From NCBI GenBank assembly GCA_017533485.1, contig JAFXIC010000012.1, positions 1 to 41,080 on the forward strand: a stretch of 41,080 bases of DNA, read 5' to 3'. This DNA is from Oscillospiraceae bacterium (lineage in GTDB: Bacteria; Bacillota; Clostridia; Oscillospirales; Ruminococcaceae). Both the position numbers and the translations under genes were made by a program. This document shows positions 1 to 41,080 of this stretch, in pieces. The notes beneath the pieces were generated by a model. That model did no database searches. It saw nothing but the letters and a program-made list of their open reading frames with translations, and was not told where the DNA came from. Each line of letters opens with the position of its first letter. Position 1 is the stretch's first letter.

Positions 1-369
1 AAGGCAATCGGTCTCGTTATTCCCGAACTGAACGGCAAGCTCATCGGCTCCGCTCAGCGTGTTCCGGTTCCGACCGGCTCTACCACCATCCTGACCGCTG
101 TTGTCAAGGGTGCTGACGTTACCAAGGAAGGCATCAATGCTGCTATGAAGGCTGCTGCTTCCGCTTCCTTCGGCTACAACGAGGATCAGATCGTTTCTTC
201 CGATGTGATCGGCATGACCTACGGTTCTCTGTTCGATGCTACCCAGACCATGGTTTCCAAGATCGGCGACGATCTCTATCAGGTTCAGGTTGTTTCCTGG
301 TACGACAACGAGAACTCCTACACCAGCCAGATGGTTCGCACCATCAAGTATTTCGCTGAGCTCGGCTAA
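1..369 (+). CDS. gapA: Glyceraldehyde-3-phosphate dehydrogenase, C-terminal part (5' end outside window)
   Basis: The frame is open from base 1 to a TAA at 367-369 and gives the last 122 residues of type I GAPDH. GAPDH carries out the NAD-linked oxidative phosphorylation of glyceraldehyde-3-phosphate in cytosolic glycolysis. Visible family landmarks are the catalytic-domain stretches [17 protein letters not shown] and [14 protein letters not shown] near the C-terminus; the catalytic cysteine lies upstream of the window. A hairpin terminator follows 23 bases after the stop. The gene is separate from the pgk-tpiA-gpmI operon 24 kb away. The only doubt is the missing N-terminus. Confidence 0.97.
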
Positions 370-392
370 TCCCCGATTCAAACAAATACCAC

Positions 393-422
393 AAAAGCCG
401 TCCATGAAAATGGGCGGCTTTT
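393..422 (+). terminator. Rho-independent terminator of gapA
   Basis: An 11-bp stem AAAAGCCGTCC / GGGCGGCTTTT with a short A-rich loop lies just after the gapA stop and ends in TTTT. Confidence 0.85.
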
Positions 423-475
423 GATATGATAGATTGGGTATGGGACAGCAGCCCATCCTCATTCTCACAGATCAC

Positions 476-514
476 AAAACCGTCTGCACCATTTCCGGTA
501 CAGACGGTTTTTTA
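476..514 (-). terminator. Terminator between the convergent gapA and lysS (serves lysS, possibly both strands)
   Basis: The stem is AAAACCGTCTG / CAGACGGTTTT with a loop of about 14 nt, directly downstream of the lysS stop. There are T-runs on both strands (six on plus, four on minus), so it can act in either direction. Confidence 0.75.
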
Positions 515-522
515 TGACGCTA

Positions 523-2154
523 TTATGCTTCTTCGGATGCTTCGTCCGCCGCAGCATTTTCTGCGGGCACATTCGGATCCAGCGATTTCATTGTCGGGAA
601 CAGCAGTACATCACGAATCGACTGGCTGTTGGTCAGCAGCATCACCAGACGGTCGATGCCATAGCCGATACCACCCGTTGGCGGCATACCGATTTCGAGT
701 GCATTCATAAAGTCCTCGTCGATATGGTTCGCTTCGTCGTCACCCTTCTTGATGAGCTCTTCCTGTGCTTCAAAACGCTTGCGCTGGTCAATCGGATCGT
801 TCAGCTCGGAATATGCATTGCACATTTCACGCGCGGTAATAAACAGCTCGAAACGCTCTACATAATCCGGCTTATCGGGCTTACGCTTTGTGAGCGGCGA
901 AATCTCGACCGGATGATCCATGACAAATGTCGGCTGGATCAGGTTCTCCTCAACGAATTCCTCGAAGAACAGGTTCAGGATATCTCCCTTTTCATGCCGG
1001 TCCTCATAGTGGACGCCCTTTTCATCCGCGATTTTCTTTGCAGCAGCTGTATCCGGAATTTCATCAAAATCAACACCCGCATACTTCTTGACCGCATCAA
1101 TCATCGTGATTCGTTCGAAGGGCTTTCCGAGGTCGATCATCACATCACCATAGGGCACGAGTGTTGTGCCGCAAACAGTCTGTGCGACATGGCGGAACAT
1201 ATTCTCCGTCAGGTCCATCATACCGTGATAATCGGTATATGCCTGATACAGCTCCATAAGCGTAAATTCAGGGTTATGACGGGTATCGACGCCCTCATTG
1301 CGGAAGACGCGTCCGATTTCATATACCTTCTCCAGTCCGCCGACAATCAGTCTCTTTAAGTAAAGCTCCAGCGAGATGCGAAGCTTCACATCTTCATTCA
1401 GGGCATTATAATGGGTTTCAAACGGTCTTGCCGCAGCACCGCCGGCATTCGATACCAGCATCGGTGTTTCAACCTCAAGGAAGCCCTGTGCATCAAGCCA
1501 CGAACGGATTGCAGCAATAATCTTGCTGCGCTTAATAAAGGTATCGCGTGCCTCCTCGTTCATGATGAGGTCCACATAGCGCTGGCGGTAGCGGGTATCA
1601 CGGTCTGTCAGACCATGGAACTTCTCCGGCAGCGGCTTTAAGGACTTCGAAAGCAGCGTTACCTTTTCCGCATGAACAGACAGCTCGCCGCTTCTAGTAC
1701 GGAAGAGCTTCCCCTCGACGCCGATAATATCACCGATATCCCATTTCCGGAATGCGGCAAAAGCTTCTTCGCCGATATCGTTCATGCGCACATAGACCTG
1801 CATTCTGCCCTCACGGTCACGTACATCGAGGAAATTTGCCTTTCCCATCTTTCGCCAGCTCATAATTCTTCCGGCGATTGTGACCATAAACTGTGCATTC
1901 AGTGCTTCGACGGCAGCCTTCTTTGTTTCCTCGTCGGCATCCTCCGGAAGCTTTGCATTCATTTCCGCTTCGGCATCGCCATACATCTGGCGGCACTGTG
2001 CAGTGCTTGCGGTGACATCAAAGCGTGTGACAAGGAACGGATCCTGACCGTTCTCCTGCATCTCTGTCAGCTTATCCAGACGGATCTGACGAAAGGAGGA
2101 GGGATCGCTGACCTGTTCCGCATTCTGCTGCGGATTTACATTCTTTTCACTCAT
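523..2154 (-). CDS. lysS: Lysyl-tRNA synthetase, class II
   Basis: This 543-residue enzyme charges tRNA-Lys with lysine using ATP in the cytosol. The N-terminal OB-fold anticodon-binding domain covers about residues 25-165. The class II catalytic core shows RYRQRYVDLI (about 188-197), motif 2 VYEIGRVFRNEG (about 277-288) and motif 3 GIGYGIDRLVMLL (about 495-507). It is somewhat longer than the roughly 500-residue Bacillus form. The excess is an acidic insertion at about residues 57-88, before the OB-fold, and an acidic Ala/Glu tail. The start is an ATG preceded by GAGGGA. It lies 14 bases downstream of greA and is probably co-transcribed with it, and perhaps with carB. Confidence 0.97.
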   Translation of the reverse strand: MSEKNVNPQQNAEQVSDPSSFRQIRLDKLTEMQENGQDPFLVTRFDVTASTAQCRQMYGDAEAEMNAKLPEDADEETKKAAVEALNAQFMVTIAGRIMSWRKMGKANFLDVRDREGRMQVYVRMNDIGEEAFAAFRKWDIGDIIGVEGKLFRTRSGELSVHAEKVTLLSKSLKPLPEKFHGLTDRDTRYRQRYVDLIMNEEARDTFIKRSKIIAAIRSWLDAQGFLEVETPMLVSNAGGAAARPFETHYNALNEDVKLRISLELYLKRLIVGGLEKVYEIGRVFRNEGVDTRHNPEFTLMELYQAYTDYHGMMDLTENMFRHVAQTVCGTTLVPYGDVMIDLGKPFERITMIDAVKKYAGVDFDEIPDTAAAKKIADEKGVHYEDRHEKGDILNLFFEEFVEENLIQPTFVMDHPVEISPLTKRKPDKPDYVERFELFITAREMCNAYSELNDPIDQRKRFEAQEELIKKGDDEANHIDEDFMNALEIGMPPTGGIGYGIDRLVMLLTNSQSIRDVLLFPTMKSLDPNVPAENAAADEASEEA

Positions 2155-2168
2155 CGGCTGTCCCTCGC

Positions 2169-2663
2169 TTACATATTATGATCCATCGAAATATCGAGGA
2201 CATGGAATGTCATCACACCGATCGGTGCTTCGACGATAAACATATCTCCGACGCGCTTATGCAGGGCAGCCTTACCGATCGGAGATTCATCCGAAATCCA
2301 GCCCTTTGCATAATCCGACTCTGTTCGGCCGACGATTTTGAGTGTTTCAATTTTTTCGGGGTTATCGCCGAACGCATCGCGCTTGAGTGTTACCACAGAG
2401 CCGTTTCCGACTTCATCCACCGATACGGTCTGGACGATTTCAGCGTGTGCGAGGGTATATTCCAGCTCTGCGATTTCAGTTTCCAGACGTGCTTGTTCGT
2501 TACGTGCTTCATCGTATTCTGCGTTTTCGGACAAGTCGCCGTAGCTTCTTGCTTCTGCGAGCTGATCCGCGACTTCACGGCGGCGTGTGCCGATCAGGTA
2601 TGCAAGTTGTTGTTCCAGCGCGTCATAATGCGCTTGAGACATTTGCTCGATATGCTCTGCCAT
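2169..2663 (-). CDS. greA: Transcription elongation factor GreA
   Basis: This 164-residue protein enters the RNA polymerase secondary channel and stimulates cleavage of backtracked transcripts. The N-terminal coiled-coil hairpin is visible as YDALEQQLAYL through ARLETEIAELEY, with the acidic tip DLSENAEYDEA. A C-terminal FKBP-like domain follows (VVTLKRD, SPIGKAALHKRVGD). The length is normal for the family. The ATG follows an AACGGAGG ribosome-binding site. The greA-lysS pairing is common in Firmicutes. No convincing promoter was seen between carB and greA. Confidence 0.96.
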   Translation of the reverse strand: MAEHIEQMSQAHYDALEQQLAYLIGTRRREVADQLAEARSYGDLSENAEYDEARNEQARLETEIAELEYTLAHAEIVQTVSVDEVGNGSVVTLKRDAFGDNPEKIETLKIVGRTESDYAKGWISDESPIGKAALHKRVGDMFIVEAPIGVMTFHVLDISMDHNM

Positions 2664-2715
2664 AGAAGAAACCTCCGTTTCTCATCGTTGTTTCATTTCA
2701 TTTCAATATTCAAGC

Positions 2716-2743
2716 AGGGAGCAGTCATAATGTGCTGCTCCCT
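2716..2743 (-). other. Perfect 9-bp hairpin between carB and greA
   Basis: AGGGAGCAG pairs with CTGCTCCCT around a 10-nt loop, 12 bases after the carB stop. On the minus strand no T-run follows. It is therefore more likely a partial attenuator or mRNA-end stabiliser than a full terminator, and greA-lysS may be fed by read-through. Confidence 0.55.
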
Positions 2744-2755
2744 ATCAGGAACCAA

Positions 2756-5700
2756 TTACTCGGTAATTTCTGCGTGGAATTCCTGAAGCGACTTTACGCC
2801 AAGTCCGGTATCCTGTTCCTTGAGTGCACGGATACCCTCCGCACTTGCGGTTGCAGCAGCCATCGTTGTAATATAGGGGATGCGGTACTTAATCGCAGCC
2901 TTACGGATATAGCTGTCATCCTGCAAGCCGTTCGCGCCCATCGGTGTATTGATAATGAGGTCGATCTTACCGTTTGTCATCGCGTCGGTGATATTCGGTC
3001 TGCCCTCATAGAGCTTTTTAATCAGTTCCGCTTCGATTCCGTTTTCGACGATCATCGCATAGGTCTTTCCGGTTGCAAGAATCTTGAATCCAAGATCGGA
3101 GAATTTTCTTGCGATCGGAACAAGCTCGCCCTTATCCATATCACAGACCGAGAGCAGAACGGTTCCGGAAACAGGCAGTCTTGTCTGGGTTGCTTCCTGT
3201 GCCTTATAGTAAGCCTCACCAAAGTTCGGAGAGATGCCGAGGACTTCTCCCGTCGAACGCATCTCCGGTCCGAGCACAGGGTCTACTTCCTGGAACATAT
3301 TGAACGGGAAGACAGCTTCCTTTACGCCGTAGTGCGGGATTTTCTTATCGCGCAATGCTGCGACCGGCGACGGTTTTCCAGTCAGCTCCGAGGTCATGAT
3401 TTCCGTTGCAAGACGAACCATGTTGATCGCACAGACCTTTGATACCAGCGGAACGGTACGGGACGCACGCGGATTCGCTTCGAGGACATATACCGTATCA
3501 TCCTCAATTGCATACTGCATATTCATCAGACCCGATACGCCCATTTCAACGGCAATCTTACGGGTATAATCCTTAATGGTTGCAACGTGCTTTTCGCTGA
3601 GGTTCAGCGACGGCAGTACACACGCGGAGTCGCCCGAATGGACGCCTGCCAGCTCGATATGCTCCATTACAGCCGGTACAAAGCAATTGGTACCATCGGA
3701 GATGGCGTCTGCCTCACATTCGGTTGCATGGTGGAGGAAGCGGTCAATCAGAATCGGTCTGTCGGGGGTGACGCCGACTGCCGCAGACATATAGACGCGC
3801 ATCATTTCATCATCATGCACAACCTCCATGCCTCTTCCGCCGAGGACATAGGACGGACGCACCATGACAGGATAGCCGATGCTGTTTGCGATTTCGAGCG
3901 CATCCTCGACCGTAACAGCCATACCTGCTTCCGGCATCGGGATTTCCAGCTTATCCATCATCGCACGGAAATGATCTCTGTCCTCCGCGAGGTCGATGGT
4001 TTCAGGGGAAGTACCGAGGATATTGACGCCGTTCTTCTTGAGGTCAGCCGCAAGATTCAGCGGTGTCTGACCGCCGAACTGTGCGATCACGCCGACCGGC
4101 TTTTCCTTCTCATAAATCTGGAGAACATCTTCCAGCGTCAGCGGTTCGAAATAGAGCTTATCGGAAGTATCATAGTCCGTAGATACGGTTTCGGGGTTAC
4201 AGTTGACAATAATGGTTTCGAAGCCGAGATCCTTGAGTGCGAGGGCCGCGTGAACACAGCAGTAGTCGAACTCAATACCCTGACCGATACGGTTCGGGCC
4301 GCCGCCGAGGATCATGATCTTCGGACGTTCGGTATTGCAGGGGCTCTTATCATCTTCGATATGGTAGGAAGAATAGTAATATGCACTATCCTTGGTGCCG
4401 CTGACATGAACGCCTTCCCAGCCCTCACGGATACCTGCGGCATAGCGTGCGTTCCGGATTTCCTCCTCGGAAACCTCCAGCAGCTTTGAGAGATAGCGGT
4501 CAGAGAAGCCGTCGAGCTTTGCCTGTTTCAGCACATCTGCTGACGGAACACTGCCCTTTGCAGCAATCAGGGACTGTTCTTCCTCAACAAGCTCGAGCAT
4601 CTGGTCGAGGAACCATTTCTTAATCTTTGTCAGCTTCATCAGCTCATCAACGGTTGCGCCCTTGCGGAGTGCCTCGTACATGACATACTGACGGAAGCTT
4701 GTGGGATACACGAGCATCGATAGGAGCTCTTCCTTGGATTTCTCATGGAAATCCTTCACGAAGCCAAGACCATAGTTTCCGGTTTCAAGGCTTCTGATGG
4801 CTTTCTGGAAAGCTTCTTTATAGGTCTTGCCGATGGACATGACCTCGCCGACCGCACGCATCTGGGTTCCGAGCTTATCCTCAGCACCCTTGAACTTTTC
4901 GAATGCCCAGCGTGCGAACTTAATGACGACATAATCGCTCGACGGAACATATTTATCGAGCGTACCGTACTTTCCGCACTCCATTTCATCGAGTGTCATA
5001 CCTGCTGCGAGCATTGCGGAAACGAGTGCAATCGGGAAGCCGGTTGCCTTCGACGCGAGCGCAGAGGAACGGGATGTACGGGGGTTAATCTCGATACAGA
5101 CGATTCTGTCGGATACGGGGTCATGTGCGAACTGGCAGTTACAGCCGCCGATGACCTCGATATTCTGAACGATTTTATATGCCTGCTCCTGCATTCTCTT
5201 CTGGACTTCCTCGGAGATTGTGAGCATCGGTGCGGAACAGAAGGAATCGCCCGTATGGACGCCGACCGGGTCAATATTCTCGATGAAGCAGACCGTAATC
5301 ATGTTGTTCTTCGCGTCACGAACGACCTCAAGCTCCAGCTCCTCCCAGCCGGTGATGCATTCTTCCACAAGCACCTGACCGATGAGGGACGCCTGAAGAC
5401 CTCTTGCACAGACAACCTTCAGTTCTTCGATGTTATACACCATGCCGCCGCCGGCACCGCCCATCGTGTAAGCAGGACGCAGAACAACCGGATAGCCCAG
5501 TTTGTCTGCGATTTCGACTGCCTCATCCACGGTATAGGCAACCTGGCTTTTTGCCATTTCAACGCCGATGGACTCCATTGTTTTCTTAAACTCAATTCTG
5601 TCCTCGCCGCGTTCGATGGCATCCACCTGAACGCCGATGACCTCGACATTGTATTCTTTCAGCACGCCTGCCTGATCCAGTTCGGAACAGAGGTTCAGAC

Positions 5701-5983
5701 CGGACTGGCCGCCGAGGTTCGGCAGCAATGCGTCAGGACGTTCTTTCTTGATAATCTCGGTGAGTCTCTCGCAATTGAGCGGCTCGATATAGGTGACATC
5801 TGCCACCTCAGGGTCGGTCATAATGGTTGCGGGGTTAGAGTTCACGAGTACGATTTCGTATCCCAGTTTACGCAGCGCCTTACAGGCTTGCGTACCGGAA
5901 TAGTCGAATTCACACGCTTGTCCGATGATAATCGGACCGGATCCGATAATCAGTACCTTATGGATATCATTTCTTTTTGGCAT
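2756..5983 (-). CDS. carB: Carbamoyl-phosphate synthase large subunit
   Basis: This 1075-residue protein makes carbamoyl phosphate from bicarbonate, ATP and ammonia for arginine and pyrimidine synthesis; the ammonia comes from the small subunit CarA. The two homologous halves are clear. Each begins with a pre-ATP-grasp segment (LIIGSGPIIIGQACEFDYSG; then ILGGGPNRIGQGIEFDY) followed by an ATP-grasp domain (GYPVVLRPAYTMGGAGGG; GYPVMVRPSYVLGGRGMEVV). The C-terminal MGS-like allosteric domain begins near LLSVCDMDKGELVPIA and includes LATGKT. The length is normal. The ATG has a GAGGTG ribosome-binding site. CarA is not adjacent, which is unusual: the next upstream gene is clpX, separated by a terminator and a promoter. 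Confidence 0.98.
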   Translation of the reverse strand: MPKRNDIHKVLIIGSGPIIIGQACEFDYSGTQACKALRKLGYEIVLVNSNPATIMTDPEVADVTYIEPLNCERLTEIIKKERPDALLPNLGGQSGLNLCSELDQAGVLKEYNVEVIGVQVDAIERGEDRIEFKKTMESIGVEMAKSQVAYTVDEAVEIADKLGYPVVLRPAYTMGGAGGGMVYNIEELKVVCARGLQASLIGQVLVEECITGWEELELEVVRDAKNNMITVCFIENIDPVGVHTGDSFCSAPMLTISEEVQKRMQEQAYKIVQNIEVIGGCNCQFAHDPVSDRIVCIEINPRTSRSSALASKATGFPIALVSAMLAAGMTLDEMECGKYGTLDKYVPSSDYVVIKFARWAFEKFKGAEDKLGTQMRAVGEVMSIGKTYKEAFQKAIRSLETGNYGLGFVKDFHEKSKEELLSMLVYPTSFRQYVMYEALRKGATVDELMKLTKIKKWFLDQMLELVEEEQSLIAAKGSVPSADVLKQAKLDGFSDRYLSKLLEVSEEEIRNARYAAGIREGWEGVHVSGTKDSAYYYSSYHIEDDKSPCNTERPKIMILGGGPNRIGQGIEFDYCCVHAALALKDLGFETIIVNCNPETVSTDYDTSDKLYFEPLTLEDVLQIYEKEKPVGVIAQFGGQTPLNLAADLKKNGVNILGTSPETIDLAEDRDHFRAMMDKLEIPMPEAGMAVTVEDALEIANSIGYPVMVRPSYVLGGRGMEVVHDDEMMRVYMSAAVGVTPDRPILIDRFLHHATECEADAISDGTNCFVPAVMEHIELAGVHSGDSACVLPSLNLSEKHVATIKDYTRKIAVEMGVSGLMNMQYAIEDDTVYVLEANPRASRTVPLVSKVCAINMVRLATEIMTSELTGKPSPVAALRDKKIPHYGVKEAVFPFNMFQEVDPVLGPEMRSTGEVLGISPNFGEAYYKAQEATQTRLPVSGTVLLSVCDMDKGELVPIARKFSDLGFKILATGKTYAMIVENGIEAELIKKLYEGRPNITDAMTNGKIDLIINTPMGANGLQDDSYIRKAAIKYRIPYITTMAAATASAEGIRALKEQDTGLGVKSLQEFHAEITE

Positions 5984-6011
5984 AACGCAAACACCTCACT
6001 TCTAACTAAAT

Positions 6012-6041
6012 ATTATATCACAGGTCACAGGGGAAATGCAA
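6012..6041 (-). promoter_or_regulatory. Sigma-A-type promoter of carB
   Basis: On the minus strand TTGCAT (6036-6041), an 18-nt spacer and TATAAT (6012-6017) lie about 30 bases upstream of the carB start. Confidence 0.75.
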
Positions 6042-6154
6042 GCTTTTTTGCTGATTTTTTGAAAATCGACATTCCGCATAAAACTCCCCCGATAAGATCT
6101 GTGGATTCTGCGGTTTTGGATAGTGGGAATCGGATGCTGCATCTGTACGACCCG

Positions 6155-6189
6155 AAAAAACGCCATCCACAGCACAAGCGCGGGATGGC
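6155..6189 (-). terminator. Rho-independent terminator of clpX
   Basis: On the minus strand GCCATCC / GGATGGC closes a hairpin, followed by G and six T. It sits 15 bases after the clpX stop. Confidence 0.8.
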
Positions 6190-6204
6190 ATTTCTTTTCG
6201 CATA

Positions 6205-7476
6205 TCAGGCAGTCACAGCAATCGGCTGATTCTCCTTATCGAGCAGCAGCGGCGGCTGATGTTCGCGGAGCCGTTCGCCGGTGATCTTCACCTTTCTGAC
6301 ATTTCCCATCGACGGTGCGTCAAACATGGTCTGCATCAGCGTTTCTTCGAGGATGCCGCGGAGTCCGCGTGCACCGGTTTTCTGTGCGATTGCCCGCTTC
6401 GCGATCTCCGTCAGCGCATCCGCATCCACCTCCAGCTCGATATCATCATAGCGGAAAAGCTTTGCGTACTGACGCAGCAGCGCATTTTTCGGCTCGGTTA
6501 AAATCCGGACCAGCGAATCCTCATCCAGCTCATCCAAAGTTGTAATAATCGGAAGCCGTCCCACAAGCTCCGGCACGATGCCGAATTTCACGAGATCCTG
6601 CGGAATGACCTTCCGGAAGATATTGGCAGTCTGTTCCTTTTTCGAGACAATTTCTGCGCCGAAGCCGAGTCCCGAAGACTGGGTACGGTGGATGATATGG
6701 CGCTCAAGCCCATCAAATGCACCGCCGCAGATAAAGAGGATATTCTTGGTATTGATCTGGATAAATTCCTGATTGGGGTGTTTTCTTCCGCCCTGCGGCG
6801 GGACATTCGAAATTGTTCCCTCGATGATTTTCAGAAGCGACTGCTGGACGCCCTCGCCGCTGACATCTCTTGTCAGGGAAGTATTCTCGGATTTTCTGGC
6901 AATCTTATCAATTTCGTCGATATAGATGATTCCGCGTTCTGCCGCCTCGACGTTGAAATCAGCAGCCTGAATCAGGCGCAGCAGCACATTCTCGACATCA
7001 TCTCCGACATATCCGGCTTCCGTCACGGTTGTCGCATCGGCAATCGCAAACGGAACATCCAGAATTTTCGCAAGCGTCTGGGCGAGATAGGTTTTTCCGA
7101 CGCCTGTCGGACCGAGCAGCAGCACATTACTCTTTTGCAGCTCGACATCATCGCCGTCATCCTGGCTGTTAATCCGCTTATAGTGGTTATAGACCGAAAC
7201 GGAAAGCGCAATTTTCGCGCTGTCCTGACCGACAACATATTCATCCAGCACCTTCTTGATTTCCGAGGGCTTCAGGAGCGTCATTTCTTTCAGTTCCTGC
7301 GGCATCTGATGTTTTCGGTTTTTGGAATGCGGCGGATGGACGCTTCCATAAATCAGCTCATGGCAGTAGACCACGCATTCGTCGCAGATATTGGAATTCC
7401 CGGCGGAAAACATACTCGAGACCATAGACTCGCCTTTTCCGCAGAAATTACATTTTCTTATAGATTTATCCGGCAT
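6205..7476 (-). CDS. clpX: ATP-dependent Clp protease ATP-binding subunit ClpX
   Basis: This 423-residue AAA+ unfoldase feeds substrates to the ClpP chamber. The N-terminal zinc-binding domain has C9-x2-C12 and C31-x2-C34. The AAA+ module shows Walker A GPTGVGKT (about 122-129) and Walker [12 protein letters not shown]; the pore loop lies at [11 protein letters not shown], and a RGLRGILEE sensor region follows. An in-frame ATG 57 bases upstream would run into clpP. The start at 7476 is chosen because AGGAAGG precedes it at good spacing and the family N-terminus begins just there. It is 31 bases downstream of clpP, in the classic tig-clpP-clpX order. Confidence 0.97.
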
Positions 7477-7507
7477 GTATATGCAGTCCTTCCTGTTGCG
7501 GCAGCGT

Positions 7508-8098
7508 TCAGCGCTTTGCAACCACCTTATCAATCAAACCGTAAGCCATTGCTTCTTCTGCGGTCATGAAATTATCGCGCTCGACATCCCGCTGGATTTC
7601 CTCGATGGACTTTCCGGTATTTGCCGCAAGCATCCGGTTCAGACGATCTTTTGTGCGGAGGAGATTTTCGGTACGGATCTGGATATCAGTTGCCTGACCG
7701 GTCAGTCCGCCGCCCATAATCAAAGGCTGATGGATCATAATTTCGCTGTTGGGGAGTGCAAGACGCTTTCCCTTTGTACCGGACGAGAGGAGGAATGCAC
7801 CCATCGAAGCGGCAAGTCCGACACAGATTGTCTGGACATCGCATTTAATATACTGCATCGTATCATAAATCGCCATACCTGCGGTTACAGAGCCGCCGGG
7901 GCTGTTGATATAGAGGGAGATATCCTTTTCAGGATCCTGACTCTCCAGAAAGAGGAGCTGTGCGACAACAAGGCTCGCGGAGGTATCGTTGACATCCTCA
8001 CACAGCATAATGATACGGTCATTCAGGAGGCGGGAGAAAATATCATATGCTCTCTCGCCGCGGTTGGTTTGTTCAATGACGGTTGGGACAAGACTCAT
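7508..8098 (-). CDS. clpP: ATP-dependent Clp protease proteolytic subunit ClpP
   Basis: This 196-residue serine peptidase forms the tetradecameric chamber that degrades proteins delivered by ClpX or other Clp ATPases. The catalytic triad is visible: Ser98 in GLAASMGAF, His123 in EIMIHQPL and Asp171 in DVERDNFM. The N-terminal motif [20 protein letters not shown] is typical. The length is normal. The ATG has a GAAAGGATG ribosome-binding site. The gene lies between tig and clpX. No clear promoter of its own was seen in the 129-base gap after tig, but a strong hairpin is present there. Confidence 0.98.
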
Positions 8099-8174
8099 GC
8101 TCTGTCATCCTTTCTCAATACATAGAATTTCCAAGAAACGACATCCATCGCATCTTTACATATATAGAGGAATT

Positions 8175-8203
8175 GCGCGTTCTCCGGTTCCGGAGCAACG
8201 CGC
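8175..8203 (-). other. Stable hairpin between tig and clpP
   Basis: GCGCGTT (8175-8181) pairs with AACGCGC (8197-8203). Inside it CTCCGG pairs with CCGGAG, with a single bulged C and a TT loop. This makes about 13 base pairs with no T-run, so it is not a simple terminator. It may set the tig to clpPX ratio or protect an mRNA end. Confidence 0.6.
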
Positions 8204-8227
8204 GATCCTTTATTGTTCTTTAGTTTT

Positions 8228-9562
8228 TTATTCCTCGGAAGCAGCCTCTGCGGGTTCTTCAGCAGCAGCCATCTCGTTGTCAACTACGGCATTGTTCTTT
8301 ACCAGCTCGACAACCTTTGTGACGCGCATATCCAGCTTGAAGTCATCCATCGGGATCTGAGCCTTTACGACCTCGATCGGTGCACCGACACGGCCGGCAA
8401 ACTCATTCAGACCCTCTTCGAGCTCCTCATCGGAGATCTGGATATCCTCGGTGTCTGCGATCTTTTCGAGTGCAAGACGGAGGAGAACTTCCTTCTTTGC
8501 CTGCTCCTCGTAGGTATCACGAAGCTGCTCCATGGTCATACCGGTCAGCTCGAGATACTCGGAAAGCTTGATGTCAGCATACTGATGCTGGAGTCTGTGT
8601 TCGAAATCGTGAACGAGCTGGTCGATGCGGCGCTCATACATGACGTTCGGAACGACAGCATCGGTACGCTCGATGATTGCATCGAATACAGCGTTGTCGA
8701 AGTTGTTCTGTGCAGCATTCTTTGCCTGCTCCTCAAGCTTTTCCTTGATATCAGCACGCATTTCAGCGATGGTATCGAACTCGGAGACATCCTTTACGAA
8801 CTCATCATCAGCTTCCGGAAGCTCCTGTGCAGAGATCGAAAGGATCTCAATCTTGAAGACAGCTTCCTTGGATGCATAACGCTCGTCGCTGTAATTCTCG
8901 GGGAAGGTAACATTGATATCGAAGTTTTCGCCGATGGAGTGGCCGACAATCTGATCCTCGAAGCCGGGGATGAACTGATTGCTGCCGAGACGGAGCGGAT
9001 ATGCCTCGCCCTTGCCGCCTTCGAATGCGACATCATCAATAAAGCCTTCGAAATTGATCTTTACTTCATCGCCGAGCTGAGCTGCGCGATCGTCAACATC
9101 AACGATACGAGCCTGACGCTGGCGGAGGATTTCGATCTGCTGGTCGATATCAGCCTCGGTGATCTCGCGGATTACCATCGGTGCATGGATGCCCTTATAT
9201 TCGCCGACAGTGACCTCCGGCTTTGTGATGAAGGTGACCTTGAGGGTTGCGCCGGCTTCCTTGGAAGCGTCAACGATTTCGACTGCGGGACGGTCAACGA
9301 GCTGGAGATCGAGTTCCTGCATAATCTCAGCGAGCTGAACGGGTGCGATATCATTGATTGCGTCCTCGAAGAAAACGCCTTCGCCGTAGAGCTTTTCAAC
9401 CATCTTGCGCGGAGCCTTGCCCTTACGGAAGCCCTTAACGGCAATCTGGTTCTTCTGTCTGCGGTATACACGCTCACAGGCGGCTTCGAGATCCTCAGCA
9501 GAAATAGAGAATGTCACTTCTCTCATATTGACATCGGTTTTCACATCAGATACAATGTTCAT
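8228..9562 (-). CDS. tig: Trigger factor (ribosome-bound chaperone and peptidyl-prolyl isomerase)
   Basis: This 444-residue protein binds near the ribosomal exit tunnel and folds nascent chains. The N-terminal ribosome-binding domain contains a GFRKGKAPRKMVEK loop (about residues 45-58) matching the GFRxGKxP signature that contacts ribosomal protein L23. The central FKBP-type domain includes GDEVKINFEGFIDDVAFEGG and QFIPGFEDQIVG. The C-terminal helical domain runs to an acidic tail. The length is normal. The ATG follows TTGGAGG. It heads the tig-clpP-clpX cluster, linking folding with proteolysis. Confidence 0.97.
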   Translation of the reverse strand: MNIVSDVKTDVNMREVTFSISAEDLEAACERVYRRQKNQIAVKGFRKGKAPRKMVEKLYGEGVFFEDAINDIAPVQLAEIMQELDLQLVDRPAVEIVDASKEAGATLKVTFITKPEVTVGEYKGIHAPMVIREITEADIDQQIEILRQRQARIVDVDDRAAQLGDEVKINFEGFIDDVAFEGGKGEAYPLRLGSNQFIPGFEDQIVGHSIGENFDINVTFPENYSDERYASKEAVFKIEILSISAQELPEADDEFVKDVSEFDTIAEMRADIKEKLEEQAKNAAQNNFDNAVFDAIIERTDAVVPNVMYERRIDQLVHDFEHRLQHQYADIKLSEYLELTGMTMEQLRDTYEEQAKKEVLLRLALEKIADTEDIQISDEELEEGLNEFAGRVGAPIEVVKAQIPMDDFKLDMRVTKVVELVKNNAVVDNEMAAAEEPAEAASEE

Positions 9563-9630
9563 GAATGGTTTCCTCCAATATTTTCATTTTCAGGTCTCAG
9601 CGACAAAACAGCGCTTTGACAGATATACTG

Positions 9631-9659
9631 ATTATAGCACAAACCGCCGGATTTTTCCA
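9631..9659 (-). promoter_or_regulatory. Probable promoter of tig
   Basis: On the minus strand a perfect TATAAT (9631-9636) lies about 70 bases upstream of the tig start. The -35 is weak: TGGAAA at 17-nt or CTGGAA at 18-nt spacing. Confidence 0.5.
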
Positions 9660-9691
9660 GTCGTTTTTTGCACTTCTTCATTCCTTACAAA

Positions 9692-10384
9692 TTACATGAT
9701 TTTCAGCGGGTGAAATTGTATATAATCCCCTGAAATCAGGTGGTAATGCACATCATCGCGCACACCGCAGATCGCATACCGGTGGCTTCCGCTGCCATGG
9801 AGATGGCCGTAGTAGCAGTCCTTGACCTGATGCTTCCAGAGCACCTCCAGCATCTCATAATTACAGTTATCCGCAAAAACCGGCGGATAATGGAGAAACA
9901 CGATCGGCTCCAGCCCATCGGCAATGGCAGACCGGATCGAAACCTCCAGCCGCTGTGCCTCGCGCGCGTTGACCTTCGCATTCGCAGGCTCGGACGGCTC
10001 GATATTGACCCAGCCTCTTGTGCCGCAGATTCCATAGCCCTCATATGCATAGTGGTTGTTATGGAGAATATGGAGCGTATCGAGATGGTTCTCGCGTAAA
10101 AACGCAGTCATCTTGGACATGGTTGTCCACCAGTAGTCATGATTGCCCTTGAGGATGATTTTCCTGCCCGGAAGTGCGTCAATCCACTGAAAATCGGGAA
10201 ACGCCTCCGCGAACGTCATACCCCATGAGGTATCGCCCGCGAGCACCACCGTATCTTCCGCGGAAATCTCCCGCAGCCATGCCGCTTTCAGAATCGAAAC
10301 ATGGTTTTCCCAGCCGCCGAATACATCCATCGGTTTATGCACGCCGAACGAAAGGTGCAGATCACCTATGACATACAGACTCAC
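9692..10384 (-). CDS. Calcineurin-like metallophosphoesterase
   Basis: This 230-residue protein has all the metal-binding blocks of the calcineurin-like fold: GDLHLS near the N-terminus, GDTSWG, GNHDYWW, a later FLHYPP, and GHLHGSGSH near the C-terminus. It is expected to be a soluble dinuclear-metal phosphoesterase; the substrate cannot be read from the sequence. It starts with GTG, and that codon overlaps the thrC stop (GTGA), so translation is probably coupled to thrC. It follows thrC and is the last gene of the long minus-strand run. No terminator was recognised after it. Confidence 0.88.
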   Translation of the reverse strand: MSLYVIGDLHLSFGVHKPMDVFGGWENHVSILKAAWLREISAEDTVVLAGDTSWGMTFAEAFPDFQWIDALPGRKIILKGNHDYWWTTMSKMTAFLRENHLDTLHILHNNHYAYEGYGICGTRGWVNIEPSEPANAKVNAREAQRLEVSIRSAIADGLEPIVFLHYPPVFADNCNYEMLEVLWKHQVKDCYYGHLHGSGSHRYAICGVRDDVHYHLISGDYIQFHPLKIM

Positions 10385-11877
10385 GCAATCCCCAGCTTTT
10401 CCTTTACGTAATCAGCCATCGCGGATTTCTCCACACTGTCGCTGAAGCGTACAGGTTTCGTCTTCAGGGAAGCGAGTGCCTCCGGAATCGGCATTCCGGT
10501 TTTCTTGTTCAGCAGGTCGAGAATCGTATATTCATCCGCATCCGCCGGTACATTTCCGACAGCCTCCAGTACGGCATTGCCGAACTTATAGGGGTTTGCG
10601 GTGGATGCCACAAGCATCGGCAGCTTCTCGGACGCTGTTTCCTGATAGCTTCTTGCGGCACAGATACCGACTGCGGTATGGGTATCGGAGAGATATTTAT
10701 TTTCGGAGAATACCGTTCCGATCATCTCCTTTGTCGCTTCATCATCCCAGCAGCTTCCGGAGAATTCTGCCTGAATACGGTGCGCGATTTCGATCGGGAC
10801 TTCATACTTTCCGTCCGTTTTGAGGGCATCGAACCATTCACGGATCTGCGCGTCGTCCTCATGCGTCATATGGTAGAGCAGACGTTCCAGATTGCTGGAA
10901 ATGAGAATATCCATCGACGGGGAAACGGTTGCATGGAAGGTTCTGTTGCGGTCATAGACACCGGTTTCGATAAATTCGGTGAGTACGTTATTGACATTCG
11001 AAGCACAGACAAGATGCTGGATCGGAACACCCATCTGCTTTGCATACCATGCGGCGAGGATATTGCCGAAATTGCCGGTCGGTACCGTCAGGTTGAAACG
11101 CTGACCTTCCTTGAGAATTCCCTGCTCGAGCATTGTGACATAGGCAGAAACATAGTAAACGATCTGGGGAACGAGTCTGCCCCAGTTAATGCTGTTTGCG
11201 CTGGAGAACTGCATCCGGTTGTCAGCAAGCACCTCCTGCATGGCAGGATCGGTAAAGATAGCCTTTACGCCGTTCTGGCAGTCATCGAAATTGCCCTTTA
11301 CCGCACAGACGCGGACATTTTCGCCTTCCTGTGTCTGCATCTGACGCTTCTGCATGGAGCTGACGCCGTCCTCGGGATAGAAGACCATGATTTTCGTACC
11401 CTTGACATCCTGGAAGCCGGCGAGTGCTGCTTTTCCGGTATCGCCCGAAGTTGCGGTCAGAATCACAACCTCACGGTCGATCCCGCTCTTCTTGATGGAT
11501 TTTGTCAGGAAATGGGGAAGAATCTGGAGTGCCATATCCTTAAACGCACAGGTCGGGCCGTGCCACAGTTCGAGCAGCATCGTACCGTCTGCAAGGGTAG
11601 AGATTTCCTGAACTCTCGGCGTTTCGAAGCTTCCGCTTTCGTATGCATTCTTCGTACACTCGCGGAGTTCTTCCGCTGTAAAGTCGGTGAGATAGAGCGC
11701 GAAGATACGTGCCGCACGCTCTGCATACGGCAGATTTTTCAGCGCGTTGAAGTCTGCCGCAGTCATCTCAGGGATGCATTCCGGCACAAACAAGCCGCCG
11801 TCTGCCGCAATCCCCTGTGCAATCGCCTGTGCAGCAGGCACGGACAAGGATTTGTTTCTTGTGCTGTGATATAACAT
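10381..11877 (-). CDS. thrC: Threonine synthase
   Basis: This 498-residue PLP enzyme converts O-phosphohomoserine to threonine. The N-terminus MLYHSTRNKSLSV is characteristic of the long threonine-synthase subfamily. The PLP lysine is K113 in TCAFKDMALQ, with the phosphate-binding region at TATSGDTGKAAL. An upstream in-frame ATG adds six residues. The start at 11877 is chosen because GGGAGG lies seven bases before it and the family motif begins there. It is 78 bases after yraN and is followed by the overlapping phosphoesterase. No homoserine kinase or dehydrogenase gene is nearby. Confidence 0.96.
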   Translation of the reverse strand: MLYHSTRNKSLSVPAAQAIAQGIAADGGLFVPECIPEMTAADFNALKNLPYAERAARIFALYLTDFTAEELRECTKNAYESGSFETPRVQEISTLADGTMLLELWHGPTCAFKDMALQILPHFLTKSIKKSGIDREVVILTATSGDTGKAALAGFQDVKGTKIMVFYPEDGVSSMQKRQMQTQEGENVRVCAVKGNFDDCQNGVKAIFTDPAMQEVLADNRMQFSSANSINWGRLVPQIVYYVSAYVTMLEQGILKEGQRFNLTVPTGNFGNILAAWYAKQMGVPIQHLVCASNVNNVLTEFIETGVYDRNRTFHATVSPSMDILISSNLERLLYHMTHEDDAQIREWFDALKTDGKYEVPIEIAHRIQAEFSGSCWDDEATKEMIGTVFSENKYLSDTHTAVGICAARSYQETASEKLPMLVASTANPYKFGNAVLEAVGNVPADADEYTILDLLNKKTGMPIPEALASLKTKPVRFSDSVEKSAMADYVKEKLGIA

Positions 11878-11955
11878 ATTTGTTCCTCCCAACAATTGGT
11901 ATCATATATTCGGATTCCGACGCAGCCGCCGTACATCGCAGACGATCCCGTATGG

Positions 11956-12333
11956 CTACGCATAGAATGCGTGTTCGAAATAGTTGATACTCCGGATAAA
12001 GCTTCCGCTGTATAAGACCTCTGCGACATCAAACCGCGGCTGTAAATCGGTCGGATGCCGGCGCAGATAGGCTTCCGCAGTACGGATCAGAAGCTGTTGT
12101 TTTTTCGGTGTAACGGCTGCGGCACCCGATACGAGTGCATTCAGCCGGCGGGTTTTGACTTCGACCAGCAGCAGATATCCGTCCAGTGCTGCGATAATGT
12201 CGATCTCGCCGCCGCGGATCGTGAAATTCCGACAGAGGATTTCTGCGCCCTTCCCGATGAGGTATTGACAGACCGCATCCTCTCCCAGTGCACCGATCGA
12301 GCGTTTTTCCGCGCGGTTATCTGGATTCGCCAT
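11956..12333 (-). CDS. yraN: YraN/UPF0102 family nuclease-fold protein
   Basis: This 125-residue protein has the restriction-endonuclease-like core of the family: GEDAVCQYL, then GGEIDIIAALDGYLLLVEVKTR (positions about 47-68, carrying the D, E-x-K residues of PD-(D/E)xK folds), then KKQQLLIRTAEAYL. Its biological role is unsettled in the family. A longer open frame extends upstream inside rnhB, but conservation begins at MANPDNRAEKRSIGALGED. The chosen start overlaps the 3' end of rnhB by 17 bases. The ribosome-binding site is weak, which suggests translational coupling. The position behind rnhB is the usual one. Confidence 0.88.
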   Translation of the reverse strand: MANPDNRAEKRSIGALGEDAVCQYLIGKGAEILCRNFTIRGGEIDIIAALDGYLLLVEVKTRRLNALVSGAAAVTPKKQQLLIRTAEAYLRRHPTDLQPRFDVAEVLYSGSFIRSINYFEHAFYA

Positions 12334-12946
12334 AGAATTTTCTGAGGAAAGACGGGCGGTGTGCCGGACACATCCCGTATTTCGCGATTGCTTCATAATG
12401 TGCTTTTGTGCCGTAGCCCTTATGCTGTGCAAAGCCGTACTGCGGATACTGCTCGTCCAGCGCCCGCAGTGACGCATCTCTCGCGGTTTTTGCCAGCACC
12501 GATGCCGCCGCAATGCTTGCGGATTTCGCGTCGCCATGCGTCAGCGTATCCAGCGGCATCAAAAGGTCGGGACATTGATTTCCGTCCACGAGTGCGAATG
12601 CAGGTGTTTCCGAAAGTCCCTCGACTGCACGCTTCATCGCAAGCAATGCCGCACGGAGAATATTCATCTCCTCGATTTCGGCAACCGATGCAGTCGCGAC
12701 ACACCATGCCAATGCAGAGGCACGGATTTCGGGTGCAAGCGCTTCCCGTCTTGCTTCGGAGAGTTTTTTGCTGTCGTTCAGTCCGGCAATCCGGATATCC
12801 GGCGGAAGAATCACCGCCGCGGCATATACATCGCCGGCAAGCGGACCCCGTCCGGCTTCATCCACGCCGCAGAACACGGGATAATGCGTCCGCACCGCCG
12901 CGTCAAATTCAAATAATTCCGTATAGGTTTTCAGCTGTCTTGCCAT
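12317..12946 (-). CDS. rnhB: Ribonuclease HII
   Basis: This 209-residue enzyme cleaves RNA in RNA-DNA hybrids and at single ribonucleotides in DNA. The catalytic block is FCGVDEAGRGPLAGDV (D29, E30). Further signatures are NDSKKLSEARRE, LVDGNQCP and HGDAKSASIAAASVLAKTARD. The length is normal. The ATG lies three bases after the rbgA stop, with GAGGG upstream. It belongs to the ribosome and secretion housekeeping run starting at rplS. Confidence 0.96.
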   Translation of the reverse strand: MARQLKTYTELFEFDAAVRTHYPVFCGVDEAGRGPLAGDVYAAAVILPPDIRIAGLNDSKKLSEARREALAPEIRASALAWCVATASVAEIEEMNILRAALLAMKRAVEGLSETPAFALVDGNQCPDLLMPLDTLTHGDAKSASIAAASVLAKTARDASLRALDEQYPQYGFAQHKGYGTKAHYEAIAKYGMCPAHRPSFLRKFYGESR

Positions 12947-12949
12947 TAC

Positions 12950-13888
12950 TCAGCCCTCATGCTCCGGAAAAGCGTTCTCCTGCGCCGCAGTATCCGCGGA
13001 TGCGGACGTCGGGGCAGGTATAGCGGCGACAGGCGGTTCTTCCAATGTAATCCGTCCGAGCTTTACGCCGCGGAATTCGTCCAGCAGCGCAATTGCGGCA
13101 CGCTCCGTATTCGGAATTCCGCCCGAAAGCAGCATTCCGCGGTTCTTTGCAAGCTGTTCGAGGAGCGCAAATCCTTTCAGTTCTGCGTCCGGTGCAATCT
13201 TATATCGTTCCAGCAATGCCTGCGGATATTTTGTATGCAGCAGCTCCAGCAGCTTTGCGGCAAGTGCTTCCTGATCGAGAATATCATCCCGGATCGCGCC
13301 GGTAAATGCGAGTCTGCACGCAACCTCCTGGTCATCAAGCTTCGGCCAGAGTACGCCGGGTGTATCAAGCAGTTCCACGCCGCCGTCCACCTTAATCCAT
13401 TGCTGGACGCGTGTGACACCGGCTCTGTCCTCGGCTTTCGCACGCTTTCCGCCGGCAAGCCGGTTGATGAGCGAGGATTTCCCGACATTCGGGATGCCGA
13501 GAATCATCACACGAATCGGTCTGCCCTTCATGCCCTTTTCCGCATACCGTGCAAGCTGTGGGGCGAGGAGGGTACGCAGGGCGTTCGGGAAATTCTTCAC
13601 GCCTTTTCCGCTCTTGGAATCGGCAGTAATGACGGCTGCGCCGCGTTTCTGGTAATACGCAATCCATTTCTGTGTCAGCGCAGGGTCAGCCATATCCGCT
13701 TTATTGAGGATGACGAGTCTGGGCTTTTTTCGTGTCAGACGGTCAAACTCCGGATTCCGGCTGCTTAGCGGCAGCCTTGCGTCCAGCAGTTCCGCGACTG
13801 CGTCCACCAGCGGCAGACTCTTCTGAATCATGCGTCTGGTTTTCGCCATATGTCCCGGAAACCACTGTATGGTTTTCATATCTTCCAT
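12950..13888 (-). CDS. rbgA: Ribosome biogenesis GTPase YlqF/RbgA
   Basis: This 312-residue circularly permuted GTPase assists late assembly of the 50S subunit. The motif order G4 (LNKADMAD), G1 (GIPNVGKSSLINRL), G3 (DTPGVLWPK) shows the permutation. The N-terminal IQWFPGHMAKTRR is diagnostic. The extreme C-terminus is an Ala/Pro/Thr-rich tail. There are two possible ATG starts, 13888 and 13879. Neither has a strong ribosome-binding site, and GGAAGAT sits just before the second, so the first three residues are uncertain. It follows the signal peptidase genes, as in many Firmicutes. Confidence 0.94.
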   Translation of the reverse strand: MEDMKTIQWFPGHMAKTRRMIQKSLPLVDAVAELLDARLPLSSRNPEFDRLTRKKPRLVILNKADMADPALTQKWIAYYQKRGAAVITADSKSGKGVKNFPNALRTLLAPQLARYAEKGMKGRPIRVMILGIPNVGKSSLINRLAGGKRAKAEDRAGVTRVQQWIKVDGGVELLDTPGVLWPKLDDQEVACRLAFTGAIRDDILDQEALAAKLLELLHTKYPQALLERYKIAPDAELKGFALLEQLAKNRGMLLSGGIPNTERAAIALLDEFRGVKLGRITLEEPPVAAIPAPTSASADTAAQENAFPEHEG

Positions 13889-13923
13889 AACAATCTATCC
13901 GTTTCTTCGGTCATGCATCCGCA

Positions 13924-15216
13924 TCAGCTGAAAGTCTGAAACGGGAAGAACCGCAGCCATACTGTTCCGACAATGTCGGATTCCGGAATCAGTCCCACAT
14001 CGGGATGGCGGCTGTCCTTCGAGATGCTTCGGTTATCGCCCAGCACAAATACATAGCCTTCCGGAACGGTCAGCGGATAGGAGAATGCCCCCTCGTCGCG
14101 CGTTGTCAGCGTGCTGGTATAGGGTTCGTCCAGTGCACGGTCATCCACATAGACCACGCCTGCCGAAAAATCAATATTGACGGTCTGACCGCCGACGGCA
14201 ATCAGCCGCTTGACGATACATTTTCCGAGTCCGTCGGATGCTTCGAGTGCACCGTCGGCATTGAATGTATATGCGGTGCGGCTGTTGAGAATCAGGATAT
14301 CGCCCGTTTCATAGGAATGGTCAAGCCGCGATACCAGCAGCCGCTCGCCGGAAGTCAGTGTCGGCAGCATCGAATCGCCCTCGACCGTTGCATGGCCCAG
14401 AACAAACGAAAACAGCAGCATGATAAGAAAAGCAGAGACACAGACTGTTTCCATCAGATCCAGCGCATCCAGCAAAAATCTGCCGATGGGATTCCGCAAA
14501 AGCTTCTGTTCCAGCGCATCGGCAATTCCCGAAATACCCGAGCCGATGCGCGTCATTTTTTCGGTGGCTGACAGCTTCTGCGGTGGAATGACAGCAACCG
14601 ATTGTACGGTCGGTTCTTCTGCCTGTCCGGACTCTGCCGCAGGTGTTTCCGCGGTCGGTTCTTCTGCCTGTTCGGGCTCTGCCGCAGGTGCTTCCGCAGT
14701 CGGTTCTTCCATCTGTTCGGGCTCTGCCGCAGGTGTTTCCGCAGTCGGTTCTTCCGTCTGTTCGGGCTCTGCCGCAGGTGTTTCCGCAGTCGGTTCTTCC
14801 GTCTGTCCGGACTCTGCCGCAGGTGTTTCCGCAGTCGGTTCTTCTGCCTGTCCGGACTCTGCCGCAAGTGTTTCCGCAGTCGGTTCTTCCGTCTGTCCGG
14901 GCTCTGCCGCAGGTGCTTCCACAGTCGGTTCTTCCGTCTGTCCGGACTCTGCCGCAGGCGTTTCCGCAGTCGGTTCTTCCGTCTGTTCGGACTCTGCCGC
15001 AGGTGCTTCCGCAGTCGGTTCTTCCGTCTGTTTGGGCTCTGCCGCAGGTGTTTCCACAGCGGTTTCTTGTGCAGGTGCAGTTTGTGCAGACGCGGGAGTT
15101 TCCGCCAGCTCTGCGCCGGAATCTGTCGGCACGACAGCCGCGGCTTCCTCTGTATGCGCCGCAAGATCTTGCAGTTCTTCCTTCTTTTTCGGGAGAATCT
15201 TTCCGAAGATACCCAT
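13924..15216 (-). CDS. lepB: Signal peptidase I with a long repetitive N-terminal extension
   Basis: This 430-residue membrane serine protease would remove signal peptides from exported proteins. Residues 1-53 are charged and Ala-rich. Residues 54-203 are ten 15-residue Pro/Glu/Ala/Thr repeats. One transmembrane segment lies at about 254-274. The catalytic Ser282 is in EGDSMLPT and the catalytic Lys336 in VKRLIAVGG. The later GDNRSISKDSRHPD box lies at about 393-405. Family members normally have about 180-220 residues, so the extension doubles the length. With an inward N-terminus it would be cytoplasmic. The start at 15216 follows GCGAGGTG; an upstream ATG overlapping the preceding gene is rejected. 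It is the second of two adjacent signal peptidases, 26 bases after the first. Confidence 0.93.
   Translation of the reverse strand: MGIFGKILPKKKEELQDLAAHTEEAAAVVPTDSGAELAETPASAQTAPAQETAVETPAAEPKQTEEPTAEAPAAESEQTEEPTAETPAAESGQTEEPTVEAPAAEPGQTEEPTAETLAAESGQAEEPTAETPAAESGQTEEPTAETPAAEPEQTEEPTAETPAAEPEQMEEPTAEAPAAEPEQAEEPTAETPAAESGQAEEPTVQSVAVIPPQKLSATEKMTRIGSGISGIADALEQKLLRNPIGRFLLDALDLMETVCVSAFLIMLLFSFVLGHATVEGDSMLPTLTSGERLLVSRLDHSYETGDILILNSRTAYTFNADGALEASDGLGKCIVKRLIAVGGQTVNIDFSAGVVYVDDRALDEPYTSTLTTRDEGAFSYPLTVPEGYVFVLGDNRSISKDSRHPDVGLIPESDIVGTVWLRFFPFQTFS
14608..15057 (-). repeat. Ten tandem 45-bp coding repeats in lepB
   Basis: Ten consecutive units of 45 bases encode variants of AETPAAEPEQTEEPT. 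Variation is limited to a few positions: A/V first, T/A third, P/S eighth, E/G/K ninth, T/A/M eleventh. The array is in frame throughout. The high identity between units suggests recent expansion or ongoing homogenisation, and the copy number may vary between strains. Confidence 0.95.
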
Positions 15217-15242
15217 CTGTTCCGCACCTCGCTTTCCTATTC

Positions 15243-15920
15243 TTAAATCAACAATGCAAACCGATCCAGCAGACTTGTGCACTCATCCTCAAGCCGATAA
15301 AACCGCCAGATTGCACGGCCGATGACCTGTTCCACCGGTACAAGTGCCACTTCGGGATTCCGGCTGTCGGTGCTGTGCAGGCGATTATCACCCATGACGA
15401 ATACATAGCCCTCCGGAATCACGATCGGATAGGTAAATGCACCGTCGTCACGCGTTGTGAGGTCTGCGATATAAGGTTCGGGAATCTGGACGCCGTCCAC
15501 AGCAACCGTTCCGTTGACAAAATCAATATTCAGCTCCTGACCCGCGACCGCTATTACGCGCTTGATGAGACGGAGCCCCATTCCATCGGTTTCATAGACG
15601 TCTGTTCCCGAGCCATCTTGAAAATGGCCGCCGATTTCATCGTCGATAATCACGATATCACCATTTTTCGGCGTATAACCAAGACTCCACATCACCAGAC
15701 GGTCTTTATCGAGCAGTGTCGGCATCATCGAAACGCCGTCTACCGTCACAGGCCGCAGGAGATATGCAAACAGCAGTACAATCACAAAAATGGATGTCAC
15801 AACCGCTTCGATGATATCCATCACATCGCCGAAAAATGCACGGATACCGCCGCGGGACTCTTCCTGTTCCGCTTCCTTTGTTTCTTCCGTATGTTCTGTA
15901 TTCTGCATAGAATCGTCCAT
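15243..15920 (-). CDS. lepB: Signal peptidase I
   Basis: This 225-residue type I signal peptidase has an acidic N-terminus of about 25 residues (Glu-rich), one transmembrane segment (about 36-56, VVTSIFVIVLLFAYLL), the catalytic serine in DGVSMMPTL, the catalytic lysine in LIKRVIAVAGQ, and the MGDNRLHSTDSRNPE box. The length is normal. Translation starts at ATG (15920); an internal ATG four residues in is also possible. It sits between rplS and the second, repeat-bearing signal peptidase. Two consecutive copies suggest substrate division or dosage for a heavily secreting cell. Confidence 0.94.
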   Translation of the reverse strand: MDDSMQNTEHTEETKEAEQEESRGGIRAFFGDVMDIIEAVVTSIFVIVLLFAYLLRPVTVDGVSMMPTLLDKDRLVMWSLGYTPKNGDIVIIDDEIGGHFQDGSGTDVYETDGMGLRLIKRVIAVAGQELNIDFVNGTVAVDGVQIPEPYIADLTTRDDGAFTYPIVIPEGYVFVMGDNRLHSTDSRNPEVALVPVEQVIGRAIWRFYRLEDECTSLLDRFALLI

Positions 15921-15964
15921 TTCGGATTCTCCTTTTCCTCGTAATCAAAATGCCGCAGATAAGC

Positions 15965-15990
15965 AAAAAAGGGGACAGTTGCCGTCCCCT
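15965..15990 (-). terminator. Rho-independent terminator after rplS
   Basis: On the minus strand GGGGAC / GTCCCC with a 7-nt loop is followed by a run of six T, 17 bases past the rplS stop. It should reduce transcription into the signal peptidase genes, which therefore need read-through or their own promoter. Confidence 0.85.
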
Positions 15991-16006
15991 CCTCGCCTGT
16001 TTGAAG

Positions 16007-16351
16007 TCAGCGAACCTGACCCTTAACTCTTGCAGCCTTACCGACTCTGTCACGCAGATAGTAGAGCTTCGCTCTGCGGACAACGCCTCTGCGGACAATT
16101 TCCACCTTGTCAACAGCAGGGGAATGAACGGGGAATACACGCTCAATACCACAGCCGTGTGCGACTCTGCGGACGGTAAAGGTTTCACTGATACCGCCGT
16201 GCTTCTTCGCAATGATGGTGCCCTCAAAAACCTGAATACGGCTCTTGTCGCCTTCCTGAATACGGACGTGAACCTTAACGGTATCGCCGATGTTCAGCTC
16301 CGGAACATTTTCCTTCAGGCTGGAGTTGCTGATCTTTTCAAGTGCGTTCAT
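16007..16351 (-). CDS. rplS: 50S ribosomal protein L19
   Basis: This 114-residue protein sits at the interface of the 30S and 50S subunits. The family is clear from [52 protein letters not shown] and [19 protein letters not shown]. The length is normal. The ATG follows AAGGAGG. It has a strong promoter and a leader of about 170 bases upstream, and a terminator directly after it. The order rplS-lepB-rbgA-rnhB is common in Firmicutes. Confidence 0.98.
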
Positions 16352-16521
16352 GGGTAGTTCCTCCTTGATTTTTACGGATGTTCATTCGTGCATTCTGTTT
16401 CTTCCGCCGAAGAAACGCACCAGCGGACCATCCTGTGTCAGAAATGTATGCTGCTGCGTGAAAACACAGCGCAAATGCACCTTTGACCGCGCCGGTCAAG
16501 AACCGGCGGACACTCAAATGC
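16352..16521 (-). promoter_or_regulatory. rplS 5' leader, candidate L19 autoregulatory leader
   Basis: The transcript from the promoter at 16528-16556 would carry about 170 untranslated bases. They contain clear stems, such as GCCGGT / ACCGGC with a TCTTG loop and TTTCTTC / GAAGAAA with a GGCG loop. A ribosomal-protein L19 leader family is known in low-GC Gram-positives. I infer membership from position and structure and did not confirm the consensus. Confidence 0.4.
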
Positions 16522-16527
16522 TGTATC

Positions 16528-16556
16528 ATTATACCACACTCCTTTTCAAATTGCAA
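16528..16556 (-). promoter_or_regulatory. Strong sigma-A promoter of rplS
   Basis: On the minus strand TTGCAA (16551-16556), a 17-nt spacer and TATAAT (16528-16533). Confidence 0.85.
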
Positions 16557-16668
16557 GCTTTTTTCGAAAAAAATTTCCATTCCCTATAAAAAAATATACC
16601 GAATCTGCTTTCTCTTTTTCCGCTCTGTACAATACGCACGAAAAAATGTGAATTTTCTGTAAAATCCC

Positions 16669-16697
16669 TTGCATTTCACCCATTCGCGTGATATACT
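16669..16697 (+). promoter_or_regulatory. Sigma-A promoter of the GH74 gene
   Basis: TTGCAT (16669-16674), a 17-nt spacer and TATACT (16692-16697) precede the GH74 start by about 100 bases. A large inverted repeat follows about 15 bases downstream, inside the 5' UTR. Confidence 0.75.
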
Positions 16698-16712
16698 ATA
16701 TTTATAGAAAAT

Positions 16713-16747
16713 CTATTCACTCCGTTTAACTTAAATGAAGTGAATAG
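16713..16747 (+). promoter_or_regulatory. 35-bp near-perfect inverted repeat in the GH74 5' UTR, likely operator
   Basis: The arms are CTATTCACTCCGTTTAA and the reverse complement of CTATTCACTTCATTTAA around a central C at 16730. They differ at two of 17 positions. The repeat lies just downstream of the expected transcription start, where a bound repressor would block elongation or initiation. The core GTTTAACTTAAA recurs exactly at 24132-24143, over the -35 region of the first small-RNA unit. Confidence 0.6.
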
Positions 16748-16800
16748 CCCAAAAATCATATTTCTATCCACTTTATATTTTCTCCAGGGGGTATTTTACC

Positions 16801-19461
16801 ATGAACAGATCTATCTGCACCAAAAGCCTGCTTTCGGTGATGACGGCGCTGACGCTGCTTGCGTCATCCGCACCCGTCCTGACCGATGCCGGCGCCAGAG
16901 TCAATGCGGCTTCCGCTTCCATCGAGGATTCGATGGACTGGGACACCCTCCGCATCGGCGGCGGCGGTTTTGTTTCGGGTATCGTCACCGGACAAAACGA
17001 AATGTACCTGCGTACCGATGTCGGCGGCGCATATAAGTACAACTATGAAACCAAGGAATGGGAACAGCTCTTTGGGTTCCTGAATGATGCCGACCGCGGA
17101 CTGCTGAGCGTCAGCGGCATCGCCATCGACCCGACTGATGATGACACCGTATATTTCCTCTGCGGCTGCGCCTACTTCTCCGATGCGCGAACTGTCATCT
17201 TCAAAACAACTGACGGCGGAAAAACCTTCACCGAAACCGATATTACCGACCTCATTCAGGTACATGGCAACGGCGACGGCAGAGAATGCAGCGAACCGAT
17301 CGCGGTCGATCCCGATCACCCCGACACAATCTATGCCGGCGGCGATGTCACAGCCGGTGAATCCTGTCTCATCAAATCCACTGACGGCGGAAAAACATGG
17401 AATCCGGTCAAGGGATATGACGACCTCGGCTTCTACAAGCATGAAATTCTCTGGCCGTTCTGGACAAACCATAAGGTCAGAGCCTGCACGACAGACGGCG
17501 AGCAGTCCTATCCCCAGCAAAACGGTGTCGCAACCATCAAAATTCTTGACGGAAAGGTGTATGTCGGAACTTCGATCAACGGTGCGGCGAATATTCATGT
17601 CGCAAGCGTCAAGGACGATAAATTCTCTGTCCTCTCGAAGGACCTTCCGACCGCAAACTACCCCGTTACCATTTCCGACGACGGAAACGGCAATCTCTTT
17701 ATTACCTATATCGCAGGGCTTGCATTCAGCGGAACTGCCGGCGGTGCCTATAAGTACAACATCGCCTCCGGAACAGTGACCGATATCTCTCCCTGCGGCA
17801 ATGCCATCGGCATGATTACCGCAGACCCCGAAAATCCCGATAAGCTCTTTGCAAGAACCTGCGGACTCTGGTCTGACCAGTGGTGGGAGAAGGAATGGAC
17901 CGATACCAGCATCGCCTGGGGCGACTACTTCTTCCGTTCCACGGACGGCGGTGAAAGCTGGGAGAATATTACCCCCGGAAAACAGGTCGGTCAGTACACC
18001 GATGACTGTTATTTCGTCGCGAACCCCCTCAATGACGGCGGCTACGAATGGATCTACGGAAAGGCAATCCACTGGGGCAGCGGCATCCTCATCGACCCGC
18101 GGGATACCGACCGCATTCTCATGACCTCCGGAAACGGCGTATTCGCCTGTGACAATGCATGGGACGAGAGAGAGCTGGAATACTACTTCGCACCCACCGG
18201 CGTTGAAGAAGTGGTTGCCCTCGACATGGTTTCCGTACCCGGCGGCCCGGCTTATTCCGTGATCGGCGACTATGACGGCTTTATCCATGTCGATAACGAT
18301 TCCATTCCCCAGCAGTATACCCCCAACATGGGTTCGACCTCCGCAATCGCCTACTGTCCGTCTTCGCCCAATGTGATGGCAAGACTCGCAAAAGATTCCG
18401 CAAAAGGCTATTACAGCACCGACAGCGGTCAGACATGGAAAGAAGCAACCTTCCCCGCACAGGACGGAAAGCTCTCCATTACAGAGCTGTCCGAAGGAAA
18501 ATACCGTATCCTCGCTTCCAGCGGCAGCGGAAGTGCCGTATCCTATTCCGATGATTTCGGCGCGACATGGAAAACAGCGTCAGGCATCAAGGGCACCAAA
18601 ACCACCTACACGATGGTAGACCCCAAGAACCCTGCAATCGTCTATGCCTCCGGTATCAACTACAACGAATACTGGTCCTCCAACCCCAACCTCGAAGAAC
18701 CGTCCTTTGAGGATGACCATTACTCCTTCTACATCAGCGATGACTACGGCGCAACCTTTACGGAATCCCAGATCTGCCGCTACGATATGTGTGACCATAC
18801 GGGCGACCTCGCGTACCTGAAGGAGGATACGATCGCGATGGCAGCAGGCTGGTACGGCCTTTATATCATCACGGACGGCGGAACTACACAGACCAAAACT
18901 GATGTCTTCTACGCGAAAACAATCGGCTACGGCGCACCGAAAGAAAAAGGCGGCGTCAATACGCTCTTTATGTACGGAAAACCGTCCGAGAATGACCCCG
19001 AGGGTATCTATCGTTCCACTGACAGCGGTGCAACATGGGTCTGCATCAACACGAAAAACCTCTACGGCGGTACCGGAAACGGTAATTTCTTAGTCGGTGA
19101 CATGAATACATTCGGTAAGGTCTATATGTCCACCGTCGGCTGCGGTATTGTTGTCGGCGAGCTCAGCGGTACCACCCCGCCCTCCGGTTCGACTGTCACC
19201 ACAACCACGACTACGACAACCGCTACTACCACGAAAAACGGAGAGGTCATATACGGTGACGCCAACTGTGACGAAACCGTTGATATTTCCGACGTCATCC
19301 TCATTTCCCGTGTTGCAGCCGAGGATAAAGCAGTCTCCCTCACCACTGCCGGTAAATTCAATTCGGATGTAGACGGAAACACGAAGATTACTTCCGCGGA
19401 TGCGACAAAGATTCTCCGCTTTATCGCAAAGCTCATCAAAGAAGAAGAACTTGCACCATAA
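16801..19461 (+). CDS. GH74 xyloglucanase (endo-xyloglucan hydrolase) with C-terminal type I dockerin
   Basis: This 886-residue protein is expected to be secreted and docked into a cellulosome, where it cuts xyloglucan. A signal peptide occupies about residues 1-37. Two seven-bladed propeller domains, typical of GH74, follow to about residue 790, with many SxDGGxTW-type blade repeats (for example TDGGKTF, TDGGKTW, TDGGESW, TDSGATW). The likely catalytic aspartates are D73 in RTDVGGAY and D490 in VIGDYDGF, matching the TDVGGAY and GDIGGF sites of known GH74 enzymes. A Thr-rich linker (about 795-810) leads to a dockerin (about 815-886) with calcium loops DANCDETVDISD and DVDGNTKITSAD. The ribosome-binding site is the unusual AGGGGG at 16786-16791. 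The gene is monocistronic, with its own promoter, UTR palindrome and terminator. Confidence 0.95.
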   Translation: MNRSICTKSLLSVMTALTLLASSAPVLTDAGARVNAASASIEDSMDWDTLRIGGGGFVSGIVTGQNEMYLRTDVGGAYKYNYETKEWEQLFGFLNDADRGLLSVSGIAIDPTDDDTVYFLCGCAYFSDARTVIFKTTDGGKTFTETDITDLIQVHGNGDGRECSEPIAVDPDHPDTIYAGGDVTAGESCLIKSTDGGKTWNPVKGYDDLGFYKHEILWPFWTNHKVRACTTDGEQSYPQQNGVATIKILDGKVYVGTSINGAANIHVASVKDDKFSVLSKDLPTANYPVTISDDGNGNLFITYIAGLAFSGTAGGAYKYNIASGTVTDISPCGNAIGMITADPENPDKLFARTCGLWSDQWWEKEWTDTSIAWGDYFFRSTDGGESWENITPGKQVGQYTDDCYFVANPLNDGGYEWIYGKAIHWGSGILIDPRDTDRILMTSGNGVFACDNAWDERELEYYFAPTGVEEVVALDMVSVPGGPAYSVIGDYDGFIHVDNDSIPQQYTPNMGSTSAIAYCPSSPNVMARLAKDSAKGYYSTDSGQTWKEATFPAQDGKLSITELSEGKYRILASSGSGSAVSYSDDFGATWKTASGIKGTKTTYTMVDPKNPAIVYASGINYNEYWSSNPNLEEPSFEDDHYSFYISDDYGATFTESQICRYDMCDHTGDLAYLKEDTIAMAAGWYGLYIITDGGTTQTKTDVFYAKTIGYGAPKEKGGVNTLFMYGKPSENDPEGIYRSTDSGATWVCINTKNLYGGTGNGNFLVGDMNTFGKVYMSTVGCGIVVGELSGTTPPSGSTVTTTTTTTTATTTKNGEVIYGDANCDETVDISDVILISRVAAEDKAVSLTTAGKFNSDVDGNTKITSADATKILRFIAKLIKEEELAP

Positions 19462-19503
19462 GTCTCCGGATCCATCATCGCATTCCAGCTATCTGAACCA
19501 ATC

Positions 19504-19557
19504 AAAAACTGCTTCCGTCCATCGGTCAGACCGTATGGAACGGAAGCAGTTTTCTTT
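19504..19557 (+). terminator. Terminator between the convergent GH74 and DUF1292 genes
   Basis: A 14-bp stem AAAACTGCTTCCGT / ACGGAAGCAGTTTT encloses an inner hairpin and ends in TTTTCTTTGTTTTTG on the plus strand. It can also serve the minus-strand gene. Confidence 0.85.
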
Positions 19558-19589
19558 GTTTTTGGGGGGATGCTCCGGAAATCCGGCGC

Positions 19590-19895
19590 TCATTCAAAAT
19601 CGTACTTATCCTTATTTTCCTCACGGAACTGCTCGAAAATACGATCCAGCAGCACTTCGTCCGTCACAGCGTCATAATGTTCGGAATCCTTTCCGAGATC
19701 GACAATCTCTACAATTACAACACCGCCCTCATCATCCGAATCCTCCAGCGGCATCAGAACTGCATACGGCTTATCGTCGGTTCTGACCATTTCCAGGAAC
19801 TGGAAGCGGATACATTCTCCGTTTTCATCCTCCAGCACAATCAGGTCATCATCCGGATCTTCTAACGCATTCTGTTCCAGGATTTCATCTGACAT
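19590..19895 (-). CDS. DUF1292 (YrzB-like) family acidic protein
   Basis: This 101-residue, strongly acidic cytosolic protein has the DUF1292 core: IVLEDENGECIRFQFLEMV, then KPYAVLMPLE, then a segment with GVVIVEIV and a C-terminal EVLLDRIFEQFREE. The function of the family is not known; it is widespread in Firmicutes. The start at 19895 is chosen over an upstream in-frame ATG because AAAGGAG lies about ten bases before it and the family begins there. It has its own near-consensus promoter and appears monocistronic. Confidence 0.85.
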   Translation of the reverse strand: MSDEILEQNALEDPDDDLIVLEDENGECIRFQFLEMVRTDDKPYAVLMPLEDSDDEGGVVIVEIVDLGKDSEHYDAVTDEVLLDRIFEQFREENKDKYDFE

Positions 19896-19931
19896 CCAAG
19901 ACACGCTCCTTTCCGAAATATCATATCCGTC

Positions 19932-19961
19932 ATTATAGCACGAAGTCCTGCGTTCTGTCAA
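19932..19961 (-). promoter_or_regulatory. Consensus sigma-A promoter of the DUF1292 gene
   Basis: On the minus strand TTGACA (19956-19961), an 18-nt spacer and TATAAT (19932-19937): both hexamers are perfect. Confidence 0.85.
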
Positions 19962-20047
19962 GCATACGCCCTGAAAAAAGCGTGTCGGATTTCCGCATAC
20001 GGAAGAAATCTGTGTCGAAATCCGGCGGCGCTGCATATGCTGTATTA

Positions 20048-20068
20048 CGTGACGGCGATTCCGTCACG
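20048..20068 (+). promoter_or_regulatory. Perfect 8-bp inverted repeat upstream of cotJA
   Basis: CGTGACGG and CCGTCACG flank a CGATT loop, 34 bases before the cotJA start. There is no T-run, so it could be an operator or a leader hairpin. A sporulation-sigma promoter was looked for and not clearly found. Confidence 0.45.
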
Positions 20069-20102
20069 CAGCTTCAGAATCCACACCGAAAGGAGCCATA
20101 TT

Positions 20103-20345
20103 ATGCAAAACGCATTCAGCAGCAGCGCCGGTACGGGAATCGCAGACAATGCATTCCCAAGCCGGATTACGCTCGCACAGGCTTATGTCCCGCGTCAGGG
20201 CTGGGAAACACCGCTTCCGCCGGAAGATGCGCTGGAAGCCGGAACTGTATTCCCCTCTCTGGTGCTGCCGTTCATGAAAGGAAAAGGAGGTGCGCATGAT
20301 GCAGATGATGTCCAAAGCGTCTTTCTCGCAAATGCCAAAGGATAA
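20103..20345 (+). CDS. cotJA: Spore coat-associated protein CotJA
   Basis: This 80-residue protein has the CotJA-like stretch LAQAYVPRQGWETPLPPEDALEAGTVFPSLVLPF, spread over residues 23-57: a conserved proline-rich motif that marks the family. It is expected in the inner spore coat. The start at 20103 follows AAAGGAG. An upstream ATG in the same open frame has no ribosome-binding site. Its 3' end overlaps cotJB by about 50 bases. The identification rests on the motif and on the cotJB-cotJC neighbours. Confidence 0.85.
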   Translation: MQNAFSSSAGTGIADNAFPSRITLAQAYVPRQGWETPLPPEDALEAGTVFPSLVLPFMKGKGGAHDADDVQSVFLANAKG

Positions 20346-20586
20346 GCTGCTCTGTAAAATTCGTCAGGCGCAATTCTCAATGCATGACCTCGGACTCTAT
20401 CTCGACACCCACTGCAGCGACGAAACCGCCCTCAAGCATTTTGCCATGCACAAGGCAGAACTTGACGCCGCACTCGCCGCCTATACCGAACGGTTCGGCG
20501 CACTCCGCCGCGCAGATGCCGCGGATTCCCCCAACGGCTGGGCGGCATGGGCGAAAACACCATTCCCGTGGGATAAGGAGGACTGA
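20296..20586 (+). CDS. cotJB: Spore coat protein CotJB
   Basis: This is a protein of about 96 residues. It has the CotJB pattern: an N-terminal helix KDKLLCKIRQAQFSMHDLGLY, then LDTHCSDETALKHF, a second helix ending in YTERFGAL, and a C-terminal WAAWAKTPFPWDKED. It is the structural coat partner of CotJA and CotJC. AAAGGAGG at 20283-20290 serves this start; the ATGATG at 20296 or 20299 and a GTG at 20290 are alternatives, so the first residues are uncertain. It ends two bases before cotJC. Confidence 0.88.
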   Translation: MMQMMSKASFSQMPKDKLLCKIRQAQFSMHDLGLYLDTHCSDETALKHFAMHKAELDAALAAYTERFGALRRADAADSPNGWAAWAKTPFPWDKED

Positions 20587-20588
20587 CG

Positions 20589-21227
20589 ATGTTTCAATAC
20601 GAAAAAACACTGCAATATCCTGTAAAAATCAGCCGTCCCAATGCCAAACTCGCAAAGATGATTATCTCCCAGCTCGGCGGCCCGGATGGTGAACTCGGCG
20701 CATCCATGCGCTATCTCAACCAGCGGTATACGATGCCGCTCCGCGAACTTCAGGGACTTCTGACTGACATTGGAACCGAAGAACTTTCCCATATGGAGAT
20801 GGTTTCCGCACTCGTCTATCAGCTGACAAAGGGGCTGACGCCCGAACAGCTCGAAGCACAGGGCTTTGCGGATTATTTTATCGACCATACCACCGGTATC
20901 TATCCCGTTTCTGCATCCGGCGTTCCGTTTTCTGTGGAAACGCTCCAGTCCACCGGCGATGCCATTACCGACCTCAGCGAAGATATGGGTGCGGAACAGA
21001 AAGCACGTACCACCTATGATAATATCCTTCGACTCGCGGATGATCCCGATGTACGCGATGTCATCCGCTTCCTGCGCGAGCGCGAAATCGTCCACTTCCA
21101 GCGTTTCGGCGAAGGACTGCGGATGATTCAGGATAAACTCTCCGAACATTCCCCCTATCCCAACAATCCTTATGCCTTCAACACCTCGTTCGATAAATCC
21201 TGCTTCAAGCGTGCAATGGGACGATAG
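20589..21227 (+). CDS. cotJC: CotJC, manganese-catalase-family spore coat protein
   Basis: This 212-residue protein belongs to the dimanganese (ferritin-like) catalase family, which decomposes hydrogen peroxide; the CotJC members sit in the spore coat. The dimetal ligands appear intact by pattern: E35, E65, H68 (EELSHMEM), E136 (MGAEQKAR) and H169 (IVHFQRFGEG). It lacks the long C-terminal extension of larger catalases, as CotJC does. The ATG follows AAGGAGG. It is last in the cotJABC operon, with a terminator about 120 bases on. Sporulation-stage expression is inferred from the family. Confidence 0.94.
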   Translation: MFQYEKTLQYPVKISRPNAKLAKMIISQLGGPDGELGASMRYLNQRYTMPLRELQGLLTDIGTEELSHMEMVSALVYQLTKGLTPEQLEAQGFADYFIDHTTGIYPVSASGVPFSVETLQSTGDAITDLSEDMGAEQKARTTYDNILRLADDPDVRDVIRFLREREIVHFQRFGEGLRMIQDKLSEHSPYPNNPYAFNTSFDKSCFKRAMGR

Positions 21228-21348
21228 ATTCCGAAAATCAGTATCGCTTCGCGATGATAGGTTTTGGATGCTGCCCAAAGCCGCTTTCAGGGAAATGATA
21301 AAATAGCAGATTTGATCTTCATGGCACGCCTCTAGAGGGGGGATGGGT

Positions 21349-21377
21349 AACGGAAAGGGGTTTTCCCCTTTCGTTTT
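21349..21377 (+). terminator. Terminator of cotJABC
   Basis: GAAAGGGG / CCCCTTTC with a TTTT loop is followed by GTTTTA on the plus strand. Confidence 0.7.
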
Positions 21378-21390
21378 ACCCCGACAAAAC

Positions 21391-21429
21391 AAATCAAGGA
21401 GGCACCCTCTTGGGGTTCCTCCTTGATTT
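21391..21429 (-). terminator. Terminator of the dockerin esterase gene
   Basis: A 12-bp stem AAATCAAGGAGG / CCTCCTTGATTT lies 32 bases past the stop codon. On the minus strand it ends in TTTGTTTTG. It may also stop plus-strand read-through from cotJ. Confidence 0.75.
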
Positions 21430-21460
21430 TCACTATCTATGCTGTTTTTACATAAATCCC

Positions 21461-23941
21461 TTATTTCACAAAACCGGAAATTCCCAGATTCATACCCTTC
21501 ATGCCATTGCTGATAATCTGTGCGACAGCCTTCGCGCCGGTTTCCGTGAAATGTGTAAAGTCCGTACCGCCCTGTGTGGTCGAACCCATATAATAACTAT
21601 AAGCAGTCTGATAGCTGATATTATTGAAGCTGGACGCCATTGCCGAGCCCAGATCAAAATACGGCACCTGATACTTATTCGAAAGCTGCTTGCAGGCAGT
21701 GTCGATATTCCGATAGCCTGCGGAGAAAGGCTGCTGGGCATTCTTAATCGAAAGCGGCGGACTCATCAGAATCGGCGTCGCACCCTTTGCGATGGCACCC
21801 TCAATATAGAACTGCATATAATACTCAAACGATCCGACCGTGGGATTATCTACGAAGCCGCAGCACGGTGCATAGCGTTCTTCCTTATTGTACGCGCCGT
21901 CATTGATGCCAAAGCAGACAATCAGATAATCTCCCTCACGGATATTATCCAGAATCGTCTGGAGTCTGCCGTTATCATAAAAGCTCTTGGAGCTTCTGCC
22001 GGCAATCGAATGGTTGCTGACGGTTACGGCATCCGTAAAATAATCGCCGAGATAATAGCCCCAGCCCTGCTGCGGTGCATAGCTGGCATTATAGCTCTGG
22101 GCGGTGGAATCGCTGGCGATATAAATCACAGGATTGCTGCTTGTAATCGGATCCTGCGTATTGCCGGTGCCGTAGACTTCGGCAATCGGTTCATCGGTCA
22201 GGCTGAGCGTAATATAATCGAGATTCGGGCCGCCCTCGTTCATATGCGACTGGAATTTGATTGTATTCTGCCCCGCCTTCAGCGGAATGACCAGTCCGAA
22301 GATCTCCCATGCCGTCCATGCACCGGTGCTGCGGAAATCCTGTAACCACTGTCTGTCATCCCCGCCGACGGAAATCATCATCTGGCGGTTATTTGCCGAG
22401 CCATTCGCGTTGCGGACAGCCATATAGTAATTTCCGTCCTGCGGTACATTCACCGTAAAGGTCACATTGCTGGTGGAGGTATTTTCGAGATTGAGGTATG
22501 CCTCGCCGAGAAATCCGGCGTTCACGGTTTCACGGATGCCCTCGGAAAAGGAAGCGTCGATTGCGAAATAGCGTTCCTGTACGGGGAATACGGCAATCTC
22601 ACCGATCAGGTAACGCACCATCAGCACCATATCCGCCATCGAAACATTGGTATCCTCATTGATATCGGCAGCCTTTTGTGCAGCCGGATCGGAGAAACCG
22701 CTGAGGAGTCCGCGCTTTGCGAGCGTCAGGTCGGTCGCTGTCAGCCTTCCGTCATCATTCAGGTCACCCTTTGCATAGACCTTTTCCGGTTCGGGAGGCT
22801 GGTAGCCGGCGTCAAAATCAATATTCTCCGCAACCAGCTTTGCCAGTACGGTTGCGCCGGCACGATTCGGATGGAGTCCGTCACCGCTCATATAGAGATT
22901 GGTGGTCGCATCCGCGCCGATTCCCATGCAATGATTCTGCCAGAGATTAAAAAGATCGAGCACCTCAATGCCGAGGGCTGCGCCGATCGCATCGAGTGCG
23001 CCGCCGAACCAGCGTCCGGTCAGCAGCGGATTTCTCGAACAGTCACCGTTTCTGCCTTGCTGCTTCACGAGAATGACGCGCATTCCTTTTGCCATTGCAC
23101 GCTTTGCCATATCGGTTACGACTTCCGTATATTCCGCTTCATTCGAATAGTTCGTATCATTGATGCCGATCGAGATAAAGTAGATATCCCCCTCATGTCC
23201 GAAGGTTTCGATGGGGGTAAACTGACCGGCATTCACAAAGCCCTTTGCATACTGACCGCTGGCGGCAAGATTCCGGACCTGCCACTTGGTTGTATCAATG
23301 ACCGAGGGAAGCATCTGACCCCAGCCGGCTTGTGCGGACGAATCGAGCGGATAGTAGTTGCAGACGGTAGAATCGCCGCAGATCCATACCGTCGGATTGG
23401 TGACGGGATTATCGGAAATTTTCTTGATTTCGAGGGCGGAAAGCGTAAACGCATAGCCTGCCTTTCCCTCACAGCAGCAGAGATTGAGCTGGCCGTCGGT
23501 CACAGGAATCTGGAAGGTATCATAGGCATTGTTTCCGGTGAGATTGATCAGCTGGAGCATTCCCTCCGCCGCCACGCTGGTACGTGTCGTATTTCCCAGC
23601 CAGACAGAAACCTGATAAAGACCGTTGGGAACGTCCGCACAGAATGCTGCGGTTCCGGTATTGGTCGAATTGGTAAACTGCACCGCGTCACTGAGCGCAC
23701 CCCAGCCGGACGCGGAAACATCCTTGACGCTGCAATTGCTGCTGAAGCCGTAGCCGCTGCCGCTGTTATATTTCACTGAAGCAGAAACACCGGTATAGCC
23801 GCCTTCGGTACCGCCGCCGCCGAAATCAAATTTCCAGTAATCCGATGCGGCATTCGCCTTCAGCGGCACCACCGGCAGCATTGCGGCTGCGAGTGCAAGA
23901 CCTGCTGCAAAGCAGGAAAGCTTTTTTACGATTCGTTTCAT
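21461..23941 (-). CDS. Two-headed CE12-type (rhamnogalacturonan) acetylesterase with internal dockerin and carbohydrate-binding module
   Basis: This 826-residue secreted protein is predicted to remove acetyl groups from pectin-type polysaccharide. The order is: signal peptide (about 1-32); N-terminal beta domain of RGAE type (about 33-178); first SGNH hydrolase (about 183-375) with Ser191 in GDSTV, Asn261 in GIND, and Asp354/His357 in DGLHPN; dockerin (about 388-455) with loops DLNDDGRLTATD and DINEDTNVSMAD; CBM35/6-like beta-sandwich (about 455-583); second SGNH hydrolase (about 604-815) with Ser612 in ASDSTAQ, Asn680 in GIND, and Asp794/His797 in DFTHF. Both catalytic sets look complete. 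The ATG at 23941 is preferred over a TTG six codons upstream, because the signal peptide begins there and GGGGGA lies ten bases before it. That ribosome-binding site is complementary to the nearby small RNA. Substrate specificity is inferred. Confidence 0.93.
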   Translation of the reverse strand: MKRIVKKLSCFAAGLALAAAMLPVVPLKANAASDYWKFDFGGGGTEGGYTGVSASVKYNSGSGYGFSSNCSVKDVSASGWGALSDAVQFTNSTNTGTAAFCADVPNGLYQVSVWLGNTTRTSVAAEGMLQLINLTGNNAYDTFQIPVTDGQLNLCCCEGKAGYAFTLSALEIKKISDNPVTNPTVWICGDSTVCNYYPLDSSAQAGWGQMLPSVIDTTKWQVRNLAASGQYAKGFVNAGQFTPIETFGHEGDIYFISIGINDTNYSNEAEYTEVVTDMAKRAMAKGMRVILVKQQGRNGDCSRNPLLTGRWFGGALDAIGAALGIEVLDLFNLWQNHCMGIGADATTNLYMSGDGLHPNRAGATVLAKLVAENIDFDAGYQPPEPEKVYAKGDLNDDGRLTATDLTLAKRGLLSGFSDPAAQKAADINEDTNVSMADMVLMVRYLIGEIAVFPVQERYFAIDASFSEGIRETVNAGFLGEAYLNLENTSTSNVTFTVNVPQDGNYYMAVRNANGSANNRQMMISVGGDDRQWLQDFRSTGAWTAWEIFGLVIPLKAGQNTIKFQSHMNEGGPNLDYITLSLTDEPIAEVYGTGNTQDPITSSNPVIYIASDSTAQSYNASYAPQQGWGYYLGDYFTDAVTVSNHSIAGRSSKSFYDNGRLQTILDNIREGDYLIVCFGINDGAYNKEERYAPCCGFVDNPTVGSFEYYMQFYIEGAIAKGATPILMSPPLSIKNAQQPFSAGYRNIDTACKQLSNKYQVPYFDLGSAMASSFNNISYQTAYSYYMGSTTQGGTDFTHFTETGAKAVAQIISNGMKGMNLGISGFVK

Positions 23942-23951
23942 ATGACAGAGT

Positions 23952-23965
23952 TCCCCCAATTCATT
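23952..23965 (-). promoter_or_regulatory. Esterase ribosome-binding site, perfect 14-nt complement of the first small RNA
   Basis: On the minus strand the leader reads AATGAATTGGGGGA, containing the G-rich ribosome-binding site. The same plus-strand 14-mer TCCCCCAATTCATT occurs at 24191-24204 in the C-rich segment of the small-RNA unit, so the two transcripts can pair without mismatch. Confidence 0.7.
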
Positions 23966-23979
23966 TTCTTTGTTTTCTC

Positions 23980-24008
23980 ATCATAGCACACCGCATTTCC
24001 AAAGTCAA
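23980..24008 (-). promoter_or_regulatory. Sigma-A promoter of the dockerin esterase gene
   Basis: On the minus strand TTGACT (24003-24008), a 17-nt spacer and TATGAT (23980-23985). The start would be near 23973, giving a 5' UTR of only about 32 bases made largely of the AATGAATTGGGGGA target segment. Confidence 0.8.
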
Positions 24009-24129
24009 GAAAACCGATGCCGATTGACCGAATCGCACAAAAATATGCGACAATAATACAGCCCCCGCACGAATTTATTTTCGTTTACAGAAAACTTTCA
24101 TTATGTTCATAGAAAGTTTAAGAATCATT

Positions 24130-24160
24130 CAGTTTAACTTAAAAAATATGGATTATACTA
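24130..24160 (+). promoter_or_regulatory. Promoter of small-RNA unit 1
   Basis: The -10 TATACT (24154-24159) lies inside GGATTATACTA, with CAGTTTA 17 bases upstream in the -35 position. The same CAG(T/A)TTA-13 nt-GGATTAT layout, with identical spacing, precedes unit 2 at 24315-24345. The -35 region is part of the palindrome GTTTAACTTAAA (24132-24143), also found in the GH74 leader. The -35 is far from consensus, which suggests an activator or other control. Confidence 0.55.
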
Positions 24161-24164
24161 AAAT

Positions 24165-24266
24165 CAAGGTTTAGGAGACCTTGTTTCAAATCCCCCAATT
24201 CATTCATATATTTCTTTCATTTCGTGTGCTATGCAGAGAATCGACTGCATAGCCCTTACTTTTTTT
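24165..24266 (+). ncRNA. Candidate small regulatory RNA 1 (C-rich, anti-ribosome-binding-site)
   Basis: The unit of about 100 nt starts six bases after the -10 box with hairpin CAAGGT / ACCTTG (24165-24183). An unpaired pyrimidine-rich stretch with TCCCCCAATTCATT (24191-24204) follows. It ends with terminator stem GCTATGCAG / CTGCATAGC (24228-24253) and a seven-T run ending at 24266. No open reading frame of note lies inside. The layout of 5' hairpin, single-stranded anti-Shine-Dalgarno segment and terminator resembles known Gram-positive C-rich trans-acting RNAs such as the csRNA and Rsa types. The perfect match to the esterase leader suggests repression of translation. I do not recognise the RNA family. 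Confidence 0.65.
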
Positions 24267-24350
24267 GCCGTATTTTCGCGGCAAAAAAATTATTTCAAAA
24301 AACTTTGGAAATTTCAGATTATTTTAATCTTTCGGGATTATGATATAAGT

Positions 24351-24470
24351 GGTTAAGGTGAACGCCTAATAACCGTAATTTTCAAACCCCATTTTCCCAA
24401 TTCTTATTTCCCTATTCCATCTGAGATTTTCTCAACTCGGGCTATGCGCTTTGCATGGCCTTATTTTTTT
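24351..24470 (+). ncRNA. Candidate small regulatory RNA 2, paralogue of unit 1
   Basis: The unit of about 120 nt starts seven bases after TATGAT (24339-24344) with hairpin GGTTAAGG / CCTAATAACC (24351-24374, two-base bulge). It carries a C-rich segment beginning TTTCAAACCCCATTTTCCCA (24381-24400) and ends in terminator stem GGCTATGC / GCATGGCC (24440-24460) plus TTATTTTTTT. Promoter box, 5' hairpin, TTTCAAA(T)CCCC block, CCCAATTC and the terminator core (GCTATGC, GCAT) all parallel unit 1, so the two look like an old tandem duplication. Complementarity to the esterase leader is only 8 nt (CCCAATTC), so its main target may be elsewhere. Confidence 0.6.
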
Positions 24471-24544
24471 GTGTTTTTCTACGAAATCTACAAAAGAAAC
24501 TCATGCGCGGCAGAAAAATTTTTCCTTGAATTCGCACAATCCTC

Positions 24545-24573
24545 TTGCCAAATCCGCCGAAATGGTGTAAAAT
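24545..24573 (+). promoter_or_regulatory. Sigma-A promoter of the pgk operon
   Basis: TTGCCA (24545-24550), a 17-nt spacer and TAAAAT (24568-24573), about 67 bases before the pgk start. Confidence 0.75.
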
Positions 24574-24639
24574 AAGAATGGTTTGTGAATTTTTTCACAC
24601 GCTCTAAATTTATTATCTGTTTGAAAGGATGTTTTTCAC

Positions 24640-25863
24640 ATGGCAGGTCTGAACAAGGTTTCTGTAGACGATTTACAGGCAAAAGGCAAGAAGATTCTTG
24701 TCCGCTGCGATTTCAATGTCCCCATGAAAGAGGGAAAGATTACCAACGATAACCGTATTACTGCGGCACTCCCCACCATCAAGAAGCTTCTCTCCGAAGG
24801 CGGTAAGGTTGTGCTCTGCTCCCACCTCGGCAAGCCGAAGAACGGCCCGGAGGCTGCTTTCTCCCTCGCACCTGTTGCAGAGCGTCTGGCTGAGCTGCTC
24901 CCCGATACAAAGGTAACATTCGCTGCTGACGATACTGTTGTCGGCGAAAACGCAAAGGCTGCTGTCGCTGCAATGAACGACGGCGATATCGTTCTCCTCG
25001 AAAACACCCGCTTCCGCGGTGCAGAGGAAACCAAGAACGGCGAAGCATTCTCCAAGGAACTCGCAGAGCTCGTTGACGGTCAGGCTTTCGTAATGGACGC
25101 GTTCGGCTCCGCACACAGAGCACACGCTTCTACTGCCGGCGTGACACAGTTCGTAAAGGAAACTGCTGTCGGCTACCTGATGCAGAAGGAAATCCAGTTC
25201 CTCGGCAATGCAGTCGAAGATCCGGTCCGCCCCTTCGTTGCAATCCTCGGCGGCGCAAAGGTTGCAGATAAGCTGAACGTCATCTCCAACCTCCTCGAAA
25301 AGTGCGATACCCTCATCATCGGCGGCGGTATGGCTTATACCTTCCTCAAGGCACAGGGCGGCGAAATCGGTACCTCCCTCGTTGACCTCGAAAAGCTCGA
25401 CTACTGCAAGGAAATGCTCGAAAAGGCAGAAAAGCTCGGCAAGAAGATCCTCCTTCCGGTCGATACCGCAACCGCTGCTGCATTCCCGAATCCGATCGAC
25501 GGACCGGTTGAAATCGAATATGTCGATTCCATGAAGATTCCGGCTGACAGAATGGGTCTTGATATCGGCCCGAAGTCTGCTGCACTCTTCGCTGAGGCTG
25601 CAAAGACCGCAAAGACTGTCGTATGGAACGGCCCGATGGGCGTATTCGAGAACCCGACCCTCAAGAAGGGTACGGTTGCTGTCTGCGAAGCACTCGCAGA
25701 GGCTGACGCAACCACCATCATCGGCGGCGGTGACTCCGCAACTGCTGCAATCCAGCTCGGTTTTGCAGATAAGATGAGCCACATCTCCACCGGCGGCGGC
25801 GCTTCCCTCGAATACCTCGAAGGTAAGGTTCTCCCCGGCGTTGCTGCAATCGCTGAGAAATAA
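24640..25863 (+). CDS. pgk: Phosphoglycerate kinase
   Basis: This 407-residue cytosolic glycolytic enzyme transfers phosphate from 1,3-bisphosphoglycerate to ADP. Family signatures are [17 protein letters not shown] near the N-terminus (about 19-35), [29 protein letters not shown], the hinge region NGPMGVFE and the nucleotide loop [10 protein letters not shown]. The length is slightly above the usual 395. GAAAGGATG precedes the ATG. It is the first gene of a five-gene operon with tpiA and gpmI; codon use is strongly biased, as expected for high expression. Confidence 0.98.
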
Positions 25864-25879
25864 TTCCAGATCGAATCAC

Positions 25880-25901
25880 GGGCGGATAGCAATATCCGCC
25901 C
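25880..25901 (+). other. GNRA-loop hairpin after pgk with adjacent direct repeat
   Basis: GGGCGGATA and TATCCGCCC form nine perfect pairs closed by a GCAA tetraloop, 16 bases after the pgk stop. There is no T-run. The 11-mer GCAATATCCGC (25889-25899) repeats at 25907-25917, so the left arm could pair alternatively with the second copy. It probably stabilises or processes the pgk mRNA end. Confidence 0.6.
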
Positions 25902-25950
25902 AAACTGCAATATCCGCATTCATCCCTGTCGGAAAGGAGAGATAAATAGT

Positions 25951-26853
25951 ATGGCACGGCTCTTTGCGTTATTCATTGCCGCTCTGATCTTCTTTATCAA
26001 AGTAATGTTGTCTGCGAAACGCAGCAACTCCATCACTGACGCCGAAATCCAAAGCCGCAGACTCCGCAATTACCAAAGGCAGGCACACCCCGAACTGGAT
26101 GACATCCGTATCCATCCGATGACCGTTGCCGCACTCCCGCGCACCGATATGGATGACCTGATTGATCACGCGGTCATGCCGTCCAAACAAACCATATCCC
26201 TCGAAACACATGGCCCGTCCGAGGAATTTCTCCGCTATTTCGAACAACACCATCCTTGTGCGGAAGGTGCGGATGCGATGACGATTATCGAGCTCCAGCT
26301 CGCCCTCCATCACTACCTTCCCGCAGAACAGAGCCTTCGGTCCATGTCGCCGCATCTCCTCGAACCCAATCTCCGGATCCGTTATGTCAATGCGGTGATG
26401 AAGCTCTATATCATGACCGGAAGAACCGAGTTTGCACTCGACTGTTTCACCGCATATCAGGGCTTCGCCGAGGAATATCTCCAGTCCGGCGGAAACGGCA
26501 TCCTCTCCTATTTCGATAATGCCGCTTCTGTGCTCGCGCTCGCCGGCGACTTCGAAGAGGCACAGCGATACTGTCAGGCGATGCGAACCTATATCGCACG
26601 CTTCCAGATTACCGATATGCAGTATCTCCTTCCCGATATCACGCATGTCAAGCTCCTCTTTCTTCAGAATGAGATGGACGCGGCGGAACAAGCATTTCAG
26701 GATGTCCGGTTCCGGATCGAAAACTTCCCCCGGTATGAACAGCCCTGGAACCAGCAATTCCTCCTCGACCTCCTCGACCAGACAAGACTCTTTGCACCCC
26801 CGACTGAATTTGAAGTCGGCGAGGACGGCGGAATGCCGACGCTCCAAATCTAA
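25951..26853 (+). CDS. Unrecognised membrane-anchored helical (TPR-like) protein in the pgk operon
   Basis: I do not recognise this 300-residue protein. An N-terminal hydrophobic segment (about residues 3-21, LFALFIAALIFFIKVMLSA) suggests a single membrane anchor, followed by a basic patch. From about residue 85 it is mostly helical, with alternating patterns typical of TPR-like repeats (for example LSYFDNAASVLALAGDFEEA and MDAAEQAFQDVRFRIENF). No catalytic motif is visible. AAAGGAGAG precedes the ATG. It lies between pgk and tpiA on the same strand, so it is expected to be co-expressed with glycolysis; the reason is unknown. Confidence 0.75.
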   Translation: MARLFALFIAALIFFIKVMLSAKRSNSITDAEIQSRRLRNYQRQAHPELDDIRIHPMTVAALPRTDMDDLIDHAVMPSKQTISLETHGPSEEFLRYFEQHHPCAEGADAMTIIELQLALHHYLPAEQSLRSMSPHLLEPNLRIRYVNAVMKLYIMTGRTEFALDCFTAYQGFAEEYLQSGGNGILSYFDNAASVLALAGDFEEAQRYCQAMRTYIARFQITDMQYLLPDITHVKLLFLQNEMDAAEQAFQDVRFRIENFPRYEQPWNQQFLLDLLDQTRLFAPPTEFEVGEDGGMPTLQI

Positions 26854-26925
26854 TCCATTCACGCAAGAAATTGCGACGAATCTATCTATCCCTATCCATA
26901 TTTTTATATTACGGAGGTTTTTCAA

Positions 26926-27702
26926 ATGAACAAGAATCTGAGAAAGGCAATCATTGCCGGAAACTGGAAAATGAACAAGACCCGTCCCGAGGCTAAGGCT
27001 CTCCTCGAAGAAATTAAGCCCCTTGTTGCAAATGCTGACGGCAAAATCGAAGTCATCGCCTGTGTACCGTTCACCAACCTCGAAACTGCAATCAATACCA
27101 CCGCAGGCTCGAATGTCAAGATCGGTGCGGAAAATGTCCACTTCGAAAAGTCCGGCGCATTCACCGGCGAAATTTCTGCGGATATGCTCACGGAACTCGG
27201 CGTGGAATATGTTGTCATCGGCCACAGCGAGCGCAGACAGTATTTCGGTGAAACCGATGAAACCGTCAATAAGCGCACAAAGGCAGCACTTGCTGCCGGT
27301 CTGAAGCCCATCGTCTGCGTCGGCGAGCTGAAGTGGGAACGCGAATGCGGCATCACCGAGGAAGTTGTCGGCAAACAGATTAAGCTTGACCTGTTTGATG
27401 TATCCGCTGATTATGTGAAGAAGACCGTCATCGCTTATGAGCCGGTCTGGGCAATCGGTACCGGTCTGACTGCAACACCGGAACAGGCTGAGGAAGTCTG
27501 TGCATTCATCCGCGCAACCCTCGCAAATATGTACGATCAGGCAACTGCGGACGCGGTTACCATCCAGTACGGCGGCTCTATGAATGCCGGCAATGCTGCT
27601 GAGCTGCTCGCAAAGCCGAACATCGACGGCGGTCTCATCGGCGGTGCTTCCCTGAAGGCTGCTGATTTCAACGTCATCGTTCAGGCTGCCGTCAATGGCT
27701 GA
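26926..27702 (+). CDS. tpiA: Triosephosphate isomerase
   Basis: This 258-residue TIM-barrel enzyme interconverts dihydroxyacetone phosphate and glyceraldehyde-3-phosphate. The catalytic residues are visible: Lys15 in AGNWKMNKT, His100 in VIGHSERRQ and Glu172 in AYEPVWAIGTG. The phosphate loops are YGGSMNAGNA and DGGLIGGASL. The length is normal. GGAGG precedes the ATG. Its last eight bases overlap the start of the following membrane-protein gene, implying translational coupling. Confidence 0.98.
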   Translation: MNKNLRKAIIAGNWKMNKTRPEAKALLEEIKPLVANADGKIEVIACVPFTNLETAINTTAGSNVKIGAENVHFEKSGAFTGEISADMLTELGVEYVVIGHSERRQYFGETDETVNKRTKAALAAGLKPIVCVGELKWERECGITEEVVGKQIKLDLFDVSADYVKKTVIAYEPVWAIGTGLTATPEQAEEVCAFIRATLANMYDQATADAVTIQYGGSMNAGNAAELLAKPNIDGGLIGGASLKAADFNVIVQAAVNG

Positions 27703-28216
27703 AACAGTTTCTAAAGCAGGTCCGGTGAAGGCTGTCTCCAATGTGCTGAACATCGGACTGCTGCTCGAAATTGTTTATACGGTATGTTATCTGGGGCTGT
27801 ACCTGATCCAGAAGCCGCTCCACTGGCTGCCGAACTTCCCGAAGGAAATGACAAAGCATATCTACCACAGTCCTGCGGTCATCCTTCTTACGATCAGCAG
27901 CGCCCTCTTATATACCGGAATCTGGTACTTCGCACAATATACCCTGAAATCCAACCGCAGAAACGGAATGGCACTGACCATTCTTGCCGCAGGCTTTCTG
28001 CTCTGCCGTCAGCTCGGCACCAATCTGATCACGAACCTGACTACAAGATGGATCGCCTTAAAGGAGGGGTTGGATATTCTTAGCTCCCATTCCACCGTCA
28101 CTGCATATCTCTCACCGCTCTCAATCTTTACCCTGTTCTCTCATACACTGCTGGCGGTCGGAACGGCACTCGTCTGGTACCGCGAAACATATCAATCAAA
28201 GGAGATTTCGTTATGA
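27695..28216 (+). CDS. Unrecognised small integral membrane protein coupled to tpiA and gpmI
   Basis: I do not recognise this 173-residue protein. Four hydrophobic segments are visible, at about residues 20-38, 60-80, 90-108 and 138-160, with short polar loops and no catalytic motif. The ATG lies inside the tpiA 3' end (8-base overlap). Its own stop overlaps the gpmI start by ATGA. It is thus translationally locked between two glycolytic enzymes. A DUF-type membrane protein is the most that can be said. Confidence 0.75.
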   Translation: MAETVSKAGPVKAVSNVLNIGLLLEIVYTVCYLGLYLIQKPLHWLPNFPKEMTKHIYHSPAVILLTISSALLYTGIWYFAQYTLKSNRRNGMALTILAAGFLLCRQLGTNLITNLTTRWIALKEGLDILSSHSTVTAYLSPLSIFTLFSHTLLAVGTALVWYRETYQSKEISL

Positions 28217-29730
28217 GTAAAGCACCTGTTGCTTTGTTAATTATGGACGGCTTCGGCATCAATACCGACAGCTACGGCAATGCCATCGCAGCCGCCAATA
28301 CCCCCAATCTCGATCATTATTTCAAGACCTGTCCCAACACCACCATCGGTGCGTCCGGCGAGGATGTCGGTCTGCCCGACGGTCAGATGGGCAACTCCGA
28401 GGTCGGCCACACCAATATCGGTGCCGGCAGAATCGTTTATCAGCAGCTCGTCAAAATCACAAAGTCCATTCGTGACGGCGTATTCTTCGAAAATCCTGCG
28501 CTCGTTGCTGCCATGGAAAACGCAAAGGCAAAAGACTCCGCACTCCACCTCATGGGACTTCTCTCCCCCGGCGGCGTCCATAGCCATATGGCGCATCTCT
28601 ACGGACTCTGCGAAATGGCAAAGCGGTTCGGACTGACGAAGGTTTATGTCCACGCATTCCTCGACGGACGCGATGTACCGCCCTCCTCTGCTGCGGAATA
28701 TATGGCGGAAGCTGTTGCCGAGATGCAGAAAATCGGCGTCGGCACAATCGCTACCGTGATGGGAAGATTCTATGCCATGGACCGCGATAATGCATGGGAC
28801 AGAGTCGAAAAGGCTTATGCCGCCATGGTTTACGGCGAAGGTGTCGAAGGCTGCTGCCCCGTTCAGGCAATCAAGGATTCCTATGCAAACGAAGTCACCG
28901 ATGAATTCATGCTCCCGACCGTCATCGACAAAAACGGACTGATTTCCGCGGACGACAGCGTTGTATTCTTCAACTTCCGCCCCGACCGTGCACGCCAGAT
29001 TACCCGTGCATTCGTCGATTCCGATTTCAAGGGCTTCGAGAGAAAGAACGGCTGCTTCCCGCTCCACTTCGTCTGTATGGCACAGTATGACGCAACTATG
29101 CCGAACGTATCCGTTGCATTCCCCCCCGAAGCACTGACCATGACACTCGGCGAATATCTCTCGAAATGCGGAAAGACTCAGCTCCGTATCGCCGAAACCC
29201 AGAAGTATGCCCACGTCACCTTCTTCTTCAATGGCGGCGAGGAGCGTCAGTTCGACGGCGAGGACAGAATCCTTATCAAGTCTCCGGATGTCGAAACCTT
29301 CGATATGAAGCCCGAAATGAGTGCATATGAAGTCACTGACGCGGTACTGAAAGAGATTGCCGCCGATAAATTCGATGTCATTATCCTCAACTATGCAAAC
29401 TGCGATATGGTCGGTCATACGGGTATTTTCGATGCAGCAAAGGCTGCTGTGGAAGCCGTAGACGAGTGTATCGGAAAGGTCACCGAGGCTGTCCTCGCAA
29501 AGGGCGGAAAGGTGATTATTACCGCGGACCACGGCAATGCAGATAAGATGTATGAGCCGGATGGCGCACCCTTTACCGCACATACCACATTCCCTGTACC
29601 GTTTATCATCTGCGGCGAGGACTGCAAGCTCCGTGAAACCGGTGTGCTCGCTGATATCGCGCCGACACTCCTGACGCTGCTCGGACTCCCGCAGCCGGAA
29701 GAAATGACCGGTACCTCGATGATTCTCTGA
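28213..29730 (+). CDS. gpmI: 2,3-bisphosphoglycerate-independent phosphoglycerate mutase
   Basis: This 505-residue manganese enzyme of the alkaline-phosphatase superfamily converts 3- to 2-phosphoglycerate. Asp12 lies in LIMDGFG and the phosphoserine nucleophile Ser62 in GQMGNSEVGHTN. Further metal and substrate sites are HAFLDGRDVPP, GRFYAMDRD, FFNFRPDRARQ, NYANCDMVGHTG and ITADHGNAD. The length is normal. AAAGGAG precedes the ATG, whose first bases overlap the preceding stop. It is the last gene of the operon. Mn dependence makes family members pH-sensitive during sporulation, which would fit a spore former. Confidence 0.98.
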   Translation: MSKAPVALLIMDGFGINTDSYGNAIAAANTPNLDHYFKTCPNTTIGASGEDVGLPDGQMGNSEVGHTNIGAGRIVYQQLVKITKSIRDGVFFENPALVAAMENAKAKDSALHLMGLLSPGGVHSHMAHLYGLCEMAKRFGLTKVYVHAFLDGRDVPPSSAAEYMAEAVAEMQKIGVGTIATVMGRFYAMDRDNAWDRVEKAYAAMVYGEGVEGCCPVQAIKDSYANEVTDEFMLPTVIDKNGLISADDSVVFFNFRPDRARQITRAFVDSDFKGFERKNGCFPLHFVCMAQYDATMPNVSVAFPPEALTMTLGEYLSKCGKTQLRIAETQKYAHVTFFFNGGEERQFDGEDRILIKSPDVETFDMKPEMSAYEVTDAVLKEIAADKFDVIILNYANCDMVGHTGIFDAAKAAVEAVDECIGKVTEAVLAKGGKVIITADHGNADKMYEPDGAPFTAHTTFPVPFIICGEDCKLRETGVLADIAPTLLTLLGLPQPEEMTGTSMIL

Positions 29731-29758
29731 TTTTCCGACATCATAATATACATTCACA

Positions 29759-29809
29759 AAAGCCGCACCAGTCATTCGGGCAGCCACTTTTGATGGCAAA
29801 AGCGGCTTT
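29759..29809 (+). terminator. Weak terminator-like hairpin after gpmI
   Basis: AAAGCCGC / GCGGCTTT encloses an inner GCCA / TGGC stem, about 30 bases after gpmI. The T-run is short (TTTGCGTTG), so termination may be partial. Confidence 0.45.
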
Positions 29810-29855
29810 GCGTTGTGCTCTTGACGATCAATCTTCACGATATGGAGGTATAAAA

Positions 29856-30035
29856 ATGAAGGAATATAAACTGGTTCTTTTAACCCCAGATATTAAGCTG
29901 TCTCGTACGAAAGACTTGAATCAGGCGCAAAAGATTGTAAACGAGTATGCTGCTGAAGGCTGGACACTTCAGCAGATTGCAACACCCGATGATGGTCTTG
30001 GCACATTAGTTGGTCTGTTTTATAAAGAAAATTAA
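29856..30035 (+). CDS. DUF4177-type small protein
   Basis: This 59-residue cytosolic protein has the DUF4177 pattern: MKEYKLVLLTPDIK, a helix LNQAQKIVNEYAAEGWTLQQIA and a final hydrophobic strand LVGLFYKEN. The function is unknown in the family. The start at 29856 is chosen because GGAGG lies before it; an upstream in-frame ATG has no support. It is followed by two terminators. A tail of gpmI transcripts may drive it. Confidence 0.75.
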   Translation: MKEYKLVLLTPDIKLSRTKDLNQAQKIVNEYAAEGWTLQQIATPDDGLGTLVGLFYKEN

Positions 30036-30074
30036 TGCAAATAAACCTCGGTTTTTTGACTGTATTTTAAAACA

Positions 30075-30107
30075 AACTCCGGAGAAGACAGTTTCTTCTC
30101 CGGAGTT
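30075..30107 (+). terminator. Terminator-like 14-bp perfect hairpin
   Basis: AACTCCGGAGAAGA pairs with TCTTCTCCGGAGTT around a short loop, followed by GCTTCTTTA. It lies 40 bases after the DUF4177 gene. Confidence 0.65.
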
Positions 30108-30121
30108 GCTTCTTTATGGTT

Positions 30122-30160
30122 GCCGCACAAATTCCTTTCCGGGAAGCTGTGCGGCTTTTT
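30122..30160 (+). terminator. Second Rho-independent terminator in tandem
   Basis: GCCGCACA / TGTGCGGC with an inner TTCC / GGAA pairing ends in five T. Together with the previous hairpin it insulates the upstream operon. Confidence 0.85.
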
Positions 30161-30281
30161 GCGTTCAGACAGTCCTTCATACTCTGTTCACATTTTATTT
30201 ACAAGATGTCACATAATTCTGCGCTTGGTTTTGGTAAAATAAAATAGAACAAGTATGTCAATCGAAAGGAGGCGGTATGCC

Positions 30282-31406
30282 GTGGCACACGCAACACAAG
30301 AGATCATAGATGTCATATCCGATTTCCATTATGACTCGCAAAATACACAGTATAACAACGACAACCGCCAATGGCGGAAGAATACCAAAGCCGCCTATAT
30401 CTATGCCTATACCGGAAATCCGCTGGAGAATGTCTATGTTGATGGACACGGGCTTTCCAAGCGTACCGTACACGCCTCCGAAACAAAGGCGCTGACCTCG
30501 GTCAGCGAGCTGCTCGGCATCGCCCTGCTTGCCTATCTGATCTGTGAGGTACTGATCGGTTCGGTGCTGGTCTGGGGACTTCGGAAGCTCGGTGTGAATG
30601 TCCATCTCGATTTCCTCTCGTTCAGCATGGGCGGAAGCCAGTGGGGTGTTACAATCGTCCGGATCTGTGCCGCACTGCTGAAATACTCGGTTGCATTCCT
30701 GATCTTACAGCGATGTTTCCGACTCCCGTTCCGGCTGCGGGTTCCGCTCCATCCCGGCGGGCTCCCCGAATACATCGCTGCGATCGGTGCTGCAATGGGC
30801 ATCGCCGCGGTCTCTACCATCATCGAAGTCTTTACCGGTCATGGCGCCGAAACCGCACGCCAGATTTTCGACTATAAAAACGCTGCGGCAGTCATAACCT
30901 ACGCCTTTTTCGATATCATCTTCCTCTCAATCCTCAGCGAACTGCTGCTGCGCGGATTCATGATGCCTGTGCTGCGCCAGTTCGGTGACCGCTTCGCTGT
31001 CTACGCCACGGCGATCATCGCTTTCCTGTTCCCGAATCATGCGGCAGTACGCTTCGGCGAATTCTGTATTGCCATGGCGGCAGGCTACCTCCTCATCAAA
31101 AGCGGTTCGCTCGAAAAATGTATTCTCTTACGAATGATCTACTCCGCGCTCGGCTACGGCAGACTGGTTCTGCTGTACTCGGATGTGTCGCGGATCTCCA
31201 TCTCCCGATTCCTTCTGATTCTGATTCTATCTGCGTTCAGCAGCATCAGTCTCTATCTCCTGACGCGTGCCAAGCACAGACGCCTCTCCAACCGCACAAG
31301 CTATCTTACCAGCGGTCAGAAGACACTCATCTTCTCCGAAACCGTCACAATGCTGTCGTGGATCTGTATTTCGGTGCTGCTGATGCTCGTACAGTTCTTC
31401 TGCTGA
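30282..31406 (+). CDS. CPBP (CAAX-protease/Abi-like) family membrane protein, motifs degenerate
   Basis: This protein of about 374 residues has a soluble N-terminus of about 65 residues (Asn/Tyr-rich) followed by about eight hydrophobic segments. The core resembles the CPBP family of intramembrane metalloprotease-like proteins: S219-E220-LLL-R224-G for the usual EExxxR, then FLFPNHAAVRFGEFCIAMAAGYLL for the second motif, then a helix in which the usual third-motif His/Asn is absent. It may therefore be catalytically inactive. The GTG at 30282 is chosen because AAAGGAGG (30265-30272) precedes it. An ATG at 30255 would place that ribosome-binding site inside the gene. It ends 15 bases before tadA. 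Confidence 0.65.
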   Translation: MAHATQEIIDVISDFHYDSQNTQYNNDNRQWRKNTKAAYIYAYTGNPLENVYVDGHGLSKRTVHASETKALTSVSELLGIALLAYLICEVLIGSVLVWGLRKLGVNVHLDFLSFSMGGSQWGVTIVRICAALLKYSVAFLILQRCFRLPFRLRVPLHPGGLPEYIAAIGAAMGIAAVSTIIEVFTGHGAETARQIFDYKNAAAVITYAFFDIIFLSILSELLLRGFMMPVLRQFGDRFAVYATAIIAFLFPNHAAVRFGEFCIAMAAGYLLIKSGSLEKCILLRMIYSALGYGRLVLLYSDVSRISISRFLLILILSAFSSISLYLLTRAKHRRLSNRTSYLTSGQKTLIFSETVTMLSWICISVLLMLVQFFC

Positions 31407-31421
31407 AAGGCACGGTATCCG

Positions 31422-31904
31422 ATGAGAATGGATGATTTTGATTATATGGAACGTGCCATCGCGCTTGCGGAGGAGGCGGCAGAAGCCGGCGAAATCCCCG
31501 TCGGTGCAATCGTTGTGCACCGTGCAACCGGCGAAATCCTCGGCGAGGGCAGAAACCGCCGGGAATCCGACCGCTCCCCGACTGCACACGCCGAGATTCT
31601 TGCCATCGAACAGGCTGCCGGAAAAATCGGAAACTGGCGGCTGGACGACTGCATTCTCTATGTCACACTCGAACCCTGTCCGATGTGTGCGGGCGCCATC
31701 GTCAACGCACGCATCGACCGTGTGGTATTCGGCGCCTATAACGCTGAAAGCGGCGCCGTCGTATCCGCAGCCAGAATCTTCGACTTCCCCTTCGGCCACC
31801 GTCCGCGTGTCACAGAAGGTCTTCTGGAATACCGATGCACCGAAATTCTCCGGAATTTCTTCTCCCGAATCCGCCATAAATCTGACGGTATTTGTCAAGG
31901 ATAA
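31422..31904 (+). CDS. tadA: tRNA-specific adenosine deaminase TadA
   Basis: This 160-residue zinc enzyme converts adenosine-34 to inosine in tRNA-Arg(ACG). The zinc site is HAE in SPTAHAEILAIEQA and PCPMCAGAI. The TadA-specific NWRLDDCILYVTLEPCPMC and VFGAYNAESGA regions are present. The length is normal for the family. An ATG six bases downstream is an alternative start; AAAGG lies a little upstream. It follows the membrane protein gene closely on the same strand, and no terminator was recognised after it. Confidence 0.94.
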   Translation: MRMDDFDYMERAIALAEEAAEAGEIPVGAIVVHRATGEILGEGRNRRESDRSPTAHAEILAIEQAAGKIGNWRLDDCILYVTLEPCPMCAGAIVNARIDRVVFGAYNAESGAVVSAARIFDFPFGHRPRVTEGLLEYRCTEILRNFFSRIRHKSDGICQG

Positions 31905-31988
31905 ATACCCCCTTTTGTGCAAAACATAAATTGACGAGCGTGTTTTTTGTAACAAAGTGAAAATCTTTCCCGAAACATTGCCCACTGC

Positions 31989-32017
31989 TTGCAATTTTTC
32001 TGACACTGTGGTATAAT
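31989..32017 (+). promoter_or_regulatory. Strong sigma-A promoter of the epimerase gene
   Basis: TTGCAA (31989-31994), a 17-nt spacer and TATAAT (32012-32017), 84 bases before the start codon. Confidence 0.85.
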
Positions 32018-32101
32018 AACAATAGAATCATCGCAGTATCATTGAAAAATCCTTACCCGATTTCATTTCTTAATTATCGCCAGAAAGGAATACGTGATTT
32101 T

Positions 32102-33049
32102 ATGGCTACCATTCTTGTAACAGGTGGCTGTGGGCGCATTGGTGAGAAGGTATGCTCCGGCCTCTTGAAAAAAGGAAATACCGTCATCGCTGTTGACAGA
32201 GAACCAAGCGGCTACAATGCAGAAAAGGAGAACTACTTCTTCCGTCAGGCTGCACCAAACGAAAAAGGTAAATACGGCGACGTCTTCGATGAATTCAATT
32301 TCGATTATGTTGTCCACTTAGCTTGTACGGTAGATAATGATTTCGGCCCGATTGTCGAAAAAGAACAAATGGACATCAGTGCCGCCTGCGACCGGTTTAT
32401 CTATAAATTCGCACTCGGCAAGGAAGTCAAGAAATTTATCCTCATCAGCACCACGCAGGTCTATCGACAGCCCGAAACCCGTGAGCCGCTGCGCGAGGAC
32501 GACGCCGAAAAGCCGGTTTCCAATTACGCGAAGCTGAAATATGAATCCGAGCGTGCGTTCGCGGATGATGTCCGCCACACCAAAACGATGATCTGCGCGA
32601 TCATGCGCGTCGCTCCGATCTATGCGCTCGATTTCTATGATAACCTCATGTCCCGTATCACAGATCCCAAGGATAAGACGCTTTTCGTCTTCCGTACCGG
32701 CGAATATGGCTTCCACCTCTGCTGTGTCCATAATATCTCCGATTTCATCATCGGATTCTTGCGGCAGGCGGACACCCTTACCTTCACCGGTATCTACAAT
32801 GTCGCGGATCAGGGACTTGTGATGGCGTCCGAAATTATTACCTTCATGAAAGAGAATCACCGCCTCGGCCCTGTGCTCCAGCGTTCCAGCACCTCCGTCT
32901 CCCTCAAATCCAAGCTCTTCGGTGATCCGGCGGAAAAGAATAATTACCGCTACCTCGATATGGCTACGCTCGATAAGAACTTCATGTTCGATATCACCAA
33001 GGCTTCGAGAATCTGTCCGTTCCGCTGGAACATCAAAAATACGAAATAA
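32102..33049 (+). CDS. NAD-dependent epimerase/dehydratase (extended SDR)
   Basis: This 315-residue Rossmann-fold protein has the nucleotide loop ILVTGGCGRIGEKVC at the N-terminus and the active-site pattern SNYAKLKYESE (YxxxK), with STTQVYRQP before it. It is expected to act on a nucleotide sugar or related sugar substrate, which cannot be read from the sequence. An open frame extends 20 codons upstream. The start at 32102 is chosen because the Rossmann motif begins there and AAAGGA lies about 12 bases before it. It has its own promoter and terminator. The neighbours ROK kinase and NagA-kinase suggest sugar metabolism. Confidence 0.85.
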   Translation: MATILVTGGCGRIGEKVCSGLLKKGNTVIAVDREPSGYNAEKENYFFRQAAPNEKGKYGDVFDEFNFDYVVHLACTVDNDFGPIVEKEQMDISAACDRFIYKFALGKEVKKFILISTTQVYRQPETREPLREDDAEKPVSNYAKLKYESERAFADDVRHTKTMICAIMRVAPIYALDFYDNLMSRITDPKDKTLFVFRTGEYGFHLCCVHNISDFIIGFLRQADTLTFTGIYNVADQGLVMASEIITFMKENHRLGPVLQRSSTSVSLKSKLFGDPAEKNNYRYLDMATLDKNFMFDITKASRICPFRWNIKNTK

Positions 33050-33062
33050 ATACGGAAAAAAG

Positions 33063-33095
33063 CAAGCGACAGACTTTCGTCTGGCGCTTGTTTTT
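33063..33095 (+). terminator. Terminator after the epimerase gene
   Basis: CAAGCG / CGCTTG with inner CAGAC / GTCTG and a TTTC loop, then TTTTTG. Confidence 0.85.
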
Positions 33096-33140
33096 GTGTC
33101 TGTATTCCATATGATGACTCAAAGAAAGGAAACCCCATTT

Positions 33141-34481
33141 ATGCTGAAACCAATTCTTGACGACCAGTTCGTCCCCGCAGTTTACTTCAACCGCGACTTC
33201 CTGAAAACTGCTCAACGCCCCTTTTCAATCGCCGTGGAGCGCGAGGATGGCCTTGTGTATCGCCGCGATACAATGCTCGGAGATGATTTCAAGCAAAACT
33301 GTCTCTATGCAGAACGTCTCATCAAAACAATCCTCTGGTGCGCCGGCGGCTGGAAGGTCATGCTGTCGGGCGACCACGATGTGTTCTGCTACATCCGTGA
33401 CGCTTATACCAAAGAAGGTCTGCGTGCATTCGATGTCGATTTCTGGAGCACTACCTATGAACGCGATTTCGTTGTAGAGGAACTTCCGCTCGAAAAGATG
33501 CCCGAAAATAAAGTCCGCCCCCTCTCGATCGGCAGAAATCTCGGCGGATGCAGAGTCGGTTTTGATGCCGGCGGAAGCGATATCAAGGTCGCTGCGGTCA
33601 TCAACGGCGAAACCGTCTGGGCAGAAGAAATCGTCTGGCTCCCGAAACTCGCCGAGGATATCTCCTACCACCACGAACATATCAAGTCCGCAATGCTCAA
33701 GGCGGCAGAACATATGCCAAGCTTCGACGCGGTCGGTATCAGTACCGCCGGCGTTCTCGTTGCAAACCGTGCCATGGTTTCTCACCTCTTCCTCAAAGTC
33801 CCGAAGGATACTCAGGGCGAGGCGTGCAAGAATGTCTATGTTGACGTACTCGAAGAACTCGGCGTTCCCTATGCTGTCGCAAACGATGGTGACGTCGCCG
33901 CACTCGCTGCTTCCATGGATCTCGATGTCAACGGCGTTCTCGGTATCGCGATGGGCACTTCTCAGGCCGGCGGCTATGTCGATATCAACGGAAATGTCAC
34001 CGGCTGGCACAACGAACTTGCATTCGTTCCGGTCGATTATAATCCCGATTCGGCTGTCGATGAATGGTCGGGCGATTACGGCTGCGGTGTCAAATATTTC
34101 TCGCAGGACGCTGTCATCCGTCTCGCACCCAAGGCAGGTATCACACTCGATGAAAACCTGACGCTCGCCGAAAAGCTGACCGCTGTACAATCCCTCCTCA
34201 AGGAAGGACATGAAGGCGCGAAGGATATTTTCCGTACCATCGGTACCTACTTTGGCTATGCTATCGCAAATTACGCGGATTTCTATGACATCCGCTACCT
34301 CCAGATTTCCGGCCGCGTCACATCCGGCGAGGGCGGCGATCTCATAATCAACGGCGCAAAAGAAGTCCTTTCGGCGGAATTCCCCGAACTCTTCGAGAAG
34401 ATTCAGTTCATCCTGCCCGATGAGATGAATCGCCGCGTCGGCCAGGCTGTTGCAGCCGCTTCTCTGCCTGCTGTCAACTGA
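33141..34481 (+). CDS. ROK-family sugar kinase-like protein with an N-terminal extension
   Basis: This 446-residue protein has an N-terminal region of about 135 residues that I do not recognise. A ROK/actin-fold domain follows, beginning at CRVGFDAGGSDIKVAAV (D142, phosphate-binding loop). It continues through AVGISTAGVL, PYAVANDGDVAALAAS and GIAMGTSQAGGYVD. The usual CxCGxxGC zinc motif of ROK sugar kinases is reduced to SGDYGCGVKYFS with a single cysteine. Kinase activity is plausible because the catalytic aspartate in ANDGD is kept, but the substrate is unknown. The start at 33141 follows AAAGGAAA; the longer open frame overlaps the upstream gene and is rejected. It sits just upstream of the NagA-kinase fusion. 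Confidence 0.8.
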   Translation: MLKPILDDQFVPAVYFNRDFLKTAQRPFSIAVEREDGLVYRRDTMLGDDFKQNCLYAERLIKTILWCAGGWKVMLSGDHDVFCYIRDAYTKEGLRAFDVDFWSTTYERDFVVEELPLEKMPENKVRPLSIGRNLGGCRVGFDAGGSDIKVAAVINGETVWAEEIVWLPKLAEDISYHHEHIKSAMLKAAEHMPSFDAVGISTAGVLVANRAMVSHLFLKVPKDTQGEACKNVYVDVLEELGVPYAVANDGDVAALAASMDLDVNGVLGIAMGTSQAGGYVDINGNVTGWHNELAFVPVDYNPDSAVDEWSGDYGCGVKYFSQDAVIRLAPKAGITLDENLTLAEKLTAVQSLLKEGHEGAKDIFRTIGTYFGYAIANYADFYDIRYLQISGRVTSGEGGDLIINGAKEVLSAEFPELFEKIQFILPDEMNRRVGQAVAAASLPAVN

Positions 34482-34578
34482 CCGCTGTCAACGATTCCGC
34501 ATACCCCGATCTATATCCATCGGGCGATGCGTATCCCCCACAAAAAAGAATCCCATTTTCGTAAGATCATCCAAAAAT

Positions 34579-34634
34579 ACAAAATGGAACATAAAACGGC
34601 TATTTTGTTCATATGCATTATCGAACAGTATGAT
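34579..34634 (+). promoter_or_regulatory. Promoter with overlapping inverted repeat upstream of the nagA fusion
   Basis: TTGTTC (34605-34610), an 18-nt spacer and TATGAT (34629-34634) form a moderate promoter. The inverted repeat ACAAAAT (34579-34585) / ATTTTGT (34602-34608) overlaps the -35, as an amino-sugar repressor site might. Regulator unknown. Confidence 0.5.
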
Positions 34635-34663
34635 GCACCGCATTCTGAAAAGGAGAACCCAAT

Positions 34664-36853
34664 ATGACCCTGAAAAACCTGCTCTTTGAGGGCAAGCTGA
34701 CCGATATTACCATCGAAAACGGTAAAATTACTGCGATCGCGCCTGCATCCGCAGATACCGTCGGTGAGGACTGCGGCGGAAAAACCGTCATCCCAGGTCT
34801 TGTCGATATCCATACCCACGGCTGCGCCGGCTATGACACAATGGACGCTCACTTCGAGGAAATGAGCAGCTTCCTCGCCAAAAACGGCACCACCTCTTTC
34901 CTCCCGACCACGATGACCATGGACTACGATTCTATCCGCCGTGTCACGGAAGCTTCCAGAGATGTCACAGGCGCGCAGATCCTCGGCTTCCATATGGAAG
35001 GCCCGTATATCGCAATGAAATATAAGGGCGCACAGAACGAGAAATTCATCAAGGATCCCGATCTCGAGGAATTTAAAAGCCTTCCCGATATGAAGATGGT
35101 CACAATCGCCCCCGAACTTGCCGGAAGCATCGACTTCATCAAGAACTGCGGCGCGGTCGTTTCTATCGGCCATACCGCTGCGGATTATCAGGAATGTATC
35201 GACGCAATCGACGCAGGTGCGATGTGTCTGACCCATACCTTTAACGCAATGTCCCCGATTCACCACCGCAACCCCGGCCCCATCGGTGCCGCCTGTGAAA
35301 AGAATATCTATGTTCAGGCGATTACTGACGGTCTCCATCTCCACCCTGCGATCGTCAAGCTTCTCTACAAGACCTTCGGCGTCGAACGCATGGTCATTAT
35401 CTCCGACAGTATGCGCGCAACCGGTCTGGGCGATGGCACCTATGAATTCGGCGGCCAGGATATTATCGTAAAAGACAGCGTTGCCCGTACCCTCGACGGT
35501 GCAATCGCAGGCTCTACATCAACCCTCTGGACTTGTGTGAAGCGTGCGGCTTCGTTCGGAATTCCCTTCGAGGACGCGGTACGTATGGCAACCAGAACGC
35601 CCGCTGACCTCATCCATATGCCGAACAAGGGCAGAATCGAAGTCGGTGCAGATGCAGACCTGCTCCTCCTCGATGAACATCTCGAAATCGAAAAGGTAAT
35701 CATCGCCGGCGAATATGTCCACTCCGAGACTTGTGAACGCCATAAGAAATATCTTGCGGATAAGGAAAAAGCAATCGAAATCAGCAAGATCTTCCATACC
35801 AAAGGTGAATTCGTCGGATTCGAAACCATCAATCAGGGCAATATCAATGTCACATACCGCCTCGATTTCCGCCAGGAGGATGGATCGCTCAAACAATATA
35901 TCCTCCAGAAGGTCAATACCTATGTCTTTAAAAACCCTGTCGAGATTATGCAGAATATCGGCAAGGTCACAAGCCATCTCCGGAATAAGGTGCGCCGTTT
36001 CAATAAACCGGCTCTCCACTTCTATAAGACCATTTACGGCGAGAATTACTATATCGAAGACGATTCAACATTCTGGAGAATGGAGAATTATATCGATGCA
36101 GTCGGCTTCGATACCTGTGATTCGCTCGATATCCTGCGCAATGCAGGTGCGGCATTCGGTGAGTTCCAGAACCAGCTCTCCGATTTTGATGCCGAAACAC
36201 TCTATACTACAATCCCCGATTTCCATAACACCCCGAAGCGCATCGAAACATTCTTCGAAGCTGTTAAGGCAGATGAATGCGGCCGCGCGGCTTCTGTCCA
36301 GAAGGAAATCGCCTTTATCCGCGAATATGCCGGGCTTGCATCCGAACTGACGAAAATGCAGGAACGGGGCGAGGTGCCGCTGCGCGTCACCCACAACGAT
36401 ACGAAAATCAACAATGTTCTCTTCCACCGTGTCACAGGTGCGCCGCAGATCGTTGTTGACCTCGATACGGTTATGCCCGGCCTTGCAATGCACGATTTCG
36501 GTGACGCAGTCCGCTTCGCCGCCAATACCGCGCGGGAGGATGAGCCGGATCTCTCGAAAGTATCGCTCGACCTCGAAAAATATCGCGCATTTGCGGAGGG
36601 ATTTATCGGAAAAACCGCCGACGCACTCACCGCAAATGAAATCAACACCATGGCACTCGGCGCAATCACAATCACGATTGAGCTTGGTGTCCGCTTCCTC
36701 ACAGACTATCTCACCGGCGATAAATATTTTAAGATTGATTATGCAGACCACAACCTCGTGCGCGCACGCTGCCAGCTCCGGCTCGCTGAGGATATGCTCG
36801 AAAAGCGCGAAGAAATGGAAAAAATCACATCCGAGGTTGTTGCCGGCGTCTAA
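34664..36853 (+). CDS. nagA: Fusion of N-acetylglucosamine-6-phosphate deacetylase (NagA) with an aminoglycoside-phosphotransferase-fold hexosamine kinase
   Basis: A single open frame of 729 residues joins two enzymes. Residues 1-355 are NagA, which deacetylates GlcNAc-6-phosphate. The metal and active-site residues H50 and H52 (DIHTHG), E112 (HMEGPY), H170 (IGHTAAD), H191 (LTHTFNAM) and D248 (ISDSM) are all kept. Residues about 375-729 are an APH-fold kinase with GNINVTYRLDF (nucleotide region), the catalytic H577-N-D579 and N584 in THNDTKINNVLF, and the metal aspartates D599/D601 in VVDLDTVMPG. This resembles N-acetylhexosamine 1-kinases of the NahK type. No stop or ribosome-binding site lies at the junction. 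GGAG precedes the ATG. The ROK gene and the epimerase upstream point to amino-sugar use. Kinase specificity is inferred. Confidence 0.9.
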   Translation: MTLKNLLFEGKLTDITIENGKITAIAPASADTVGEDCGGKTVIPGLVDIHTHGCAGYDTMDAHFEEMSSFLAKNGTTSFLPTTMTMDYDSIRRVTEASRDVTGAQILGFHMEGPYIAMKYKGAQNEKFIKDPDLEEFKSLPDMKMVTIAPELAGSIDFIKNCGAVVSIGHTAADYQECIDAIDAGAMCLTHTFNAMSPIHHRNPGPIGAACEKNIYVQAITDGLHLHPAIVKLLYKTFGVERMVIISDSMRATGLGDGTYEFGGQDIIVKDSVARTLDGAIAGSTSTLWTCVKRAASFGIPFEDAVRMATRTPADLIHMPNKGRIEVGADADLLLLDEHLEIEKVIIAGEYVHSETCERHKKYLADKEKAIEISKIFHTKGEFVGFETINQGNINVTYRLDFRQEDGSLKQYILQKVNTYVFKNPVEIMQNIGKVTSHLRNKVRRFNKPALHFYKTIYGENYYIEDDSTFWRMENYIDAVGFDTCDSLDILRNAGAAFGEFQNQLSDFDAETLYTTIPDFHNTPKRIETFFEAVKADECGRAASVQKEIAFIREYAGLASELTKMQERGEVPLRVTHNDTKINNVLFHRVTGAPQIVVDLDTVMPGLAMHDFGDAVRFAANTAREDEPDLSKVSLDLEKYRAFAEGFIGKTADALTANEINTMALGAITITIELGVRFLTDYLTGDKYFKIDYADHNLVRARCQLRLAEDMLEKREEMEKITSEVVAGV

Positions 36854-36865
36854 GGAATGATGCAA

Positions 36866-36896
36866 CCCCGCTGTCCGGAATGAACGGACGGCGGGG
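36866..36896 (+). other. GC-rich hairpin between the nagA fusion and ddl
   Basis: A 12-bp stem pairs CCCCGCTGTCCG with CGGACGGCGGGG (one G-U pair) around a 7-nt loop. It is followed by CTTGTCACGCTT. The T-content is poor, so it may be only a partial terminator. Confidence 0.55.
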
Positions 36897-36924
36897 CTTG
36901 TCACGCTTACTCATGGAGGTTTAT

Positions 36925-38001
36925 ATGGAAAAATTACAAACAATCTGCGTGCTGTTCGGCGGCGTTTCCCCCGAACATGACGTTTCCCGTGTGTCAGCAG
37001 AGGCGGTTCTGCGGAACATGAACAAGGAAAATCGCCGGATTCTGCCGATCGGAATCACAAAAAATGGTCAGTGGATGCTCTTTGGCGGCGAGGATTATGC
37101 GGATATCGCAAGCGGAAAATGGGAAGAAAATGAAAATAACCGCGCTGCATTTCTGTCTCCTGTCCGCGGAATGGGTATCGTTGTGATGGACGAAAAGAAC
37201 ACGGTCACCGAGACCATTCTCCCTGACCTGATCTTCCCCGTGCTGCATGGTGAAAACGGCGAAGATGGGACAATTCAGGGGCTTTTTGAAATTGCGGGAA
37301 TCCCCTATGTCGGCTGCGGTGTCTGTGCGGCAGCAGCATCTATGGACAAATCAGTGACCAAATTGATTGCCGCGACAACCGGCGTCCGTCAGGCGAATTG
37401 GCTCACGCTGACCAGACGTTCCTACAAAAAAGATCCGAGTGCGATGTGTGAGAAAATCAAGCAGACACTCGATTATCCAGTATTTATCAAACCTTGCTCC
37501 ACCGGGTCGTCCGTCGGCGTCTCGAAAGCAAAAAATGACAGCGAACTTTCTGCTGCGCTCGAACAGGCTTTCCGCTTCGACCGCAAGATTCTGGCAGAAG
37601 AATTTATCGACGGCAGAGAGGTTGAGGTTGCTGTTCTCGGAAACGATAACGCGAAGGCCGCAACAGCAGGCGAAATTGACGCAGGTGCGGAATTCTACGA
37701 TTACGAAACAAAATATGTCACCTCGACGTCCCGTGCTTATATTCCTGCCCGCATCAGTGATGAAACGAATGAAAAAGTACGCCGCTATGCCGTTAAAATC
37801 TTCCGTGCGCTCGGCTGTGCAGGTCTTTCGCGTGTCGATTTCTTTGTCACGCGCGATACGGAGGATATCGTATTTAACGAAATCAATACTTTGCCCGGAT
37901 TTACGTCAATTTCGATGTATCCGAAGATGTGGGATGCAGATGGACTGCCGTTCAGTGCGCTGATCGACCGTGTGATAGATCTTGCGCTGGAGGAATGCTG
38001 A
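36925..38001 (+). CDS. ddl: D-alanine--D-alanine ligase
   Basis: This 358-residue ATP-grasp enzyme makes the D-Ala-D-Ala dipeptide for peptidoglycan. Signatures are VLFGGVSPEHDVSRVSA at the N-terminus, the VLHGENGEDGTIQG and PYVGCGVCAAAASMDK substrate loops, VFIKPCSTGSSVGV, and the C-terminal EINTLPGFTSISMYP. The start at 36925 follows GGAGG; a longer open frame upstream has no support. It ends one base before murF starts, so the two are translationally coupled in a cell-wall operon. Confidence 0.95.
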   Translation: MEKLQTICVLFGGVSPEHDVSRVSAEAVLRNMNKENRRILPIGITKNGQWMLFGGEDYADIASGKWEENENNRAAFLSPVRGMGIVVMDEKNTVTETILPDLIFPVLHGENGEDGTIQGLFEIAGIPYVGCGVCAAAASMDKSVTKLIAATTGVRQANWLTLTRRSYKKDPSAMCEKIKQTLDYPVFIKPCSTGSSVGVSKAKNDSELSAALEQAFRFDRKILAEEFIDGREVEVAVLGNDNAKAATAGEIDAGAEFYDYETKYVTSTSRAYIPARISDETNEKVRRYAVKIFRALGCAGLSRVDFFVTRDTEDIVFNEINTLPGFTSISMYPKMWDADGLPFSALIDRVIDLALEEC

Positions 38002-38002
38002 T

Positions 38003-39415
38003 ATGCCGCTGCTCGAAACGAATTTTGCACAGTTCACCTATTCAGAAATTGCGAAAGTGCTGAACGTGTCAGATTGCGGACATGATATTTCGGTCAATGG
38101 CTTCAGCACCGATACGCGATCCATCACTTGCGGAAACTGCTTCATCGCGCTCAAGGGTGAAAATTTCAACGGCAATCTCTTCGCAAAACAGGCTGTCGAA
38201 ATCGGCGCATCTATGTGCATTTTATCCGAAGAACCGAGTGAAGATCCGGGTGCGCCCTATCTGATTGTTGGAGATACCGTGAAAGCATACGGAAAGCTTG
38301 CAAATGCGTATATTCAGCGGCTCAAAAATCAGGGCGCGCGAGTTGTCGCTATTACGGGCAGCAGCGGCAAGACAACCGTAAAGGATATGACCGCGCACGT
38401 TCTGTCACGAAAATATCGTACCTACTGCACAATCGGCAACCACAACAACCATATCGGCGTACCGTTTACCGTACTGCACGCGCCCCCAGATACAGAAGTT
38501 CTGGTGCTCGAAATGGGCATGAACCATAGCGGAGAAATCAGCAATCTCACTAAAATCGGCACTCCTGATTTGGCGATCATCACCAATATCGGTAAGGCAC
38601 ATATCGGAAACCTCGGCTCCCAGCATAACATTTTTTGCGCAAAGCTTGAGATTGTCGAGGGGATGAACGCAAAAAATGGTCGGTTAATTCTTCCGGCAGA
38701 AGACGAGTTTTTGAATAATATTGCGGAGATTCCATTTCCGAAAGGAAATCTCCGATATAGTGCGCGGACACCGGACTCAGCCATCGCATCGCTTCACGCG
38801 GAGGAGATCTCCGAAGGCGCGGAATCCACGGTATTTACCGTCAAAACGCACGCTGATACTGCAAAAGTATATCTTCCCATGACCGGAATTCATAATGTAA
38901 CCGACGCACTTCTCGCAATTCACGCCGGACTGGAATGCGGCATGGAGCTCTCGGAATGTGCCGCCGCACTCGCCGATTTCACTCCGACCGCACTCCGTTC
39001 TGATCGCGTAGAAATCGGAAATATTACGATTATACGTGATTTTTACAATGCCAACCCCGAAGCAATGGCAGCGTCTGTTCATGCACTGAATCTTGCGGCC
39101 GAGGGCAGAAAGCGTATCGCCCTCCTCGGAAACATGAATGAACTCGGTGATTTTGCCGCAAATGCGCACAAATCACTCGGTGAGCTTTGCCGTTCATCCA
39201 CAGATACCGCGCTGTTCTGCGGCGTAAATTATAACGATTTTGCGGAAGGCTATGGTGATACCGCCGCCGCTTTTCCCACACAGGGCGAAATGATTGCCGC
39301 GCTTCCTCGCTTATTCCCATCCAAAGAACCGGCCGTTGTCCTCATCAAAGCCTCCCGCGGTCTTGCGATGGAATATGTTTTCGACGCATTATCGAAGATT
39401 CTCGCTGATTCCTGA
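38003..39415 (+). CDS. murF: UDP-N-acetylmuramoyl-tripeptide--D-alanyl-D-alanine ligase
   Basis: This 470-residue Mur ligase adds the D-Ala-D-Ala dipeptide made by Ddl to the UDP-MurNAc tripeptide. The N-terminal domain has GFSTDTRSI and NCFIALKGENFNG, typical of MurF. The ATP loop is AITGSSGKTTVKDM and the central motif TIGNHNNHIGVPFT. The MurF region VLEMGMNHSGEI and a C-terminal domain with DFYNANPEAMAA and LGNMNELGD follow. The length is normal. The start is the ATG at 38003 with GGAGG about ten bases upstream, inside the ddl 3' end. Confidence 0.97.
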   Translation: MPLLETNFAQFTYSEIAKVLNVSDCGHDISVNGFSTDTRSITCGNCFIALKGENFNGNLFAKQAVEIGASMCILSEEPSEDPGAPYLIVGDTVKAYGKLANAYIQRLKNQGARVVAITGSSGKTTVKDMTAHVLSRKYRTYCTIGNHNNHIGVPFTVLHAPPDTEVLVLEMGMNHSGEISNLTKIGTPDLAIITNIGKAHIGNLGSQHNIFCAKLEIVEGMNAKNGRLILPAEDEFLNNIAEIPFPKGNLRYSARTPDSAIASLHAEEISEGAESTVFTVKTHADTAKVYLPMTGIHNVTDALLAIHAGLECGMELSECAAALADFTPTALRSDRVEIGNITIIRDFYNANPEAMAASVHALNLAAEGRKRIALLGNMNELGDFAANAHKSLGELCRSSTDTALFCGVNYNDFAEGYGDTAAAFPTQGEMIAALPRLFPSKEPAVVLIKASRGLAMEYVFDALSKILADS

Positions 39416-39428
39416 CACCATTCATACC

Positions 39429-39460
39429 AAAGCCCTCTGACATTTTTCAGGGGGCTTTTT
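39429..39460 (+). terminator. Terminator of ddl-murF
   Basis: AAAGCCC-T-CTGA / TCAG-G-GGGCTTT with a short loop and a five-T run, 14 bases past murF. Confidence 0.85.
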
Positions 39461-39634
39461 GATGTACATCATCACACAGTTTCATCTGATTACACAAATA
39501 TCGAGTGCACTACTTATGCAAACCGCTGAAAATTTCTAATATCTTCTGAAAATTGCACACCGCCGTACAAGTTTTCTCACGCTCCGCCCCATGACTGAGA
39601 GGGCAATTCACGAAACTTCGAGGGAGGTGAGAAC

Positions 39635-40048
39635 ATGAAAGAGGCATTCTGTACGACGGTCGGACTGGTCGGCGGCTTCATCGCCTCGCTCTTCGGCGGA
39701 TGGGATACGGCAATGGCAACGCTCCTCATTTTCATGGGCATCGACTTTGCCTGCGGTATGATTGCGGCAGCGATGGGCAGGTCCAAACACTCTGAAACCG
39801 GCAGGCTCAACAGCAAAACCGGATGGTCGGGGCTTGCGAAAAAATGCTGTGTGCTGATGCTCATTATGGCTGCGGTGCGACTCGATCTGCTCCTGAATAC
39901 CACGTATGTACGCGATACTGTCTGCATCGGTTTCTGTGTCAATGAGCTGCTTTCGATTGTGGAAAATACTTCGCTGATGGGCATCCCCTATCCGAGTGTG
40001 CTGAAAAATGCAATCGAAGTCCTCCAGAACCAGAACGAAAGAAGGTGA
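39635..40048 (+). CDS. Phage-type holin (toxin secretion/phage lysis holin family)
   Basis: This 137-residue membrane protein has hydrophobic segments at about residues 5-25, 27-48, 70-88 and 93-110. The family-typical pattern is GGWDTAMATLLIFMGIDFACGMIAA, spread over residues 21-46, followed by a short KTGWSGLAKKC basic loop. It would form membrane lesions that let an endolysin reach the wall. GGGAGGTGAG precedes the ATG. It ends four bases before the GH25 gene. No other phage genes are in the window. Confidence 0.85.
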   Translation: MKEAFCTTVGLVGGFIASLFGGWDTAMATLLIFMGIDFACGMIAAAMGRSKHSETGRLNSKTGWSGLAKKCCVLMLIMAAVRLDLLLNTTYVRDTVCIGFCVNELLSIVENTSLMGIPYPSVLKNAIEVLQNQNERR

Positions 40049-40052
40049 GATT

Positions 40053-40766
40053 ATGAAGGGCATTGATGTCAGCGCACACAACGGCGCAATCTGCTGGCAG
40101 TCAGTCAGGGCGGATGGCATCGAATTTGCCATTTTACGTGCCGGATACGGCAGGCATCCCAAGCAGAAGGATGCACGCTTCGAAGAAAACTATACCGCTG
40201 CAACAGCCGCCGGAATTCCGCTCGGTGCATACTGGTATTCCTATGCCACGACCGTTGCCGAGGCGGAACAGGAAGCAGCCGTTTGTATCTCGATGCTCCG
40301 CGGAAAACAGTTCGCTTTCCCGATCTATTTTGATTTAGAGGAAGCTGCTGCACTCGCGACCGGTAAAGGAAATTGTTCCGCGATGGTTCGGGCATTCTGC
40401 AACGCCCTCGAACAGGCAGGCTACTGGGCAGGATTCTATACAAGCCGCTCGGTACTTTCCTCACATATCGACGATACAATCAAAACGCGCTATGCACTCT
40501 GGGCAGCCGAATGGGGCGAGAAGCTCCACTATAACGGAACGGTCGGAATCTGGCAGCACTCCGAGCGCGGCGCAGTTCGTGGGGTCAGCGGGAATGTCGA
40601 TCTGGATCTCTGTTATATCGACTACCCTGCACGCATCCGCGCAAAAGGGCTGAACGGATTCGAGTCCGCCGAATCCCTCCCGACACCGCCGGCTATGTCA
40701 GAGGAAATCCCGGTGACTCTTACCGTCAGCGGCACTACCTACTCCGGTACGCTCAAACAGACATAA
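40053..40766 (+). CDS. GH25 muramidase (lysozyme), endolysin-like
   Basis: This 237-residue enzyme cuts the glycan strands of peptidoglycan. The GH25 pattern is clear: KGIDVSAHNGAICWQSV at the N-terminus, FAILRAGYGRHPKQKDARFEENY, GAYWYSYATT, then the catalytic acidic pair in FPIYFDLEEAAAL and YWAGFYTSRSVL. DLDLCYID is near the end of the domain. There is no signal peptide, as in phage endolysins that use a holin. The C-terminal tail is short (about 40 residues) with no recognisable wall-binding repeat. AAGGTGAG precedes the ATG at 40053. It forms a two-gene cassette with the holin. Confidence 0.92.
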   Translation: MKGIDVSAHNGAICWQSVRADGIEFAILRAGYGRHPKQKDARFEENYTAATAAGIPLGAYWYSYATTVAEAEQEAAVCISMLRGKQFAFPIYFDLEEAAALATGKGNCSAMVRAFCNALEQAGYWAGFYTSRSVLSSHIDDTIKTRYALWAAEWGEKLHYNGTVGIWQHSERGAVRGVSGNVDLDLCYIDYPARIRAKGLNGFESAESLPTPPAMSEEIPVTLTVSGTTYSGTLKQT

Positions 40767-40812
40767 CAAAAGCCCCTCTGACAGATGATCTTGTCCGTCA
40801 GAGGGGCTTTTC
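40767..40812 (+). terminator. Terminator of the holin-GH25 cassette
   Basis: A 15-bp stem AAAAGCCCCTCTGAC / GTCAGAGGGGCTTTT lies directly after the GH25 stop. It reads similarly on both strands. Confidence 0.85.
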
Positions 40813-40941
40813 ATGCGTTCGGGTTTTTCATGAACAATTCTTTCGATATCCTATATAATATCTCTCGTTCATCCAGCAGCTTTGGTACGCACGAAGGGGA
40901 TGCTGTCCATCCGGCACCGCTTTCTTTTTTTCATAAACTGC

Positions 40942-40971
40942 TTGACAAACACAGGGAATTTGTGTTATACT
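40942..40971 (+). promoter_or_regulatory. Near-consensus promoter of the tRNA gene
   Basis: TTGACA (40942-40947), an 18-nt spacer and TATACT (40966-40971), about 31 bases before the tRNA. The spacer is flanked by the inverted repeat AACACA / TGTGTT. The stretch 40812-40941 holds nothing else recognisable. Confidence 0.8.
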
Positions 40972-41002
40972 ATGAAAGTATTGAGAGAGCATCAGAGTAT
41001 AT

Positions 41003-41078
<76 letters not shown>

Positions 41079-41080
41079 TC

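Follow-up and report, generated by a model that had tools for sequence, protein, structure and literature searches.

A candidate C-rich small RNA and G-rich ribosome-binding sites of dockerin genes in gut Ruminococcaceae

The locus and its predicted RNA genes

The stretch of DNA analyzed here (the window; 41,080 nt) is an entire contig of a 2.12-Mb assembly that is 88.3 percent complete. It carries a gene for a secreted esterase of 826 amino acids and, divergent from it, two predicted small RNA genes, termed RNA 1 and RNA 2 (Table 1). The Pfam domains of the esterase are an AGA-YXIM galactose-binding domain, a GDSL lipase, a type I dockerin, and a second GDSL lipase. A manganese catalase-family gene (20589 to 21227, plus strand; Pfam) adjoins the 3' end of the esterase gene, and genes for phosphoglycerate kinase, triosephosphate isomerase, and phosphoglycerate mutase (24640 to 29730, plus strand; Pfam) follow the two RNAs.

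Table 1. Annotated and predicted features of the window
Feature	Position	Strand	Basis or detail
Secreted dockerin protein, second candidate target	16801..19461	+	Pfam Sortilin-Vps10, BNR, Dockerin_1; GGGGG ribosome-binding site
Secreted esterase, 826 aa, likely target	21461..23941	-	Pfam
Complementary site in esterase leader (first copy of the 14-mer)	23952..23965	-	Contains ribosome-binding site GGGGGA (23957-23952)
Esterase promoter, sigma-70-like	23980..24008	-	Predicted; TTGACT-17-TATGAT
RNA 1 upstream region, putative OmpR-family binding array	24084..24144	+	Regulator inferred
RNA 1 -10 box	24154..24159	+	TATACT; TATA invariant in 28/28 alignment rows
RNA 1, predicted small RNA	24162..24266	+	Start inferred from -10 box, end at T run
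RNA 1 5' hairpin	24165..24183	+	CAAGGTTTAGGAGACCTTG; predicted fold
RNA 1 single-stranded segment, putatively targeting	24184..24224	+	Unpaired in predicted fold; CCCCC at 24192-24196
14-mer complementary to esterase leader (second copy)	24191..24204	+	Within RNA 1 single strand
RNA 1 Rho-independent terminator	24228..24266	+	Stem 24228-24253, then T run
RNA 2, second predicted small RNA	24339..24471	+	-10 box TATGAT, 5' stem, C-rich single strand, terminator 24439-24461 plus T run

RNA 1 has the appearance of a genuine small RNA and is conserved. It has a promoter and a Rho-independent terminator of its own, both predicted, and a conserved C run in its single strand; its fold, with a z-score of -2.51, is predicted to lead from a 5' hairpin through a single strand to the terminator hairpin. 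The region of the two RNAs is matched in all 30 genomes of the genus, and the RNA 1 part is matched in 28 of them, the other two (G018 and G023; 77 and 89 percent complete) having a match to RNA 2 only. All 28 copies can be aligned from the upstream repeats through the terminator. In this alignment, the second pair of the 5' hairpin is A-T in 21 rows, G-C in 4, and G-T in 3, so that pairing is kept despite the variation, and in 5 of the 10 terminator pairs both partners have changed with the pair preserved. The TTTCAAATCCCCCAA core of the single strand is nearly invariant and is directly followed by a second C run in most copies. An exact search with the core returned 23 stretches, all metagenome-assembled and entitled Ruminococcus sp. 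or Oscillospiraceae, Clostridia, or Clostridiales bacterium; the hosts given in their titles are sheep, horse, goat, roe deer, water buffalo, and pig.

RNA 1 does not have the layout of a cis-encoded antisense RNA, as about 220 nt separate its start from the esterase start codon, and it is directed away from that codon. Neither RNA matches an Rfam model at its gathering score. The best subthreshold scores were those of suhB, at RNA 2 (23.1 bits; cutoff, 41), and SNORA81 (18.5 bits; cutoff, 45). Homology to RoxS/RsaE, FsrA, or IsrR was likewise not found among the curated models, a library that may not contain a model for each of these.

Pairing with the esterase leader

The initial annotation had drawn attention to a 14-mer shared by RNA 1 and the region opposite the esterase leader, and its description of the site holds up. 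The sequence TCCCCCAATTCATT is present in exactly two copies (Table 1), and no further copy with up to two mismatches was found in the window. As had been claimed, the leader copy includes the ribosome-binding site, GGGGGA, which is a nonstandard Shine-Dalgarno sequence with its 3' end 10 nt from the ATG (start codon 23941 to 23939); the predicted promoter gives a leader of about 32 to 40 nt, in keeping with the proposed 5' untranslated region of about 32 nt; and the predicted fold places the second copy in a single strand of RNA 1. Cofolding the leader with RNA 1 gains 23.5 kcal/mol, while cofolding it with RNA 2 gains 12.2 kcal/mol.

The 14-mer match is real and lies beyond chance, as had also been argued. 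Among 471 genes called by a script, which rather than a gene caller also picked their starts, from 616 kb made up of stretches of the genome and not the whole of it, the esterase ranks first both by exact complementarity to the unpaired part of RNA 1 (14 nt; runner-up, 11 nt) and by duplex energy with RNA 1 (-27.7 kcal/mol). No other complement of at least 12 nt to the unpaired part was found in 1,231,744 strand positions. When the 471 genes are sorted by RNA 1 duplex energy alone, the top of the order does not consist mainly of GGGGG genes.

A divergent esterase lies within 900 nt of RNA 1 in 23 of the 27 loci found by motif, a count that omits G008, whose RNA 1 deviates from the search motif. 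All 23 of these esterase leaders have a GGGGG ribosome-binding site (positions -18 to -4), and in the relatives' loci, such a site is found in 23/23 esterase-type genes versus 6/236 others. As for the exceptions, one locus (G019) ends at a contig edge, another (G025) has an intervening gene with an esterase-like sequence farther away, and two (G010 and G011) have no esterase nearby. In the latter two (loci L047 and L038, respectively), a gene for a secreted protein with a GGGGG site, which resembles a GH9 glycosidase, is instead found near RNA 1, at distances of 0.2 and 1.2 kb.

The long pairing is conserved to a much smaller extent than the G run. By exact match, the fit between each RNA 1 and its own esterase leader ranges from 5 to 14 nt across species and is only 5 to 7 nt in several; when partners were swapped between species, 328 of 5000 permutations were as good as the cognate pairs by energy and 429 of 5000 by length. 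Counting helices through the G run with G-U pairs included, there are 14 pairs in the window species, 18 in its nearest relative (G020), and 6 to 10 in the others, and 144 of 5000 permutations of all 23 RNA/leader pairs reach the cognate mean. With the window species and G020 removed, cognate partners average 8.10 pairs and swapped partners 8.17, and 3655 of 5000 permutations are at least as good. Since cognate partners do no better than swapped ones outside these two species, the conserved contact is that of the C run with the G run. The helix of G020 is contiguous, contains two G-U pairs, and uses the second C run; its leader is nearly unchanged, so the RNA changed there without loss of pairing.

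The long match is confined to one small clade, made up of the window species and G020. Selection on the whole 14-mer throughout the genus was considered in three tests and rejected, applying at most to the window species and G020. The 14-mer is not a conserved unit across the genus, and at that scale its two copies have diverged independently, the outcome that the initial annotation had named as counting against its proposal. What stands of the proposal that RNA 1 faces the ribosome-binding site of the esterase is the apposition of the C run and GGGGG, in 23/23 neighboring genes, but not the 14-nt match.

These results also bear on the reading of the 14-mer repeat as a shared DNA element, be it a protein-binding site or a small duplication, with no RNA function. 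The two copies do share a strand, at a distance of 239 nt. However, the copy in RNA 1 sits within a conserved, transcript-like element, only the G run of the leader copy is conserved, and the similarity of the two ends with the 14-mer itself. We therefore assign a nearly negligible probability to this reading.

GGGGG sites across dockerin genes and genomes

In the window genome (G000), GGGGG followed by ATG at ribosome distance is rare, occurring at 173 places, versus 110 for a reversed control pattern. Dockerin genes were taken from Pfam places and processed, like all other genes, with a single script; some of the gene starts in these lists are doubtful, and each sample is part of the places of its genome (42/78 used in G000). 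On this basis, GGGGG sites precede 12/36 dockerin genes versus 15/613 others in G000 (P = 1.2e-9) and 7/35 versus 5/138 in G009 (P = 0.003). In G145, which belongs to another genus and has an RNA-1-like gene, the figures are 8/32 and 3/83 (P = 0.0015). The genomes with no detected copy of RNA 1 gave 0/26 dockerin genes versus 1/48 others (G135) and 1/14 dockerin genes (G186 and G328 together); ten G143 loci had no usable start and were left out. A motif-only count of dockerin genes, now superseded by the Pfam count, included fewer genes and gave weaker enrichment (2/10, P = 0.037; 4/20, P = 0.008; and, for G009, 5/29, P = 0.022), and an earlier count made under other rules gave 11/38, one of these with a doubtful TTG start. 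One secreted dockerin protein gene with a GGGGG site lies in the window itself (Table 1), and a gene for a similar protein, also with GGGGG, was seen in G024 (locus L054).

Pooling yields GGGGG sites at 27/103 dockerin genes in genomes with the RNA versus 1/40 in those without it (P = 0.0007), with the caveat that pooled genes are not independent. This contrast is confounded, because base composition differs between the two sets: G135 has 42.8 percent G+C and 1.4 GGGGG/CCCCC runs per 10 kb, versus 4.6 to 14.1 in the RNA-bearing genomes. The best match in density, G186, has GGGGG at 1/8 dockerin genes, which is indistinguishable from 27/103 (P = 0.68) but represents too few genes.

RNA 1 might be real and the GGGGG sites nevertheless reflect something else, such as a Shine-Dalgarno sequence tuned for secreted proteins, with the true targets of the RNA lying elsewhere. 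This would be in line with the one GGGGG-bearing dockerin gene of G186, which has no detected RNA-1-like gene, and with our first sample, in which the sites tracked signal-peptide-like genes generally (7/15 versus 73/456). In the uniform run, however, dockerin genes were enriched and other signal-peptide-like genes were not (7/230 in G000, 1/61 in G009, and 1/28 in G145), and G135 has none among its 26 dockerin genes. Furthermore, duplex energy with the genome's own RNA 1 separates dockerin genes from other genes with an AUC of 0.730 in G000 (34 versus 200 genes) and 0.738 in G009 (35 versus 155 genes), values matched by 0/100 shuffled RNA 1 segments in either genome. The shuffled segments themselves favor dockerin sites somewhat (mean AUC, 0.62 in G000 and 0.57 in G009), because those sites are G-rich, and this too fits an origin unrelated to the RNA. 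Weighing both sides, we regard such an origin as unlikely, and RNA 1 shows complementarity beyond chance to the ribosome-binding sites of several unlinked genes.

RNA-1-like genes also occur beyond the genus. A covariance model gave matches in 14 of 297 genomes of the family, and of the matches outside the genus six look real, combining the promoter TTTAAGATTATTTTAAG with a short hairpin, runs of the CCCCAATTCCCC type, and a terminator. No esterase was found beside these six copies, as judged from the listed gene starts; four other genera carry RNA-1-like genes with the same promoter type and other neighbors. A second model was run on 38 genomes of our own choosing, with real and chance matches told apart by eye, and gave matches in 15. 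By this reading, 12 of the 29 dockerin-rich genomes have a real copy (8 with an E value of 2.5e-6 or better and 4 weaker), 17 have no detected copy, and none was found in the nine genomes chosen as dockerin poor. Matches in G032, G134, G214, G318, G335, and G042 were judged by eye to be due to chance and were not counted; those in G318 and G335 look like tRNA genes.

Two further observations were made in these genomes. In G145 and G220 (loci L246 and G145:C1), a C-rich stretch with a terminator-like hairpin lies upstream of the RNA-1-like gene and is perhaps another small RNA. In two genomes of another genus (loci L252 and L253), TTTAAGATTATTTTAAG also stands before a gene that starts MAISTFKRQEIKFILDED, resembles those of VTC-domain proteins, and adjoins a dockerin gene.

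Targets other than the esterase are probable, because RNA-1-like genes in other genera are not beside that gene and 12/36 dockerin genes of the window genome have GGGGG sites. The initial identification of the esterase as the target is upheld insofar as it is a conserved neighbor with a GGGGG site, but that site is evidently not peculiar to it. A role for RNA 1 as a dedicated regulator of the adjacent esterase alone would explain the divergent neighbor in 23/27 loci and the 14 and 18 contiguous pairs of the window species and its nearest relative. Such a role accounts poorly for the loss of pairing beyond the G/C core across the genus, for the different neighbors in other genera, and for G010 and G011, where there is no esterase within 900 nt and yet a GGGGG secreted-protein gene is nearby. 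We consider it distinctly improbable.

Putative control, mode of action, and related systems

RNA 2, which has a fold z-score of -2.02 and for which relatives were found, is a probable partner of RNA 1. Several short runs of C lie within it (CCCC here, mostly CCCCC in relatives), and it adjoins RNA 1 in some species and is far apart from it in others. The two RNAs have the element next to the -10 box in common. Upstream of RNA 1, hexamers recur every 11 nt, at 24084 (TTTACA), 24095 (CTTTCA), 24106 (TTCATA), 24117 (TTTAAG), 24128 (TTCAGT), and 24139 (TTAAAA), and TTCAY repeats are conserved in the 28-row alignment. OmpR-family regulators use hexamers at an 11-nt spacing.

A pattern combining the repeats with TATA was found at six places in seven genomes; two of these are RNA 1, and four precede an operon encoding a response regulator and a kinase. 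In G009, a repeat-preceded operon of this kind lies 1.7 kb from RNA 1. The 11-nt TTCAY repeats ahead of an OmpR-type response regulator/kinase operon were seen at L152 (G000:C53:2635-2692), L149, L150, and L151, an arrangement that suggests autoregulation. Given the repeats before the operon and the promoter element shared with RNA 2, one may reasonably guess, but no more than guess, that both RNAs are driven by an autoregulated two-component system. RoxS is an example of a small RNA under two-component control. A reading of the repeats as PhoB (phosphate) sites was dropped, as the response regulator matches the MtrA, YycF, and PhoB models, all below the cutoff.

RNA 1 would work like FsrA, RoxS, and IsrR in kind but appears to represent a new family, as no homology to a described RNA family was found. 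In Staphylococcus aureus, conserved single-stranded C-rich regions of IsrR are reported to pair with G-rich ribosome-binding sites and lower translation (PMC9410917). As is proposed for RNA 1, IsrR is trans-acting, directs C-rich sequence at the G-rich ribosome-binding sites of a group of functionally related mRNAs, and has its own terminator; unlike RNA 1, it serves an iron-sparing regulon under Fur and has three C-rich regions (PMC9410917). No sequence relation between the two was seen, RNA 1 having no Rfam match at gathering score. FsrA of Bacillus subtilis also binds Shine-Dalgarno sequences through a C-rich motif but belongs to an iron regulon with protein chaperones (PMC9410917), again with no sequence relation seen. 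RoxS/RsaE of Bacillus and Staphylococcus likewise pairs C-rich regions with G-rich mRNA stretches in Firmicutes; it differs in its central metabolism targets and its four C-rich regions (PMC5419742), and no Rfam match was found here. Control of cellulosome composition at the RNA level is known for the cip-cel operon of Clostridium cellulolyticum, where cis stem-loops and selective processing act within one operon (PMC4423207, PMC10311766), rather than through a distinct small RNA with dispersed targets.

The RNA, its C run, and the GGGGG sites are conserved, and GGGGG is enriched before dockerin genes. From these patterns, we infer that RNA 1 is transcribed, pairs in the cell, and represses its targets. 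On balance, it is probably a trans-acting, C-rich small RNA that blocks translation of a regulon of dockerin enzymes. An RNA of about 100 nt would start at a regulated promoter and end at a terminator, both its own, and its conserved single-stranded CCCCC would pair with the GGGGG Shine-Dalgarno sequences of genes for secreted dockerin (cellulosome-type) enzymes, blocking ribosome binding. The divergent esterase would be the target most consistently beside it, with the pairing extended to 14 pairs in the window species and 18 in the nearest relative. RNA 2, with the same promoter type, would probably act on an overlapping set of genes.

Pairing could also raise expression, for instance by protecting 5' ends against nucleases, or the leaders could serve as RNA 1 sponges. 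Because the esterase leader is short, pairing would occur near its 5' end, and RoxS has been reported to use a C-rich region to protect one mRNA at its 5' end (PMC5419742). The conserved contact, however, is the ribosome-binding site itself, 10 nt from the start codon, and pairing there would be expected to impede the ribosome; we give little credence to a positive effect or a sponge.

Beyond blocking by RNA 1 itself, we tentatively suggest that a two-component system may drive two C-rich small RNAs that set the translation of a GGGGG-marked subset of dockerin genes in several cellulosome-type gut genera, a proposal for which the odds are somewhat against us. Our literature search, with subscription journals mostly outside its reach, turned up no report of cellulosome genes in Ruminococcus being under the control of a natural small RNA. 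If the proposed role is correct, small RNAs would join the known stem-loops among the controls of cellulosome composition, and a GGGGG at the ribosome-binding site would predict which of the fiber-degrading enzymes of these gut bacteria switch together.
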